A stretch of 64,000 bases of DNA from Streptococcus parasanguinis (GTDB taxonomy: Bacteria; Bacillota; Bacilli; Lactobacillales; Streptococcaceae). Location: NCBI RefSeq assembly GCF_031582885.1, contig NZ_CP133988.1:1495501-1559500 (forward strand), in the 5' to 3' direction. The notes under the pieces were generated by a model that saw only the letters and a program-made list of their open reading frames with translations, did no database searches and had not been told where the DNA came from. Position numbers and translations under genes: made by a program. Of this stretch, positions 1 to 64,000 are shown piece after piece; within the stretch, counting starts at the first letter, position 1; each line of letters opens with the position of its first letter.

Positions 1-782
1 GTCTTCTTCGTAAAGGCGAAGCTAATCAAGTGATGGATATGCTTGGTGGTAAGTTTGGTTTGAACATCGTTAAAGCAGATGCTGCAAAACGTTTCCTTGA
101 TAAGTTAGCTGGTGTATCTGATCCTGAGAAAAAACGGAAGATCATCGGTAACGAGTTTGTTTATGTCTTTGATGACGAAGCAAGTAAGCTCAAAGATGTG
201 AAATTCTTGGCACAAGGAACTCTCTACACTGACGTGATCGAGTCTGGTACGGATACTGCTCAAACCATCAAGTCTCACCACAACGTTGGTGGACTTCCAG
301 AAGATATGCAGTTTGAACTGATCGAGCCACTGAACACTCTTTATAAAGATGAAGTTCGTGCGCTTGGTACTGAGCTTGGTATGCCAGACCACATCGTATG
401 GCGCCAACCATTCCCAGGACCAGGTCTTGCCATCCGTGTTATGGGAGAAATCACTGAAGAAAAACTCGAAACCGTTCGTGAATCAGACGCTATCCTTCGT
501 GAAGAAATCGCCAAAGCTGGTCTTGACCGTGATATCTGGCAATACTTCACTGTCAACACAGGCGTTCGTTCCGTGGGTGTTATGGGTGACGGTCGTACGT
601 ATGACTACACAATCGCCATCCGTGCTATCACTTCTATCGATGGAATGACAGCTGACTTCGCTAAGATTCCTTGGGAAGTCCTCCAAAAAATCTCAGTTCG
701 TATCGTAAACGAAGTTGACCACGTTAACCGCATCGTCTACGATATCACAAGTAAACCACCTGCAACTGTAGAGTGGGAATAA
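1..782 (+). CDS. guaA: GMP synthase (glutamine-hydrolysing), C-terminal part
   Basis: This is the 3' part of guaA; the reading frame is open from the first base, so the start and the glutaminase domain lie outside the window. GMP synthase converts XMP, ATP and glutamine to GMP in the cytosol. The visible part covers the end of the ATP-pyrophosphatase domain and the whole GMP-synthase dimerisation domain, including '[12 protein letters not shown]' and the typical ending '[10 protein letters not shown]'. The stop codon is followed at once by three tandem terminators. The purine salvage genes guaC, xpt and pbuX lie 12-15 kb downstream in the window. Family identity is very secure; only the truncation limits the entry. 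Confidence 0.97.
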
Positions 783-910
783 AAAAAAGGTCCGGGGGAC
801 CTTTTTTTCACGAGCTTAAAATTAGTCAAGCGAGTCTAAGGTCCGGGGGACCTTTTTTTCACGAGCTAAGAAATAGAAAAGCGAGTTAAAGGTCCATTGG
901 ACCTTTTTTT
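782..910 (+). terminator. Three tandem intrinsic terminators after guaA
   Basis: Three copies of the same short hairpin with a T tract follow the guaA stop codon, at about 782-808, 837-859 and 888-910. Each has the stem GGTCC/GGACC with a 3-base loop (GGG, GGG, ATT) and then 7 T. The left arms start at 789, 840 and 891, an exact 51-bp period. The spacer is also partly repeated (cacgagct and aagcgagt), so this is a tandem duplication of a whole terminator unit and not three independent terminators. Confidence 0.9.
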
Positions 911-962
911 ATGAGCTTAACATAAAATTTTTTATTAAGTATAAAAATAGGAAATCACACAC

Positions 963-998
963 AAAAAGCACTCTGACTTCTTGTCAGGAGTGCTTTCC
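963..998 (-). terminator. Intrinsic terminator of the DUF1002 gene
   Basis: Read on the minus strand, AAAGCACTCCTGAC pairs with GTCAGAGTGCTTTTTG with a short loop and a T run, just past the stop codon of the gene at 1007-2017. Confidence 0.85.
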
Positions 999-1006
999 TG
1001 CTATTT

Positions 1007-2017
1007 TTAGCCAAATAAACCACTAAAGAATTTGACAACGGCATTCCAGATGGCTCCGAAGAAGCCAGCAATGGCATTCCACGCATTTGTGAAGAAGTTT
1101 CCACTGTCTTTTAGAATAGCATTTGTATCAAAATTGAGATTGATATTATTAAAGGTATCGCCTGCCTTGTCTACGATACTATCTTTCAGATCCGACAAGG
1201 TCTTCGTAAAGCTTTTGCTACTGATGACACTACTCTTTGAGAGGTTGACTGCGAAATTCACGATCAAATTAATCTGATCACCTGTTACAGTTGTGTCCAG
1301 CTTATAATTTTTCAGGGTTTCTTCGACGATCTTTCGAATATCATCTTTGCTTAAATCCTGATTGTTCTGTTTGGCATTGGCTACTGCGGTTTTAATGTCG
1401 GTCAATGCTACGTTTAACTTATCCGCATCGAAGTTTTTCTTACCAGCGTTTTCTTCATTGATCCCGGATAGAGTCTTTAACTCTTCTTGGGCCAGATCTT
1501 TGCTTTCTTGAGAAACTTTGGCACCATTTTTCTCAAGCGAGTAATAGATCCCAGCCAAGGCACTTTCTCCGGTCACTTGGATAGGGGAAGCTACTGTAAT
1601 TTGAGCATGCTCCAATCCAAGTGTAACGGCTGCATTACGATACATATCTGCAGTGACCTTGGTGATATTTTGAGGTGTCACGATATTCACTTCTAGTGGC
1701 TTATTTTTGCCTAATTTTTGAATTTTAACAGAGGAATAAAGTTCCAAACTATCATCGTTGGCAACGTTCATAATCGAAGAATAAACCTCTGGTGTCATGG
1801 TCTTCCACTCTTCTTTATCTTTTGAACTATCGTAGTTCAAGAGATTCAAGGTTTGTTCAATTTGACTTTGGTCCAGCGAATAGCCCAAAACATAGTCTGG
1901 TTTGACATAGGTTTCATCGATGACTTTCTGCACATTGCTATCTGCAGAAACACGTGGGACAGCTGTAAACAAAGCCAAAGTCGTCGTTACAAACAATGCA
2001 ATCTTCTTTAATTTCAT
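1007..2017 (-). CDS. Secreted DUF1002 family protein
   Basis: A 336-residue exported protein of unknown function that matches the DUF1002 family of Firmicutes. Residues 1-25 form a clear Sec signal peptide ending in VSADS. The mature part is soluble and helix-rich with many Lys and Asp residues. The last ~30 residues are strikingly aromatic and amphipathic (IAGFFGAIWNAVVKF), which could bind membranes or a partner. The gene is monocistronic: a terminator follows directly, and about 240 bp of non-coding DNA with a TATAAT at 2127-2132 (minus) precedes it. The family call comes from recalled sequence character and could not be checked by search. No enzymatic motif is visible. Confidence 0.8.
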   Translation of the reverse strand: MKLKKIALFVTTTLALFTAVPRVSADSNVQKVIDETYVKPDYVLGYSLDQSQIEQTLNLLNYDSSKDKEEWKTMTPEVYSSIMNVANDDSLELYSSVKIQKLGKNKPLEVNIVTPQNITKVTADMYRNAAVTLGLEHAQITVASPIQVTGESALAGIYYSLEKNGAKVSQESKDLAQEELKTLSGINEENAGKKNFDADKLNVALTDIKTAVANAKQNNQDLSKDDIRKIVEETLKNYKLDTTVTGDQINLIVNFAVNLSKSSVISSKSFTKTLSDLKDSIVDKAGDTFNNINLNFDTNAILKDSGNFFTNAWNAIAGFFGAIWNAVVKFFSGLFG

Positions 2018-2223
2018 CTTTTTCTTCTTTCTAATTCAAATTACCTCTGGGTATCTCATATTACCTTTCTTACCTCACTAGAGATGAAAAAAGAAGTAAA
2101 TAAAGAGTTTACCCACTTCGATTTTCATTATACAGTTGATTTCTTAAAACTAGCTTACAGTTTTTTTAAGAATGCATGACATTTTTATTTTCCCTAAAAA
2201 CCGGAGGCAGAACTGATCAGCTT

Positions 2224-2245
2224 AAAAAAGAGCCAATTGGCTCTC
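2224..2245 (-). terminator. Intrinsic terminator at the end of the tdk-to-pvaA gene run
   Basis: On the minus strand AGAGCC-AATT-GGCTCT is followed by six T, 11 bp past the stop of the lysozyme-like gene. It ends the long minus-strand gene run that begins at tdk. Confidence 0.85.
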
Positions 2246-2255
2246 TGGAAAATGA

Positions 2256-2858
2256 TTAAAACCATGAAAATAGCTTCATAATCGTCATATTGGTTTCTAC
2301 TAAACGGGAATAATAAATATTGCCACCGTTTATGTATAGTTCCATCCCGTTTAAAAGAGAGATAGGGTGGAGGTAAAGATAAGTTTCACCGGTAACATTG
2401 CCAAGACTTGGCGCTACTACATCCCGTGAATAAGCGCGGGCCAACTCTAGGGAATTTGTCCCACCGTGTTTAGCCACATAATCAATGTAGTCTTTCCCGA
2501 AATTATAGGCTTGAACGGCTGTCCAGCTATCAACGCCTTTTTTCTTGGCTTCTTTTAACTCATCTGAAAGAGTCTGAATACCTTGGCGAATACTGGCCTT
2601 ATTATCACTAATGGTATTGGTTTCACCACTTGCACTCTCACTTGCCTGCATGACATCGTCCTCTCGACCTTTGGTCTCAGTATAGATCATAGCAAGAATG
2701 AGGTTTTCATTGGCCGTGGTGTCCTCTTCAGCAAGGACTTCTCTAACCAGAGAGCGATACTGCATGACTTGTTTGACATCATGGTGGATCTGGATCCCCT
2801 TGTAGATTCCAAATATAAGTAAGATGAATAAGAAGATCTTCACTATGCGTTTAATCAT
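2256..2858 (-). CDS. pvaA: Membrane-anchored lysozyme-like protein (PvaA/Pmp23 type)
   Basis: A 200-residue protein with one N-terminal membrane segment (about residues 5-22) and an outward-facing lysozyme-like domain. The motif [11 protein letters not shown] places the likely catalytic glutamate at residue 61, and the following SESASG segment fits the goose-lysozyme-like fold. It is the counterpart of pneumococcal vaccine antigen A / Pmp23, a cell-wall hydrolase involved in envelope integrity. It sits last in the operon; its ATG overlaps the stop of the upstream gene by one base (TAATG), so translation is probably coupled. Linkage to the glyA region is the same as in pneumococcus, which supports the name. 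Muralytic activity is inferred from the family. Confidence 0.85.
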
Positions 2859-3832
2859 TATTTACTCTGTATATCCTCAATGTTTTTGATCAGAATAGAA
2901 TAGGTCCCGTTCTCGTTTAGAATAAATTCAACAGATTCTGCATCTTCATAGACATTATTCGGAACGATCAGTTCAATTCCATTTGACAATGACAATTTCT
3001 GATTTTCAAACTTCTTCAACTGGCGAGATGCATCAATTTCTTCAAAAGTGACAGGTTCAGGTACAGCTTCTTTGACTTGGTCAATAAAACTGAGGCGGGC
3101 TGTCAGATTGTCATCGAAGAGATCATCTGCTAATTTCTCTGGAGAGAGTTTATTTTCTTCCTCGATATGATTGAAAATAGCTGATTTAACCTTTGATTGA
3201 AATTGAAAATCATCTGTATTAAAGCTTTCCGCAATCTTCTGGGCTGTTTTTTCTAGAGCCTTGATCGATTTTTTAGGAGAAATCTTGGGTTGCGCCTGCA
3301 AGATATTCTCAGAAAAATAATTCAAGAAGGTCCCGTTATACTTGATCCGTTTTTCAATCAAGTGGTATTTGCGGCTTTGAAGATTAATGACCAAGGCCTC
3401 ATCAGCACCAGTCCCAAAACCAGGTAGATTATTTTGCGTCAGCTTAATCGGATTATCCACTTCACCACCAAGATGCGTCAGGGTTTCCCGTAAGGCAATC
3501 CGTAGAAAGGCAAAATGGTCCACCCCTTCTTTTGAGAATTGAATGAACACCAAATCGTTGGTCTTTTGATTCTCAGAGACGACAAATTCTTCTTTCCAAC
3601 GATTCGCTACTGCTACCGAAGTTTCTAATAGGTCATCTGAAATCATCTCAAGAAAAGGATTGTCCTCTTCGAAAATACCGGTTCTGGCTTCATCCGAGTA
3701 GACCCGTTCAATCTTCTTACGCAAGTATTCCTCGATTTTAGGCGTGATATTGAGCAATTTATCTGCCAGATAAAGATCGGTATCGTCGGGGCTAAATTGA
3801 TGAATGATGGCTTTTTTTACGTAAATATCCAT
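2858..3832 (-). CDS. Nucleoid-associated protein (NdpA/YejK family)
   Basis: A 324-residue cytosolic protein of the 37-kDa nucleoid-associated family. The N-terminus ([15 protein letters not shown]) and the segment [13 protein letters not shown] are typical. In other bacteria these proteins bind DNA and may modulate topoisomerase IV; the role in streptococci is not known. It starts 8 bp after glyA and its stop overlaps the start of pvaA by one base. The ribosome-binding site is weak: a GAGGA lies inside the end of glyA about 12 bases upstream of the ATG, so expression probably depends on translation of glyA. Confidence 0.8.
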
Positions 3833-3840
3833 AAGATGGT

Positions 3841-5097
3841 TTAGTCCTCGTAAAGTGGAAAGGCGTCTGTCAAGGCTTTAACTTGGCTACGCACTTTGTC
3901 TAATACTTCTTGATTGTCCGCATTCTTCAGCGCTTTGATCATCAGTTCAGCAACGGTGCGACTTTCTTTTTCACCAAAACCACGAGCGGTGATGGCAGCT
4001 GCACCAATCCGAATCCCACTGGTCTTAAATGGAGACAAGGTTTCATAAGGAATAGAGTTCTTGTTGAGGGTGATATTGACTTCATCCAACAAGTTTTGCG
4101 CCACTTTCCCATTTTCAACGACTTTAGTGACGTCGACAAGGAAAAGGTGGTTCTCTGTTCCGCCTGAAATGACACGGAAATCAGGATCTTGCAAGAAGAC
4201 ATCAGCCATGGCCTGACTGTTCTTAATCACGTTAGCTGCATACTCTTTAAAGGCAGGATCCAGCGCTTCTTTAAAAGCGACAGCTTTGGCTGCAATGACA
4301 TGCTCCAACGGTCCTCCTTGAATACCAGGGAAGATAGCTGAATTAATTTTCTTAGCTAACTCCTCATCATTAGTCAAGATCAGGCCTCCACGAGGGCCAC
4401 GAAGGGTCTTGTGAGTAGTCGTAGTCGTGATATGGGCATAAGGAACTGGACTTGGATGGAGACCCGCTGCCACGAGACCAGCAATATGGGCCATGTCAAC
4501 CATGAGCTTTGCTCCTACTGCATCCGCAATCTCACGGAATTTAGAGAAATCAATGATATGAGAGTAGGCTGAGGCACCAGCGACGATGAGTTTTGGCTTC
4601 ACTTCTTGGGCTTGTTTTAGGATGGCATCAAAATCCAAGAGCTCTGTTTCAGGATCTACACTATAGGACACAAAGTTATAGGTTTGACCAGAGAAGCTCA
4701 CAGAAGCTCCGTGCGTCAAATGCCCACCGGCAGCTAAATCCATCCCCATGACAGTATCACCAGGCTCAATCAAGGCCATATAGGCAGCACAGTTTGCCTG
4801 ACTTCCTGAATGTGGTTGAACGTTGGCAAATTTAGCACCAAAGATTTCTTTGGCCCGTTCAATCGCGAGACTTTCGACCACATCGACCACATCTGTCCCG
4901 CCATAGTAACGACGGCCAGGATAGCCTTCGGCATACTTATTTGTCAGAATAGACCCTTGAGCAGCCATCACTGCCTTAGAGACAACATTTTCAGAAGCAA
5001 TCAACTCAATATTGTTTTGTTGACGCTCTTCCTCTTTAGCGATCGCATTCCATAGGTCTGCATCATAAGCTTTGTAATCTTCTTTATCAAAAATCAT
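3841..5097 (-). CDS. glyA: Serine hydroxymethyltransferase
   Basis: A full-length 418-residue PLP enzyme that interconverts serine and glycine while charging tetrahydrofolate with a one-carbon unit. The PLP-binding lysine is K230 in [15 protein letters not shown]. The N-terminal [11 protein letters not shown] and the HSGSQAN motif are also present. The start has a strong AAAGGAG site 7-8 bases upstream. It lies between sua5 and the nucleoid-associated protein gene in the minus-strand operon. Together with fhs (38.7-40.3 kb) it covers the folate one-carbon supply in this window. Identification is secure. Confidence 0.97.
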
Positions 5098-5135
5098 CGG
5101 TCTACTCCTTTATAAAAAATTATTTATGTACATTA

Positions 5136-5747
5136 TCACTGAGGAAGTTCATCTTCCTCAAAAGAAAGCTCTGGCACTTGTGCAAGCAAGTCAGCTTTCG
5201 TTATAGAACCTTGCCGCAAAATCCTGGCCTTGGAACCAGAGATATCCAAAATAGTTGAATCTTGTCCAGTCAAGAAGTCATCATCCTCTATACCAGGAAC
5301 CACTTGATCAAACTCGCTTACAATAGCCTGATACTTTGTTCCACTTGCATGACCTGAAAGATTGGCTGAGGGACCAACCAAAGGACCGTATTTACGAATT
5401 AATTCCAATGTTTTTGGGTGAGCCGGAATACGGAAGCCAACCGTATCCAAGCCTGAATGAATCCAGCCAGGCACCTTTTCATTTGCCTGAAGAATAATAG
5501 TGAGAGGCCCTGGTAAAAATGAATCAATCAGTTTTGTTAAATAGCTAGGTTGATCTTTCGAATAAATTCGAACATCTTCTTCACCGGCTACATTTAAATT
5601 CAGAGCCTTTTCTCTAGGCCTACGTTTTAATTCGTAAATATAATCAACTGCCTCTTGGTCCAAAGCTTTAGCGAAAATACCATAGACTGTTTCAGTTGGC
5701 AGAATAACCGCACGGCCTGCTTCTAATTCTTTCTCAATGTGATCCAT
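5136..5747 (-). CDS. L-threonylcarbamoyladenylate synthase (Sua5/YrdC/TsaC)
   Basis: A 203-residue YrdC-domain protein that makes threonylcarbamoyl-AMP from threonine, bicarbonate and ATP, the first step of t6A37 modification of ANN-decoding tRNAs. Family motifs are visible: ILPTETVYG near the N-terminus, KRRPREKALNL, PGPLTI, and the SANLSG segment. It is the short form without the C-terminal Sua5 domain. Its start overlaps the 3' end of prmC by 14 bases, so the two are translationally coupled. The grouping with prfA and prmC is a conserved translation-fidelity cluster. Confidence 0.93.
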   Translation of the reverse strand: MDHIEKELEAGRAVILPTETVYGIFAKALDQEAVDYIYELKRRPREKALNLNVAGEEDVRIYSKDQPSYLTKLIDSFLPGPLTIILQANEKVPGWIHSGLDTVGFRIPAHPKTLELIRKYGPLVGPSANLSGHASGTKYQAIVSEFDQVVPGIEDDDFLTGQDSTILDISGSKARILRQGSITKADLLAQVPELSFEEDELPQ

Positions 5748-6570
5748 TGTCTACTACTACCATTCTATCTTGTCCAAATTGGTCTTTCAGAACTCGAACG
5801 CGTTTGTCAGGAAACGCTTCTTGAAAGAGCTCTTTTACTTTGGCTCCTTGCTTATAGCCAATTTCTAGATAGATCTTTCCGTCTGGTGTTAAAACACTTG
5901 GTGCTTGCTGGGCAATCTTTTCGTAGATGGCATATCCATCACGATCCGCAAAAAGAGCTAAGTGGGGTTCAGAGGCTAAAACATTGGCTCCAACCTCTTC
6001 TACATCATCCCGGGAGATATAGGGAGGGTTGGACACTATCAGGTCATAAGGACCTTCTAGTTCGTCCAGTACATCTGACGACTTGAATTCAAGGGCAGCT
6101 TCTAATTGCTTGGCATTTTCTTGAGCTAGGGCTAATGCCTCTTCTGAGACATCACTAGCTTGAACCTGCCAGGTAGGTCTAGCAAGGGCTAAGCTAATAG
6201 CGATAGCACCACTTCCTGTACCAATATCCAGAACTCGTAAGGCTTTCTCATCGTTTTCTTCGAGAATTAGAGCCACCAACTCCTCTGTTTCTGGGCGTGG
6301 AATCAGCACGCGCTCATCCACTGTAAAAACATGGCCACAGAATTCTGCACTACCAATAATATACTGGGCAGGGACGTGATGTTTCAACTGCTCAAAGATG
6401 GATAGAAGCAAGGCCTGATCCTCTACTTCCACTTCTTTTTGCAAGGCAAGGACAAAGTCTGTAAAAGTCCAGTTTTTTAAAGCACGATACGCGAAGGAGA
6501 GGCTTTCTGCTTCCTCTCCAACGGCTATTAATTCTTCTTCATACTGGGCTAATAATGGTCCCAACAACAT
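5734..6570 (-). CDS. prmC: Release factor glutamine methyltransferase
   Basis: A 278-residue SAM-dependent N5-glutamine methyltransferase that methylates the GGQ glutamine of release factors. The SAM-binding motif DIGTGSGAIA begins at D115 and the catalytic NPPY motif is at residues 181-184. Residues 1-75 form the usual helical substrate-binding domain. Its start overlaps the stop of prfA, which encodes its substrate, by a single base (TAATG), a classic coupled pair. The 3' end overlaps sua5 by 14 bases. Identification is secure. Confidence 0.95.
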   Translation of the reverse strand: MLLGPLLAQYEEELIAVGEEAESLSFAYRALKNWTFTDFVLALQKEVEVEDQALLLSIFEQLKHHVPAQYIIGSAEFCGHVFTVDERVLIPRPETEELVALILEENDEKALRVLDIGTGSGAIAISLALARPTWQVQASDVSEEALALAQENAKQLEAALEFKSSDVLDELEGPYDLIVSNPPYISRDDVEEVGANVLASEPHLALFADRDGYAIYEKIAQQAPSVLTPDGKIYLEIGYKQGAKVKELFQEAFPDKRVRVLKDQFGQDRMVVVDNGSH

Positions 6571-7649
6571 TATTTGTTCAACTCTTCTAGTTTTTGTGTT
6601 TGATCATACAAGACCAAAGCATCGACCACTTCATCTAATTTACCAGATAAGATGGTATCCAGTTTTTGAAGGGTCAAGCCAATCCGGTGATCGGTCACAC
6701 GGTTTTGAGGGAAGTTGTAAGTCCGGATCCGCTCTGAACGATCACCAGTACCGATGGTTGACTTCCGTTCAGCGTCTTGCTCGTCTTGGGCAATCTGAGC
6801 AAAGTGGTCAGCCACACGCGCACGGATGATCTTCATGGCTTTTTCGCGGTTCTTTTGTTGCGTCCGTTCTTCCTGCATCTCGACCTTGATATTGGTTGGC
6901 AAGTGAACGATACGAACGGCTGTTGCGACCTTATTGACGTTCTGTCCACCCGCACCAGATGCGTGGTAGATATCAATCCGAAGGTCTTTTGGATCAATGT
7001 CGTACTCGACTTCTTCGATTTCTGGCATGACCAGAACGGTTGCTGTAGAGGTATGGACACGACCTTGGCTTTCTGTCACAGGAACCCGTTGCACCCGGTG
7101 GGCACCAGATTCATACTTGAGTTTTGAATAAACAGATTGACCAGAGACCATGGCTACGACTTCTTTGATCCCACCAACGCCATTGTAGGAAGCTTCCATG
7201 ACTTCAAAGCGCCAGCCTTGGCTTTCCGCGTATTTTTGGTACATTTGTAAGAGGTCGCCAGCAAACAATTGGGCTTCGTCTCCTCCTGCTGCTCCACGGA
7301 TTTCCAAGATAATGTTCTTGTCATCGTTTGGATCTTTTGGAAGAAGTAAAATCTTCAGTTTTTCTTCGTACTCTTCTTTTTCAGCCTTAGCATCTTTTAA
7401 CTCTTGCTTGGCCATTTCTTCCAAATCAGCGTCTCCGCCTGCTTCCTTGATCATTTCCTCAGCGTCAACAATGTTTTGAAGGACTTGCTTGTACTCACGG
7501 TAAGCTGTCACCGTGTCACGGGTGGAAGCTTCTTCTTTTGAAAGCTCCATAAAGCGTTTGGTATCAGAGACCACATCTGGGTCACTCAGTAATTCTCCTA
7601 ACTCTTCGTATCGGTCTTCTACAGCTTGTAGTTGATCATAGATATTCAT
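6570..7649 (-). CDS. prfA: Peptide chain release factor 1
   Basis: A 359-residue class-I release factor that recognises UAA and UAG stop codons. The codon-reading tripeptide is P190-V191-T192 (the P-x-T signature of RF1, not the SPF of RF2). The GGQ motif that triggers peptide release is at 234-236 in [10 protein letters not shown]. Length and the coiled N-terminal domain fit RF1. It is followed directly by prmC, which modifies its GGQ glutamine. Confidence 0.97.
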
Positions 7650-7658
7650 GTTTGCTCC

Positions 7659-8138
7659 TTAATTCTTGGTTGTTAGATCATAGATTGCTACAATTTCGTT
7701 TTCTATGACTTCGCCAGTTTCTTTAAATCCATAATGGAGATAGCAAGATCTCGCTTGATGATTTTCCGGTTCATAAGATAACCAAAGACTTGTTGCTTTT
7801 CCAGCTGGCTCTGTTCGAACAAAGTCAATGACTGCATCCATAGTCGGTTTAAAATAGCCTAAACCTTGAAATCGTTTATCGATCATAAAACGAAATAACA
7901 AGTAATTCCCCTTGCTAATCCCAATTTTCTGGTCATAGGCAATCATAACAAAACCAACTAATACTTCCTTATCATAAACTGCTAAGGGAGCTATAAAATC
8001 ACCATTTTTATCATATACATAGGCTTCAGCTAAGCTAATGGAATTGGATGCAATAAAATTCCTTTGGTTTGGATGAACTTCTAGATTTAAAACGTCAAAA
8101 TAATTCTCTATTGTAATATCTTTTAAACAAATAGACAT
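7659..8138 (-). CDS. GNAT family N-acetyltransferase, polyamine-acetyltransferase-like
   Basis: A 159-residue single-domain GNAT protein. The acetyl-CoA-binding motif A is RFMIDKRFQGLGYFK (RxxGxG/A type), and motif B lies in LSYEPENHQARSCYLHYGF. The sequence resembles Bacillus BltD/PaiA-like spermine/spermidine acetyltransferases, but the substrate cannot be read from the sequence. It sits 9 bp upstream of prfA and 21 bp downstream of tdk, so it is cotranscribed with them. Pneumococcus has an acetyltransferase gene at the same place, so this is a stable member of the operon. Confidence 0.8.
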   Translation of the reverse strand: MSICLKDITIENYFDVLNLEVHPNQRNFIASNSISLAEAYVYDKNGDFIAPLAVYDKEVLVGFVMIAYDQKIGISKGNYLLFRFMIDKRFQGLGYFKPTMDAVIDFVRTEPAGKATSLWLSYEPENHQARSCYLHYGFKETGEVIENEIVAIYDLTTKN

Positions 8139-8159
8139 TATTATCCTCTCTAAAACGTT

Positions 8160-8744
8160 CTAGACGCTTTCAGTTGGTATGTCTGGATTAAAATAATGTT
8201 TGCGGCAAACGGAGATATAGGTCTCGTGTCCACCGATCTGGATCTGCTCTCCATCATAGACAGGTTTACCCGCTTGGGTACGCAAGACCATGGTCGCCTT
8301 GCGGGAACAGTATTGGCAGATGGTTTTGATCTCCTCGATCTTGTCGGCTAACAAGAGGAGGTGTTTGGAACCTTCAAAGAGTTCATTTCGGAAATCATTT
8401 TTGAGGCCAAAAGCCATGACCGGCACATCCAGTTCATCAACGACTCTTGCCAAGTCATAGACATGGTGGCGTTTCAAAAATTGAGCTTCATCGATTAACA
8501 CACAGTAAGGTTTGATTGTTTGGTTTTTAATAAAGCCAAAGATATCCGTATCGTCTTCAATTGCAACGGCTTCTCGTTTCATACCGATCCGACTAGAAAC
8601 CACTCCTACTCCATCTCGTGTATCGATTGCCGAGGTCATGATAACGACGCTCTTGCCTTGCTCTTCATAATTATGGGCCACCTTCAAGATCTCAATGGTT
8701 TTCCCCGAGTTCATGGTCCCATATTTATAATATAATTGTGCCAT
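8160..8744 (-). CDS. tdk: Thymidine kinase
   Basis: A 194-residue type-II thymidine kinase that phosphorylates thymidine to dTMP with ATP. The P-loop GTMNSGKT is at residues 9-16, the Walker-B-like DEAQFL follows mid-protein, and the C-terminal CQYCSRKA with a later CRKH supplies the structural zinc ligands. It is the first gene of the minus-strand operon, with an extended -10 promoter 37-42 bp upstream of the start. Confidence 0.96.
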
Positions 8745-8780
8745 TTTCCTTCTGTTCTCTCTAAAATGTGTTTCATTATC

Positions 8781-8828
8781 ATTTTACCATAATTTTGCTA
8801 AGCTTTGTATCTCAAAATGTGATAAAAT
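8781..8828. promoter_or_regulatory. Divergent promoters for tdk and the tautomerase gene
   Basis: Two extended -10 elements face away from each other in the 114-bp gap. On the minus strand TGG-TAAAAT lies at 8789-8781 for tdk. On the plus strand TGA-TAAAAT lies at 8820-8828 for the tautomerase gene. Neither has a good -35 hexamer, as expected for TGN-type promoters. Confidence 0.6.
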
Positions 8829-8858
8829 AGTCCTATAAAAAATTTAGGAGGTGGCCAT

Positions 8859-9041
8859 ATGCCATTTGTACGAATTGACCTATTTGAAGGACGCACCTTG
8901 GAACAAAAGAAAGCCTTGGCCAAGGAAGTAACCGAAGCTGTTGTCCGCAATACTGGTGCTCCTCAGTCAGCTGTTCACGTCATCATTAACGATATGCCTG
9001 AAGGAACCTACTTCCCTCAAGGTGAAATGCGCACCAAATAA
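8859..9041 (+). CDS. 4-oxalocrotonate tautomerase family protein
   Basis: A 60-residue tautomerase-superfamily subunit. The catalytic N-terminal proline is Pro2 (MPFVRIDLFEG), exposed after removal of the initiator methionine, and the conserved VHVIINDMPEGTYF segment follows. These proteins assemble into hexamers and ketonise enols; the physiological substrate in streptococci is unknown. It has a near-perfect AGGAGGT ribosome-binding site and is monocistronic, ending at a strong bidirectional terminator. Pneumococcus has the same gene next to tdk. Confidence 0.9.
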   Translation: MPFVRIDLFEGRTLEQKKALAKEVTEAVVRNTGAPQSAVHVIINDMPEGTYFPQGEMRTK

Positions 9042-9051
9042 TGGTTCCACT

Positions 9052-9099
9052 AAAAAAGCCTTTCTTGCTTGTGATATCACATAGCAGGAAAGGTTTTTT
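9052..9099. terminator. Bidirectional terminator between the tautomerase gene and ilvD
   Basis: AAAAAAGCCTTTCTTGCT pairs with AGCAGGAAAGGTTTTTT across a 13-base loop. A and T runs on both sides let it serve the plus-strand tautomerase gene and the minus-strand ilvD gene, whose stop is 2 bp away. Confidence 0.9.
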
Positions 9100-9100
9100 C

Positions 9101-10819
9101 TTATTTTTCTTGGGCTTGACGTTCTGCTTTCCGTTCTTCGAATTCTTCGTCACTCATCAAGGTTCCGCCGACATTGGCTGATTTGGCAAAGGCTGTATAG
9201 CGACGTAACCAACCGCTGGAAATTTTTGATTTGAAAGGTTTCAAATGTTTGCGACGTTCAGCAAGAGTTGCATCATCGACAAGTAGATCAAGGGTACGAT
9301 TTGGTAGGTCAATCACGATTTCATCCCCATCTTCAATTAAGGCGATATTCCCACCTTCTGCTGCTTCTGGAGAAACGTGACCAATAGCAATCCCACGAGT
9401 AGCTCCTGAGAAACGACCATCCGTAATCAGAGCCACATCTTTACCAAGACCGCGTCCGACAATCTTAGAAGTTGGTGCTAGCATCTCTGGCATACCAGGA
9501 CCACCCTGAGGACCCTCGTAACGAATGACAATGACATGGCCCTTCTTGACAGTTCCATTGTCAATCAACTCAAGGGCTTGATCTTGTGAGTCGCAACAAA
9601 TAGCTTTACCACGGAAAGTGGTCACAGATGGATCGACCCCACCGACCTTGATAACAGCTCCATCCTGAGCGATATTTCCATAGAGGATCGACAAACCACC
9701 TACAGGTGAAATCGGATGCTCGATTGGATGGATAATTTCTTCATTTTTGATTTCAGCACCAGCTACGTTTTCTTTCAAGGTTTTACCAGTAACTGTGATA
9801 CGATCACCCTTAATGGCACCTTTTTTGATCAACTGATTGATAATGGCTGGTACACCACCAGCTTCATGCACATCATGCATAGTGTAAACACTTGAAGGGG
9901 CAATTTTAGAAAGATAAGGTGTCTTCTTGGCAATTTCGTTGATATCTTTGAGATCATAGTCAATCCCTGCTTCACGTGCAATAGCGAGTGTATGAAGCAC
10001 AGTATTGGTAGAACCACCCATGGCCATATCGAGCGCAAAAGCATCGTCGATGGCTTCTTTGGTCACAATATCCCGTGGGCGGATATCCTTTTTAATATTC
10101 TCTACCAATTGTTTGGCTGCTTGACGAACCAATTCCCGGCGTTCATCTGAAACAGCTAGGATAGTACCATTTCCAGGAAGAGCAAGGCCTAATACTTCCA
10201 TCAAACAGTTCATGGAGTTGGCAGTAAACATACCAGAGCAAGAGCCACAAGTTGGACAGGCATTTTTTTCCAAGAAATCCAGCTCATCCATGCTCATATC
10301 ACCAGCTTGATAAGTACCTACAGCTTCAAACAAACTTGAGAGCGTCGCTTGATGCCCCGTCATGTCAACGCCACCCTTCATGGGTCCACCAGAACAAAAT
10401 ACGGCTGGTACATTGGTCCGCATAGCTGCCAAAATCATACCTGGTGTAATCTTATCACAGTTGGGAATATAGAAAACACCGTCAAACCAGTGGGCATTGA
10501 TGACCGTTTCAGCAGCATCTGCGATCAACTCACGAGATGGCAAACTATAACGCATCCCGATATGGCCCATCGCAATCCCATCATCGACACCGATGGTATT
10601 AAATTCAAAAGGAATCCCACCAGCCTCGCGAATAGCTTCCTTGGCAACATCTGCTAATTCACGCAGGTGAACATGGCCTGGAACGATATCAATATAGGAG
10701 TTACAAATGGCAATAAAGGGCTTTTGCATATCCTTTGCTGATTTTACTTGCCCTGTTGCATAGAGGAGACCACGTGCTGGTGCTCGGTCGATCCCCATTT
10801 TGATCATATCACTTCTCAT
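9101..10819 (-). CDS. ilvD: Dihydroxy-acid dehydratase
   Basis: A 572-residue IlvD/Edd family iron-sulfur enzyme that dehydrates 2,3-dihydroxy-isovalerate and -3-methylvalerate in valine, isoleucine and leucine synthesis. Cluster-ligand regions NCDKITPGM and [12 protein letters not shown] are intact, as is the C-terminal GRFSGATRG segment. It stands alone, far from other ilv biosynthetic genes, with only ilvE (aminotransferase) at the far end of the window. The 125-bp upstream region shows no T-box or leader peptide. Identification is secure. Confidence 0.96.
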
Positions 10820-10916
10820 CTTGTTCTCCTTCTAGTTCTTCATTTCTACCTCCTAATCTTACCACTTTGACATCAATTGTCAAGAACTTTCAGAAAATTT
10901 ATAATATTCACGGTAC

Positions 10917-10940
10917 ACAAAAAGCCTGGTTTCCCAGACT
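10917..10940 (-). terminator. Intrinsic terminator of the MATE gene
   Basis: On the minus strand GTCTGG-GAAA-CCAGGC, a 6-bp stem with one G-U pair and a GNRA loop, is followed by TTTTTG just after the stop of the gene at 10946. Confidence 0.75.
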
Positions 10941-10945
10941 TCATT

Positions 10946-12289
10946 TTAGTTTGTTTGCTTTTTTTCAATCTGCCAGAGCCGAAGTTGGTAACAAATTCCA
11001 CTCACGACAAGGCTAGAAATAAGGCCGATCCAATAAGCATAGGGACCGAGGTTGGTCACATGGTCAAGGAAAATCCCTAGTGGGATAGAGATACACCAAT
11101 AACTAAAGACTCCTAATAAGAATGGAACGGTTGTATCCTTATAGCCCCGCAAAATCCCTTGTAGGGGTGCCGCAAAGGTATCGGCTACTTGGAAAAAGAG
11201 GCTATAGGTCATGAAAATAGCTGTTTGTTGCACAAAGACTGGATCCTTGCCGTATAGCCCTGCTAGTTGGAAGCGGAATGTATAGAGAAAGACCAGGGTG
11301 ACAATGGCAAAGCCAAAGGCTGTCAGTCGTCCCAAACGGCAATATTGTTTGACCACTTCTGGTCTTCCTGCTCCCAGTTCGAAAGAAACGATAATCGCCA
11401 TAGTACTGGAGATACTAACTGGGAAAGCATACATCAGGGTAGAAAAATTCATGGCCGATTGGTGGCTCGCAATGGTCAGTGATGGGAATTTTGCCATTAA
11501 CAAACCAACCAGCGAGAAGATGATGACTTCTGCAAAAACAATTCCACCAATTGGAAGCCCAAGGCGCAGTACTTCTTTCATCCCTTTAAAATCATAAGGT
11601 TGAGGCTTCCACAATTGGAAAGGTGCTACCTTGGGGTGTTTGCACAAGATCAAAACCGCAATGGCCAACAAGACCCAGTAGGCCAGAGAGGTTCCAAGAC
11701 CTGCTCCTGCTCCTCCCATCTCAGGAAAACCAAATGCTCCATAGATCAGGATATAGTTAAAACAAGCATTGAGAGGCAAAAGCAAGAGCATCAAGTACAT
11801 GGATAGACGCGTCATGCCCAAGGTATCGAGGAAGGTCCGCACGATACTAAAGAGCAACAAAGGTAAGATTCCTAGAGAAAGGAAATATAAGTAGCGAATG
11901 GCTATTTGCGCAACAACGTTTTCTAAGCCGATCTGCTTGAGAATCATGGGTGCAATCCCCCAAACAAAGCCTATTAAGAGAATGGCCATACCAAATGACA
12001 GATAGAGGAATTGGTAAAAATCGCCAGCAATACGTTCTTTATTTCCCTTTCCTAAATGATGCCCAACAATCGGTGTCAGCGCAGAGACAATCCCTGTCAG
12101 AAAAGTAAAAAATGGATTCCACAGACTGGTAGCTGTAGAAACACCAGCCAAATCAAGGGTCCGGTACTGACCGGTCATGGCTGTATCGACAAAGCTGGCC
12201 GAATAATTGGCCAATTGATAGATTAAAATCGGCAAAAATAGACTCAAAAACAAGCGCAAGCGCTCTTTAAAGTGATAGGTTACATACAT
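10946..12289 (-). CDS. MATE family multidrug/metabolite exporter
   Basis: An integral membrane protein of about 447 residues with 12 predicted helices and MATE features (PILIYQLANYSASFVDTAMTGQY near the N-terminus, in two pieces here). MATE proteins export cationic compounds in exchange for Na+ or H+. The frame stays open 24 codons further upstream, to 12361, but that stretch lies inside the pbuX terminator, so the start at 12289 (MYVTYHF), with an AAGAGAG site, is preferred. It lies downstream of the xpt-pbuX unit and has its own terminator. The substrate is not predictable. A second, different MATE gene is at 37244. Confidence 0.85.
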   Translation of the reverse strand: MYVTYHFKERLRLFLSLFLPILIYQLANYSASFVDTAMTGQYRTLDLAGVSTATSLWNPFFTFLTGIVSALTPIVGHHLGKGNKERIAGDFYQFLYLSFGMAILLIGFVWGIAPMILKQIGLENVVAQIAIRYLYFLSLGILPLLLFSIVRTFLDTLGMTRLSMYLMLLLLPLNACFNYILIYGAFGFPEMGGAGAGLGTSLAYWVLLAIAVLILCKHPKVAPFQLWKPQPYDFKGMKEVLRLGLPIGGIVFAEVIIFSLVGLLMAKFPSLTIASHQSAMNFSTLMYAFPVSISSTMAIIVSFELGAGRPEVVKQYCRLGRLTAFGFAIVTLVFLYTFRFQLAGLYGKDPVFVQQTAIFMTYSLFFQVADTFAAPLQGILRGYKDTTVPFLLGVFSYWCISIPLGIFLDHVTNLGPYAYWIGLISSLVVSGICYQLRLWQIEKKQTN

Positions 12290-12357
12290 GATTCTAACTC
12301 TCTTCTCATCAAATAAGATTTTCTCCTCTTCCACTCTACTATATGTTTCTTTAAAAG

Positions 12358-12393
12358 TCAAAAAAACCGAAGATCCAAGGACCTCCGGTTCAT
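12358..12393 (-). terminator. Intrinsic terminator of xpt-pbuX
   Basis: On the minus strand AACCGGAGGTCC pairs with GGATCTTCGGTT, with two mismatches, and is followed by seven T. It lies immediately downstream of the pbuX stop and ends the purine operon. Confidence 0.8.
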
Positions 12394-12399
12394 GTGAGA

Positions 12400-13662
12400 T
12401 TAGTTTTTGTTGCGGTTTAAAATAGCATTGAGAACGATCGCCAAGACACTGGCAACGACAATTCCGTTCGCAAAGAACATTTGGAATCCTGTTGGAAGGC
12501 CATTGAAGAGGGTGCTGTTGTTCAAACCAACCCCTGCAGCAATCGATACAGCAGCGATCAAGAAATTGTGCTCATTGTGTTCAAAATCAACACGCGCAAG
12601 AATCTGCATCCCTTGAATCGATACAAAACCAAACATGACTAGCATCGCTCCCCCAAGAACTGGACTTGGAATGATTTGTGCCAAAGCTCCAAACTTAGGA
12701 AGGAGACCTAGAAGTACAAGGAAACCAGCCGCATAGTAGATTGGAAGACGAGTCTTGATACCAGATAATTTCACCAAGCCAACGTTTTGTGAGAATCCAG
12801 TGTAAGGGAAGGTGTTGAAGATACCACCGAGGAGAACGGCCAACCCTTCAGCGCGGTACCCATTGCGAAGGCGCGTGCTATTAATTGGATCTTTGGTAAT
12901 ATCAGAAAGAGCGAGATAGACACCTGTTGATTCCACCATAGAAACTGTTGCGATGATACACATCATTAAGATGGAGGTGATTTCAAACTTAGGAGCTCCA
13001 AAGAAGAAAGGTGTTGGAACGTGAACGACTGGTGCTTGCGTCACAGGTGTGAAGTCTACCAAGCCCATAGAAGCCGCAATGGCAGTACCTACGATCAAAC
13101 CAATCAAAATTGAAATGGATTTAATAAAACCAGTCGTATAGATATTAACGACTAAAATGATGAGAATGGTCACCACAGCCAAAATCAAGCTTTGAACGGT
13201 TGGTTTTGGCGCATTATTTCCCATATTTCCAATCGCTACTGGAATCAAAGTCAAACCAATGGTGGTAATAACGGATCCCGTTACAATAGATGGGAAGAGA
13301 TTGGCAATCTTAGAGAAGAAACCAGAGACAAGGATGACATAAATCCCTGAGACAATCAAGGCACCAAACATGGCACCACTACCATGGCTAGCCCCGATCA
13401 TGCTGAGAGGTGCCACAGACTGGAAGGCAACCCCAAGGACTACCGGAAGACCGATCCCAAAGTATTTATTGAGCTGCACTTGAAGGAAAGTCGCAACCCC
13501 ACACATGAAGATATCTGTAGAGATGAGGTAGGTTAGTTGATGAGCATTATAGCCCAAAGCTCCTGCGATCATGATCGGCACCAAAATAGATCCCGAATAC
13601 ATGGCCAAAAGGTGTTGCAAGCCTAGAATGGCCGCCTGTGAATGGCTTTCTTGTTTTTGCAT
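12400..13662 (-). CDS. pbuX: Xanthine permease (NCS2 family)
   Basis: A 420-residue nucleobase:cation symporter-2 protein with about 12-14 membrane helices. Family features include LQHLLAMYSGSILVPIM near the N-terminus and the PYTGFSQNVGLV segment mid-protein. It imports xanthine for use by Xpt. Its start overlaps the xpt stop by one base, so the two are coupled, and both sit behind the guanine-class riboswitch at 14348-14414. Identification rests on sequence and on the conserved xpt-pbuX pairing. Confidence 0.93.
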   Translation of the reverse strand: MQKQESHSQAAILGLQHLLAMYSGSILVPIMIAGALGYNAHQLTYLISTDIFMCGVATFLQVQLNKYFGIGLPVVLGVAFQSVAPLSMIGASHGSGAMFGALIVSGIYVILVSGFFSKIANLFPSIVTGSVITTIGLTLIPVAIGNMGNNAPKPTVQSLILAVVTILIILVVNIYTTGFIKSISILIGLIVGTAIAASMGLVDFTPVTQAPVVHVPTPFFFGAPKFEITSILMMCIIATVSMVESTGVYLALSDITKDPINSTRLRNGYRAEGLAVLLGGIFNTFPYTGFSQNVGLVKLSGIKTRLPIYYAAGFLVLLGLLPKFGALAQIIPSPVLGGAMLVMFGFVSIQGMQILARVDFEHNEHNFLIAAVSIAAGVGLNNSTLFNGLPTGFQMFFANGIVVASVLAIVLNAILNRNKN

Positions 13663-14243
13663 TAGATGTCTGCCTCCTTGAATACAACCTGACCATTTTC
13701 AAAACGGTCCAAACGTGCGAGGGATACAACTGGATATCCCAACTCTTCTAACAATCCCCGTCCATCTTGGAAGGATTTTTCAATCACGATCCCAATCGCT
13801 TCGACTTGAGCCCCGGCTTGTTCGATGATTTGAATCAATCCTTTGGCTGCTTGACCATTTGCAAGGAAATCGTCAATGATCAAAACCTTATCTGATGGAT
13901 CCAAGAATTTACCCGCAATCGAAACGGTGCTGGTCACTTGCTTGGTAAAGGAATAAACCTCAGCCGTCAAGATACCCTCATTCATCGTGATGTTTTTCGC
14001 CTTCTTAGCAAAGATCATGGGAACATCCAAGGCTTCGGCTACATAAAGGGCCGGTGCGATTCCAGATGCTTCAATGGTCACGACTTTCGTCACACCAGCA
14101 TCTTTGAACCGGTCCGCAAAGGTCTGACCAATTTCTTTCATCAATTTGAAATCCACTTGGTGGGTCAAAAAGGAATCCACCTTGAGGATATTCTCACCCA
14201 AAACATTGCCATCTTTTAAGATGCGCTCTTCAAGTAATTTCAT
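13662..14243 (-). CDS. xpt: Xanthine phosphoribosyltransferase
   Basis: A 193-residue type-I phosphoribosyltransferase that makes XMP from xanthine and PRPP. The PRPP-binding loop is [13 protein letters not shown], and the N-terminal [14 protein letters not shown] is typical of Xpt. It is the first gene of xpt-pbuX. The leader carries a guanine-class aptamer followed by a terminator 47-71 bp upstream of the ATG, so expression is expected to fall when guanine is abundant. Confidence 0.95.
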
Positions 14244-14290
14244 ACTTCCTCCTACTTTTTTAAAAAATCCTCTACTTCATTCACAAAACA

Positions 14291-14315
14291 CAAAAAGGCC
14301 TGCTAAGCAAGCCTT
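14291..14315 (-). terminator. Riboswitch-controlled terminator in the xpt leader
   Basis: On the minus strand AAGGCTTGC-TTA-GCAGGCCTT, a 9-bp stem with one G-U pair, is followed by TTTTTG. It lies between the purine aptamer and xpt, in the expression-platform position, so it is read as an attenuator and not the end of an upstream gene. Confidence 0.85.
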
Positions 14316-14347
14316 GAAATCTCTCTAGAAAGAGAAATAATCCCGAC

Positions 14348-14414
14348 TTACTTATTGTTAGGTGTTCCGGCACCTTGTAGAAACATCACGCCCATTCGTG
14401 AAATAAATAAGTAA
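14348..14414 (-). promoter_or_regulatory. Guanine-class purine riboswitch aptamer
   Basis: On the minus strand P1 is the perfect 9-bp pair TTACTTATT/AATAAGTAA. P2 is TCACG/CGTGA with loop AATGGG. J2/3 is GTTTCTAC, the family signature. P3 is AGGTG/CACCT with loop CCGGAA. The GG of loop 2 can kiss the CC of loop 3. J3/1 is AAC, so the specificity base equivalent to C74 is C, which predicts guanine (or hypoxanthine/xanthine) sensing and not adenine. The U-A pair at the top of P1 is the reverse of the A-U in the Bacillus xpt aptamer, a compensated change. The two loops are 6 bases instead of 7. The aptamer starts only 5 bases after the guaC stop codon. Confidence 0.92.
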
Positions 14415-14419
14415 TTCAA

Positions 14420-15403
14420 TTAGTGTGCATCGCCATTCCAGATAGAATTCTTAACGATCACATAGTCAACGTGTTTCAAATCTGCTAATTTTCGGCCTCC
14501 TGCATACGAGATCGAACTTTGCAAATCTTGTTCCATTTCTGTCAGGGTGTCTTGTAAATGACCCTTGGCAGGCAATAAAATCTTCTTCCCTTCGACGTTC
14601 TTATAAGCGCCTTTTTGGTACTCTGAAGCAGATCCATAGTACTCTTTGAAAGACTCTCCATCAATCTCTACTGTTTTACCAGGACTTTCAATATGTCCTG
14701 CAAAGAGAGAACCGATCATGACCATAGATGCCCCGAAACGAATCGATTTGGCAATATCACCATGAGTCCGAATACCACCATCCGCAATGATTGGCTTACG
14801 CGCTGCTTTTGAGCACCAGCGAAGAGCAGCCAATTGCCAACCACCTGTACCAAATCCAGTCTTCACTTTGGTGATACAAACCTTACCAGGGCCGATCCCG
14901 ACCTTAGTCGCATCAGCTCCCGCATTTTCCAATTCACGAACAGCTTCAGGTGTTCCAACATTTCCAGCAATGACAAAGGTATCTGGCAATTCTTTCTTGA
15001 TGTGTTGAATCATCCGAATGACACTATCCGCATGACCGTGTGCGATATCAATAGTGATGTACTCAGGCGCATCTGCCTTTAATTGACTCACAAAGTCGTA
15101 TTCGTATTCCTTAACACCAACCGAAATGGAAGCGATCAAACCTTGATCATGCATGCGTTTGACAAAAGGAATCCGACCCGCTTCATCAAAACGGTGCATG
15201 ATGTAGAAGTAACCACCACGCGCCAACTGCTCTGCTACATTCTCATCCAAGATTGTCTGCATATTGGCAGGAACGACTGGAAGCTTGAAGGTATGGTTTC
15301 CAAATTGAACGGTTGTATCTGCTTCTGACCGGCTATTGATGATACATTTGTTGGGAATCAACTGAATATCTTCATAGTCGAAAATAGGAAATTCATTTAA
15401 CAT
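14420..15403 (-). CDS. guaC: GMP reductase
   Basis: A 327-residue IMPDH/GMPR-family enzyme that deaminates GMP to IMP with NADPH. The catalytic cysteine lies in [11 protein letters not shown], and the flanking [17 protein letters not shown] segment binds phosphate. The frame is open 17 codons upstream to 15454, but the family start is [12 protein letters not shown] at 15403, with an AGAAAAGAG site 12 bases upstream. The leader contains an ATGCGC-TT-GCGCAT palindrome at 15440-15453. The stop codon is separated from the xpt riboswitch by only 5 bases, so xpt transcription must start inside guaC or read through from it. Confidence 0.95.
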
Positions 15404-15550
15404 AGATTGAAAAATCTCTTTTCTAAAAACTGACCTACCTATGCGCAAGCGCATCGCTACGTCTCTTGACGTTTCCTTGATAGATTATACCAAAGATACG
15501 GACCTAATGCAACGGGAATGATTTTATAGGAAACAATGTTCGGAAATTAC

Positions 15551-15585
15551 AAGACAAAAACCCGTTTCAAAAAGAGAAACAGGTT
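15551..15585 (-). terminator. Intrinsic terminator of the alpha/beta hydrolase gene
   Basis: On the minus strand AAACCTGTTTCTC pairs imperfectly with GAAACGGGTTTTT, followed by a T run. It directly follows the stop codon at 15586 and ends the accessory island transcript. Confidence 0.8.
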
Positions 15586-16311
15586 TTATTTATGAACATT
15601 TTGGAGCCAATTGTTGACTTCTTTAGCGATGGTTTGAGGAGCCTCTGTATACAGTTCGTGCCCCAAACCTTCTAGCAAGACTTGCTTGATCTGAGGATCT
15701 AGTTGCTTCAGAGCTTCTTTTCTCCATTCAGGTTCTTCTTGGTACCGAGGTCCGATAAAGAGGACAGGTAGGTCCGCCAGTGGAATCTGGTAAGTCTTGA
15801 TCTGACGCCGTAGACGCAATAAAGCCATGACCTTTTCGAGATCCAGATTTAATACATATTGTTCACTCGCTGGATTCCAACAATAGCTAGCCTCTACCGC
15901 TTTTCGCGCTATAGGAGTAGGATCTGCTCCATCACCAAGTTCGGATAACACAGCTTCTTCTAAAGTCGCAAAAACTTGCTGCTGCATGAAAGACGCCGTT
16001 CCTTCTAGTTCTTCTTCAAGAGACAGGATCTTTTCCATATCCAGATAACCCCCATCCAGGAGAATCAGAGCTCGAATCTGAGGAAACTCGGCAGCCAGAT
16101 AACGAGCTAAATCTCCACCCAAGGAATGCCCCAATAAACAGATCTCTTCCGTCTGGCTGATCTGACCTTGAAACCAAGCACGAAGATCGTTTTCTGTCTG
16201 AATCATTTCCCTATAGGGATCTAGAAATGTCACAGGAAAGCCTAACTCTTCAATAAGTGGAGCCAGATGGTAGCTATTACCACCTAGGCCACCGATAAAA
16301 TAAAACTGCAT
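15586..16311 (-). CDS. Alpha/beta hydrolase
   Basis: A cytosolic hydrolase of about 241 residues. The nucleophile elbow is GHSLGG with Ser63, and a C-terminal GHELY supplies the likely catalytic histidine. The N-terminus begins with the oxyanion-type segment FIGGLGGNS. The frame is open to 16374, but those extra codons overlap the upstream gene; the ATG at 16311 has an AGGA site 10 bases upstream and gives a normal fold start. It is the last gene of the minus-strand accessory run and has its own terminator. The substrate is unknown. Confidence 0.8.
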   Translation of the reverse strand: MQFYFIGGLGGNSYHLAPLIEELGFPVTFLDPYREMIQTENDLRAWFQGQISQTEEICLLGHSLGGDLARYLAAEFPQIRALILLDGGYLDMEKILSLEEELEGTASFMQQQVFATLEEAVLSELGDGADPTPIARKAVEASYCWNPASEQYVLNLDLEKVMALLRLRRQIKTYQIPLADLPVLFIGPRYQEEPEWRKEALKQLDPQIKQVLLEGLGHELYTEAPQTIAKEVNNWLQNVHK

Positions 16312-16343
16312 GTGTTTTGTCCTAACTGTTAAAATTCTAAAAA

Positions 16344-17267
16344 CTATAAGTGATCTCGATGTGTTTCGTACCACTCCTTGTATTCCTGATACGTATTGAT
16401 CGGAGTTTGCTCATTTGTCTTTGGATCTGTTGCAATAACATCTAGTTTATCCTGACCAACTGGCGCAAACCAATGGCGCATATCTTGGAAAATAGCTTCC
16501 GGATTATTGTATTCTCCTTGTCTAACTTCTACTCTAGCTAACCCTTTCATATCTTTATAGTAATTAGGGTATTCCTTTAGAAAATTTAGATTAGTATCCT
16601 TTCTACCGTCATCATCTTCATTATATGCTAAATAATAATAACTTATAAAACCATACTCAGTAGTTATATCGTCTAGATTGGTGTAAGAAAACGAAAAGGG
16701 GACCCATTTAGTTTCCGTCTTATCTTCAGAAAGTGCCTGCATAATCTTCTCACTTTCTAAATCTAAAGCAACTTCTTTCTTATCTTTATCGTTTTCCTTA
16801 TTTACCAAAGAAAAAACCATATAATCTCTACCATTATCCGAATATCCTCTTCTTGCCTGAAAGTCCAGTTTGTATCTCTGATCATAGGTTTGTAAAAGTT
16901 TGACCACATCAATCTTTTTCGGTGGATTCTTCAAATGATTAAGATCATAGACATCAAATGATAATTCAACCGGCTGATTAGATCCTCTGCCTACAAATTT
17001 AGCATTCTTTGTAACAAAATGATTAGATAAAACATATGAACCATTAGGTCTACTTGTCTTATAAAAAACATAGCGATTCTGCGATCCAAAAGTTTCTATT
17101 CTTTCCACCTTTGTTTTAACAATCTGTACTTCATGGTCTTCCTTCCACTGAACATATTTAGGCCAGGCGTAGGAATAAACCGAGGAGGCAAAGAGAGCTA
17201 GCAAAATCAAACTCACAATCGCCTTAGTTCGAAAGCTGAGGGACTTTAGGTATTTCATACGATTCAT
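16344..17267 (-). CDS. Membrane-anchored extracytoplasmic protein, TipC-like (unrecognised)
   Basis: I do not recognise this gene with confidence. It encodes 307 residues: one N-terminal membrane helix (about 15-33) and a ~270-residue domain that should face outside. The C-terminal ~55 residues (WFAPVGQDKL... INTYQEYKEW) share a clear signature with the protein at 19384-20334 (WMAPKDEEKL... LSTYGQYQDW), so the two are paralogues. A single-helix anchor plus an exported domain of this size resembles the TipC-type immunity proteins linked to type VII secreted LXG toxins. That is an inference from architecture only; no LXG toxin gene lies in the window. Confidence 0.6.
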   Translation of the reverse strand: MNRMKYLKSLSFRTKAIVSLILLALFASSVYSYAWPKYVQWKEDHEVQIVKTKVERIETFGSQNRYVFYKTSRPNGSYVLSNHFVTKNAKFVGRGSNQPVELSFDVYDLNHLKNPPKKIDVVKLLQTYDQRYKLDFQARRGYSDNGRDYMVFSLVNKENDKDKKEVALDLESEKIMQALSEDKTETKWVPFSFSYTNLDDITTEYGFISYYYLAYNEDDDGRKDTNLNFLKEYPNYYKDMKGLARVEVRQGEYNNPEAIFQDMRHWFAPVGQDKLDVIATDPKTNEQTPINTYQEYKEWYETHRDHL

Positions 17268-17346
17268 ATACTCCTATCTATTGTTAGTTATTAATCAATT
17301 CTCTAGTTTTTTACACAAACTGTTTCGATTAAACGAGGGCTTGGTA

Positions 17347-17835
17347 TTACTCCGGCAATTCTATCTTCAAACTCATATCTGTTGGTTGCAATACTTTCTG
17401 AACCGCCGCGAGAAAGGCCAATCCGTTATCAGATGGGGAATACTGGAATGTGATATGGATGACTTTTTTATCAAACTTATCTCCATATTGCTCCACATAC
17501 TGCTTGCTTTCGAGGAAGTGAATGTAATTGTTGATTTTTTCTTGCAAAATTTTCAGATATACTGCTTCTATCTCTTCCTCCCAGCCAACTGGATCAACTA
17601 GAAGAAGCTCTAAATGATTATCAACTATACCAATAGCGTCAAGTTCGCTAGTTTCCAGTTCTGAAACAATGGCTTTGGTGACAATTTGTCTAAATTCCTC
17701 TGCTGTAAAAAGACGACGAGTATTTCCTGGGTTTTTTAAAATAATAGACGGATTTTTTTCAATGAAGAGCTTGCTTGATTCATCTTGTGTATATTGCTTT
17801 TTTGACTTCCCAAAAACATGATGAGCATAATTCAT
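17347..17835 (-). CDS. DUF6572-like cytosolic protein
   Basis: A 162-residue soluble protein with no signal or membrane segment. Residues ~60-150 (DAIGIVDNHLELLLVDPVGWEEE, in two parts, then LQEKINNYIHFLESKQY) resemble the DUF6572 family, whose members often read 'LQEKINaYLeFIesG'. Members of that family are scattered near polymorphic-toxin genes, but no function is established here. Its ATG follows the stop of the 56-residue gene at 17836 with no spacing (TAGATG), so the two are coupled. The N-terminal ~50 residues are basic and do not match anything I know. Confidence 0.6.
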   Translation of the reverse strand: MNYAHHVFGKSKKQYTQDESSKLFIEKNPSIILKNPGNTRRLFTAEEFRQIVTKAIVSELETSELDAIGIVDNHLELLLVDPVGWEEEIEAVYLKILQEKINNYIHFLESKQYVEQYGDKFDKKVIHITFQYSPSDNGLAFLAAVQKVLQPTDMSLKIELPE

Positions 17836-18006
17836 CTACTCTTCACCAGTATGCTCTTCTGCCAAATAACTGTCAACTGCTTCTTTCGGGATTTCTTTAA
17901 CAACTTCTGGCATAGTAATATTAAACGTTGGATAAAGCAAGAAATATTTATCACCATCTTGAAAGATTTCCAACATGTCTTTTTGACTTACATAAATTGT
18001 TTTCAT
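17836..18006 (-). CDS. Small 56-residue protein, unrecognised
   Basis: A short gene translated as MKTIYVSQKDMLEIFQDGDK and ending in LAEEHTGEE. It is acidic and soluble. Its ATG overlaps the TGA of the upstream 155-residue gene (ATGA, 4 bases) and its TAG abuts the ATG of the next gene. This tight coupling on both sides and the lack of frame disruption argue that it is real. Function is unknown; it could be a chaperone or antidote-type partner of a neighbouring protein. Confidence 0.6.
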   Translation of the reverse strand: MKTIYVSQKDMLEIFQDGDKYFLLYPTFNITMPEVVKEIPKEAVDSYLAEEHTGEE

Positions 18007-18470
18007 TTTTTCTTCCTTCGGTCTACTGACAAATCCTTTCTACGACGTAGAATCGTTACTTCGCTGACAGGGATTTTTCCTGATGCATACGTGATAAGAC
18101 CGTACTTATCATCCATCAATTCCGCACCATCTGCTATATTGTTTTCATTTAAAAATTCTTTATCAGAAACCAATATTCGCACATAAGAATCGGGTGCTGT
18201 AAAATCATCATCTCCACGCTTGTGACCAGCCATTGCAAATTCCTGACCTTTATATAGGACACTATCATAAACCGAATACCTCTGACTAACCTCACTATAA
18301 GGCACAAGCTTCCCGTATACGCCTTCTCCGGCATCATCTACATAGGAACTATAGGGAACGTAGCCTTCTTTCAACATTGCCGGATCTTTTGAAAGAAGAA
18401 TATAATCATTTATATAATTCACAAAATTAGAGTATACTTTGTTTTGGTAAACTAGAAATTCTTTACGCAT
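18003..18470 (-). CDS. Cytosolic protein of unknown function, 155 residues
   Basis: I do not recognise this protein. It has no signal peptide or membrane helix. The N-terminal ~30 residues are Tyr- and Asn-rich and probably helical, followed by a region of likely beta strands (GKLVPYSEV... GQEFAMAGHKRGDDDF) and a very basic tail (RRRKDLSVDRRKKK). It overlaps the next gene by 4 bases and begins 41 bp after the small two-helix membrane protein, so all belong to one transcript. Polymorphic-toxin immunity is one possibility; nothing in the sequence proves it. Confidence 0.55.
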   Translation of the reverse strand: MRKEFLVYQNKVYSNFVNYINDYILLSKDPAMLKEGYVPYSSYVDDAGEGVYGKLVPYSEVSQRYSVYDSVLYKGQEFAMAGHKRGDDDFTAPDSYVRILVSDKEFLNENNIADGAELMDDKYGLITYASGKIPVSEVTILRRRKDLSVDRRKKK

Positions 18471-18511
18471 ACTAACCCTCCATAAACTAGCATATTAACT
18501 ACCTTTATCTT

Positions 18512-18739
18512 CTATTCATCTTGTTTTCTTATTTCGCTTGAAATTTCAAATTCGATCATCCGGTCATGATCACTCACGAGAACACCATTGAAAAATAGAA
18601 CCAGATAAAGCACAATCGGTACAATTAAGAATAGCCTCAATTGGACAAAATAAGCAAATAGAAACATTGGAAGAATGAAGACAAAGAATAACAATCCGTA
18701 ACCCAAGCCTTTTTGAAAAATTCGTTTCTTCATTACCAA
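18512..18739 (-). CDS. Small two-helix membrane protein
   Basis: A 75-residue protein with two hydrophobic segments (about residues 12-32 and 34-55), a basic N-terminus and an acidic C-terminal tail. The start is a choice: TTG at 18739 sits 7 bases after an AGGAG, the better spacing, while the in-frame ATG at 18733 overlaps the upstream stop (TAATG) but is 13 bases from the site. The gene overlaps the 168-residue membrane protein gene either way. Function unknown. Confidence 0.6.
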   Translation of the reverse strand: MVMKKRIFQKGLGYGLLFFVFILPMFLFAYFVQLRLFLIVPIVLYLVLFFNGVLVSDHDRMIEFEISSEIRKQDE

Positions 18740-19239
18740 AAATCCACTCCTTCTTTCGTTAGTGTTAATGGGTTTAGTGTTTTAACTCTACCAATATACT
18801 TTAAATCCACCTTTTTCCCTTTAAGGAAGGCTTTTAATTTCATTTTCCTAAACACAGCAACAAACATAAATGAGAAGGTCACCGCAAGACCCAAAAATAG
18901 TAAATTTACCATGCCTTGAAAATAGTTTGTCGTTTTAATAGTAGGTCCTAGCCAGAATTGATACGGAGTAAGTAAACGAATGAGTGCAGCTATCACAATA
19001 GTTGCTCCAAGGTATGATAGACCCATCCTACTTCTCACGTCTTGGCTATGTGTATGTTTACTAAATGAATAGTTTGTTTGATAAATAGCAAAGGATCTCT
19101 TAGTAGACAGACTCCAGTTTCTTTGCACTAAGTACTCTTGATGTTGGTCTGTCACAATCAAATACCATCCTTTTTGAAGCGTCTGCCCATTTAAGGAGAT
19201 ATTGTAGACACGACCTTTAAATTTTTGTTTACAAACCAT
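18733..19239 (-). CDS. Two-helix membrane protein of the accessory island
   Basis: A 168-residue protein with a soluble N-terminal region (~70 residues, GWYLIVTDQHQEYLVQRNW), two membrane helices (about 72-90 and 109-131) and a basic C-terminal tail. The layout of a short 'read-out' domain before helices recalls DUF443-type membrane proteins, but the match is weak. It has an AAAGG site 8 bases upstream and a TATAAT in the 144-bp gap before it, so it may have its own promoter. It overlaps the next small membrane gene by 7 bases. Confidence 0.55.
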   Translation of the reverse strand: MVCKQKFKGRVYNISLNGQTLQKGWYLIVTDQHQEYLVQRNWSLSTKRSFAIYQTNYSFSKHTHSQDVRSRMGLSYLGATIVIAALIRLLTPYQFWLGPTIKTTNYFQGMVNLLFLGLAVTFSFMFVAVFRKMKLKAFLKGKKVDLKYIGRVKTLNPLTLTKEGVDFW

Positions 19240-19383
19240 GAAAACAACCTTTCGATACTATGAACTATTTTTATTATATAAGCATAGCAGTTAGCGTATT
19301 TATTTTGATCAGTGTATTCAAAATTTAGATTGAAACAAATTTGTTTGATGTTATTTCTAATATTGTAAATCTTTTTGATTAGA

Positions 19384-20334
19384 TCAATTTCCTTGATCTT
19401 TGTTATTTTCCGATTGTTGTTTTTTTACCCAATCTTGATACTGGCCATAAGTAGAAAGAGGAATATCGGATACTTGACCCTTACGATTTACACCATAAAT
19501 CGTTAGCTTTTCTTCATCCTTAGGTGCCATCCAATAAAGGACCTTGTTAAACCACTCCTCTGGTGTCACATATTGTTCTTGTGGTTCAAAAATCCAATTA
19601 TCTTTTATTTTCTCTTCAATTTCTGGATAGTCCTTAAATAGATTGATATTTGTATTCAAATTTTTACCTTCTTTTTGAAAGTCACTAATAGTGGTAATAT
19701 TATGATCTACAAAATATCCCATCCCTTCAACATACTCTCCTAATGTTGTGTAATAAAAATTTGGTACAGTATCATATTTATCTGAGCGTTCTTTGAACTC
19801 CCCTTCAACTTTTCCAGTATTAATATTCAAGACGAAAGTTTTAAAAATACCTTTCTTATTTTTCACATCTATATTAATAGTGTTTTTAGGATTATTATGA
19901 TAGGTAAAAATTGAAAAACGAATAGGATAGAAATCTGCTCGATATTCTTCAACTGCTTTGTTCAAATCCACTTGTATAACAGCTAAATTTTCTGTGCTGT
20001 AATCATATAGACGAAGTCTCCAATAATCTGACTTTGGCATACGTTTTTCATCAGTTACATCGATACCATCCTTTTTTGTCATCACTTTCCGTTCTGTCGT
20101 ATAAGCAAATCGCCCACCACCAAAATGAAAATCGGAGTTATTATTTAACAGTACATATTTCCGTTGATTTCCAAAAAAGTAAACTGCATCTTCGACCTTT
20201 GAAAATTTTTCAATTGAGTATTCAGCACTTTCAGGTTTTTTAAAGGCTAATGTGCTTATCACAATTAACAGTACCAGAAACAAACTAATGACTATAAATT
20301 TAAACATTCGTTTATTTTCAATAATTTTATTCAT
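19384..20334 (-). CDS. Membrane-anchored extracytoplasmic protein, paralogue of 16344-17267
   Basis: A 316-residue protein with one N-terminal helix (about 11-30) and a long, Asn/Lys-rich outward domain. The C-terminal ~55 residues share the WxAP-xxxxKL ... TYxxYxxW pattern with the protein at 16344-17267, while the rest has diverged strongly. It lies 45 bp downstream of a four-helix membrane protein gene and is probably cotranscribed with it from the promoter at 21006-21034. It is not a lipoprotein. A role as a membrane-displayed immunity or adaptor protein (TipC-like) is a guess from architecture. Confidence 0.6.
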   Translation of the reverse strand: MNKIIENKRMFKFIVISLFLVLLIVISTLAFKKPESAEYSIEKFSKVEDAVYFFGNQRKYVLLNNNSDFHFGGGRFAYTTERKVMTKKDGIDVTDEKRMPKSDYWRLRLYDYSTENLAVIQVDLNKAVEEYRADFYPIRFSIFTYHNNPKNTINIDVKNKKGIFKTFVLNINTGKVEGEFKERSDKYDTVPNFYYTTLGEYVEGMGYFVDHNITTISDFQKEGKNLNTNINLFKDYPEIEEKIKDNWIFEPQEQYVTPEEWFNKVLYWMAPKDEEKLTIYGVNRKGQVSDIPLSTYGQYQDWVKKQQSENNKDQGN

Positions 20335-20379
20335 CTTCTCTCCTATTTAATTAGTTTTTCCAAAAACAAGCCATCCCTG

Positions 20380-20925
20380 CTACTTCATGTGATCCGTATT
20401 GATATATTTTTCAAAACGAAACCTTTTTGTAAAAAATCCATTCGTATAAAGTAGATAAAAAGAAAAAATCACATAGTCCATCACTAGTAACAAGAAGATA
20501 CTAGGAGTTGAAAGATATAAATGCATTGAAATGAAAAACATACCAATAAATAAGATGATAAGTAAAACGATGGTTTTGTTATATTTTTTTACTTGGTTTC
20601 GAAATTCCTCATACTCATCTTTTGTCAATTCAACCTTTTCAAACACTGTATTCTTATATAGCCGTTTATTAAACACAATCGCAGCAATGATTGAAAAAAC
20701 AAAGGAAACAAGCAAGAGAACAATACTTAGGACCACATTAGATTCAACACTTTTAAATAGACTTAATCCTAGAACATGGTAACCAATGATAGATGACAAA
20801 AATATTTTGGATGTAGATGCCTTATGAGCAACTGACTTTTTCAATTCGCCAGTAGATAAATCGATATAAAAGGTATCTTCTTTATAATCTCCTAAACAAA
20901 GAAGCGATTTATAGGTGTACTTCAT
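20380..20925 (-). CDS. Four-helix membrane protein of the accessory island
   Basis: A 181-residue protein with a ~38-residue N-terminal soluble part (DTFYIDLSTGELKK), two helices (about 40-57 and 63-85), a charged 30-residue linker and two more helices (about 117-137 and 140-162). It is the first gene of the island transcript, with a good promoter 81-109 bp upstream and a strong AAGGAG site. The 'YxIDL' start before helices recalls DUF443 membrane immunity proteins, but the length is shorter than usual and the assignment is unsure. Confidence 0.6.
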   Translation of the reverse strand: MKYTYKSLLCLGDYKEDTFYIDLSTGELKKSVAHKASTSKIFLSSIIGYHVLGLSLFKSVESNVVLSIVLLLVSFVFSIIAAIVFNKRLYKNTVFEKVELTKDEYEEFRNQVKKYNKTIVLLIILFIGMFFISMHLYLSTPSIFLLLVMDYVIFSFYLLYTNGFFTKRFRFEKYINTDHMK

Positions 20926-21005
20926 TCCTTCTCCTTCTTATCTGCAGGTCCTTGTATATTACTCAGTCAGGTCCTCAAAAATTAACTGTCATTCTATTAT
21001 CTACT

Positions 21006-21034
21006 ATCATACCGAAATACAGTTTGAAGTTCAA
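21006..21034 (-). promoter_or_regulatory. Promoter of the accessory island
   Basis: On the minus strand TTGAAC (21034-21029), a 17-bp spacer and TATGAT (21011-21006) form a good sigma-A promoter 81 bp upstream of the 181-residue membrane protein gene. Confidence 0.7.
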
Positions 21035-21065
21035 GTTAGTCACTATCTAGGGAAATTGGATAATC

Positions 21066-21090
21066 AAAAAGAGACCACAGGGTCTCTTAC
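21066..21090 (-). terminator. Second terminator after the 36-residue gene
   Basis: On the minus strand AAGAGACC-CTGT-GGTCTCTT is followed by TTTG. It lies about 60 bp past the first terminator and insulates the island promoter from upstream transcription. Confidence 0.7.
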
Positions 21091-21121
21091 TATTTGCTTC
21101 TATACTGAATGAACGAGATAC

Positions 21122-21156
21122 AAAAAAATCCACTCACTCGGGGTGAAATGGATTGT
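21122..21156 (-). terminator. Terminator of the 36-residue membrane peptide gene
   Basis: On the minus strand AATCCA...TGGATT encloses a partly paired CACC/GTGAG core and is followed by seven T, 8 bp after the stop of the small gene. Confidence 0.75.
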
Positions 21157-21163
21157 TTCTTCA

Positions 21164-21274
21164 TTAACGGTTCAACAAGAAATTGAACAATTTTTCGACA
21201 ATTTTTACGACCAACCAGCATAAGAATCCGATATAGCTGAAATAGAAAATGAGTGACAAAATCGTAATAATCAT
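21164..21274 (-). CDS. Small membrane peptide, 36 residues
   Basis: This gene is short but carries complete expression signals. The peptide starts MIITILSLIFYFSYIGFLCW, is almost entirely hydrophobic for its first 25 residues and ends in a basic, helical VKIVEKLFNFLLNR. An AAGGAGG site lies 6 bases before the ATG, a near-consensus promoter (TTGAGT-17-TATAAT) lies 36-64 bp upstream, and two terminators follow. It is transcribed separately from tatA. The architecture fits a single-span membrane peptide: a small regulator of a membrane complex, a toxin of a type-I pair, or a holin-like peptide. No antitoxin RNA was found. Function unknown. Confidence 0.7.
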   Translation of the reverse strand: MIITILSLIFYFSYIGFLCWLVVKIVEKLFNFLLNR

Positions 21275-21309
21275 GGTTTCCTCCTTCGTCGATTGCAAGT
21301 ACTTGTCTT

Positions 21310-21338
21310 ATTATACCCTTTTATGCAATCGAACTCAA
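21310..21338 (-). promoter_or_regulatory. Promoter of the 36-residue peptide gene
   Basis: On the minus strand TTGAGT (21338-21333), a 17-bp spacer and a perfect TATAAT (21315-21310). One of the strongest promoters in the window by consensus. Confidence 0.85.
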
Positions 21339-21360
21339 TAGAATTTTGAAAATTGTCTGA

Positions 21361-21558
21361 TTATTCTTTTTCTTCTTTAGCTTCTTTGGTGTCTTGATCG
21401 GCTTCTTCACTGCCTTTATTGACAGCTGTCTTAAATTCAGCAAACATTTTGCCGATGGACTGGCCCAACTCTGGCAGGCGTTTTGGTCCAAAAATCAAGA
21501 GGGCGCCCAGGATGATGATGATCAATCCTGGTGCTCCAATATCACGTAAAATTCCCAT
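21361..21558 (-). CDS. tatA: Twin-arginine translocase subunit TatA
   Basis: A 65-residue TatA/E family protein: a short N-terminal region, one membrane helix (LIIIILGALLIF), the hinge FGPKRLPELGQSIGK, an amphipathic helix and a highly acidic, Glu/Asp-rich tail. TatA forms the transport pore for folded proteins. Its start overlaps the tatC stop by one base. It is the last gene of the efeO-efeB-efeU-tatC-tatA operon; no TatB is present, which is normal for minimal Gram-positive Tat systems. Confidence 0.95.
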   Translation of the reverse strand: MGILRDIGAPGLIIIILGALLIFGPKRLPELGQSIGKMFAEFKTAVNKGSEEADQDTKEAKEEKE

Positions 21559-22277
21559 TAGTTTCTCCTTTTTCTTGAATAGATGACTTTACTGATGGCG
21601 ACACTCACTTCAAATAAGAGGATCAAAGGGAGTGTCATGGCCAAGTCACTGATAAAGTCTGCAGGGGTTAGCACGACGGCTAAGACCAGCAGAACAAAGT
21701 AAGCGTAACGTCGGTAGATTATTAAAAACTGTGGTGTCAAAAGACCAATCGAGGTCAGAAAAGCGACCAAAACTGGTAACTCGAACAAGACCCCTAAAGG
21801 CAAGGTGGTGTGCCATAAGAAGGTTAAATAATTTTGTGCCGTCAATTGGGTATCAAACAGTCCTTCTCCCAAGCGCATCAAGACCTCTAAAATAGCTGGA
21901 CTGACAAAGAAATAACCAAATGCAAGCCCCAGCACAAAGCAAATAAAGCTAGCTGGGATGTAGGCAAAAACTGCACGCGCCTCCTTCTCCTTCAGAGCCG
22001 GCCTTACAAACTGCCAAATCTGGTAGACAATAAAGGGCAAGGTCAGGCTAAAAGCTGTGAGATTAGCCAGCGATACATAGATCCAGAGGATATCATTCGG
22101 CCCCAATACCAGCAGTTTTTGATGGAGGCTAGCCGTCAAGGCTTGGTAGAGTTCTCCACCAAATACAAAAGCCACCAGAAAGACGATAATATAACACAAG
22201 ACCACTGCGATCAATCGTTTTCGAAATTCGACCAAGTGCTCGACAATGGTCATTTCATCTGCTCTACTCTTTGCCAT
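21558..22277 (-). CDS. tatC: Twin-arginine translocase subunit TatC
   Basis: A 239-residue, six-helix TatC protein, the receptor for twin-arginine signal peptides. The N-terminal HLVEFRKRL motif is the characteristic signal-peptide contact region. It overlaps efeU by 14 bases upstream and tatA by one base downstream. The only obvious twin-arginine client in the window is EfeB, two genes upstream, so this Tat system is probably dedicated to it. Confidence 0.96.
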   Translation of the reverse strand: MAKSRADEMTIVEHLVEFRKRLIAVVLCYIIVFLVAFVFGGELYQALTASLHQKLLVLGPNDILWIYVSLANLTAFSLTLPFIVYQIWQFVRPALKEKEARAVFAYIPASFICFVLGLAFGYFFVSPAILEVLMRLGEGLFDTQLTAQNYLTFLWHTTLPLGVLFELPVLVAFLTSIGLLTPQFLIIYRRYAYFVLLVLAVVLTPADFISDLAMTLPLILLFEVSVAISKVIYSRKRRN

Positions 22278-23949
22278 GTTGTCTCACCGTAACGAGAGCA
22301 ATCAGAGCCACAAACATTAACTGAGGAAGAAGAACTTCCCAGCTTGGATAGATCCCCGCCCAATCGATGGTTGGAAGTCCATTGACCAAATGGCTAGGGA
22401 GGATATTGGTCAACTGAAGGGCGTGAATGCTGACACCGAGCATCTTGAAGGCCAAGGCGTAAATCAACCAAGTCAGAATGAAAAAGATTCTGTGAGGTTG
22501 GATAGCTTGACTAGCCTTGGTCATAGCCACTGCAATGATGATGAGAACGGCTATAGCAAGCCCGATTCCCAGTAAGAAATTCGCAGTTGTAATCCGCGGA
22601 ATGATCCCGACATAAAAGAGAATGGTCTCAGCCCCTTCACGAAAGACTGCTAAGAAACTGAGAGCAAACATCGAGACAAAGCTTCCAGTAGCCGTCACTG
22701 TCTTCATTTGACGGTCCATAAAGGCATTCCACTGTTTGACTGAAGAGTTGCTGTGGAGCCAAATTCCGATGAGGATCATCATGACCACAGCGAAAATCCC
22801 AACGCCACCTTCAATGATTTCCCGGTTAGTCCCCGAAGAAACGGCTGGAAATGCTACTTGCAAAACAAGAGCGATCGCTGCACTGGCAAGAACACCAGCA
22901 ACAGCTCCACCGTAAACCCATTTGAGGCCTTTCCTCATCTTAGCAGCCTTAAGGGTCGTCACAAGCGCCATGACGATCAGAAGGGCTTCTACTCCTTCAC
23001 GCAGAAGAATCAACATGGCATCAAAGGCGTTGTAAGAAGCTGTCGTATCGATCGCAGACAGGTCTTGGATCAAGGCCTGTAATTTCTCTTGATAGACTTT
23101 TTCTTTCCCCTTGACCATAATAACCGGGGATTCACTCTCTACGCGCGTGTAGAGAGTGGGATTGGTCGTACTGACATCCCCCTCGATGGTTGGCCAGATC
23201 GTGATGAACTGCTTCATAGTCGCTGCAGCAGATTTATCGTCGCCGGATTGGAATTGGCTTTGCGCCTTCTCCAAAAGCTTGATCCCATCGTTCAACGTCA
23301 AATCCGTACTGGCACTGCTAATGGCTTCTCCTTTTACAAAGGCATCAATCCCATTTTTGAGGTCATCATAAGAGGACTGGATGTTGGTAAAATCGGTAGG
23401 CTCTGTTTCAATACTACTGCGCAAGAGCGAAATGGCCGTCTCGATTTTGCCATAGTAGGCTGTGCTGTGATCTCTTACCACCGCTTCGTTTCGCGTCCAG
23501 GTGTTATTGAGATCTGCATAGGTTTGACGGGTTTTATCCAGATCCTTAGCTGTAATGGCCTCTTGTAGGTTCTTAAAATAAGGTGCGAGGCGACTCACGA
23601 GTTTGTCTTTTTCCGCCTCTAAATCGACCGGATTTTGCTCTTTTTCAAAAGCGAGCAAGGCTGATGAGATCTTGGTAAGATCGTCTTTGGTTACCTCCCC
23701 TTTTATAGCCAGGGCTTGGCTAACTTTTTTTCCTGCCTTGGAATCATGGTGGTCTTTGGATTCAAAATCAGCCTGAATCTCAGCGATCAATTTCTTGGCC
23801 TTATCCTGGTCCTTATTTTCTACAGCGGTTGTTGCATCTGTGATCTTGATAAAGAGATCGCTATAAGATTCCGCAGCTACTGGATGAGTCCAGAACAAGG
23901 CAAGAAGGCCGAACAAGATCAAGAGTTTATTCAAAGAGTGCTTGACCAA
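22264..23949 (-). CDS. efeU: Iron permease EfeU/FTR1 family with exported N-terminal domain
   Basis: A 561-residue protein. It starts with a signal peptide cleaved near HPVAAES, followed by a ~260-residue extracytoplasmic helical domain and then the seven-helix FTR1 permease domain. The two iron-binding REXXE motifs are present as REGVE (317-321) and REGAE (437-441). The start is read as TTG at 23949, five bases after a perfect AGGAGG; the ATG-like start further upstream at 23994 has no such site and would overlap efeB by 68 bases. It imports ferric iron after oxidation by EfeB. The domain order matches long Gram-positive EfeU proteins. Confidence 0.92.
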   Translation of the reverse strand: MVKHSLNKLLILFGLLALFWTHPVAAESYSDLFIKITDATTAVENKDQDKAKKLIAEIQADFESKDHHDSKAGKKVSQALAIKGEVTKDDLTKISSALLAFEKEQNPVDLEAEKDKLVSRLAPYFKNLQEAITAKDLDKTRQTYADLNNTWTRNEAVVRDHSTAYYGKIETAISLLRSSIETEPTDFTNIQSSYDDLKNGIDAFVKGEAISSASTDLTLNDGIKLLEKAQSQFQSGDDKSAAATMKQFITIWPTIEGDVSTTNPTLYTRVESESPVIMVKGKEKVYQEKLQALIQDLSAIDTTASYNAFDAMLILLREGVEALLIVMALVTTLKAAKMRKGLKWVYGGAVAGVLASAAIALVLQVAFPAVSSGTNREIIEGGVGIFAVVMMILIGIWLHSNSSVKQWNAFMDRQMKTVTATGSFVSMFALSFLAVFREGAETILFYVGIIPRITTANFLLGIGLAIAVLIIIAVAMTKASQAIQPHRIFFILTWLIYALAFKMLGVSIHALQLTNILPSHLVNGLPTIDWAGIYPSWEVLLPQLMFVALIALVTVRQHGKE

Positions 23950-25132
23950 GATACCCTCCTTTCTCAACGCCTGCAAAGCAAGCAAAGAGTCCACTTCCGA
24001 TATGGGTGATGTACTCGTTCATTTTATCGACTGCGCCCAAGTTGGTTTGGATTTTGACAAAGCTGTTCGGATCCTTTTGAAAGGCGATAAAGATCAAGCC
24101 AGCATCAAATTGCCCAGTCTGTTCATTGATGCCATCCGAATAGGAATATGACCGCCGTAAAATCGGTCGATCGACTTCTTTGGCCAAACGGACATGTGAA
24201 TCTACTGGTAGTTTAGATAAATCTACTTCATCAAATTCGTTGGTTTTACCAAAGGGAGCACCGGACTCCTTGTAGCGACCAAAGGTGTTTTCTTGCTCCT
24301 GCAAATTGGTTCGGTCCCACGTTTCCAGGTGCATTTGTACTAGGCGAAGAGCCATATAGGAACCACCCTTCATCCAATCCTTGCTGTCAGTCCAGACGAC
24401 CTTATCAAAGTCCTTCTCCGTCGTGACATTTGCTGTTCCATCCTTGAAACCAAAGAGGTTGCGCGGCGTTTCTTTTCGATCACCAATAGCTGCAAAGCCT
24501 GATTTGCTCCACTTCATGGTAATGGTATTGCGACCCTTACGAATCAGATTTCGCACCGCATGAAAGGCTACTTGCTCATCGTCTGAACAGGCCTGAATGA
24601 CGATATCGCCACCAGTGTATTTGTCCTGCAACTGCTCCTTTGGAAATGGAGGCAAATCACGAAAGAGTTTCGGACGTTTGGACTCCAAGCCCAGTTTCTT
24701 TAGAAAGGAAGCCGAAACTCCAAAAGTCAAGCTCAAGCGATAGGGGTTGAGTCCCACTGTTTCACCTGTATCTGTTGGAGGCAAGAGGGCATTGGAACCA
24801 TCTTTTTTGACCAACTCTCCTTCAACTAATTTACTACTGTAATCGGTCCAGTCTTTAAAGAGCTGGATGACTTCTTTTTTGTCCGTCGTGTGAAGGTCTA
24901 ACACCACCAAGTAGCAAGCCTTCTGCATAGGCGTCGTAATCCCTGCTTGGTGCTTACCATAAAAGGAGATGTCTTCATCCCCATCATAAGCTTTTTTGCT
25001 GGAACTGTCTTGATTAGCGAAAAAAGCAGATGCACCAGAGAGGCCCAGCGCTAGACCAGCCCCTCCAATACCTGCTTTTTTAAGAAATTCACGACGGTCC
25101 ATTTTTTTATCTAAAAATTTTTCGTCAGCCAT
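23927..25132 (-). CDS. efeB: Dyp-type peroxidase EfeB with Tat signal
   Basis: A 401-residue haem peroxidase of the deferrochelatase/EfeB type. The signal peptide contains the twin-arginine motif DRREFLKKAG followed by a hydrophobic stretch ending around SAFFANQ, so it should be exported folded, with haem, by TatC-TatA from the same operon. The Dyp signature GFKDGTANV is present. It oxidises ferrous iron or handles haem at the cell surface for uptake by EfeU. It lies 5 bp downstream of efeO and overlaps the efeU start by 23 bases. Confidence 0.95.
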   Translation of the reverse strand: MADEKFLDKKMDRREFLKKAGIGGAGLALGLSGASAFFANQDSSSKKAYDGDEDISFYGKHQAGITTPMQKACYLVVLDLHTTDKKEVIQLFKDWTDYSSKLVEGELVKKDGSNALLPPTDTGETVGLNPYRLSLTFGVSASFLKKLGLESKRPKLFRDLPPFPKEQLQDKYTGGDIVIQACSDDEQVAFHAVRNLIRKGRNTITMKWSKSGFAAIGDRKETPRNLFGFKDGTANVTTEKDFDKVVWTDSKDWMKGGSYMALRLVQMHLETWDRTNLQEQENTFGRYKESGAPFGKTNEFDEVDLSKLPVDSHVRLAKEVDRPILRRSYSYSDGINEQTGQFDAGLIFIAFQKDPNSFVKIQTNLGAVDKMNEYITHIGSGLFACFAGVEKGGYLGQALFE

Positions 25133-25137
25133 GTTTC

Positions 25138-26010
25138 TTATTTCCCATCTAAAATCACACCCATTTGAGACAAAGGTTCACCAAGTTTGGTCACAGCTTC
25201 TGCCAATTCCTTGGTATCTTCCTTGGATAAGTCTGTGTAAGACTTATAGTTTGAATCATCTGTCATGTGTTTGTCCAATAAAGCATTAACATTCTTGAAC
25301 TCTGCTTCCAAGGTTTTAACCAATTTGGCATCTTTTTTCTCAATCAAAGGTTTAAAGAGAGAGAAGATCTTTTCAGCCCCTTCAATATTGGCACGAAAGT
25401 CGTAAAGATCTGTATGAGAGAAGACTTCTTCTTCACCTGTAATCTTTTGCGTTGCCACTTCATTGAGCAAATCGACAGCTCCGGTCAACATGATATCCGG
25501 TGTTACCTCTACTGTAGCAATTTTAGCTTTCAACTCCTTGATATCGTTCACCAGTTGGTCAGCGTATTTGTCTGTTCCATCTGTAGTATTGTTTTCCCAA
25601 AGGATACGCTCAATCCGGTGGAAACCTGACCAGCCATCTTCTGATTTATTTTCATCCACATAATCCACCAAGCGGTAGTCGATCTTGACATCCGATTCCC
25701 CGAAGGTTTCAGCAATCGGCTCAGACCGTTCATAGGCCATACGGATCAAGGGATATTGCTTTTTGGCTTCTTCCAAATTACCGTCTTTTAGGGTAGCACG
25801 GAATCCTTCTGTCTCCTTGAGCAATTGGTCAATTTGCATTTCAACAAAGTCTTTGTATTCAGCTGTCGCATTGTCCAAGGTCTTCTGGTCAGCCTTAGAC
25901 AACTGCACCGTTGAGCTGGTTTGCGTCTTTTGATTCGACTGTTTGCTAGTAGAATTTGCACACCCTGCTAAAAGAGCAACACTCAATAAGAGTAGACTAT
26001 ATTTTTTCAT
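25138..26010 (-). CDS. efeO: Iron-binding lipoprotein EfeO/EfeM (M75 family)
   Basis: A 290-residue lipoprotein with signal peptide MKKYSLLLLSVALLAGC, lipobox LLAGC. The mature protein is the helical M75 imelysin-like domain of EfeO without the cupredoxin part, so it is the EfeM-like form that captures iron and hands it to EfeU. The frame extends 20 codons upstream to 26070, but the start at 26010 has a GAGGAG site 9 bases upstream and gives a proper signal peptide. It is the first gene of the operon, with a consensus promoter just upstream. Confidence 0.93.
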   Translation of the reverse strand: MKKYSLLLLSVALLAGCANSTSKQSNQKTQTSSTVQLSKADQKTLDNATAEYKDFVEMQIDQLLKETEGFRATLKDGNLEEAKKQYPLIRMAYERSEPIAETFGESDVKIDYRLVDYVDENKSEDGWSGFHRIERILWENNTTDGTDKYADQLVNDIKELKAKIATVEVTPDIMLTGAVDLLNEVATQKITGEEEVFSHTDLYDFRANIEGAEKIFSLFKPLIEKKDAKLVKTLEAEFKNVNALLDKHMTDDSNYKSYTDLSKEDTKELAEAVTKLGEPLSQMGVILDGK

Positions 26011-26041
26011 GAAAGACTTCTCCTCATTTGTTCTTGCCCTT

Positions 26042-26070
26042 ATTCTACCAGATAGTTTCTCATTTTTCAA
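26042..26070 (-). promoter_or_regulatory. Promoter of the efeOBU-tatCA operon
   Basis: On the minus strand TTGAAA (26070-26065), a 17-bp spacer and TAGAAT (26047-26042), 32 bp upstream of the efeO start. The flanking DNA is AT-rich with several short repeats; no clear Fur or DtxR-type operator could be named. Confidence 0.75.
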
Positions 26071-26120
26071 TAATTGTCTGAAAATTTAATAATAGAAAAG
26101 CTCTTCTGAGAATCTGTCTT

Positions 26121-27665
26121 TTACAAAAGAATATCCTTAACCCGTCCAATTTCGGATTCTTTAACCACCACAAAGATGCTATCCCCTAGATACAAGCGAG
26201 TCGCACCATTGACCGTATAGCTCTTACCGCTTCGCATTTGCGTGGTGATCAAGATATCTTGAGGGAGGTGCAGTTCATGAACTTGCTTTCCTGCAATCTT
26301 TTCTGATACAGGGATCTCAATTAAAGTCAACTCTCCTTCTTCTTGCGCCTTATCCGGTAACAATTGCTCGAGCATGGCTTCATAGACTGGCGCTCCATGG
26401 AAGAGATCCATGATCATATAAGCCAGCAAGGTCACCATACCTAGAGGCATTAAACTACGAATATCACCGACCATCTCTGTCACCAAGATCATCGCTGTTA
26501 AAGGTGCTTTTGAAATAGCCCCAAAATACCCACTCATGCCTAAAATAATGAAGAGAGGCAACTGATTTTGAGAGATAAAGCCAATGTTTTGGAGGAAGGT
26601 TCCAACGATGGCTCCTAAAAGAGATCCTAATGCTAGTATGGGCAGGAAAATTCCTCCAGGCAGGCCACTACCATAGCTCAACATACTCCAGATGAAACGG
26701 ATCACAAAATAGAGAAGGATGGTCAGCACTGGATACGGTACTCGAGCTAAATCCAAGACCAATTGGTTCCCACCACCAAGAATTTGAGGAAGAAAATAGC
26801 CGATTGGAAGAATCAAGATAAAGGCAAATAAGGAAGAATAATGAGAAGGAACATGGAAAATCTTCTCTAGCAAACGATAGAGTCGGCCGATATTGAGAAC
26901 CACTATTTCGTAGACATAACCCGCTGCCCCTAAAAAGACTCCAAGAAAAAGATAAATCCAGTACTGAGACAGATGGAGAGGTGGAATATTTTGTGGCATA
27001 TGAAGCACTGGTGTTTGACCAAAGACATTGAGTGAAATAAAATTAGCCGTCAAACTAGCAGCCAAGGTCGAAATCCAAAAGAAACGTGAAAAATGATGGT
27101 AGACCTCTTCAACCACAAATAAAAGCCCCGCTATAGGTGCATTAAAGGCAGCGGCAAGACCAGCGGCAGCCCCACTTGCAATCAAAGACCGCTCCTCAAC
27201 TGGGCTGACCTTCAAATGATGGGCCACTCCTTTTCCACCCATCGCCCCTAATTGAATACTAGGACCTTCACGACCAAGCATCAAGCCACTTCCGATGGCC
27301 AAGACACCTAAAATATACTTCTTCCACAAGGTATCCCACCAACTCACCGCCAAGAGCCCCTTAAGTTCTGCTTCGACTTGCGGAATTCCTGATCCTTTGA
27401 TATCCCGATTAGTGCGAATGAGGCGACCAGCAATCAGTACGATCACCCCATACCCCAACAGCATCGCAAACAAATAAAATGGTTGACCAGACATCTCCTT
27501 GTAAACGCCTTGAACAAAATGAAAAATATGTTCGATCAAAAAACGAAAACTCGAGACGATGCAGCCCACAACGATCCCAACCAGAACACCTCTAACAATA
27601 TGGGCCACAATTGAACTAGAGGCAAATTGAAATTCATTTTTAAAGGCTTCTTCTTTAGCAGACAT
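26121..27665 (-). CDS. ClC family chloride channel/H+ antiporter with RCK-C domain
   Basis: A 514-residue membrane protein. The ClC selectivity motifs GSGIPQVE and GREGPSIQLGAMGG are present; the glutamate of GREGP is the gating/proton glutamate, which fits a Cl-/H+ antiporter and argues against a fluoride-specific ClC. Residues ~430-514 form a C-terminal TrkA-C/RCK-C regulatory domain. These proteins help in acid resistance and charge balance. A TATAAT lies 32-37 bp upstream of the ATG with only a weak -35. It ends near the efe operon promoter. Confidence 0.93.
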   Translation of the reverse strand: MSAKEEAFKNEFQFASSSIVAHIVRGVLVGIVVGCIVSSFRFLIEHIFHFVQGVYKEMSGQPFYLFAMLLGYGVIVLIAGRLIRTNRDIKGSGIPQVEAELKGLLAVSWWDTLWKKYILGVLAIGSGLMLGREGPSIQLGAMGGKGVAHHLKVSPVEERSLIASGAAAGLAAAFNAPIAGLLFVVEEVYHHFSRFFWISTLAASLTANFISLNVFGQTPVLHMPQNIPPLHLSQYWIYLFLGVFLGAAGYVYEIVVLNIGRLYRLLEKIFHVPSHYSSLFAFILILPIGYFLPQILGGGNQLVLDLARVPYPVLTILLYFVIRFIWSMLSYGSGLPGGIFLPILALGSLLGAIVGTFLQNIGFISQNQLPLFIILGMSGYFGAISKAPLTAMILVTEMVGDIRSLMPLGMVTLLAYMIMDLFHGAPVYEAMLEQLLPDKAQEEGELTLIEIPVSEKIAGKQVHELHLPQDILITTQMRSGKSYTVNGATRLYLGDSIFVVVKESEIGRVKDILL

Positions 27666-27736
27666 TCCCTAACTCCTTCAAACTCTTATCCTATTCATTA
27701 TACCTTATTTCACTGCCTCTGAATACATGTAAAGAC

Positions 27737-27836
27737 AAAAAAAACAAAACTACCCTTGTTAGTTTTGTTTAGAATGTGGACAAACCATTTTATCCAATAA
27801 AAATAAGTTAAGAAATTCTACAAAGAAATATAAATA
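27737..27836 (-). ncRNA. Candidate small RNA of about 100 nt upstream of the ClC gene
   Basis: A free-standing transcription unit is predicted. The promoter TTGACT-17-TAAATA lies at 27870-27842 on the minus strand, and a strong terminator (ACAAAACTA paired with TAGTTTTGT, then eight T) lies at 27768-27737. Between them there is only a nine-codon open frame, MVCPHSKQN. The ClC gene has its own TATAAT downstream of this terminator. An alternative reading is that this is a long ClC leader with an attenuator. Confidence 0.4.
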
Positions 27837-27841
27837 TGTCC

Positions 27842-27870
27842 TATTTATGGAACGAATAAAGAAAAGTCAA
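27842..27870 (-). promoter_or_regulatory. Promoter of the candidate small RNA
   Basis: On the minus strand TTGACT (27870-27865), a 17-bp spacer and TAAATA (27847-27842). It begins about 15 bp after the terminator T tract that closes the nox 3' region. Confidence 0.5.
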
Positions 27871-27884
27871 AACTTTCCGCTGTG

Positions 27885-27998
27885 AGAAAAGTGCCTGAAA
27901 CAATACAGTTTCAGGCACTCGGAATTATTGAGACCTTAGGCTCAATAATTAGTCATGGAACTTCTACGAAGTTCGCTGACGTCCGTACTCACCTAAGG
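27885..27998 (-). ncRNA. Structured element with pseudoknot potential downstream of nox
   Basis: Reading the minus strand after the nox stop: CCTTAGG (27998-27992); a GAACTTC/GAAGTTC hairpin with loop GTA (27974-27958); a 10-bp AATTATTGAG/CTCAATAATT hairpin (27950-27923) whose loop contains CCTAAGG; and a terminator-like hairpin GTGCCTGAAAC/GTTTCAGGCAC (27918-27891) followed by TTTTCTC. The 7-base loop sequence is exactly complementary to the upstream CCTTAGG, so a pseudoknot can form. The last hairpin probably ends nox transcription. The element does not match a streptococcal repeat or riboswitch that I know. Confidence 0.6.
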
Positions 27999-28023
27999 AA
28001 ATTTTTTAATAGAACTTTAGCTA

Positions 28024-29400
28024 TTATTCAGCAGTTAAAGCTGCCATTGTAATGTAGTTGTAAGGTTTGTTGAAGTGTGGCAAGAAGAACAAGTCTGTCA
28101 AGGCCAATTTATCAATCGTTACGTGTTCTTGAATCGCAAGTGAGAACATGTGGATAGCCATTGAGATGGCGCTATCACGTGATACCATTTGAGCTCCAAG
28201 GATTTGACGAGTATCTTTATCATAGACGATCTTGATACCAACTTCGTGGTTATCGTGTTTGATAAATTCAGGTTTTTGAAGGTCGTTAAAGCCAGTTTCA
28301 GTGGCATTGAAGCCTGCAGCTTTCGCTTTTTCAAGAGTCAAACCAGTTGAAACCATGTGAAGGCCGTAGATAGAAATACCGTTAGAACCTTGAACACCGA
28401 TTCCCTCTAATTCATGACCAGTCGCATTGTAGGCACCAACAATACCTGAACGAACTGCATTAGATGCAAGAGCGATGTAGCTCATTTCGTTACGAGCGTT
28501 ATCGAAAATCGTCGCACAGTCACCAACTGCGTATACACCTGGAAGTGACGTTTCTTGTTTCTTATCAACAAGGAAGGCACCGTTGCGGAAGAGTTCGATC
28601 TTACCATCAGCAAGAGCTGTATTAGGACGGAAACCAACAGCCAAGATAACCATATCTACATCGAAGGTTTCTTTATCAGTTACAAGGCGTTCTACCTTAC
28701 CGTCTCCTTCAACCGCTTGAACAGTTTGTCCAAGTGCCAAACGGATGTTGTGGTCTTCCAAGTTTTTCGCCATGATGTCAGTGAAGTCTTTGTCGTAGTA
28801 ACCATTCAAAACAGTGTCCACGATATCCACCAAGACAACATCTTTACCAAGACGTTCGAAAGCTTCAGCAAGTTCAACACCGATGTAACCACCACCAACT
28901 ACGGCGATACGATTCAAGTGTTTGCTGTTGTCTTTCAATTTTTCGATCACTTCTTCAGCGTTTTGGTACAATTTAACGAATTGAAGATTTTCAAGAGTTG
29001 CTTTGAATTCGCGGTTACCAGGTACGATTTCAACTCCTTTAATTGGAGGAATGATTGGTGTTGATCCAGTCGCAAAGATCAATTTTTCGTAAGATTCTTT
29101 GTGTTCTTTTCCATCAACTTCCGCTGTTACCACTTTGTTGTCATAGTCAATTGAAAGAACAGGTGAGTTCATGTAGACTTTTGCACCTTTTGCTTCCAAT
29201 TTTTCTTTGTCAGAGTAGAAAAGACCTTCAGGACCATCGATTTGCTCACCGATCCAAAGCGCCATCCCACATCCAAGGAATGAAATGTTTGAGTTTTGGT
29301 CAAAAACTACAATTTCATTTTCATTTCCGAAATTATCTAACATAGTGTTGATACAAGCTGTTCCGGCATGGTTAGCCCCTACAACAACGATTTTACTCAT
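28024..29400 (-). CDS. nox: H2O-forming NADH oxidase
   Basis: A 458-residue flavoprotein that reduces O2 to water with NADH. FAD-binding [12 protein letters not shown] is at the N-terminus, the redox-active cysteine is C44 in FLGCGMALW, the NADH-binding [13 protein letters not shown] lies mid-protein, and the C-terminal dimerisation domain ends with [14 protein letters not shown]. It lets streptococci regenerate NAD+ in air and competes with lactate dehydrogenase (ldh at 58.5 kb). Its promoter shares a distinctive block with the divergent apbE promoter. The Rex repressor gene is at 53.1 kb. Confidence 0.97.
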
Positions 29401-29436
29401 AGAATAAATCCTACCTTTAATTTAATTTACTTCTTG

Positions 29437-29466
29437 AGTATATCATAAAAATGATATCGGTTACAA
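29437..29466 (-). promoter_or_regulatory. nox promoter with shared palindrome-like block
   Basis: On the minus strand TTGTAA (29466-29461), an 18-bp spacer and TATACT (29442-29437). The spacer and -10 contain CGATATC, TTTTT and GATATACT, which recur in the same order in the divergent apbE promoter. Confidence 0.65.
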
Positions 29467-29560
29467 TTATTTTGCTCAGAATTTGTGATCTTTTTTTCAA
29501 TTTTCCAGAAAATCACACTTCACATGTTTCAAAAAATGTCAAACAATATGCTTGAAATGA

Positions 29561-29589
29561 TTGTGAAAACGATATCTTTTTGATATACT
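29561..29589 (+). promoter_or_regulatory. apbE operon promoter with the same block
   Basis: TTGTGA (29561-29566), a 17-bp spacer and TATACT (29584-29589). CGATATC, TTTTT and GATATACT appear as in the nox promoter, which points to one regulator for both. Confidence 0.7.
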
Positions 29590-29624
29590 GTAAGTAAGTG
29601 AAAATAGGAAAGGATAGATTTTTA

Positions 29625-30548
29625 GTGGACCTAAGTAGTCGATCCGAACGTTTGATGGGTACGACCATCACTGTTTCGATCTGTCACCCACAAGCGAATG
29701 AACTCTTAGCCCGCTGCTTTGAACTTCTTCGCTCCTACGAACATCGCTTCAGTGCTAATGATGCAAGTTCTGAACTCATGAAGGTCAATCACCAAGCTGG
29801 TATTGCTCCTGTCCAAGTACATCCAGATCTTTTTGAACTGATTGCATTAGGAACCTTGCATAGTCAAGCTCAGAACAGCCATTTAAACATCGCCATTGGT
29901 CCTCTTGTACAGACCTGGCGAATTGGATTTTCAGATGCTAGACGTCCCCAGCAAGGGGAAATTGATCAAGCTCTGGCCAAGATCGATCCTCACCAAATCC
30001 AGCTCGACCCAGAAAACCATACGGTCTTTCTGACACGTCCTGGAATGAAGATTGATTTAGGAGCCTTGGCTAAGGGTTATAGTGCAGACTGCATTGCGAC
30101 CTTTTTAAAGAGCCAGGGAGTAACAGATGCCTTGATTGATCTGGGAGGCAATATCCTCACTGTCGGTCAACACCCCATCAAACAACAACCTTGGCGGATT
30201 GGTATTCAAAATCCAGTCGAAAAAAGAGGCCAACACCTACTGGTCCTCTCAGTCAAGGATAAATCTGTTGTCACCTCTGGCATCTACGAGCGTCATTTAG
30301 AAGTTGACGGCCAGTCGTTTCACCATATCTTTGATAGCGCGACGGGCTATCCAGTTGAGACAGACTTAGCCAGTATCACCATCATATCTGATCGATCCGT
30401 AGACGGGGAGATATGGACTACCCGCTTGTTCGGGGAATCTCCTGCTTCTATCCTCAACACTGTTGAATCACTTCCTGGTATAGATACCTTATTGGTTTCT
30501 CAATCAGGCAAGATTGCCTATACAAGTGGGCTTCAATCTTATTTATAA
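29625..30548 (+). CDS. apbE: FAD:protein FMN transferase (ApbE family)
   Basis: A flavin transferase of about 307 residues that splits FAD and attaches FMN through a phosphoester bond to Ser or Thr in a (S/T)GA(S/T) motif of a target protein. Family motifs DLGALAKGYSAD, LIDLGGNI and TSGIYERH are present. It has no signal peptide or lipobox, so it should act in the cytosol. The start is uncertain: GTG at 29625 has a GGAAAGGA site 10 bases upstream and gives the usual short lead before LMGTTI; an in-frame GTG at 29598 would be nearly leaderless. Two flavin-reductase genes follow, and the second product carries two candidate target motifs. Confidence 0.92.
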   Translation: MDLSSRSERLMGTTITVSICHPQANELLARCFELLRSYEHRFSANDASSELMKVNHQAGIAPVQVHPDLFELIALGTLHSQAQNSHLNIAIGPLVQTWRIGFSDARRPQQGEIDQALAKIDPHQIQLDPENHTVFLTRPGMKIDLGALAKGYSADCIATFLKSQGVTDALIDLGGNILTVGQHPIKQQPWRIGIQNPVEKRGQHLLVLSVKDKSVVTSGIYERHLEVDGQSFHHIFDSATGYPVETDLASITIISDRSVDGEIWTTRLFGESPASILNTVESLPGIDTLLVSQSGKIAYTSGLQSYL

Positions 30549-30573
30549 TTCTCCTATCAGAAAGGAATTTTCC

Positions 30574-31179
30574 ATGATAAAACTTATTGCGATTGTGGGG
30601 ACTAACTCCAAACGTTCTACAAACCGTCAACTGCTTCAATACATGCAAAAACATTTTGCTGACAAGGCTGAGATCGAATTGGTCGAAATTAAAGATATCC
30701 CTGTCTTTAACAAACCAGCCGACAAACAAGTGCCTGAAGCTGTCTTAGAGATTGTTGCCAAAATTGAAGAAGCTGATGGGGTGATTATTGGGACTCCAGA
30801 ATACGACCACTCTATTCCAGCAGTCTTGATGAGTGCACTCGCTTGGCTCTCATACGGAGTCTTCCCATTGTTAAACAAACCGGTCATGATTACTGGGGCT
30901 TCATACGGTACGTTGGGATCTTCACGCGCCCAACTCCAACTTCGCCAAATCTTAAATGCTCCAGAAATCAAAGCAAATGTCTTGCCAGATGAATTCTTGC
31001 TCTCCCATTCATTGCAAGCCTTTGATCAAAATGGAGACTTGGTGGATTTAGATGTCATTCAAAAATTAGATGCCGTCTTCAATGATTTCCGTGTGTTTGT
31101 AAAAATCACAGACAAATTGCGCAACGCCCAAGAATTACTTCGCAAAGATGCTGAAGAATTTGACTGGGAAAACTTGTAA
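30574..31179 (+). CDS. NADPH-dependent FMN reductase
   Basis: A 201-residue flavodoxin-like reductase (FMN_red family). The N-terminal LIAIVGTNSKRSTNRQLL binds the FMN phosphate, and GTPEYDHSIPAVLMSALAW is the second flavin-contact region. It should reduce flavins or quinones with NAD(P)H. The start at 30574 has an AAAGGA site; the open frame upstream overlaps apbE and is not used. It is clearly paralogous to the first ~185 residues of the next protein (shared PVMI-GASY, SRAQ, LR-IL-AP, EFLL), so the pair arose by duplication followed by fusion. Confidence 0.88.
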   Translation: MIKLIAIVGTNSKRSTNRQLLQYMQKHFADKAEIELVEIKDIPVFNKPADKQVPEAVLEIVAKIEEADGVIIGTPEYDHSIPAVLMSALAWLSYGVFPLLNKPVMITGASYGTLGSSRAQLQLRQILNAPEIKANVLPDEFLLSHSLQAFDQNGDLVDLDVIQKLDAVFNDFRVFVKITDKLRNAQELLRKDAEEFDWENL

Positions 31180-31197
31180 GATAGGAGACAGAAAAGA

Positions 31198-32442
31198 ATG
31201 AAATTTGTTGGACTTGTAGGATCGAACTACGATCAATCATATAACCGTAAACTTTTGGAATTCATTCGCCGCCAATTTAAAATCAAATTTGAATTGGAAG
31301 TTCTTGAAATCGACGAAGTTCCAATGTTTAATCAAGATGAAAAATGGGACGAAAGTTTCCAATTGCGTCTTTTGTATAACAAAATCACTCGTGCAGATGG
31401 TGTTATCATTGCCACTCCAGAGCACAACCATACGATCTCTGCTGCTCTCAAGTCTGTTCTTGAATGGCTCTCTTTCGAGGTGCATCCATTTGAAAACAAA
31501 CCGGTTATGATCGTCGGTGCTTCTTACTATGATCAAGGGACTTCACGTGCGCAAGTTCACCTCCGTAAGATCCTCGATGCCCCAGGTGTCAATGCTTATA
31601 CCCTTCCAGGAAATGAATTCCTTCTTGGAAAAGCGAAAGAAGCTTTTGACGAAAACGGCAATATCATCAACGAGGGAACCGTCAAATTCCTTGAAACCTG
31701 CTTGGATAATTTTATGAAATACGTTGAGGTTGTATCTAAATTGAAAAAACCAAAACCAATTGAACCAGAAGACTTGGATTGTAATCATCCAATCGCTACA
31801 ACTGTTACTGAAGTCGATCCTGACGATCCAGATTGGGTAGAAAAAGTAGCTGAAATCACTGGTGCCGTTTCCGGCGATACCTATGTCAAACTCGACCACG
31901 GTATCCTAACCGTTAACCAAATTGATATGTTCTTAAAGGCTATGCCATTTGAATTGACCTATGCCGATGATAACAACCAATTCCTCTACTACAACAATGC
32001 CCATCAAGATCCTGATACCATGTTTGCCAAACGCGTGCCACCTCAATCAGGAAGCCGGATGTCAACCGTTCATGGTTCCCTACCACCAGCACGTATGAAA
32101 AACGTGGAATGGGTGATTGGTACCCTTCGTAACGGTAACCAAGACTATGTTCGGACTATTGTTCCAGGATCTCCTGAAGGCGTGATCAACACTCACAACT
32201 ACCAAGCTATGTACTATGAAGATGGTTCATACGCTGGTATCAATGAGATTGTCTTCAACTTCAAACCATGGTTGGACTGGTACCTGCAAACAACCGGCCA
32301 ACGTCTAGTTGGCGGAAGCGGTCCATTTGCTCCTGCTGGTGGACATGGTAGTACAGATGCAACTTCTGGCGCTTCTGATGCTGGAGGACATGGTGACGGA
32401 GGCCACGGAGATGCTGATGCCACTTCTGGTGCAAGCAACTAA
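31198..32442 (+). CDS. FMN reductase-PAS-like fusion with two flavinylation motifs
   Basis: A 414-residue cytosolic protein with three parts. Residues 1-185 are an NADPH-dependent FMN reductase domain like the preceding protein. Residues ~230-370 (DHGILTVNQIDMFLKAMPFE in the first part) resemble PAS_10/DUF438-type sensor domains. The tail (371-414) is Gly/His/Asp-rich and contains two identical DATSGAS motifs, at 387-393 and 407-413. (S/T)GA(S/T) is the ApbE flavinylation consensus and apbE is two genes upstream, so covalent FMN on the final Ser of each motif is the natural inference. It would act as a multi-flavin electron carrier; the terminal acceptor is unknown. A strong UUCG-loop terminator follows. 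Confidence 0.8.
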   Translation: MKFVGLVGSNYDQSYNRKLLEFIRRQFKIKFELEVLEIDEVPMFNQDEKWDESFQLRLLYNKITRADGVIIATPEHNHTISAALKSVLEWLSFEVHPFENKPVMIVGASYYDQGTSRAQVHLRKILDAPGVNAYTLPGNEFLLGKAKEAFDENGNIINEGTVKFLETCLDNFMKYVEVVSKLKKPKPIEPEDLDCNHPIATTVTEVDPDDPDWVEKVAEITGAVSGDTYVKLDHGILTVNQIDMFLKAMPFELTYADDNNQFLYYNNAHQDPDTMFAKRVPPQSGSRMSTVHGSLPPARMKNVEWVIGTLRNGNQDYVRTIVPGSPEGVINTHNYQAMYYEDGSYAGINEIVFNFKPWLDWYLQTTGQRLVGGSGPFAPAGGHGSTDATSGASDAGGHGDGGHGDADATSGASN

Positions 32443-32449
32443 GAAACTA

Positions 32450-32482
32450 GAAAAAAATGAAGCTTCGTGCTTCATTTTTTTA
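32450..32482. terminator. Bidirectional terminator between the flavin operon and the thioredoxin gene
   Basis: AAAAAAATGAAGC-TTCGT-GCTTCATTTTTTT. The A and T runs on both sides serve the plus-strand flavin operon and the minus-strand thioredoxin gene, whose stop overlaps the stem end. Confidence 0.9.
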
Positions 32483-33043
32483 TTGTAACTCCTTGATGAT
32501 CTTCTTAGCATCTTCGTTTGAAATAGCCCCTAATTGGACATGTCCAATTTTCCCATGACTGTCTATAAAGACTTCTGTAGGAATAGAGCGAACCTGATAA
32601 TCTGCAAATGCAGAACCATCTGGATTGTACAAGACCGGTACGGACTTGTAATCTTGTTGATCAAACCATTTGACGAATTCTTCTTCTGTTTTTTCACCTT
32701 GGAGTCCTGGTGCCATAACGGTCAGAATTTCAAAGTCTCTATCCGTATCCTTGACCAATTTCTCTAATTCAGGCATACTTTGCCGGCAAGGACCACACCA
32801 GGTTGCCCAAAATTTCAAGTAAACCTTTTTGCCTCTATAGTCTGAAAGTTTGACCGTATCCCCCTTCATATCCTTTAGTTCAAAGTCACTAGCGTCTCTT
32901 CCTACCAAAGGATTCTTATTCGTTGTTGTATTCATTGTTGGCTGATTGTCCATACTACTCTCACTGGATTGATTCATGGAACAAGCTGACAGCAAAGCTA
33001 AAGAGAGAACTGAGAAACAAGCGTATTTAAAACCTTTCATCAT
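32480..33043 (-). CDS. Extracytoplasmic thioredoxin-like lipoprotein (TlpA/Etrx type)
   Basis: A 187-residue TlpA-family lipoprotein. The lipobox is LLSAC with C21, followed by a Ser/Asn-rich linker. The thioredoxin domain carries the active site W82-CGPC (C83, C86). It keeps surface proteins such as methionine sulfoxide reductase reduced, with electrons from CcdA encoded 21 bp upstream. The pairing with ccdA matches the pneumococcal Etrx/CcdA modules, but no msrAB is adjacent here. A GGAGG site lies 8 bases before the ATG. Confidence 0.92.
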   Translation of the reverse strand: MMKGFKYACFSVLSLALLSACSMNQSSESSMDNQPTMNTTTNKNPLVGRDASDFELKDMKGDTVKLSDYRGKKVYLKFWATWCGPCRQSMPELEKLVKDTDRDFEILTVMAPGLQGEKTEEEFVKWFDQQDYKSVPVLYNPDGSAFADYQVRSIPTEVFIDSHGKIGHVQLGAISNEDAKKIIKELQ

Positions 33044-33064
33044 GCGTTAAACCTCCGGATTATT

Positions 33065-33772
33065 TTATGAAAAGATAGATGACAAACTGTTCAATTGTCC
33101 CAAAAGTAAGAGAATTCCCATCAGAATAATGATAGCTCCGCCGATTTTCTTCAGCAATAACAAATGGGGTTTGAGACGATTAAAGTAAGGTAGGACCAGA
33201 CTAGATGCTAAGGCCAAGAGTAAAAACGGAAGGGCCATTCCCAAGGTATAAACAAGGAGATAAATAGCTCCCATAAGAGCATCTTGCCCATCTGATGCTG
33301 CTAAAGCAAGGACTGATCCTAATACCGGACCAATACAAGGCGTCCAACCAAAACTAAAGCCAAGACCAAGGAGAAAAGCTGAAAACAATTCATTCTTCTG
33401 TTTGTTGGCTCCAAAATCTACTGATTTTTGCTTTTCAAGGAAATGAAAATGAAAGACTTCCATTTGATGAAGACCAAGGATAATGATGAGAGCTCCCATC
33501 AGATAACGGAACCAATTGGTGTACATGATCTTTCCAAGCAAGCCCGCTCCAAAACCAATGAGGAGGAAAATAACAGAAATACCTGCAATAAAACAAAGGG
33601 TTTTCAGCAAGCCATGCCAGCGAATTTTTTTCCCGAACAATCGGATAGCCTTTTCCTGATCACTTCCTAGCAAGATTCCAATATAAACCGGTAGCAAAGG
33701 AAAGACACAGGGAGAAAAGAAAGACAGAATACCCGCAAGAAAAACTGTCAATGAAAAAATGATTGGATTCAT
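33065..33772 (-). CDS. ccdA: Thiol-disulfide electron transporter CcdA
   Basis: A 235-residue CcdA/DsbD-core membrane protein with about six helices. The two redox cysteines lie in SPCVFPLLPVY and GWTPCIGPVLG. It passes reducing equivalents from cytosolic thioredoxin across the membrane to the lipoprotein encoded next. The two genes form a two-gene transcript with a GGAG site for ccdA. Confidence 0.93.
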   Translation of the reverse strand: MNPIIFSLTVFLAGILSFFSPCVFPLLPVYIGILLGSDQEKAIRLFGKKIRWHGLLKTLCFIAGISVIFLLIGFGAGLLGKIMYTNWFRYLMGALIIILGLHQMEVFHFHFLEKQKSVDFGANKQKNELFSAFLLGLGFSFGWTPCIGPVLGSVLALAASDGQDALMGAIYLLVYTLGMALPFLLLALASSLVLPYFNRLKPHLLLLKKIGGAIIILMGILLLLGQLNSLSSIFS

Positions 33773-33886
33773 AGTTCACTCCGTATATTGATATGCTACA
33801 TTCAGTATAACATTGACTGACAAAAAATAAAAATTTCTGCTACGTTTTTTTACTAAAGTTTGGATTTAGGTACTAGTTTCAAAAGA

Positions 33887-33917
33887 AAAACTCTAAAGCA
33901 TGAAACTTTAGAGTTTC
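33887..33917 (-). terminator. Intrinsic terminator of brnQ
   Basis: On the minus strand AAACTCTAAAG pairs with CTTTAGAGTTTTT across a 7-base loop, directly after the brnQ stop. Confidence 0.85.
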
Positions 33918-33926
33918 TAATATAAC

Positions 33927-35243
33927 TTATTCTTCTGCCGTTTGTTTATTTGGTAATACGAGCGATAAAAGAATCCCGATGACTACTGGCACTAACCATG
34001 GAAGAGATTGAGCCGCAAATGGAAGCAAAGCAATCCCCTTTTCTACTAGTGAAATTTTAAAGGTATTTGCCAGAACACTTGCAAGAGAGACCAAGCTGGC
34101 CAAGAAAATAGTCAGTTGCATTCCTAGTTTTGAAAGAGCCACAAATTTATTCACTATCACAAGCAATACAATGGTAATGGTGATTGGGTAAAGAATCATC
34201 AAGACTGGCAATGAGAAAGCAATAATGGTATTCAAGCCAAGGTTGGCAATCGCAAAACCAATCAGAGTGAAGACACTTGCATAGACCTTGTAAGAAACCT
34301 TAGGGAAGGTGCTATGGAAGAATTCACTGGTAGAGACGATTAAACCAGCAGTTGTGGTAAAGCAAGTTACCGTCACCATTCCTGCTAGGAAAATCTGAGC
34401 AGTCGGACCAAAGATCGCTTTGGTAGCTTCTGATAATACATACACCCCTTTATTGCTATCAGATGCCATAACAGAAGCTGGAATAGGAAAATGATTCCCC
34501 AGATATCCTAAACCGATATACAGCACACTAAAACCAAGGGCTACAACAATTCCAACCAACCAAATAGTCTTGATGTATTCTCTCTTACTTGAAAATCCAA
34601 GTTGATTCAAAGTAGTCACTGCGATCACACTAAAGGCAACAGATGCCAAGGCATCCAAGGTATTGTACCCCTCTAAAAATCCTTGCCCAAAGGCAGATGC
34701 CTGATAAGCTTTTGTAGCCACCATTGGAGCATGCCCACTGTATTTTAGAGCTCCAAGAACGACTAAGATCAAAATGAGAATCGCAAAGATCGGGGTCAAA
34801 ATACGACCGATTCGATCTAGAATCTTAGATGGATTCAAAGCAATCAGAAAGGCAAGCAAAAAGTAGACCAGGGTAAAAATGAAAAGTGCTAAACTGGCAT
34901 TCATTCCACCTAATAAGGGGGCTGTCCCCACTTCGAAAGATACCGTCGCAGTTCTTGGAATGGCAAAGAAAGGACCAATCGAAAGATACAGCGCAACTAA
35001 GTATACAATTGCGAAAACAGGTGAAATCTTACGAGAAATCTCATCAATATAACCTTTGGGATTGAGTGTCCCGATAATCAAGGTCACAATGGCAATTCCC
35101 ACGCCTGAAAGGACAAACCCAGCAATAGCTGGCCAAAATTGATTACCCGATAAAGCACCAAGAGTCGGCGGAAAAATCAGGTTTCCAGCACCAAAAAAAA
35201 TACCAAACAGTAATAAACCTGTCAGGGAACCTTTTCGTAACAT
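33927..35243 (-). CDS. brnQ: Branched-chain amino acid carrier (BrnQ/LIVCS family)
   Basis: A 438-residue, 12-helix permease that imports leucine, isoleucine and valine with Na+ or H+. The N-terminal GLLLFGIFFGAGNLIFPP is the family signature and the AGMVTVTCFTTTAGL segment is conserved. It is a single-gene unit with an AAGGAG site and its own terminator. With ilvD and ilvE in the window it belongs to branched-chain amino acid supply, though the genes are not linked. Confidence 0.93.
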   Translation of the reverse strand: MLRKGSLTGLLLFGIFFGAGNLIFPPTLGALSGNQFWPAIAGFVLSGVGIAIVTLIIGTLNPKGYIDEISRKISPVFAIVYLVALYLSIGPFFAIPRTATVSFEVGTAPLLGGMNASLALFIFTLVYFLLAFLIALNPSKILDRIGRILTPIFAILILILVVLGALKYSGHAPMVATKAYQASAFGQGFLEGYNTLDALASVAFSVIAVTTLNQLGFSSKREYIKTIWLVGIVVALGFSVLYIGLGYLGNHFPIPASVMASDSNKGVYVLSEATKAIFGPTAQIFLAGMVTVTCFTTTAGLIVSTSEFFHSTFPKVSYKVYASVFTLIGFAIANLGLNTIIAFSLPVLMILYPITITIVLLVIVNKFVALSKLGMQLTIFLASLVSLASVLANTFKISLVEKGIALLPFAAQSLPWLVPVVIGILLSLVLPNKQTAEE

Positions 35244-35378
35244 ACGATCTCCTTAAAAAAACGATAATCTTAACTTTATCAAATTCATTTGAAGAAAGCA
35301 ACTTATTTGCATGAACAATCCGCTATTTCTATCAGTCATTATGGTACAATGGATGTAAGATTTTACGAGGTGCAAAAC

Positions 35379-36407
35379 ATGTATCTATATCTATTCTGGT
35401 TATTTCCAGCTCTTATTTTTTTATTGTTCTTTATGAGTGATCGCAGAAGGCTTTTCAATGCTTATCTCTTTTCGATAAACCTGGGGCTTCTTCTACTGAT
35501 TTCTGCATTTCTACTAGTCGTTCGAACTGAGCTATGGTTTAATCAACAAATTGCAATTATTGTATTTGTTGTGATTTCCATCCTCGTTTTTCTCAGCATT
35601 ATTTTCTCATCTATCTTTCTCCTTTTTAACGGCCGTCAAATGATGCTTTTTGAAGGAAAAAGACTGGCCAACCTCCTCTCTCTGCTTTATGGACTGTTTA
35701 TTATCGGAGCTTTGGCACTACATTTTCTACCCTATTTCCCAGGGAATGACATCCTCATTTATCTGACTGACTTCGCCCTGTTTTACATGACCTTTCTCTA
35801 CCTCTCTTATGTATCCTATGGGACTTTTTGCAATCTCTTTCCAGTTCGCAAAGAGCCAGACGCCATCATCATCCTTGGCTCAGGTTTGATTGGAGACAAG
35901 GTTCCCCCACTCTTAGCCCAACGTCTCGATAAGGGAAAGGCCATCTATGAGCAGTTCGAGGGACGACCAAAGCTGATTGTTTCTGGTGGTCAAGGGTCAG
36001 ATGAGCTGATCGCTGAGGCAGAAGCTATGGCCGGATACTTGATGGAACACGGGGTTCCAGAAGACGCCATTCTCATCGAGAATCGCTCTCGTACTACTTT
36101 TGAAAACCTGACCTTTAGCAAGCGTCTCCTTGAAGAAGAGGGGCTTGGCAAGCGAGTCCTTGTAGTAACCAATTCATTTCACGCACTCCGTGCAGGTGTC
36201 TTTATGAGACGATTGAAAATACCTGGTCGAAGTATCGGTTCAAGAACAGCTTTTTACTATCTCCCATCCGCTTGGATTCGAGAAACCATTGGCCTGGTTT
36301 CACTCTATTGGAAATGGCATGTTGCCTTCCTAGCTCTTCTGTTTCTACCTTGGTTCTTTACACAAATCATGAAACTGATTGAGTTCTTCATTCAATATCT
36401 AAACTAA
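35379..36407 (+). CDS. Membrane protein with C-terminal DUF218 (YdcF/ElyC-like) domain
   Basis: A protein of about 342 residues with five to six N-terminal helices and a DUF218 domain (PDAIIILGSGLIG..., KLIVSGGQGSDE, ENRSRTTFENLTFSK). A further helix sits near the C-terminus. DUF218 proteins include ElyC and SanA, which affect envelope synthesis; the exact reaction is unknown. The frame is open from 35289, but the ATG at 35379 follows a GAGG site and a TGG-TACAAT promoter lies at 35340-35348, so the upstream codons are promoter DNA. It ends against a three-hairpin repeat. Confidence 0.85.
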   Translation: MYLYLFWLFPALIFLLFFMSDRRRLFNAYLFSINLGLLLLISAFLLVVRTELWFNQQIAIIVFVVISILVFLSIIFSSIFLLFNGRQMMLFEGKRLANLLSLLYGLFIIGALALHFLPYFPGNDILIYLTDFALFYMTFLYLSYVSYGTFCNLFPVRKEPDAIIILGSGLIGDKVPPLLAQRLDKGKAIYEQFEGRPKLIVSGGQGSDELIAEAEAMAGYLMEHGVPEDAILIENRSRTTFENLTFSKRLLEEEGLGKRVLVVTNSFHALRAGVFMRRLKIPGRSIGSRTAFYYLPSAWIRETIGLVSLYWKWHVAFLALLFLPWFFTQIMKLIEFFIQYLN

Positions 36408-36409
36408 AA

Positions 36410-36584
36410 GAGAGTGGGACAGAAATCGGTAATTCGTTAGAATTCGATTTCGTCGTCCCACCTCCGCACAGTTGAGTAGGGCTGTAAAAGCTGATGAAAT
36501 CAGCGTAGTAGAGCCCACTCAACCACTGCGTCCTGCTCGACAATCCAAAAATAATTGAGAGGCTAGGACTTTTGTCCCAGCCTC
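36410..36584 (-). repeat. Three-hairpin intergenic repeat, copy A
   Basis: About 175 bp, inverted relative to copies B-D. It lies between two convergent genes. Hairpins in order on the plus strand: GTGGGACAGAAATCG/CGATTTCGTCGTCCCAC, GTTGAGTAGGGCT/AGCCCACTCAAC with an inner CTGAT/ATCAG, and GAGGCTAGGAC/GTCCCAGCCTC. Confidence 0.9.
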
Positions 36585-36592
36585 CTTCTTGT

Positions 36593-37147
36593 CTAGTGGT
36601 CACTAAAGCGTCTATATTTAATGCGGAAATCGAAATAATTTTCTTCCTGCAGTTTACGGAAAATATCGCGATAAGCCTCTTCGTCAAAGTGGTCACCCCG
36701 ATAGAGAATTTCAAAGCTCAGTCCTTCGTATTCTAAAAAGGCATTGGCAGTTTTAAAACCATTACGCTTATAGAAATCCATCCGAGACTGACGTTGCTCT
36801 AGATTGTCACATTCTTCATCTAAACGTTCCACTTCAAGAATCATGGTTCTTTGGTAAAATTCTACCAATTTTTCAATGATTTCTTGACCATAACCGTGGC
36901 TACGTAGGTGGGGCATAATGGCAAAGAAGCTAACATAAAAAGCTTTCTGATTATAGATAGAAAAAGCAAATCCGACAAATTCTTCTTCGTTATAAAAAGC
37001 AAAAAAATTAGCATCGTCATTGTCCGTATAACGCAGGTATTCCGACAAAGGGACTCGCTCTTCTTCTGGGAATGCCTCGATATTCAGCCTCTCGACCTTG
37101 TCCAGATCTGGGAACGTTTCAGTGATTAATTGGCTGGTTAAGCTCAT
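36593..37147 (-). CDS. GNAT family N-acetyltransferase
   Basis: A 184-residue GNAT protein. The acetyl-CoA-binding loop is in PHLRSHGYGQEIIEKL (RxxGxG variant), and the RMDFYKRNGFK segment is motif B. The start at 37147 has a perfect AAAGGAGG; the open frame to 37198 runs through promoter DNA. The substrate is unknown. It is divergent from the MATE gene at 37244 and ends at repeat copy A. Confidence 0.83.
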   Translation of the reverse strand: MSLTSQLITETFPDLDKVERLNIEAFPEEERVPLSEYLRYTDNDDANFFAFYNEEEFVGFAFSIYNQKAFYVSFFAIMPHLRSHGYGQEIIEKLVEFYQRTMILEVERLDEECDNLEQRQSRMDFYKRNGFKTANAFLEYEGLSFEILYRGDHFDEEAYRDIFRKLQEENYFDFRIKYRRFSDH

Positions 37148-37228
37148 AAAAGCCTCCTTTTCTGCCCTGATTATACCAAAAAATGTAAGGGCCTTCAACT
37201 ATCGACGCTTATCGCTGGTTCCTGAAGT

Positions 37229-37237
37229 TGGTATAAT
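37229..37237 (+). promoter_or_regulatory. Extended -10 promoter giving a leaderless MATE mRNA
   Basis: TGG-TATAAT with its last base only 6 bp before the ATG at 37244. Transcription should start at or next to the A of the ATG, and no ribosome-binding site is present. Confidence 0.65.
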
Positions 37238-37243
37238 GACACT

Positions 37244-38587
37244 ATGAAAAGAATTCAACGTGTGGTCCTCATAGATGGTCCTATTTTACCCGCTCTATTG
37301 AGTTTTGCCTTTCCTATTCTTTTGTCCAATATCTTTCAACAACTCTACAATACCTCGGATGTCATGATTGTAGGGCGTTTTTTAGGTCAAAAATCTTTGG
37401 CCGCCGTTGGAGCAACCTCTGCCATATTTGATTTGATCGTTGGATTTGCTGTCGGTGTTGGAAATGGGATGGGGATTATTATCGCGAGAAATTATGGAGC
37501 CAAAAACGAAGACCAATTACGAAAATCAGTCGCCGCAACTGCTATTATTGGTTGCATTCTCAGTCTCTTCGTGATCTTCATTGGTGCTGTCGGACTTTTT
37601 CCCCTGCTCCAATTTTTAGGGACCCCATCAGCAATTGTGTCTCAGTCTTATCTTTATATCGCTACCATTGTTAATGGTGTGGCTGTGACCTTTGCCTATA
37701 ATCTTTGTGCCGGACTTCTTCGAGCGGTTGGCGATAGCCTAGCGGCACTCTATTTCTTGATTATCGCCGCTATTCTCAATATTCTTCTCGATCTTTATTT
37801 TATTACCCAACTTCATCTCGGAGTCCAATCTGCTGGGATTGCGACCATCATCGCCCAGGGTATTTCGGCCCTTCTTTGTATTTTCTATATTCGTAAGAAG
37901 GTCCCTTTTCTGCTCCCGCATCGCAAGGTTTTTGTTTGGGACAAGGAGCTTTATCAGGATCTGCTAAGTCAGGGCCTTGCCATGGGCCTCATGACTTCCA
38001 TCGTTTCGATTGGAACGGTTATCCTCCAATCCGCTATTAATCAGCTTGGAACAACCATTATCAGTGCACAGGTCGCAGCCCGTCGTATCATGTCCTTTGC
38101 CGTTTTACCGATTACAGCTATCGCCTCAAGTATCACAACCTTTATCTCGCAGAATTTTGGCGCAGAGCAATTCCAGCGGATCAAAAAAGGCGTTACCATT
38201 GCCAACCTTCTTTCTTGGGTTTGGTCTGTCTTGGTTGCTGCTCTTCTATTCTTCACAAGTCCGTCTTTAACCAGCTTTATTTCCGGCTCGACAAATCCTG
38301 ATCTCATTGCAAATGCCAGTCTTTATCTCCAGATCAGCTCTTGCTTTTATCCTATTTTGGCGAGTCTCATCATCCTGAGAAATGCCCTACAGGGAATGGG
38401 TAAAAAATTAACCCCACTCACATCCAGTTTTATTGAATTGTTTGGAAAAATTTTCTTCGTTCTGTGGATTATTCCTCACACCGGCTACATGGGGGTCATT
38501 CTCTGCGAACCCCTTATCTGGATTCCCATGACCCTACAGCTCATCATAATCTATCGAAAAATCAGGTACCAACTCCTTACTGAATAA
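37244..38587 (+). CDS. MATE family efflux transporter (NorM/DinF-like)
   Basis: A 447-residue, 12-helix MATE transporter. The family start 'DGPILPALLSFAFPILLSN' followed by FQQLYN fixes the N-terminus at 37244. It exports drugs or metabolites against Na+ or H+. The gene appears to be leaderless, since a TGG-TATAAT element ends 6 bp before the ATG. It differs from the MATE gene at 10946. A strong terminator shared with fhs follows. Confidence 0.9.
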   Translation: MKRIQRVVLIDGPILPALLSFAFPILLSNIFQQLYNTSDVMIVGRFLGQKSLAAVGATSAIFDLIVGFAVGVGNGMGIIIARNYGAKNEDQLRKSVAATAIIGCILSLFVIFIGAVGLFPLLQFLGTPSAIVSQSYLYIATIVNGVAVTFAYNLCAGLLRAVGDSLAALYFLIIAAILNILLDLYFITQLHLGVQSAGIATIIAQGISALLCIFYIRKKVPFLLPHRKVFVWDKELYQDLLSQGLAMGLMTSIVSIGTVILQSAINQLGTTIISAQVAARRIMSFAVLPITAIASSITTFISQNFGAEQFQRIKKGVTIANLLSWVWSVLVAALLFFTSPSLTSFISGSTNPDLIANASLYLQISSCFYPILASLIILRNALQGMGKKLTPLTSSFIELFGKIFFVLWIIPHTGYMGVILCEPLIWIPMTLQLIIIYRKIRYQLLTE

Positions 38588-38606
38588 TGATTGATTAACA
38601 AGACCA

Positions 38607-38643
38607 AAACAACTTCTGCTCATTTGAACAGAAGTTGTTTTTA
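38607..38643. terminator. Bidirectional terminator between MATE and fhs
   Basis: AAAACAACTTCTG pairs with CAGAAGTTGTTTTT across a short TC/GA-extended loop. It serves the convergent MATE and fhs genes. Confidence 0.9.
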
Positions 38644-38655
38644 GATATCTAGCTA

Positions 38656-40326
38656 TTAGAACAAACCGATGGCTGTTCCATCAGCAGCCACATCCATATT
38701 CAAAGCAGCTGGACGTTTTGGTAAACCAGGCATGGTCATGACATCCCCAGTCAAAGCGACAATAAAGCCTGCTCCCAATTTTGGCACCACTTCACGGATA
38801 GTGATTTCAAAGTTTTCAGGAGCTCCCAAGGCATTTGGATTATCAGAGAAGCTATATTGTGTTTTGGCCATACAGATTGGCAACTTATCCCAACCATTTT
38901 TCACGATTTGGGCAATTTGTGTCTTAGCTTTCTTCTCAAAATTCACCTTATTACCGCGATAAATTTCTGTAACAATCTTTTCAATTTTTTCTTCAACAGA
39001 AAGGTTGTTATCATACAAGCGTGTGTAGTTAGCTGGACTTGTTTCGATGGTCTTAACCAAAGTTTCAGCAAGGTCAACTCCACCGTCAGCACCATTCGCC
39101 CATACACTAGCAAGTTCAACTGGCACATCAATTTCAGCACACAATTCTTTCAAAGCAGCAATTTCTGCTTCTGTATCAGTGATAAATTCATTGATGGCAA
39201 CCACTGCAGGAATGCCAAACTTACGGATATTTTCAACGTGGCGTTTCAAGTTGGCAAAACCAGCACGAACAGCCTCTACATTTTCTTCTGTCAGAGCATC
39301 CTTGGTCACTCCACCGTTCATCTTAAGGGCACGGAGTGTCGCTACGATTACGACTGCATCTGGTGATGTAGGTAAGTTTGGAGTTTTAATATCAAGGAAT
39401 TTTTCAGCGCCAAGGTCAGCACCAAATCCTGCTTCTGTAATCGTATAGTCTGCTAAATGAAGAGCTGTCGTCGTTGCTAATACAGAGTTACATCCATGGG
39501 CGATATTGGCAAATGGACCACCGTGAACAAAGGCAGGCGTTCCATAGATGGTTTGAACCAGGTTTGGCTTAATCGCATCTTTGAGGATCAAGGCAAGAGC
39601 CCCTTCCACTTCCAAATCACGGACATAAACTGGACTACGATCATAACGGTAACCAATCACGATGTTGGACAAACGACGTTTCAAATCTTCAATATCTGTC
39701 GCCAAGCAAAGGATGGCCATGATCTCAGAAGCAACGGTAATATCAAAACCGTCTTCACGCGGAATCCCATTTAAAGGACCGCCAAGACCGACAGAAACAT
39801 GACGAAGAGCGCGGTCATTCAAGTCCACTACCCGTTTCCAGATAATCCGACGTTGGTCAATTCCTAGCTCATTTCCTTGGTGCAAATGATTATCAATCAA
39901 TGCTGAGAGAGCGTTATTAGCCGTTGTGATCGCATGCATATCCCCTGTGAAATGAAGGTTGATGTCTTCCATCGGTAGAACTTGGGCATAGCCACCACCA
40001 GCAGCACCACCTTTAATCCCCATAACTGGACCTAAAGAAGGTTCGCGAATGGCAATCATGGTTTTTTTACCGATTTTATTCAAAGCATCTGCTAGACCAA
40101 TGGTGATGGTTGATTTCCCTTCTCCAGCTGGAGTTGGGTTGATCGCAGTGACTAAGATAAGTTTTCCTACTGTATTTTTCTCAACTTCACGAATCTTATC
40201 AAAGCTCAATTTCGCCTTGTATTTTCCATACAATTCAAGATCATCGTCTACCAAACCGATCTTCTTAACAACGTCCACAATCGGTTGGAGTTCAATGCTT
40301 TGAGCAATTTCGATATCTGTTTTCAT
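38656..40326 (-). CDS. fhs: Formate--tetrahydrofolate ligase
   Basis: A 556-residue enzyme that makes 10-formyl-tetrahydrofolate from formate, THF and ATP for purine and formyl-Met synthesis. The nucleotide-binding loop is [14 protein letters not shown] and the segment [18 protein letters not shown] is characteristic. The start at 40326 ([11 protein letters not shown]) has an AAAGGAG site; the frame upstream to 40383 is not coding. It is transcribed alone. With glyA it links formate and serine to the folate pool. Confidence 0.96.
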
Positions 40327-40466
40327 AAGGGACTCCTTTATATTTGATAGGTCTATTATACCTAAAATTCGCGAAAATGACATGGTTTTTCCACCTTTTG
40401 AATCGAACGTTCGTTTTTTATGTAAATTTTATGGCTACACATAGCTAATCCTAATAGCTTCAGAAC

Positions 40467-40495
40467 TTTACTTATGTATCTTTTTTGTGTAAAAT
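40467..40495 (+). promoter_or_regulatory. coaB promoter giving a leaderless mRNA
   Basis: TTTACT (40467-40472), a 17-bp spacer and TAAAAT (40490-40495). The -10 ends 6 bp before the coaB ATG at 40502, so the transcript should begin at the start codon. Confidence 0.65.
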
Positions 40496-40501
40496 AAGCA
40501 T

Positions 40502-41179
40502 ATGCATATTTTAATTACATCAGGCGGGACGAGCGAAGCCATTGATAGTGTTCGTTCGATCACCAATCATTCCACCGGGAGCCTAGGGAAAATCCTTGCA
40601 GAAACGGCTCTTGCTAAGGGACAGCAGGTGACCTTGATCACAACGCCTACCGCTCTTAAACCCGACCCTCACCCACAGCTTCGACTTCTATTGATCGACA
40701 ATGTTGAGGAACTTCTCTCTCAAATGAAAAAGGAAGTTCCTCGTCACCAGGTATTAATCCATGCTATGGCAGTCTCAGACTATACGCCTGTTTACATGAC
40801 AGGCCTTGATGAAGTTAAGAATGCTCAGGATCTTCATACCTTTATCCATCGCGAAAATCACGAAACCAAAATCTCTTCGAAAGAAGAATATCAGGTGCTC
40901 TTCTTAAAGAAAAATCCGAAGATTATCTCGCTCGTCAAAGAATGGAACCCTGCCATTCAACTGATCGGCTTTAAGCTTTTAGTCGACGTTTCTTCTGAAG
41001 AGTTGATCCAGGTAGCGCGTGAAAGCCTGGTTAAAAATCATGCCAGCATGATCGTTGCCAATGATCTGACCAAGATTCAGAACGGTCAGCATCAAGCCTA
41101 TCTAGTGACAGATGATCAGGTCCTAGAAGCTTCTACGAAAGCAGAAATCGCAGAGGCTATCCTACGTTATATCAAATAA
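40502..41179 (+). CDS. coaB: Phosphopantothenate--cysteine ligase
   Basis: A 225-residue stand-alone CoaB that joins 4'-phosphopantothenate and cysteine in coenzyme A synthesis. The N-terminal ILITSGGTSEAIDSVR binds nucleotide and the segment VLIHAMAVSDY is conserved. In streptococci CoaB and CoaC are separate, as here, and not the fused Dfp protein. The gene has no ribosome-binding site and seems leaderless. coaC starts 10 bp downstream. Confidence 0.94.
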   Translation: MHILITSGGTSEAIDSVRSITNHSTGSLGKILAETALAKGQQVTLITTPTALKPDPHPQLRLLLIDNVEELLSQMKKEVPRHQVLIHAMAVSDYTPVYMTGLDEVKNAQDLHTFIHRENHETKISSKEEYQVLFLKKNPKIISLVKEWNPAIQLIGFKLLVDVSSEELIQVARESLVKNHASMIVANDLTKIQNGQHQAYLVTDDQVLEASTKAEIAEAILRYIK

Positions 41180-41189
41180 AAAGGAACTT

Positions 41190-41729
41190 ATGACACACAT
41201 TACTTTAGCGGTTACCGGTAGTATTTCCGCCTATAAAGCGGCTGATATTACCAGCCAACTAACCAAATTGGGCTTTGAAGTGAAAGTCCTCATGACTCCT
41301 TCAGCCCAAAAATTTATCACCCCTTTAACCTTGCAAGTTCTTTCAAAGAATCAAGTCGGGCTAGATGTTATGATTGAAGACGATCCACAGCGGATCGAGC
41401 ACATCGACCTTGGGAAAGAAACTGACCTCTTTCTTGTAGCGCCGGCCAGTGCCAATACCATTGCTAAATTGGCTATGGGACTGGCAGATAATATGGTCAC
41501 AAGCACAGCTCTAGCCTTGCCTCAAAGGACTAAAAAATTACTGGCCCCTGCTATGAATACAAAAATGTTAGAACATCCCGCTACCCAACGAAATCTAAAG
41601 CTCATACAAGACTATGGTTACCAGATTATCCAACCTCGTGATGCTGTTCTTGCTTGTGGGGACAAAGGTGCTGGAGCTCTAGCGCCTGTAGAAACTATTG
41701 TAGAAACTGTTAAGGAGAATTGTTTATGA
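41190..41729 (+). CDS. coaC: Phosphopantothenoylcysteine decarboxylase
   Basis: A 179-residue flavoprotein of the HFCD family that decarboxylates phosphopantothenoylcysteine. Motifs are the N-terminal AVTGSISAYKAAD, the FMN/substrate loop PASANTIAKLAMGLADN, and PAMNTKMLEHP. It sits between coaB and an ECF transporter subunit gene, whose start overlaps its stop. Confidence 0.95.
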   Translation: MTHITLAVTGSISAYKAADITSQLTKLGFEVKVLMTPSAQKFITPLTLQVLSKNQVGLDVMIEDDPQRIEHIDLGKETDLFLVAPASANTIAKLAMGLADNMVTSTALALPQRTKKLLAPAMNTKMLEHPATQRNLKLIQDYGYQIIQPRDAVLACGDKGAGALAPVETIVETVKENCL

Positions 41730-42286
41730 GAAAATCATCTTCTATTTCACGAATTGCCATCTTTTTTGCGGTGATGATCACCATTCACTTTGTGACGTCC
41801 TTCATTCTGCAATTTGTTCCATCAGGAATTCAACCAACCTTGGTTCATATTCCTGTCGTGATCGCCTCTATCATATACGGTCCACGGATTGGAGCTATCT
41901 TAGGACTCCTCATGGGACTCTTTAGCCTCACTATGAATACCCTGGTTATAACACCCGCTAGCTATCTCTTTAGTCCCTTTGTCCCTCACGGGAATCTCTA
42001 CTCCCTTATCATTGCCATAGTCCCTCGGATTCTCATCGGAGTAACCCCATACTTCGTCTATCGCTGGATTCGCAATCGTACTGGACTTGTGATCGCTGGA
42101 ATTGTCGGCTCTATGACCAATACTGTTTTCGTTCTAAGTGGGATTTACTTCTTCTTTGGTAACAGTTTTGGAGGGGGAATTCAAAATTTCCTTGGGTTGA
42201 TTGTGTCTACTAACTCACTCATCGAAGTCATTGCGACAGTACTCATTACCAGTGCAGTCGTTCCATCTCTTGAAAAATTAAAATAA
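41726..42286 (+). CDS. ECF transporter S component, probably for a CoA precursor
   Basis: A 186-residue, six-helix substrate-binding (S) component of an energy-coupling-factor transporter. Low-complexity helices and the loop GPRIGAILGLLMGLFS fit the family. It uses a shared EcfAA'T module encoded elsewhere. Position directly after coaB and coaC points to pantothenate or another CoA precursor as substrate; that is inference from context. The ATG at 41726 has AAGGAG 9 bases upstream and overlaps the coaC stop. Confidence 0.85.
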   Translation: MRKSSSISRIAIFFAVMITIHFVTSFILQFVPSGIQPTLVHIPVVIASIIYGPRIGAILGLLMGLFSLTMNTLVITPASYLFSPFVPHGNLYSLIIAIVPRILIGVTPYFVYRWIRNRTGLVIAGIVGSMTNTVFVLSGIYFFFGNSFGGGIQNFLGLIVSTNSLIEVIATVLITSAVVPSLEKLK

Positions 42287-42295
42287 CCTTCAAAG

Positions 42296-42331
42296 CCAAG
42301 ACCAATTTATCTTGGCTTTTTTTTTTGATGG
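42296..42331 (+). terminator. Terminator of the coaB-coaC-ECF operon
   Basis: AAGCCAAGA pairs with TCTTGGCTT across an 8-base loop, followed by at least nine T. Confidence 0.92.
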
Positions 42332-42393
42332 TGAATTAACCCTATTTTTTTTGAAAAGATTTACAATTATCGCTAGAATTTTCTGAAAAAATT

Positions 42394-42402
42394 TGCTATA
42401 AT
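42394..42402 (+). promoter_or_regulatory. Extended -10 promoter of pgm
   Basis: TGC-TATAAT, 39 bp upstream of the ATG, with no clear -35. An AAGGAG site precedes the start normally. Confidence 0.65.
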
Positions 42403-42440
42403 GTAAGCGATTAAATTATAAGCAAAAAGGAGACGCTTGC

Positions 42441-44156
42441 ATGACCTATCAAGAAAACTACCAAAAATGGCTCGACTTTGCTGAATTACCAGCTTACCTT
42501 CGTGATGAGTTGGTCGCAATGGATGAAAAAACAAAAGAAGATGCCTTCTATACCAACCTTGAATTCGGTACAGCTGGTATGCGTGGATTAATCGGTGCTG
42601 GTACCAACCGTATTAATATCTATGTTGTTCGCCAAGCAACTGAAGGATTGGCCCAATTGATCGACTCAAAAGGTGAGGAAGCGAAGAAACGCGGTGTTGC
42701 GATCGCCTACGACAGCCGTCACTTCTCTCCTGAATTTGCTTTTGAATCTGCTCAAGTTTTGGCTGCTCACGGTATCAAATCTTATGTATTTGAAAGCCTA
42801 CGTCCAACACCTGAATTGTCATTTGCTGTTCGTCACCTCCACACATTTGCTGGGATCATGGTAACCGCTAGCCACAACCCTGCTCCATTTAACGGATACA
42901 AGGTATACGGTGAAGACGGTGGACAAATGCCTCCAGCAGATGCTGATGCATTGACAGATTACATCCGTGCTATCGAAAATCCTTTCACTGTACAATTAGC
43001 TGACCTTGAAGAAAGCAAAGCTAACGGCTTGATTGAAGTTATCGGTGAAAACGTCGACGCTGAATACTTGAAAGAAGTGAAAGGCGTTAACATTAACCAA
43101 GACTTGATCAATGAATACGGTCGTGACATGAAGATTGTCTACACTCCACTTCATGGTACTGGTGAAATGTTGGCTCGTCGTGCTCTTGCCCAAGCTGGAT
43201 TTGAAGCTGTTCAAGTTGTTGAAGCTCAAGCTGTTCCAGATGCTGACTTCTCAACTGTTAAATCTCCAAACCCTGAAAACCAAGCTGCCTTTGCTCTTGC
43301 TGAAGAACTTGGTCGCAAAGTAGACGCTGATGTATTGGTTGCAACTGACCCAGATGCTGACCGCCTTGGTGTTGAAATCCGCCAACCAGATGGTTCTTAC
43401 CTCAACCTTTCTGGTAACCAAATCGGAGCTATCATTGCTAAATACATTCTTGAAGCTCACAAAACAGCTGGTACCCTTCCTGCCAATGCTGCCCTCTGTA
43501 AATCAATCGTATCAACTGAGTTGGTGACTAAGATTGCAGAAAGCTACGGCGCAACTATGTTTAATGTCTTGACTGGTTTCAAATTTATCGGTGAAAAAAT
43601 CCATGAATTTGAAACACAACACAACCACACTTACATGCTTGGTTTCGAAGAAAGCTTCGGTTACCTGATCAAACCATTCGTACGTGACAAAGACGCTATC
43701 CAAGCCGTTCTTATCGTTGCTGAAATCGCAGCTTACTACCGCTCACGTGGTATGACTTTGGCAGATGGTATCGAAGAAATCTACAAACAATACGGTTACT
43801 TCGCAGAAAAAACCATCTCTGTTACCCTTTCAGGTGTGGACGGGGCTGCTGAAATCAAGAAAATTATGGATAAATTCCGTGGCAATGCTCCTAAACAATT
43901 TAACAATACAGACATTGCTAAGACAGAAGACTTCTTGGAACAAACAGCTACTACTGCTGACGGCGTTGAAAAATTGACAACTCCTCCAAGCAACGTGCTT
44001 AAATACATTTTGGCTGATGATTCATGGTTTGCCGTTCGTCCTTCAGGTACCGAACCAAAAATCAAATTCTACATCGCTACAGTTGGTGAATCTGAAGCAG
44101 ATGCTAAAGAAAAAATTGCGAATATCGAAGCAGAAATCAATGCTTTTGTAGGCTAA
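42441..44156 (+). CDS. pgm: Phosphoglucomutase
   Basis: A 571-residue alpha-D-phosphohexomutase that interconverts glucose-1- and glucose-6-phosphate for capsule, wall polysaccharide and glycolipid precursors. The phosphoserine is S144 in TASHNPAPFNGYK. The metal-binding loop is ATDPDADRLG and the C-terminal phosphate site is RPSGTEPKIKFY. Codon use is strongly biased, as expected for a highly expressed gene. It is followed by repeat copy B. Confidence 0.95.
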   Translation: MTYQENYQKWLDFAELPAYLRDELVAMDEKTKEDAFYTNLEFGTAGMRGLIGAGTNRINIYVVRQATEGLAQLIDSKGEEAKKRGVAIAYDSRHFSPEFAFESAQVLAAHGIKSYVFESLRPTPELSFAVRHLHTFAGIMVTASHNPAPFNGYKVYGEDGGQMPPADADALTDYIRAIENPFTVQLADLEESKANGLIEVIGENVDAEYLKEVKGVNINQDLINEYGRDMKIVYTPLHGTGEMLARRALAQAGFEAVQVVEAQAVPDADFSTVKSPNPENQAAFALAEELGRKVDADVLVATDPDADRLGVEIRQPDGSYLNLSGNQIGAIIAKYILEAHKTAGTLPANAALCKSIVSTELVTKIAESYGATMFNVLTGFKFIGEKIHEFETQHNHTYMLGFEESFGYLIKPFVRDKDAIQAVLIVAEIAAYYRSRGMTLADGIEEIYKQYGYFAEKTISVTLSGVDGAAEIKKIMDKFRGNAPKQFNNTDIAKTEDFLEQTATTADGVEKLTTPPSNVLKYILADDSWFAVRPSGTEPKIKFYIATVGESEADAKEKIANIEAEINAFVG

Positions 44157-44161
44157 AACAC

Positions 44162-44337
44162 GAGGCTGGGACAAAAGTCCTAGCCTCTCAATTATTTTTG
44201 GATTGTTGAGCAAGACGCAGTGGTCGAGTGGGCTCTACTACGCTGATTTTATCAGCTTTTACAACCCTACTCAACTGTGCGGAGGTAGGACGACGAAATC
44301 GAATTCTAACGAATTACCGATTTCTCTCCCACTCTCT
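44162..44337 (+). repeat. Three-hairpin intergenic repeat, copy B
   Basis: About 176 bp in the plus orientation, between pgm and the thioredoxin-like gene. It is the most diverged of the five close copies (for example ggaggtagga and tttctctccc), with weaker pairing in the last hairpin. The first hairpin GAGGCTGGGAC/GTCCTAGCCTC is intact and could terminate pgm transcription. Confidence 0.88.
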
Positions 44338-44413
44338 CTTTCTTTCGTAGCAAATACCAGCGATTTTATAGAAAATATGGCATACTAGACTTAGAAGAAA
44401 GCGAGGTAATCTC

Positions 44414-44761
44414 ATGGAACAATTTTTAGAAGATATTAAAGATCTTGAAGTCACAACTGTCGCGCGTGCGCAAGAAGCGATCGATCAAAAAGAAACAGCG
44501 ACCTTCTTTATCGGACGCAAGACTTGTCCTTACTGCCGGAAGTTCGCTGCTAAGTTAGCAACTGTCGTAGCTGAAACAAAAGCTCATATCTATTTTATTA
44601 ATAGTGAAGAACCAAGTCAGCTAGACGCGTTACAAGCCTTCCGCTCAACCTACGGTATCCCAACTGTCCCAGGATTTTTACATATCGAAGCCGGTGAAGT
44701 CAGTGTTCGTTGCGACTCATCTATGTCTGAAGAAGAAATCAAAGCATTCGCTCATTTATAA
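44414..44761 (+). CDS. Thioredoxin-like protein (bacteriocin transport accessory type)
   Basis: A 115-residue cytosolic thioredoxin-fold protein with active site CPYC (C38, C41) and a cis-proline segment TVPGFLHIE. It has no signal peptide. It corresponds to the pneumococcal gene after pgm annotated as a bacteriocin transport accessory protein (Bta); there is no bacteriocin gene nearby, so the name says little about its role. A redox or chaperone function is likely. Confidence 0.82.
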   Translation: MEQFLEDIKDLEVTTVARAQEAIDQKETATFFIGRKTCPYCRKFAAKLATVVAETKAHIYFINSEEPSQLDALQAFRSTYGIPTVPGFLHIEAGEVSVRCDSSMSEEEIKAFAHL

Positions 44762-44797
44762 AAAAATAGCTAGAGATCAGTCTCTAGCTATTTTTCA
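44760..44797. terminator. Bidirectional terminator between the thioredoxin-like gene and mutY
   Basis: AAAAAATAGCTAGAGA-TCAG-TCTCTAGCTATTTTT, a perfect long stem. It overlaps the mutY stop region. Confidence 0.92.
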
Positions 44798-45942
44798 TTT
44801 TCCGTAAAAGTCGTCCAAATCTTTTGCTGGGGTTTAGCAAAAGGATAGGCCGAAAATTCTTCTGGTGTTAACCAAACAGTCGATTCGCTTGCTGGCTGTT
44901 CTCCTTCTTTTACCAGACCATATCGAATTTGAACCTGCCATTTGCGATGCGAAAAGACATGCTGAACGATAGGATAAGATCTGTCCTGCCAATCAATGGC
45001 CAAGTCATAGTCTTGTTCAAAGGAAAGAATTTCTGGGTTACTCGCTACTTCCCTCTTACTATCCAGTAGTGACAATTGGCCTAGGTTCTCAGATAGGCTA
45101 TCCACTTCGATCAAGGGGAAATGCCAGAAGCCTGACAAGAGTCCTTCTCGCTCATTTTTCTCCAGTAAGTAGCGTCCTTGACTATCCTTGATAATAAAGG
45201 CTGTTAGATAGACAGGTACCGGTTTCTTTTTAGGAGCCTTAATGGGATAACGATCCATGGTCCCATGTTGGTAGGCCGCGCTAAATTCCTTAACAGGACT
45301 CTCTTCCGGCCGTGGATTGACTGGCGATTCAATATCGGATCCCAAATCCATCAAAGCCTGATTAAAATCACCCGGCCGGGCCGGATCGATCAAGATTTCC
45401 ATCATGGCTTGAAAAATCTTGCGATTGGTCGGAACTCCGATATCGTAGTCCACTTCAAACAAACGGGCTAGAACACGCATGACATTGCCATCTACTGCTG
45501 GCTCTGCTAATCCAAAGGCAATACTAGCGATAGCACCAGCTGTATAAGGCCCAATGCCCTTCAGTTTAGAGATTTCATCATAGCTTGATGGGAACACTCC
45601 TCCGTGATTTTCCATTATCTGCTGGGCAGCTTTCTGCATGTTGCGGACACGTGAGTAATACCCCAAGCCTTCCCAAGCTTTTAAGAGTTTTTCTTCAGAA
45701 GCTTGAGCCAAATCAGCGACCGTCGGAAACCAGTCTAAAAAACGCTCATAATAAGGAATCACCGTATCGACTCGTGTTTGCTGGAGCATAATCTCTGAGA
45801 TCCAAATTTTATAAGGATCCTGGGTCCTTCTCCAGGGGAGATCCCGTTTATGGGCATCATACCAAGCTAATAACTTTTCTCGGAAGGAAGCAATTTTTTC
45901 CTCCTCCCACATGGTAATCCCGTAATCTTTTACATCTAACAT
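44788..45942 (-). CDS. mutY: Adenine DNA glycosylase MutY, lacking the Fe-S cluster ligands
   Basis: A 384-residue base-excision repair enzyme that removes adenine opposite 8-oxoguanine. The catalytic residues are E50 (SEIMLQQT) and D151 (AVDGNVMRV), and the C-terminal Nudix-like 8-oxoG recognition domain is present from about residue 245. The four cysteines that normally bind the [4Fe-4S] cluster (C-x6-C-x2-C-x5-C) are replaced by E205, P212, S215 and S221, so this is a clusterless MutY, a form known in Lactobacillales. A TGG-TATACT element ends 6 bp before the ATG, which suggests a leaderless mRNA. Confidence 0.93.
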   Translation of the reverse strand: MLDVKDYGITMWEEEKIASFREKLLAWYDAHKRDLPWRRTQDPYKIWISEIMLQQTRVDTVIPYYERFLDWFPTVADLAQASEEKLLKAWEGLGYYSRVRNMQKAAQQIMENHGGVFPSSYDEISKLKGIGPYTAGAIASIAFGLAEPAVDGNVMRVLARLFEVDYDIGVPTNRKIFQAMMEILIDPARPGDFNQALMDLGSDIESPVNPRPEESPVKEFSAAYQHGTMDRYPIKAPKKKPVPVYLTAFIIKDSQGRYLLEKNEREGLLSGFWHFPLIEVDSLSENLGQLSLLDSKREVASNPEILSFEQDYDLAIDWQDRSYPIVQHVFSHRKWQVQIRYGLVKEGEQPASESTVWLTPEEFSAYPFAKPQQKIWTTFTENEK

Positions 45943-45948
45943 ATTCCT

Positions 45949-45957
45949 AGTATACCA
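45949..45957 (-). promoter_or_regulatory. Extended -10 promoter of mutY, leaderless
   Basis: On the minus strand TGG-TATACT at 45957-45949, with 6 bp between its end and the ATG at 45942. Confidence 0.55.
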
Positions 45958-46001
45958 TAGAATGAGTTAGAGTTTAGAAATTCTGATTTTATAATGAAAA
46001 A

Positions 46002-46177
46002 GAGGCTGGGACAAAAGTCCTAGCCTCTCAATTGTTTTTGGATTGTCGAGCAAGACGCAGTGGTTGAGTGGGCTCTACTACGCTGATTTCATCAGCTTTT
46101 ACAGCCCTACTCAACTGTGCGTAGGTGGGACGACGAAATCGAATTCTAGCGAATTACCGATTTCTGTCCCACGCTCT
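46002..46177 (+). repeat. Three-hairpin intergenic repeat, copy C
   Basis: About 176 bp in the plus orientation, between mutY (upstream side) and the 3' end of pta. All three hairpins are well conserved. The end reads CCCACGCTC instead of CCCACTCTC. Confidence 0.9.
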
Positions 46178-46188
46178 AAATGCATTAC

Positions 46189-47163
46189 TTATTGCTCTAC
46201 AGCTTGAGTAGCCGTAATCAAGGTTAATTTATAGACGTCATCTGCATTACATCCACGAGAGAGGTCATTGACTGGTTTGTTCAACCCTTGCAATACTGGA
46301 CCTACCGCTGCAAAGCCACCAAGACGTTCTGCCATCTTGTATCCAATGTTACCTGCCTCAATACCTGGGAAGATAAAGACATTGGCTTGTCCTGCCACCT
46401 TGCTTCCTGGAGCTTTCAAGGCTGCAGTTGCAGGGACAAAGGCTGCGTCAAATTGCAATTCCCCGTCAATTTCAAGGTCTGGACGAAGTTCATGGGCAAG
46501 CTTAGTCGCTTCAACAACCTTATCAACACTTTCACCGAAACCAGATCCTTTTGTTGAATAGCTCAACATAGCAATTTTTGGATCAATACCAAACATCTTG
46601 GCTGTGATAGCTGAATTGATAGCAATTTCGGCTAATCCTTCAGCATCTGGTTTGATGTTAATGGCACAGTCGCCGAACAAGTAGCGTTCAGATCCACGAA
46701 CCATAAGGAAAGCCCCTGAAGTCCGTTTTACATTTGGACGAGTTTTGATAATTTGAAGAGCCGGACGAACTGTTGCGGCTGTTGAGTGAATCGCACCAGA
46801 AACCATCCCATCAACAATTCCCATGTGCACCAACATGACACCAAAATAGTTAACGTCGTCTTTCAAAACTTGACGCGCTTCTTCTTCTGTCATTTTGCCC
46901 TTACGACGTTCTACTAAGGAAGCTACCATTTCTTCAAAACCTGGATAAGAATGAGGATCGATGACTTCATATCCATCCAAAACCCCTTCGATTTCAAGAT
47001 AAATCCGAATTTTATCTGGATTACCAAGCAAGACAGGGGTTACTTCTGTCTCGTTCACAATGCGTTTTGTCGCTTGGAGGATACGAGGTTCTTCACCTTC
47101 TGGTAATACAATACGTGCATTCTTACCAACGAGGTTGGCTTTGAGATTTTCGAAAACTTCCAT
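46189..47163 (-). CDS. pta: Phosphate acetyltransferase
   Basis: A 324-residue Pta that converts acetyl-CoA and phosphate to acetyl phosphate and CoA in mixed-acid fermentation. Characteristic segments are RIVLPEGEEPRIL at the N-terminus, GMVSGAIHSTAATVRPAL, and the C-terminal NDLSRGCNADD. It is the last gene after relQ-nadK-rluA-type synthase, a conserved streptococcal order, and its 3' end faces repeat copy C. Confidence 0.96.
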   Translation of the reverse strand: MEVFENLKANLVGKNARIVLPEGEEPRILQATKRIVNETEVTPVLLGNPDKIRIYLEIEGVLDGYEVIDPHSYPGFEEMVASLVERRKGKMTEEEARQVLKDDVNYFGVMLVHMGIVDGMVSGAIHSTAATVRPALQIIKTRPNVKRTSGAFLMVRGSERYLFGDCAINIKPDAEGLAEIAINSAITAKMFGIDPKIAMLSYSTKGSGFGESVDKVVEATKLAHELRPDLEIDGELQFDAAFVPATAALKAPGSKVAGQANVFIFPGIEAGNIGYKMAERLGGFAAVGPVLQGLNKPVNDLSRGCNADDVYKLTLITATQAVEQ

Positions 47164-47184
47164 GAGTTTTACTCCTTTTAATAA

Positions 47185-48078
47185 TTAATAACTAGTTTGA
47201 AGCTGTGTTAATACAGCTTGGAAATCTGGAGGCAGTGGACTTTCTATGACCAATTCTTCCTCTAGAAATGGATGATAATAGGATAGACGATGACAATGAA
47301 GGGCTTGGCGCTCAATGCCGTCTTCTAAACTTCCGCCATAGAGATCATCTCCCAAAAGCGGAAAACCAATATGGGAAAAATGAACGCGGATCTGATGAGT
47401 CCGACCTGTGTGTAACTGAATATCCACAAGGTGAATATCACCAAAAGATTGAACAACCTGGTAGCTAGTATGAGCATACTTGCCACCTTTAGCTACCTTG
47501 CGGGTGATAATTGAATCTTCATCACGCGCAATCGGAGCAATAATCTCTCCGACAGGATCAAGCTTACCAGATCCCTTGACCAAGGCATAATAACGTTTCT
47601 GAATCGTTTTAGACTGCAATTGCTTATCCAAGCGAGCATGGGCATAGCCATGTTTGGCAAAGAGCATAACGCCACTTGTATCCTTGTCCAAACGAGTAAC
47701 AATGTGAACCTGCTGGTTCTCGTAGCCCTGCTTCACATAGTAGCCCTTTACAAAATTTGCTAAGGTATTGGAATGAATCGCACTTGGAATCGATGCGATC
47801 CCAAAGGGTTTGTTTAAGACCAAAAAATGATCATCTTCAAACAAAATATCCAAAGGCCGATCCATGGGTTTTAGGGTTTCGAACCCTTCTTCTGCTGGAA
47901 TATCAATGACCAAGCGATCCCCAATATCCAACAAATAAATCGCATTCTCCGGACGTCCATTGACAAGGATCTGGCCACCACGAAACTTAATCTTTGCTAA
48001 GAGGCCCTTAGAAACCTCGTGCTTTTTCAGGAAGGTCTTGACCTTGACATGCTCATCGACAATGAATTCAAATCTCAT
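47185..48078 (-). CDS. RluA/RluD family 23S rRNA pseudouridine synthase
   Basis: A 297-residue pseudouridine synthase. It has an N-terminal S4-like RNA-binding region and the catalytic aspartate in [23 protein letters not shown] and [10 protein letters not shown] are further family marks. The exact uridine target cannot be told from the sequence. Its start overlaps the nadK stop by 4 bases, so the two are coupled. Confidence 0.9.
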
Positions 48079-48893
48079 TCTCTATCATCTCCGATAAAGG
48101 CATCCTTGACCCGATTCCAGAAACTGGTGTGACTGGAGCTTGCCACAAAATTAATCTTATGGTTGTCAATCTGGTATTCTACCTTTGCAATATTGCGATA
48201 AGAATAGGTTGAATTGTCAACAGAGATAATGTGGAAGCCAGGTCTCGTCGGTGTAATCTCGATCTTATCCTTTTTAGGGACAATGACAGAAGAACCCAAG
48301 GTACGATAAACGCGGTTGTTGAGACTGGCGATCTCAGCGATTTGCAGCGCCTCAATAGTTGGGTGAAGGACTGCTCCTCCCAAGGATTTGTTGTAAGCCG
48401 TACTTCCTGTAGGAGTCGAAACAGTAATGCCGTCTCCTCTGAAGCGCTCAAAATCCACTCCATTAATCGTAAGATCGGCAACCATGGTCCGGTCGCTTCT
48501 CTTAATCGTTGCTTCGTTCAAAGCCCTCATGGTACGGGTTTCCCCATTTTCAAAAGTAATCTTGACATTCAAAATAGGGTAAGAAACCTTGGCACCTGTA
48601 TCATATTTTAAATTCTCAACTAGCTTATCAATTTCACTGTCTAAGTAATCTGTATAGAATCCTAAGTGTCCGGTATGGACACCAACAAATCGCACCCGAT
48701 CCAACTGGTGTTCATACTTGTGAAAGGCCGATAGCAACATCCCATCACCACCAATGGAAATCACAATATCCGGGTGCTTCTCCGTCAAAATAAAATTATT
48801 TTTCCGAAGCTTGTAGCGCAATTGCTGAAAAACCTCTTCACTTTGACGCTTTCGATTGCGAATAATGGATACTTTTTTACCTGTAGTCTTCAT
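48075..48893 (-). CDS. nadK: NAD kinase
   Basis: A 272-residue ATP-NAD kinase that makes NADP+. The [16 protein letters not shown] segment contains the GGDG active-site motif, and ALNEATIKR binds NAD. The frame is open to 48923; the start at 48893 ([11 protein letters not shown]) gives the usual streptococcal length, while an ATG at 48902 is an alternative with a slightly better GGAAA site. It overlaps the relQ 3' end by 17 bases. Confidence 0.93.
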
Positions 48894-49548
48894 CTGTGTC
48901 ATCACTATTTCCAACGCCATCATTTAACTTACGATGAAGTGGATCAAATAGAGCTTGAGCTTCCTGTATGGCATCCCGAATTGCTCCCATCTCTTCATCC
49001 AAAAGATAGGCCAAGTTGGCTGTCGTCTCTAAGCGTTTTTTGATCTCGTCTGGAAAGTCTCCTTTATATTTATAATTAAGCGAGTGTTCAATGGTTGCCC
49101 AAAAGTTCATGGACAAGGTCCGAATTTGAATCTCTGCTAAGATCGTCTCATTTCCATCAATGGTGTCAACCGGATACTCCACCACAACGTGGTAACTCCG
49201 ATAGCCACTTGATTTCTTGTGGCGGATGTAATCTCGTTCTTGGACCACGCGCATATCCTGCCGTTGTCTCAGAACCTCAAGGATTTCGTCCACATCGTCT
49301 ACAAATTGGACCATGATGCGAAGACCGGCAATATCTTGCATATCTTGGGCGAGATTCTCTTCAGAAATATTCCTGCGAGACATTTTTTCACGGATACTTT
49401 CAATCGGCTTAACCCGCCCTGTGACAAACTCAATTGGAGAATGTTTTTGTTGCTTACGATATTGCTTACGAATCCCACGCAGTTTAATTTTCAACTCTCC
49501 AACTGCTTGGATATAGGGGTCTAAGAAGTTTTCCCAATCAATTGCCAT
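48877..49548 (-). CDS. relQ: Small alarmone synthetase RelQ
   Basis: A 223-residue GTP pyrophosphokinase with only the RelA/SpoT synthetase domain, so it makes (p)ppGpp without a hydrolase domain. Marks are [27 protein letters not shown], and [16 protein letters not shown]. It is first in relQ-nadK-rluA-type-pta, an arrangement that links the alarmone to NADP and acetyl-phosphate metabolism. It is divergent from the CYTH gene. Confidence 0.94.
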
Positions 49549-49643
49549 CCTACCACCTTGTAATCTGAACCATTTTTGTATACAATAAACACATCTCCTA
49601 TTATATCATGAATCGCTTTCAAAAAAAAGCAAAGGATGACAAA

Positions 49644-50201
49644 ATGAACCATTTAGAAATTGAATATAAAACCTTGCTAGATAAGGAGGAATACCAATCC
49701 CTCCTTCCACTTTTTGCTGATACAGAATTGGTTGTCCAAACCAATCACTATATCGATACACACGACCAGCTCATCCGTAAGGAAAAAATGGCCTTGCGGG
49801 TGCGTACTTTCACAGATCAGGCTGAATTGACTCTCAAGGTTCCTGAAGCAGTTGGCCATTTCGAGTACAATCAAGACCTCAGCCCAGAAGAAACCGAAGC
49901 GATCCTTCAACACCAACAGTTCCCTGACGGGGAAATCAAAAACCTCTTGATATCTAAAGAAATCCCTGTTGAGCAACTCGCTGTCTGGGGAAGCCTAACA
50001 ACAGAACGCTTCGAAAAAGAAACAGTTGCAGGATTGGTGGCACTAGACCACAGTCTCTATTTAGACACTGAAGATTATGAATTAGAAATCGAGGTCGAAA
50101 CTGCTGAGCAGGAAGAAAATTTCCATCAGTTCATCAAAGAGCATGGAATCGTCTACAAAGCTGCAAAAAATAAAATCGCCAGATTGGCGGAAAGATTGTA
50201 A
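49644..50201 (+). CDS. CYTH domain protein
   Basis: A 185-residue CYTH-superfamily protein with the signature EIEYK near the N-terminus (MNHLEIEYKTLL) and repeated acidic and basic tunnel residues (LRVRTF, ELEIEVE). CYTH proteins hydrolyse or bind triphosphate compounds such as thiamine triphosphate or inorganic triphosphate. The start at 49644 has an AAAGGA site; the frame upstream to 49608 is not used. The conserved placement opposite relQ suggests a link to nucleotide second messengers, which is inference. Confidence 0.88.
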   Translation: MNHLEIEYKTLLDKEEYQSLLPLFADTELVVQTNHYIDTHDQLIRKEKMALRVRTFTDQAELTLKVPEAVGHFEYNQDLSPEETEAILQHQQFPDGEIKNLLISKEIPVEQLAVWGSLTTERFEKETVAGLVALDHSLYLDTEDYELEIEVETAEQEENFHQFIKEHGIVYKAAKNKIARLAERL

Positions 50202-50273
50202 AATAGCTGAAATTATCGCAAATTTTTGCTAAAATAGTGCTAAGATCAAAAATCTAAATGAGGTTGGAATCAC

Positions 50274-51230
50274 ATGTCAGATAAAAAAAATATGAAGCTC
50301 TTCTCTCTCAATTCAAATCCAGAGATTGCGCAAAAAATCGCGGATCATGCTGGGGTTCCACTTGGGAAAATTTCATCCCGTCAATTCTCAGATGGTGAAA
50401 TCCAAGTCAATATTGAGGAAAGTGTTCGTGGATATGATATTTATATCATTCAATCAACCAGTTTCCCTGTCAACAATCACTTGATGGAACTGTTAATTAT
50501 GGTAGATGCTTGCCAACGGGCCAGCGCAAATACTGTCAATGTGGTCATGCCTTACTTCGGTTATGCCCGCCAAGACCGGACTGCTGCTCCTCGTGAACCA
50601 ATCACTGCTAAACTCGTCGCAAACATGTTGGTCAAAGCTGGGGTGGATCGCGTCGTCACACTGGATCTCCATGCAGTGCAAGTTCAAGGTTTCTTCGATA
50701 TTGCCGTAGATAACCTCTTTACCATTCCACTTTTTGCAGAGCACTACATCAACAAAGGTCTAACTGGTCCTGATGTTGTAGTCGTCAGCCCTAAAAACTC
50801 AGGTGTTAAACGGGCTCGTAGTTTAGCTGAATATCTTGATGCACCGATTGCGATCATTGATTACGAGCAAGATGATGCAAACCGTGATTATGGCTATATT
50901 ATCGGGGATGTCAAAGATAAGAAAGCGATCTTGATTGACGATATCCTCAATACTGGTAAGACATTCTCAGAAGCTGCGAAAATCGTCGAACGCGAAGGTG
51001 CTACTGAAATTTATGCTGTATCAAGCCATGGTTTATTTGTAAAAGGAGCTGTTGAATTATTAGACCAAGCTCCGATCAAAGAAATCTTAGTAACCGATTC
51101 TGTTGCTCCAAATGGACCAACACCAAAAAATATTAACTATCTGACAGCTAGCGAACTGATCGCTGAAGCTATTGTTCGCATTCAAGAAAGAAAACCTGTT
51201 AGTCCTCTATTTGCCTACCACAAGAAATAA
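50274..51230 (+). CDS. prs: Ribose-phosphate pyrophosphokinase
   Basis: A 318-residue PRPP synthetase, which makes the PRPP used by Xpt, GuaA-pathway enzymes and others. The N-terminal [15 protein letters not shown], the ATP loop and the PRPP-binding [17 protein letters not shown] are intact. An extended -10 (TGC-TAAAAT) lies about 40 bp upstream. A cysteine desulfurase gene starts 9 bp after its stop. Confidence 0.96.
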
Positions 51231-51239
51231 GGTCTTAAT

Positions 51240-52352
51240 GTGATATATTTTGATAATGCCGCAACAACTCCCCTTCTACCTGAAGTCATTGATAAAATGT
51301 CTGAAACTATGAAGACCACTTTTGGAAATCCATCGAGCCTTCATGCTCATGGACGGATGGCTAGTAAACTCCTCCGAGAATCTCGCGAGCAGATTGCTCA
51401 GTCTCTCCATACTCTTCCAAATCGTATTTTCTTCACTTCAGGTGGATCAGAAAGTAATAATACCGTTATAAAAGGCTACTGCTTGAAACACCAAGCAGAT
51501 GGCAAACACATCATTACGACCGCTTTGGAACACCATGCGGTTCTCGAACCCATCGAATACCTTGTAGAACGTTTCGGATTTGAAGTTACGATCGTCCAAC
51601 CAAGAGATGGACGCATTCAGGCTAGTGATATCAAGGCTGCACTTAGACCGGATACCATTCTTGTCTCTACCATGTTTGCCAATAACGAGACAGGCGATCT
51701 TCTACCGATTAAAGAAATCGGAGAATTCTTAAAAGATCATCCAGCTGCCTTTCACGTTGATGCGGTCCAAGCAATCGGAAAGGTCCCTGTCTATCCCGAA
51801 GAGTTGGGAATTGATTTTCTCAGTGCTTCTGCCCACAAATTCCACGGACCAAAGGGAGTCGGCTTCCTTTATGCAGCCGTCCCAGATTTTGATAATCTCA
51901 TCCATGGTGGGGATCAGGAAAGTAAGATGAGAGCCAGCACGGAAAATCTTATTTCTATTGTCGGGATGGCAACCGCGCTTCAGCAAGCTACACTTCATCA
52001 AGAAGAAAATTTCAACCAGGTTCAAAAACTCGGCCAAGAGCTAGTCAATGGTTTAGCAGCCTACGACTACTACGTAAATGCGAATGACGATCATCTTCCA
52101 TTTGTTTGGAACCTTGGCTTTCCGGGTTTCCAAAATGACGTTTTACTGATGCGACTCGATCTTGCTGGAATTTCTGTCTCTACAGGTTCTGCTTGTACCG
52201 CTGGTACAGTTCAACCCAGCCATGTCCTTGAGGCGCTCTATGGAAAAGATAGCTCACGCCTAAAAGAATCCCTTCGAATTAGTTTTTCAGAACTCAATAC
52301 CGTAGAGGAGGTTCAAGACTTCCTCTCAAAACTTAAAGAAATTTTATCATAG
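51240..52352 (+). CDS. Cysteine desulfurase (NifS/IscS-like)
   Basis: A 370-residue PLP enzyme that takes sulfur from cysteine. The PLP lysine is in SASAHKFHGPKG and the persulfide cysteine in STGSACTAG. The start codon is GTG with AAGG seven bases upstream. It is placed after prs and before DUF1831 and DUF4649 genes, as in other streptococci. It is separate from the suf system; a role in tRNA thiolation is possible but not shown by the sequence. Confidence 0.92.
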   Translation: MIYFDNAATTPLLPEVIDKMSETMKTTFGNPSSLHAHGRMASKLLRESREQIAQSLHTLPNRIFFTSGGSESNNTVIKGYCLKHQADGKHIITTALEHHAVLEPIEYLVERFGFEVTIVQPRDGRIQASDIKAALRPDTILVSTMFANNETGDLLPIKEIGEFLKDHPAAFHVDAVQAIGKVPVYPEELGIDFLSASAHKFHGPKGVGFLYAAVPDFDNLIHGGDQESKMRASTENLISIVGMATALQQATLHQEENFNQVQKLGQELVNGLAAYDYYVNANDDHLPFVWNLGFPGFQNDVLLMRLDLAGISVSTGSACTAGTVQPSHVLEALYGKDSSRLKESLRISFSELNTVEEVQDFLSKLKEILS

Positions 52353-52361
52353 GAGAACAAT

Positions 52362-52709
52362 ATGGCTTTTGAAACAAGTGTTTCATTGAAAGACTGCAAA
52401 TATACCTATAGTCTACACCCAAATGTTAAAAAATATACCTTACGTGACAATACATTCGCTGTTACAAAAGTTGGAAATTACGAGTTAAATCGTTTGCTCG
52501 AAGCCGTTCCAAATAGCGGTGAAGGCTTCCTACTTAAAATTATTTTGAATAAAGATTTGACAGGTTTTAAGATCAATATTACAGACAAGTCTGGACTTCG
52601 CCTGGTTAATATCTTTAAAAATCCAGAAAATGACATTATCCAACAAAAATTCTATTTCTTAATGGATAGTCTTGTCGAAAGAGAAATTTTCAACAAAACA
52701 GAGGCCTAA
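52362..52709 (+). CDS. DUF1831 family protein
   Basis: A 115-residue cytosolic protein of the DUF1831 family, which regularly follows this cysteine desulfurase in Lactobacillales. No catalytic motif is visible. An AGGAG site precedes the ATG by 6-7 bases. Constant linkage suggests a partner of the desulfurase, which is inference. Confidence 0.8.
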   Translation: MAFETSVSLKDCKYTYSLHPNVKKYTLRDNTFAVTKVGNYELNRLLEAVPNSGEGFLLKIILNKDLTGFKINITDKSGLRLVNIFKNPENDIIQQKFYFLMDSLVEREIFNKTEA

Positions 52710-52710
52710 T

Positions 52711-52926
52711 ATGGTAACCTTAACTTATATCGACGCTTACCAAGTAGAACGAACAACTACTTATCCCAACCTTGCAGCCTGCATTCTAGCTTTTTCAGGC
52801 TGTGTAACCTTGCCTGACTCTTACTCAATCGTATCCATTGAATACAAGGGAGAAAAACTCCCCTATACAGGGCGAGTCGATGGACTCTATGCTTTTTTGA
52901 AAAAGGTAGAACAAGCTGAAAACTAA
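52711..52926 (+). CDS. DUF4649 family small protein
   Basis: A 71-residue protein starting MVTLTYIDAYQVERTTTYPN. It fits the DUF4649 family of streptococci. The ATG follows the upstream stop by one base (TAATATG) with an AGAGG site. Function unknown. A long-stem terminator begins at its stop codon. Confidence 0.78.
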   Translation: MVTLTYIDAYQVERTTTYPNLAACILAFSGCVTLPDSYSIVSIEYKGEKLPYTGRVDGLYAFLKKVEQAEN

Positions 52927-52970
52927 GCTGATGCTGATGGAACTCTCCATCGCCATCAGCTTTTTCTTTA
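52924..52970 (+). terminator. Terminator of the prs operon
   Basis: AAGCTGATG pairs with CATCAGCTT; the 20-base interior also contains GATGG/CCATC. TTTTTCTTT follows. Confidence 0.85.
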
Positions 52971-53004
52971 GACAAAAATATTTTTGAAAAACCGCTCTAG
53001 ATAG

Positions 53005-53033
53005 TTGATTTTTTCACAATCTTCCTATACAAT
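53005..53033 (+). promoter_or_regulatory. rex promoter
   Basis: TTGATT (53005-53010), a 17-bp spacer and TACAAT (53028-53033). The spacer contains TTCACAA, half of a Rex operator, and TTGTGATATTGTGAA lies downstream, so autoregulation is possible but the full palindrome is absent. Confidence 0.6.
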
Positions 53034-53055
53034 AAGAGGGAAAGGTTGTGATATT

Positions 53056-53703
53056 GTGAAACATGATAAAAATACTCCAATTCCACGCGCAACAGCAAAA
53101 CGCTTATCGCTCTACTATCGCATTTTTAAACGCTTTAACTCTGAAAAAATAGAGCGCGCCAATTCCAAGCAAATTGCTGATGCAATTGGGATTGACTCTG
53201 CTACCGTTCGCCGAGATTTTTCTTATTTTGGTGAATTAGGAAGACGGGGATTTGGTTATGACGTAAAAAAACTGATGAACTTCTTTGCCGATCTTTTAAA
53301 TGATAATGCCATTACCAATGTCGCTATTGTGGGGATCGGAAATATGGGAAGTGCGCTCCTCAATTATCGCTTCCATGAACGCAATAAGATGAAAATTGTC
53401 ATGGCTTTTGATGTAGATGATCATGAACTGATTAATACCAAAAGTAAGGATGGGATCCCCATTTATGGGATTTCTACGATCAAAGAAAAGCTCAAACAAG
53501 AAGACATTCAAACAGCAATTTTAACTGTCCCAAGTATTAAAGCGCAGGAGGTTGCTAGTCTTTTAGTAGATGCCGGTGTCAAAGGAATTCTAAGCTTTTC
53601 TCCGGTCCATCTGACAGTTCCTAAAGACGTTGTTGTCCAATATGTCGATCTCACTAGTGAATTGCAAACACTCCTTTATTTCATGCGAAAAAACGAAGAA
53701 TAA
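53056..53703 (+). CDS. rex: Redox-sensing transcriptional repressor Rex
   Basis: A 215-residue repressor that senses the NADH/NAD+ ratio. Residues 1-80 are the winged-helix DNA-binding domain ([34 protein letters not shown] in two parts), and the rest is a Rossmann fold with [10 protein letters not shown]. It usually controls fermentative and NADH-oxidising genes such as ldh, adhE and nox; ldh and nox are both in this window. The start is GTG at 53056 with AAAGG 10 bases upstream. Confidence 0.95.
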
Positions 53704-53726
53704 AGATTTATACATTAACAAGAAAA

Positions 53727-53902
53727 GAGGCTGGGACAAAAATCCTAGCCTCTCAATTATTTTTGGATTGTCGAGCAAGACGCAGTGGTTGAGTGGGCTC
53801 TACTACGCTGATTTCATCAGCTTTTACAGCCCTACTCAACTGTGCGGAGGTGGGACGACGAAATCGAATTCTAACGAATTACTGATTTCTGTCCCACTCT
53901 CT
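53727..53902 (+). repeat. Three-hairpin intergenic repeat, copy D
   Basis: About 176 bp in the plus orientation, filling the gap between the convergent rex and radC genes. Its end touches the radC stop codon. Pairing in all three hairpins is intact. Confidence 0.9.
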
Positions 53903-53905
53903 TTT

Positions 53906-54589
53906 TTATACCAAATAATCGGTTTCTTCACGGTAACTATAATAGTTTTCCTCAGATACAATCAAGTGATCTAGTAGTGTTAAGCCCATCACTTCACAGG
54001 CCTCTATGACTCGATGCGTTACTTCATCATCATTTTTACTTGGAAATACGGCACCAGATGGATGATTGTGAGCCAAAATGATGGAGGTTGCCATGTGTTT
54101 TAGTGCATAATGCAGGATTTCACGTGGCTCCGCAATACTTCGATTCACGGTTCCAATAAAAATGGTCTGCTGATGAATAATTTCATTCTGCGTATTTAAA
54201 TAGAGAGCAACCAGGTGCTCCTGTTTCTTATGGCCGATTTCCTGTTGAATTTTATGGGCCAATTTCTGACTGCTCATGATCTGTTCGGAACTCATCAATT
54301 CGTCTTTATGAATCCTTCGTCCAAACTCAATCACAGCCTGAAGTTCGATGGCCTTCACCCGGCCAATGCCAGAGATTTCCTGTAGTTCCTCTAGGGTTAA
54401 TTGACTTAACTCCTTTAAACTATTAACCGAACTCAGAAGACCTTGTGCAATCTCATAAACGCTTTTTTGCTTATTGCCTGTCCGTAAGAGAATGGATAAC
54501 AATTCTTGATGACTCAGCTTATCTACCCCTTCAGAAACCAAACGTTCTCTAGGAAGCAAAGATGGTTCAATAAATGATATGTCGTACAT
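53906..54589 (-). CDS. radC: RadC family JAB-domain protein
   Basis: A 227-residue protein with an N-terminal helix-hairpin-helix ([22 protein letters not shown]-binding-like) and a C-terminal JAMM metal site ([14 protein letters not shown]). Despite the name, RadC has no proven repair function in streptococci. It is conserved next to rex. The 3' end abuts repeat copy D. Confidence 0.93.
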
Positions 54590-54643
54590 AATTTCCTCCT
54601 CACTTATTAATTCGTAATAAATGGAGAAAACGACAACCTTTCA

Positions 54644-54922
54644 TTATTTACAGGCGATTTCTTCCTTCAAATCATCTAACACTAAGACTTCATCTCTATT
54701 AAAGCGGATTTGGTAACCTGTTTGAACTTGTTCAAGTTCCTTTAAAAACTGTTGAATTTCACAGCGAATCAAGTACTCCTGGCTCTGAGGTATGGCCTCT
54801 AAAGCTTGGTAGACTTGCTCTACTTCGTAGATTCCTTTCGTAATTAAACCATTTCGTGGAAAATCATTTACTAAGAGATTGTAGAAATGATGTAAGAGAT
54901 GATAAATTCGCTCTTTCGTCAC
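54644..54922 (-). CDS. Small hypothetical protein upstream of radC
   Basis: A 92-residue soluble, helix-rich, acidic protein (MTKERIYHLLHHFYNLLVND at the start). I do not recognise a family. It precedes radC by 54 bp on the same strand and may be cotranscribed. Coding is supported by frame length, a GGAGG-like site (AAGGAGGTAG) and an ending in KEEIACK. Confidence 0.6.
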   Translation of the reverse strand: MTKERIYHLLHHFYNLLVNDFPRNGLITKGIYEVEQVYQALEAIPQSQEYLIRCEIQQFLKELEQVQTGYQIRFNRDEVLVLDDLKEEIACK

Positions 54923-55061
54923 TATTCTACCTCCTTATCATACTCTTTCTCCTCTTATTATATACTGATTTTCCCTTAATGTTATGACAAATTCCTTACA
55001 TAATATTACCAATCTCTTACAATTTTACAAGAATTTCTCCTAGTTTTGCTTCCTACATAGA

Positions 55062-55097
55062 AAAAGCCCTGGCATCTCTGCCATGGGCTTTATTTTC
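55062..55097. terminator. Terminator downstream of srtA
   Basis: AAAGCCC(t)GGCA-TCTC-TGCC(a)GGGCTTT, T-rich on the minus side (TTTTTCT). It ends the gyrA-srtA transcript. Confidence 0.88.
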
Positions 55098-55841
55098 TTA
55101 AAGTTGCATTTGATTATAAGTCTTGCTGAATGAATCCAGGATGTCTTTTGGAGCCTTGTCATAGTCAACAGAAGTTTCCAAATTCCCTTTTACAATCGTA
55201 CGGTAAGTCGCTGCAGCATCCTCACAGGTCACCAAGGTGATCTCATTGACGCCTTCACGATCTTGAATCACATCTACACGGTCTGGAGTCACTGTCTCAA
55301 CAGACGAGATGACATAAGTATAGATTTTTTCTTTGTCCGTGATGTAAATCTTCATTCCCGCCTTGGCTTTCTCTAATGGTGAGAATAACATGGCATTTGC
55401 TCCAGTTAGACCAAACACGTGGTGACTAGCAAGAGAATAATTGCCTTGCCCCATGACTTGGTTTTCCTTCATGGTCCCTGCTCCGTAGTAGAGGGCTACA
55501 TTTTCAAGCCCCTTAAAGATCGGAAGGTTCATGTTCAATTCAGGAATCGAAATCCCCCCAATTACTGGTAGCTTTTGAGCTTGCCATTGGGCATTGATGA
55601 CGGCTTCCGTCGAGAGTGACTGGACATGTTGGAAATCAAAGCTCGTCTTCACTTCTTTATTCTTATCAATGGTTTTTTTATCGACCTTGCTAACCTGGTA
55701 TTGGTTGGTATGCCAAACCATAATCATGTTTCGGATCGGAGCATTGAAAATCAAGAGAAGCGAGAGAATAATCAAAAGTGTTGCAACGATGTTGATAAGA
55801 GTATTGCGTAAACTCTTTTTCTTTTTTCTTTTGCGTGACAT
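55098..55841 (-). CDS. srtA: Sortase A
   Basis: A 247-residue class-A transpeptidase that cuts LPXTG surface proteins and links them to the cell wall. One N-terminal membrane helix (about 13-32) follows a Lys/Arg-rich leader. The catalytic residues are the histidine in ASHHVFG, the cysteine in LVTCEDAAATY and the arginine in TYRTIVKG. It lies 13 bp downstream of gyrA, the usual streptococcal position. Confidence 0.96.
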   Translation of the reverse strand: MSRKRKKKKSLRNTLINIVATLLIILSLLLIFNAPIRNMIMVWHTNQYQVSKVDKKTIDKNKEVKTSFDFQHVQSLSTEAVINAQWQAQKLPVIGGISIPELNMNLPIFKGLENVALYYGAGTMKENQVMGQGNYSLASHHVFGLTGANAMLFSPLEKAKAGMKIYITDKEKIYTYVISSVETVTPDRVDVIQDREGVNEITLVTCEDAAATYRTIVKGNLETSVDYDKAPKDILDSFSKTYNQMQL

Positions 55842-55854
55842 GCTGTCCCCTTAT

Positions 55855-58311
55855 CTATTCGTTTTCTTCCACTACTTCTTCATCTTTTTCTTCGGGTTGG
55901 ACTGTTGTAAAGGTCACAATTTTCGCATCCTGATCCAGTCTCATGACTTTCACACCCTGTGTTGAACGACCAGTTTGAGAGATATTCCCAACACTTGTAC
56001 GGATCATGACTCCTGTATCAGTAATGATCATCAGATCTTCATCTCCTTTAACGGTTAAAAGACCAGCTAAAGGACCATTTTTCTCTGTGATATTGGCTGT
56101 CTTGATTCCTTTACCGCCACGGCCTTTGGTTGGGTATTCGCTAGCCATTGTACGCTTACCATACCCTTTTTCAGTGATGATCAATACTTCATCTTGATCC
56201 GTAACGACACTAGCCCCAACAACCTTGTCTCCTTCGCGGAGATTCACACCACGTACACCTGTGGCAGAACGACCCATATTGCGGACCACAGCCTCGTTAA
56301 AGCGGACAGAATAACCATACTTGGTACCGATAATGACATCAGCATTGCCATCCGTAAGGAAGACATTGATCAATTCATCCTCATCGCGCAGATTCAGAGC
56401 TTTGAGACCATTTTGACGGATATTTGAAAATTCAGCTACATTGGTCCGCTTGACCAAACCTTGTCGCGTCGTAAAGAAGAGGTATGCTTCGTCACTGCGG
56501 TCTTGCTCCACATTGATAATGGTTTGAATCGATTCACCTTCGTCCAATTTTAAGAGATTGACGATTGGCAATCCTTTGGCTGTTCGGCCATATTCTGGAA
56601 TCTCATAACCTTTCAGACGATAGACACGCCCCTTATTGGTAAAGAAGAGCAAATGATCATGAGTGCTCGTAGAGACCAGTTCACGGACAAAGTCATCATC
56701 TTTGACACCAGTTCCTTGAACCCCACGTCCACCACGTTTTTGAGCCGTAAATTCCGCTTGGTCCAGACGTTTGATGTAGCCTTTGTTAGAAAGAGTGATC
56801 AAGACATCTGTTTCTTCGATCAAATCCTCATCTTCAAGAGAAAGGACTTCTCCGATCATCAACTCAGTTCGGCGAGCATCGCCAAACTTGCGTTTGACTT
56901 CTTCCAATTCTTCCTTAATGATAGTTGCCACACGTTCTGGTTTCGCCAAAATATCAGCCAAATCAGCAATCAAGGCAACCAAATCATCGTATTCACTTTG
57001 GATCTTGTCTCGTTCCAAACCGGTCAAACGACGAAGACGCATGTCCAAAATGGCTTGGCTTTGACGTTCAGAGAGCTTGAATTTAGCCATCAATTCAGCT
57101 TGTGCTTCAGCGTCTGTCTGGCTATTGCGGATGATCCGGATCACTTCATCGATGTGATCCAAGGCAATGAGCAAACCTTCCAAGATATGGGCACGTGCTT
57201 CCGCTTTTTCTTTATCAAAGATGGTCCGTCGAGTCACTACTTCTTTCTGGTGCTCGATATAAGCACCTAAAATTTGGCGAAGAGAAAGAATCTTTGGAAC
57301 GCCATTTTGGATCGCTAACATATTGAATCCAAAATTGGTTTGCATTTGTGTCATCTTAAAGAGGTTGTTCAAAATAACGTTGGCCGAAGCATCTCGGCGG
57401 ACCTCAATCACAAAACGAACCCCTTCACGGTTTGATTCATCCCGTACAGCTGTAATCCCTTCGATCCGTTTTTCTTGCACCAAGCGAACGATGTGCTCGT
57501 GCACCTTGGTTTTATTGACCATATAAGGGAACTCAGTGACAACAATCCGTTCACGGCCACTCTTGGTTACTTCAATCTCTGTACGAGAACGAAGAACGAT
57601 TGATCCTTTTCCGGTTTCATAGGCTTTGTGGATACCTGATTTCCCCATGACCAAAGCACCTGTCGGAAAATCTGGACCAGGAAGAACTTCCATGAGTTCA
57701 CGGGTCGTTACCTCAGGATTATCCATCATCAGCTTCACTGCATCAATGGTTTCTCCCAAATTGTGAGGAGGAATATTGGTAGCCATCCCAACGGCAATCC
57801 CAGTAGCACCATTGACGAGAAGGTTAGGGAAACGTGCAGGTAAGACCAAAGGTTCGCGCTCACTGGCATCATAGTTATCAACGAAATCAACTGTATTTTT
57901 ATTGATATCCCGCAACATTTCAAGAGCAATCTTACTCATACGGGCTTCTGTATACCGTTGTGCAGCGGCGCCATCACCGTCCATAGAACCAAAGTTTCCA
58001 TGACCATCCACTAACATGTAGCGATAACTCCACCATTGCGCCATCCGAACCATGGCTTCATAAATAGAGGAATCCCCGTGTGGGTGGTATTTACCCATAA
58101 CATCCCCTGTAATACGGGCTGACTTCTTATGTGGTTTATCTGGTGTAACACCCAATTCATTCATTCCGTACAAAATACGACGGTGAACAGGTTTCAAACC
58201 ATCCCGAACATCAGGGAGGGCACGAGCAACGATAACACTCATGGCATAATCGATAAAACTCGTCTTCATTTCTGATGTTAAATTCACATCAATTAGATTC
58301 TTATCCTGCAT
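55855..58311 (-). CDS. gyrA: DNA gyrase subunit A
   Basis: An 818-residue type-II topoisomerase subunit. The active-site tyrosine is Y120 ([11 protein letters not shown]). The quinolone-resistance region [18 protein letters not shown] has the wild-type S81 and E85, so no common resistance mutation is present. The C-terminal half holds six beta-pinwheel repeats, including the GyrA-box-like KRGGRGVQG, and ends in an acidic tail. A TATAAT lies in the 58312-58428 gap, divergent from ldh. Confidence 0.97.
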
Positions 58312-58392
58312 TCAAAAAATGCCTCTCTTTACTTAATTCACCATACTATTATAACACATTTTACCCTATTTTTCTTCTTAGGAACACAAATG

Positions 58393-59496
<1,104 letters not shown>

Positions 59497-59497
59497 G

Positions 59498-59534
59498 AAA
59501 AAAACATCTCCTTATTAAAAGGGGATGTTTTTTA
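59498..59534 (+). terminator. Terminator of ldh
   Basis: AAAAACATCTCCTT pairs with AGGGGATGTTTTTT across a short AT-rich loop. Confidence 0.9.
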
Positions 59535-59540
59535 GTTGCT

Positions 59541-59957
59541 TTATTTGGATTTGTCAGCAAGGATTTCAAGCAAATAAGGCACAACGAGATTGCTCTCTAT
59601 GTCTTTCAAAGAAGAAATCCAGATAAAGTCTGTATGCTCTTCTGGATCTAATATAAAATCACGCTCTTCCAAAATCTCACCAGCATAAACTAGGCGTGTA
59701 AAAACAGTATCTTTGCTAGCATCAAACTGACTATCTTCGTGGATAATCTTATTAATCCGAAGCTTTTGATTAACCTCCTCCATAGCCTCACGTAGAGCAG
59801 CCTCTCTGGGCAATTCATTCTCTTCTACACTTCCACCTGGAATATCCCAATAAGATGGATAGACATTAGGGAGACCTCGCTTTATTTTCGAGCGTTTGAT
59901 AAGCAAATACTTCCCGTCTTTCTCAATTAAGGTATGCGCGATTAATTTTATTGTCAT
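59541..59957 (-). CDS. NUDIX hydrolase
   Basis: A 138-residue Nudix protein. The Nudix box spans about residues 41-64, with GGSVEEN, REAALREAMEE and an Asn in place of the last Gly. It hydrolyses a nucleoside diphosphate linked to another group; the substrate is unknown. The start at 59957 has GGAGG eight bases upstream. Upstream codons to 60005 are not used. Confidence 0.85.
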   Translation of the reverse strand: MTIKLIAHTLIEKDGKYLLIKRSKIKRGLPNVYPSYWDIPGGSVEENELPREAALREAMEEVNQKLRINKIIHEDSQFDASKDTVFTRLVYAGEILEERDFILDPEEHTDFIWISSLKDIESNLVVPYLLEILADKSK

Positions 59958-60014
59958 TGCATGTTCCTCCAAGAAAGAGCAAAAAAGACTCCGGAGGAGC
60001 CTCATTATGTATCA

Positions 60015-60086
60015 TCCACCCTGAGGGAATCGAACCCCCATCTCAAGAACCGGAATCTTACGTGATATCCATTACACTAAGGGTGG
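60015..60086 (-). tRNA. tRNA-Arg (anticodon CCG)
   Basis: A 72-nt cloverleaf on the minus strand: acceptor CCACCCT/AGGGTGG, anticodon loop TTCCGGT, T-arm GGTTCGATTCC, discriminator A. CCA is not encoded. It decodes CGG. Confidence 0.95.
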
Positions 60087-60330
60087 CAACTGTTATAGTA
60101 TATCAAATTTTTGAGAATTTTACAAGTAAAAAAGAGAGTGGGACAGAAATCGGTAATTCGTTAGAATTTGATTTCGTCGTCCCACCTCCGCACAGTTGAG
60201 TAGGACTGTAAAAGCTGATGAAATCAGCGTAGTAGAGCCCACTCAACCACTGCGTCTTGCTCGACAATCCAAAAAATAATTAAGAGGCTAGGACTTTTGT
60301 GTACTGACCCCAAAAAGTTAGACAATGAAT

Positions 60331-61095
60331 TTACACAAAGGATTTAGTTCTGTATTGCACAGGACTGAGTCCTTTTAGTTTGACCTTAATTCGTTTATTG
60401 TTGTAATAATCAATGTAGTCTACAATAGCTTGTTCTAATTGCTCAAGTGACTGAAACGTCTTCTCATACCCATAAAACATTTCGGACTTAAGAATGCCAA
60501 AGAAGGATTCCATCATGCCGTTGTCTGGGCTGTTACCCTTACGTGACATGGACGGTTGAATTCCTTTATCCTCTAAAAAACGATGATAATACTGGTGTTG
60601 ATACTGCCATCCTTGATCACTATGGAGAATTGTATTTGTGTAATGATTCTCAGTAAAGGCCTGGTCTAACATAGCTTTCACTTGTTCTAAATTTGGCGAC
60701 GTCGAAAGATTATAAGCGACGATTTCACTGTTAAAACCATCTAATACTGGTGATAAGTAGAGTTTTTGAGTGCTTGCTGGAATGGCAAATTCTGTCACAT
60801 CTGTGTAGCACTTTTCCATTGGTTTTGAAGCTTCAAACTGGCGTTGAATAAGGTTGTCGGCTTTCTTACCAATATCTCCTTTGTGAGAAGAATACTTTCG
60901 CTTCTGCCGGATTCTAGCTTGTAAATTGAGGACATTCATCAACCGCTGAACCCTCTTATGATTGACCAAAAAGCCATGATTTCTTAATTCTAAATGTATC
61001 CGACGATAACCATAATTTCCCTTGTGTTCAGTAAAAATAGATTGGATTTCAGCTTTAAGCCCTTGATCCTTATCTGGTTTGTCTAGCTGTTTCAA
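60331..61095 (-). CDS. IS3-family transposase OrfB (catalytic part)
   Basis: The integrase-core half of the transposase, 254 residues from the first ATG. In the OrfB frame the reading is open upstream to the slippery site at 61236-61230, adding residues such as [20 protein letters not shown] and a Tyr-rich TYYYHLKQ, so the native product is an OrfAB fusion. The DDE triad is visible: D in YTDVTEFA, D in LHSDQGWQY, and E in NGMMESFFG. The preceding HTH_21 region (GNYGYRRIHLELR) is intact. Confidence 0.92.
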   Translation of the reverse strand: MKQLDKPDKDQGLKAEIQSIFTEHKGNYGYRRIHLELRNHGFLVNHKRVQRLMNVLNLQARIRQKRKYSSHKGDIGKKADNLIQRQFEASKPMEKCYTDVTEFAIPASTQKLYLSPVLDGFNSEIVAYNLSTSPNLEQVKAMLDQAFTENHYTNTILHSDQGWQYQHQYYHRFLEDKGIQPSMSRKGNSPDNGMMESFFGILKSEMFYGYEKTFQSLEQLEQAIVDYIDYYNNKRIKVKLKGLSPVQYRTKSFV

Positions 61096-61163
61096 ATGAT
61101 AATAGTAGGTCGAACGAGCGAGTTTAACGGCCTTTAGAAGAATATCTAACGAAAACTCAGTGA

Positions 61164-61679
61164 TTAATTCTTGAACAATTTCTGTCTTTCTTCTTTCTCT
61201 TTTTCCTCCTTCAATCGGAGTTCTCTCAACTTTTTTAGAACAGCATTCTCCGCTCTCAGGTATTCATTTTCTGCTTGAAGACGCTCTAACTCAGTCATCT
61301 CTTCAGGTTTCTTCTTTGGCTTACGTCCCATTTTAGGTATCCTTCCTCTTGTTTTCTCAACAATAGTATACCCATTTTTCTTGTATTGTGCCAGCCAATT
61401 TGGAAGCATTCCTTGGTTTGGGAGAGCATAATCAAGGCTTACACTTCTTTGTGAACGACCTTCAAGTAAGACTTTATCAATGATTTCTCGTTTTAGTTCA
61501 GGAGAATAGTAACAATTCTTTCCTTTTTTTACGATTTCTATTCCATAACGATCAATCAATTTAATCATGTACTGAAGATTAGAAATCTTTATCCCAAATT
61601 GATTTGAAAGTCGCCTAAAACTCTCTCCTTGCTTTCTTGATTCATATATTTGAACTTTATCTTCAAAAGTTAATTTCAT
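61164..61679 (-). CDS. IS3-family transposase OrfA (DNA-binding part)
   Basis: A 171-residue protein with two helix-turn-helix motifs (residues ~8-50 and ~60-105) and a C-terminal leucine-zipper-like coiled coil ([19 protein letters not shown]). It binds the IS ends. Near its 3' end the heptamer A-AAA-AAG (61236-61230, minus) allows ribosomes to slip -1 into OrfB. Confidence 0.92.
61230..61236 (-). other. Programmed -1 frameshift site of the IS
   Basis: AAAAAAG is read in OrfA as cta-AAA-AAG, the canonical A_AAA_AAG slippery phase. The -1 frame is OrfB and remains open. The same heptamer is used by IS150 relatives. Confidence 0.8.
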
Positions 61680-61758
61680 AATAAAAGCACCCCAAAAATT
61701 AGATTTTTCTGTCTAACTTTTAGGGTGCAGTTCATTTTGTCCCAGCCTCTTTTAAATA

Positions 61759-62958
61759 TTACAATTCGATATCGCCAAACAAGTCAGCCATTGAGAATCC
61801 AGTTTGAGTTTCTGGAAGATCAAAGTCACGTTTTTCTTGTTTTGGACGACGTGGGCGAGATTGACGTTTTTCTTGTTTTTCGCCTTCTTCTTGAGCTGGA
61901 CGTTCTTCAAGAGCTTTGATAGAAAGTGATACACGTTCATCTGCAGCATTTACTTCAAGAACTTTAACAGTTACTTCTTGTCCAACTTTAAGAACATCTT
62001 TTGGATTTTCAACACGTTTGTGTGAAATTTGTGAGATGTGTACAAGTCCGTCGATACCTGGCAATACTTCAACGAATGCACCGAAGTCAGTCAAACGTTT
62101 AACAGTTCCTTCGATCACATCACCAGCAGCCAATTTTTGTTCAACGCCATCCCAAGGTCCAGGTGTTGTTGCTTTCAATGAAAGTGATACACGACCTTCT
62201 TCTTCGTTCAAGTCAAGAACTTTCACTTGGATTTCTTCACCAACAGTTACAACTGATTTAGGTGATACGTTGCGTTCGTGTGACAATTCTGTTAAGTGAA
62301 CCAATCCATCAACACCACCAAGGTCGATGAAAGCACCGAAGCTTGTGATACGTGCAACTTTACCAGTTACGACATCACCAACGTTCAATTTACCAAATAC
62401 TTCTGCGCGTGCTGCAGCTGATTCAGCTTCAACAACTTCACGACGAGAAAGGATGAAGCGGTTTTCTTTTGGATCTACTTCTTTGATTTTAGCATCAAAT
62501 TCTTGACCTACGAAACGTTCAGTGTTACGTACAAAACGAGTATCAAGCATTGAAGCTGGAATAAATCCACGAAGTCCTTCAAATTCTACTGAAAGTCCGC
62601 CCTTAACAGCGCGAGTTCCTTTAACAGTAACAACTTCTTCTTCACGTCCGACCAATTTGTCCCATGCTTTGCGAGCTTCCAAACGTTTTTTAGATACAAG
62701 GTAAGTTACTGTATCAGTATCTTTACCAACTACTTGACGAAGAACAAGCAATTCAAGTGTTTCACCTGGTTTTACCAAGTCGTTGATGTTAGCATCACGA
62801 TCGTTTGTCAATTCACGAAGAGTCAAGACACCTTCGACACCAGTTCCAGAGATTGCAACGTTAGCTTGGTTCGCGTCAACTGTCAATACTTCAGCAGTAA
62901 CAACGTCACCTGGTTCAACTTGGCTAACACTGTTTAGCAAATCTTCAAATTCATTCAT
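61759..62958 (-). CDS. rpsA: 30S ribosomal protein S1
   Basis: A 399-residue S1 protein with four S1/OB domains (about residues 16-90, 105-172, 190-260 and 275-345) and a basic/Glu-rich tail ([20 protein letters not shown]). This four-domain form is usual in Firmicutes. It helps mRNA loading on the 30S subunit. Upstream, a CAAGTTT/AAACTTG hairpin (62979-62996) sits next to the GGAGG site. The IS and repeat E lie at its 3' end, where a terminator would be expected. Confidence 0.96.
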
Positions 62959-63126
62959 CTAAAAAATCCTCCAACAATCAAGTTTTCTAAAACTTGACAT
63001 ACTTATAATTATTTTTCCTAAGCAAGCACTCGCAATGAGATCAACTACAATCTTTAACGACTCATCCTATAAAGAAATAAAATACCTGGATAGATATTTT
63101 ATCACTTATCTGATATTACCTAAGAA

Positions 63127-63198
63127 CTGGGGTAGCTGGATTCGAACCAACGCATGAGGGAGTCAAAGTCCCTTGCCTTACCGCTTGGCTATACCCCA
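63127..63198 (-). tRNA. tRNA-Gln (anticodon TTG)
   Basis: A 72-nt cloverleaf on the minus strand: acceptor TGGGGTA/TACCCCA, anticodon loop CTTTGAC flanked by GGGA/TCCC, T-arm GGTTCGAATCC, discriminator G. CCA not encoded. Confidence 0.95.
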
Positions 63199-63207
63199 TG
63201 AATGAAA

Positions 63208-63288
63208 TGGAGAGAGAGGGATTCGAACCCCCGAACCCGAAGGAGCGGATTTACAGTCCGCCGCGTTTAGCCTCTTCGCTATCTCTCC
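63208..63288 (-). tRNA. tRNA-Tyr (anticodon GTA)
   Basis: An 81-nt class-II tRNA on the minus strand with a long variable arm (CTCCTTCGGG region). Acceptor GGAGAGA/TCTCTCC, anticodon loop CTGTAAA, T-arm GGTTCGAATCC. It is 9 bp upstream of tRNA-Gln, so the two form one transcript. Confidence 0.95.
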
Positions 63289-63340
63289 ATATAAATCAAC
63301 AGGATCTATTATACCATTGATTTATTATGATTGCAAGCCC

Positions 63341-63571
63341 TTATTTATTCAAATTATAATTTTCTATCAAAATTTCAACGGCTTTTTCAAGTTTTTTGTA
63401 AAGAGAATCCACATTTCCATTTTTGATAATGGCAAATTGACCAGCCATATCTGCAATTTCACCAATCGTTTTCTTTCCAATGGACAAAGTGAAACCATCA
63501 AAAGTATCTTTTCCGACGGTTACTTTACTATCAACGATTTGAATCTCAATTTTCTTATCTTTTTTACTCAT
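63341..63571 (-). CDS. DUF2969 family protein
   Basis: A 76-residue cytosolic protein that fits the DUF2969 family of lactic acid bacteria (KIEIQIVDSKVTV, GKKTIGEIADM). No catalytic motif. It is followed by the tRNA-Tyr/tRNA-Gln pair in the same direction. Function unknown. Confidence 0.78.
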   Translation of the reverse strand: MSKKDKKIEIQIVDSKVTVGKDTFDGFTLSIGKKTIGEIADMAGQFAIIKNGNVDSLYKKLEKAVEILIENYNLNK

Positions 63572-63630
63572 TTCAACCCTCTTTTCACTTTTTCTATTTT
63601 ACAAAAATTCTCTTGATGACGCAAGAGAAA

Positions 63631-63800
63631 AGGGAGTGGGTCAGAAAGAATTTAGTTAGAAATTCCTTCTTTCTCCCACCCCCGAAAAGGTCATTCGGCA
63701 CTCTTCTATTCCTAAAAGCGAATGAAGAGAACGATTAGCTACTGCGTCTTTTCGTTAAGACTTGTTCTCATTGAAGCCTGGACACTTTGGTCTCAGACGC
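63631..63800 (-). repeat. Diverged relative (F) of the three-hairpin repeat
   Basis: About 170 bp between the DUF2969 gene and ilvE. It keeps the order and spacing of copies A/E: GTGGGTCAGAAAG.../CTTTCTCCCAC, then a middle arm with CTCTTC/GAAGAG and ACTGCGTC, then GAAGCCTGGAC.../GGTCTCAG. Primary sequence has drifted widely but the stems remain. Confidence 0.55.
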
Positions 63801-63807
63801 ATTCGGT

Positions 63808-64000
63808 TTAATTGACTTTGACAATCCATCCTTCTGGCGCTTCGACATCACCAAATTGGATACCGGTCAACTCGTCATAAAGCTTCCGTGTGACAGGCCC
63901 TACTTCTGTTTCAGAATAGAAGACATGGAAGTCATCCCCATGTTGAACGCCTCCGATCGGAGAGATGACAGCTGCGGTACCACAAGCTCCTGCTTCTACA
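63808..64000 (-). CDS. ilvE: Branched-chain amino acid aminotransferase, C-terminal part
   Basis: The last 63 codons of a class-IV aminotransferase; the start lies beyond the window. Recognisable segments are EAGACGTAAVISPIGGV and TRKLYDELTGIQFGD, both typical of IlvE C-termini. It transfers amino groups to the branched-chain keto acids made by the pathway that includes IlvD. Confidence 0.93.
   Translation of the reverse strand, partial: VEAGACGTAAVISPIGGVQHGDDFHVFYSETEVGPVTRKLYDELTGIQFGDVEAPEGWIVKVN

Follow-up and report, generated by a model that had tools for sequence, protein, structure and literature searches.

What does a streptococcal ApbE without a signal peptide modify in the cytosol, and what would covalent flavin on a disordered protein tail be used for? 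These questions are raised by three adjacent genes in a 64,000-nucleotide stretch of DNA (the window) from a Streptococcus genome of 2.14 Mb in a single contig. The original prediction, made from the sequence of the window, was that they encode a soluble NAD(P)H-dependent electron transfer chain with FMN attached covalently to a flexible tail. We compared this locus with its relatives in other genomes and with two published systems that it resembles.

A three-gene operon encodes ApbE and two FMN reductases

The genes, their domains and the flanking signals are as follows.

29561..29589, + strand: promoter-like site, TTGTGA-17-TG-TATACT, just 5' of the operon
29598..30548, + strand: apbE, cytosolic-type FAD:protein FMN transferase (Pfam ApbE); likely start GTG 29625
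30574..31179, + strand: small FMN reductase, 201 aa, tail-less, putative FRedA-like partner subunit (Pfam FMN_red, 8e-36)
31198..32442, + strand: FMN_red-PAS_10-tail fusion, 414 aa, putative FRedB-like subunit and predicted ApbE substrate
31198..31743, + strand: FMN_red (flavodoxin-like) domain of the fusion, residues 1-182 (Pfam 1-147, 8e-34)
31834..32313, + strand: PAS_10 region, residues 213-372 (Pfam 242-355, 8e-22)
32314..32439, + strand: disordered Gly/His/Asp tail, residues 373-414 (pLDDT below 50)
32356..32376, + strand: first DATSGAS, residues 387-393, predicted flavinylation serine S393
32416..32436, + strand: second DATSGAS, residues 407-413, predicted flavinylation serine S413
32451..32481, strand not assigned: terminator-like hairpin between the operon and a convergent thioredoxin-like gene

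The three genes form one operon, and the order apbE-small reductase-fusion was found again in several families. GTG 29625 is probably a better candidate for the apbE start than 29598: it is preceded by a good ribosome-binding sequence, AGGAAAGGA (29606-29614), and 29598 lies almost at the expected transcription start. Across the window, neither promoter-like nor terminator-like sequences were counted above chance; the position of the promoter-like site and its recurrence 5' of other streptococcal apbE genes are nevertheless suggestive. The hairpin was listed on the minus strand by the scan, but it is symmetric and has its T-run on the plus strand. For the pneumococcal homologues, SP_1470-1472, the open-access papers yielded an entry in a transcriptome table and nothing more.

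Several further observations concern the surroundings of the operon. A cre-like (CcpA) sequence, TGAAAACGATATCT, at 29564-29577 coincides with part of the promoter-like site, and TGAAAACGNTNTC-like sequences also occur upstream of apbE in other streptococci; the cre-like count across the window is not above chance. A search for a Rex site 5' of apbE gave poor half-sites only and was dropped. The divergent neighbor (28024-29400, minus strand) is a water-forming NADH oxidase typical of streptococci (NCBIfam NOXase_Strep), which lies beside the operon in many of them; with a putative peroxide-forming NADH oxidase adjacent to it, this neighborhood is suggestive. On the other side, 32480-33772 adjoins the operon convergently and encodes a thioredoxin-like lipoprotein and a CcdA/DsbD-type membrane protein.

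The window ApbE appears to have a single substrate

The product of the first gene is a clear ApbE (Pfam match 7.9e-78, 262 bits against a curated cut-off of 25.6). In an alignment with PDB 7esa, its R232 and H243 fall on the equivalent pair, the 11-residue spacing being kept. We take that structure to be FmnB, whose spacing it matches. The catalytic Arg/His pair of FmnB is R262/H273, 11 residues apart (PMC12052999). A simple hydropathy and lipobox scan detected no hydrophobic N-terminus or lipobox in the window ApbE or in any of 120 ApbE homologues linked to a fusion, which bears out, for ApbE, the earlier claim that signal peptides are absent.

This is the only ApbE of the genome, in which we found no FMN_bind protein. 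In a genome-wide scan for the coding motif, the fusion was accompanied only by short spurious frames and by two small ORFs (116 and 132 aa) whose motifs are probably incidental. As the genome offers this lone ApbE neither an FMN_bind protein nor any other plausible target, the enzyme appears to have one substrate, the fusion. Two other roles were considered and rejected: extracytoplasmic electron transfer, for lack of signal peptides, and a fumarate reductase of the Klebsiella type, for lack of FMN_bind and FAD domains. Klebsiella pneumoniae does offer a precedent for a signal-less ApbE acting on a cytosolic flavoprotein, but there the target is a soluble fumarate reductase (reviewed in PMC12052999).

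The tail of the fusion carries conserved motifs and is linked to apbE

ORFs and Pfam upheld the predicted 414-residue fusion of an FMN reductase, a PAS_10 domain and a tail, and the proposed domain search of residues 230-370 returned PAS_10 (242-355, 8e-22); neither FMN_bind nor FAD_binding_2 was found in the protein by Pfam. In an AlphaFold model built with 48 sequences (mean pLDDT 82), the FMN_red and PAS domains are well folded and residues 373-414 disordered. Foldseek matched the FMN_red domain to 1rtt, ChrR and FerB, that is, to NAD(P)H:acceptor reductases of the ChrR/FerB type, and the PAS region to 2qkp, the C-terminal domain of S. mutans SMU_1151c. The genome has only one other PAS_10 protein, a DUF438-hemerythrin-PAS_10 protein (G000:C1:2036956-2037324; L177 2421-3767) that carries no ApbE motifs and is a domain relative of SMU_1151c.

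Both DATSGAS motifs lie where they had been predicted, with serines S393 and S413. At least two motifs arose in 2.5e-5 of composition shuffles of the 44-residue tail, and by this measure the pair is not due to chance. The two copies differ in their codons, so their identity is held at the protein level, without a recent DNA duplication.

We then compared fusion tails at 80 named genome loci and at another 60. Motifs (relaxed pattern) are present in every one of the 119 fusion orthologues examined: two in 86, three in 22, one in seven and four in four; a longer orthologue beyond these 119, at L165, carries seven. The last motif lies within five residues of the C-terminus in 116 of the 119. Around a retained motif, the linkers vary in length as well as sequence, and SSAS stands in place of SGAS in some genera. 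In Streptococcus sp. DD10 (L062), the motifs have become DATASAS and DATSSAS; this drift amounts to a natural experiment on what the motif requires. The proposed survey of co-occurrence gave an equally uniform result: among 298 genomes of the order, each of the 122 with a fusion also has apbE (Fisher 2e-8, shared ancestry ignored). In a genus sample of 147 genomes most have the fusion, and the three without any ApbE also lack it.

Flavinylation of such tails has a direct precedent. Huang et al. (2024) described FMN_red proteins with one to two ApbE motifs in a C-terminal extension; for two proteins from Lactococcus, flavinylation was proved with alanine mutants as controls (PMC11334425). The fusion likewise has a D-x-x-[ST]-G-A-[ST] C-terminal extension on an FMN_red domain and a linked apbE, as do those proteins of Lactococcus lactis and L. 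taiwanensis and their relatives, mostly in Firmicutes. Unlike them, it has a PAS_10 domain between reductase and tail and a dedicated small partner reductase, and its relatives carry up to seven motifs, against one to two in the Huang proteins. A text search of PMC11334425 found no mention of PAS. The prediction of a soluble chain whose flexible tail bears FMN agrees with all comparative tests: the motif persists amid variable linkers, no fusion was found without apbE, the tail is predicted to be disordered and Lactococcus relatives are flavinylated (PMC11334425). We regard flavinylation of the fusion tail as very likely.

The small reductase as a putative partner subunit

The two-subunit arrangement points to a second published system. 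In Lactobacillus johnsonii, FRedA and FRedB form an obligate heterodimer that oxidizes NADH, reduces FMN and yields H2O2; FMN is a substrate (Km 20 uM), a 28-kDa protein, LjPAS, acts as a modulator, and PAS-FMN reductase fusions are known in L. plantarum (Lp2732) and E. faecalis (EF1227) (Valladares et al. 2015, PMC4500961). Like that system, the operon has two consecutive FMN_red subunits and a PAS_10 domain. The L. johnsonii system differs in that PAS is a separate gene, and the paper does not mention tail motifs; a text search of PMC4500961 found no mention of ApbE or covalent flavin.

As had been predicted, apbE lies two genes upstream of the fusion, and the reductase between them is a paralogue of the fusion's N-terminus (42% identity). 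Paralogy stood; it does not describe the protein fully, and the small reductase is best read as a FRedA-like partner subunit. The FMN pockets of L. johnsonii are asymmetric, with Thr9/Asp75 in A and Ser9/Gln75 in B (PMC4500961). The small reductase has GTN and PEYDH, as in FRedA; the fusion has GSN, as FRedB does, but PEHNH where FRedB has PEQQH. The FRedA assignment of the small reductase draws on these signature residues and on modest identity (49 vs 42%).

When 106 FMN_red domains were placed in a tree, the small reductases separated from the N-domains of the fusions into a clade of their own, with strong support for the split (bootstraps not fully settled), while the g9 FRedA/B sequences described below sat on long branches and were loosely placed. 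The sister of each clade is the matching half of another pair, a small FMN_red with an FMN_red-FMN_bind-FAD_binding_2 protein, so the two-subunit design is older than both systems. By this tree the A/B pairing is old, and the design has been joined twice to ApbE-dependent flavins.

The larger proteins of that second pair (about 810 aa) occur in streptococci and relatives (e.g., L138 3626-6130) and are absent from the window genome. They share with the fusion an N-terminal FMN_red of the same clade, a small FMN_red partner and a feature of ApbE systems, here FMN_bind; they differ in that covalent FMN is expected in the folded FMN_bind domain, feeding an FAD reductase, and not in a tail. At both loci read (L138 3626-6699 and L143 5752-8843), reductases of ~810-835 aa adjoin a small FMN_red gene, and these pairs look like a parallel two-subunit ApbE-dependent flavoenzyme.

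Tail, PAS domain and reductase change places in other genera

The same parts are distributed differently elsewhere. In g9, a genus of another family that we infer to be Lactobacillus, two FMN_red genes without tails have the pocket residues published for L. johnsonii, and apbE lies 3' of this fredB/fredA pair, in the same orientation and separated from it by two genes. Here a separate PAS protein of 244 aa (28.0 kDa), the size of LjPAS, bears the motifs: its C-terminus has DATTGAT, DTATGAS and DTSSGAS. Some 10 kb from this LjPAS-like gene is a second PAS protein of 178 aa (L209 2214-2750) with one terminal DAESGAS. The layout is reversed in a genus that is probably Lactococcus-like (g81/g75): the tail is on the reductase and PAS_10, where present, is separate and motif-free.

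Homologues lacking both the tail and a linked apbE had been named as evidence against the original prediction. The split systems come close to this, since their reductases are tail-less, yet are not such a case: the tail has its place on the separate PAS protein, and apbE remains close by. That tail, PAS domain and reductase move between polypeptides yet stay with apbE is expected of the parts of one machine. This shuffling argues that the tail arms do more than tether one pocket FMN.

A proposed electron path and its alternatives

On balance, we favor a model in which the operon product is a soluble NADH:acceptor reductase, a heterodimer with flavinylated tail arms. The small reductase would pair with the fusion's FMN_red domain through the flavodoxin-fold interface, each half holding one noncovalent FMN, and ApbE would move FMN from FAD onto S393 and S413, in the disordered tail that follows the PAS domain. 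The pocket FMN would be reduced by NADH, and the tethered FMN arms beside PAS would take the electrons, replacing the free FMN acceptor used by FRedA/B in vitro. From the arms, electrons would pass to an acceptor, for which O2 (giving superoxide/H2O2) is plausible and, from the L. johnsonii relative, best documented; alternatively, another acceptor might dock at the PAS domain. Genes, domains, motif conservation, linkage and predicted disorder are established here for the locus itself. Relatives supply the precedents for the heterodimer, for its NADH oxidase activity and for flavinylated FMN_red tails. We infer flavinylation of the window fusion, electron flow to the arms and the acceptor.

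Covalent FMN could instead fill the normal FMN_red pocket, the tail preventing loss of a weakly bound cofactor. This was proposed by Huang et al. for the Lactococcus proteins, in which modelled tail sites lie near the pocket (PMC11334425), and it suits the weak FMN binding of FRedA/B (KD about 2 uM, partly empty on purification; PMC4500961). We consider it unlikely here: three or four motifs per tail are common and L165 has seven, too many for a dimer with two pockets, and in g9 the motifs are on the separate PAS protein and not on the reductases. The tail motifs being unused, the tail a low-complexity extension and ApbE serving another target, is highly improbable; modification of the fusion is a prediction, but the motif is conserved amid variable linkers, its two copies have diverged at synonymous positions, and ApbE co-occurs strictly with the fusion and has no other plausible target.

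The PAS-tail might also sense redox state or flavin, with the tail FMN as the sensing group, and so control how the reductase pair assembles or how active it is. The published data give this some footing: LjPAS preincubated with FRedB halved the rate, and the LjPAS gene is oxygen-responsive; since LjPAS slowed complex formation, regulation is suggested rather than electron carriage. The effect was gone, however, once the heterodimer had formed, and the LjPAS tested was probably devoid of covalent FMN, as we read it, having been made in E. coli without a cytosolic ApbE. An output domain is absent, and motif number varies widely. We rate a sensor as quite unlikely. A further point, besides the slowed complex formation, counts against our preferred model of tail arms as electron carriers: FRedA/B of L. 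johnsonii is active with no covalent flavin reported (PMC4500961), and in vitro NADH oxidation thus does not strictly require the arms.

Implications for lactic acid bacteria

It had been suggested that the combination may be little studied. Its halves are published, flavinylated FMN_red proteins in 2024 and FMN_red-PAS fusions and FRedA/FRedB-LjPAS in 2015, apparently unconnected; we found no paper in the open-access literature that joins ApbE flavinylation with the FRedA/FRedB-PAS system. The present analysis links the two, ApbE flavinylation of FMN reductases and the PAS-associated, H2O2-making reductase of L. johnsonii, and it gives a signal-less streptococcal ApbE one clear predicted substrate.

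A broader and more tentative proposal, to which we give somewhat less than even weight, concerns the PAS-tail module of lactic acid bacteria in both its forms, fused as in Streptococcus and Enterococcus-type systems or free as in the LjPAS type. This module would serve the NADH dehydrogenase FRedA/FRedB as a cytosolic electron carrier with several flavinylated arms; LjPAS would be an acceptor tested without its cofactor, and ApbE would control peroxide formation by these commensals. Collectively, the comparisons suggest that enzyme and cofactor attachment are one system, widespread in lactic acid bacteria. They predict that a widespread NADH oxidase of these bacteria would carry several covalent flavins, missed when the protein is made in E. 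coli, with relevance to peroxide production and NADH balance in oral and gut commensals.
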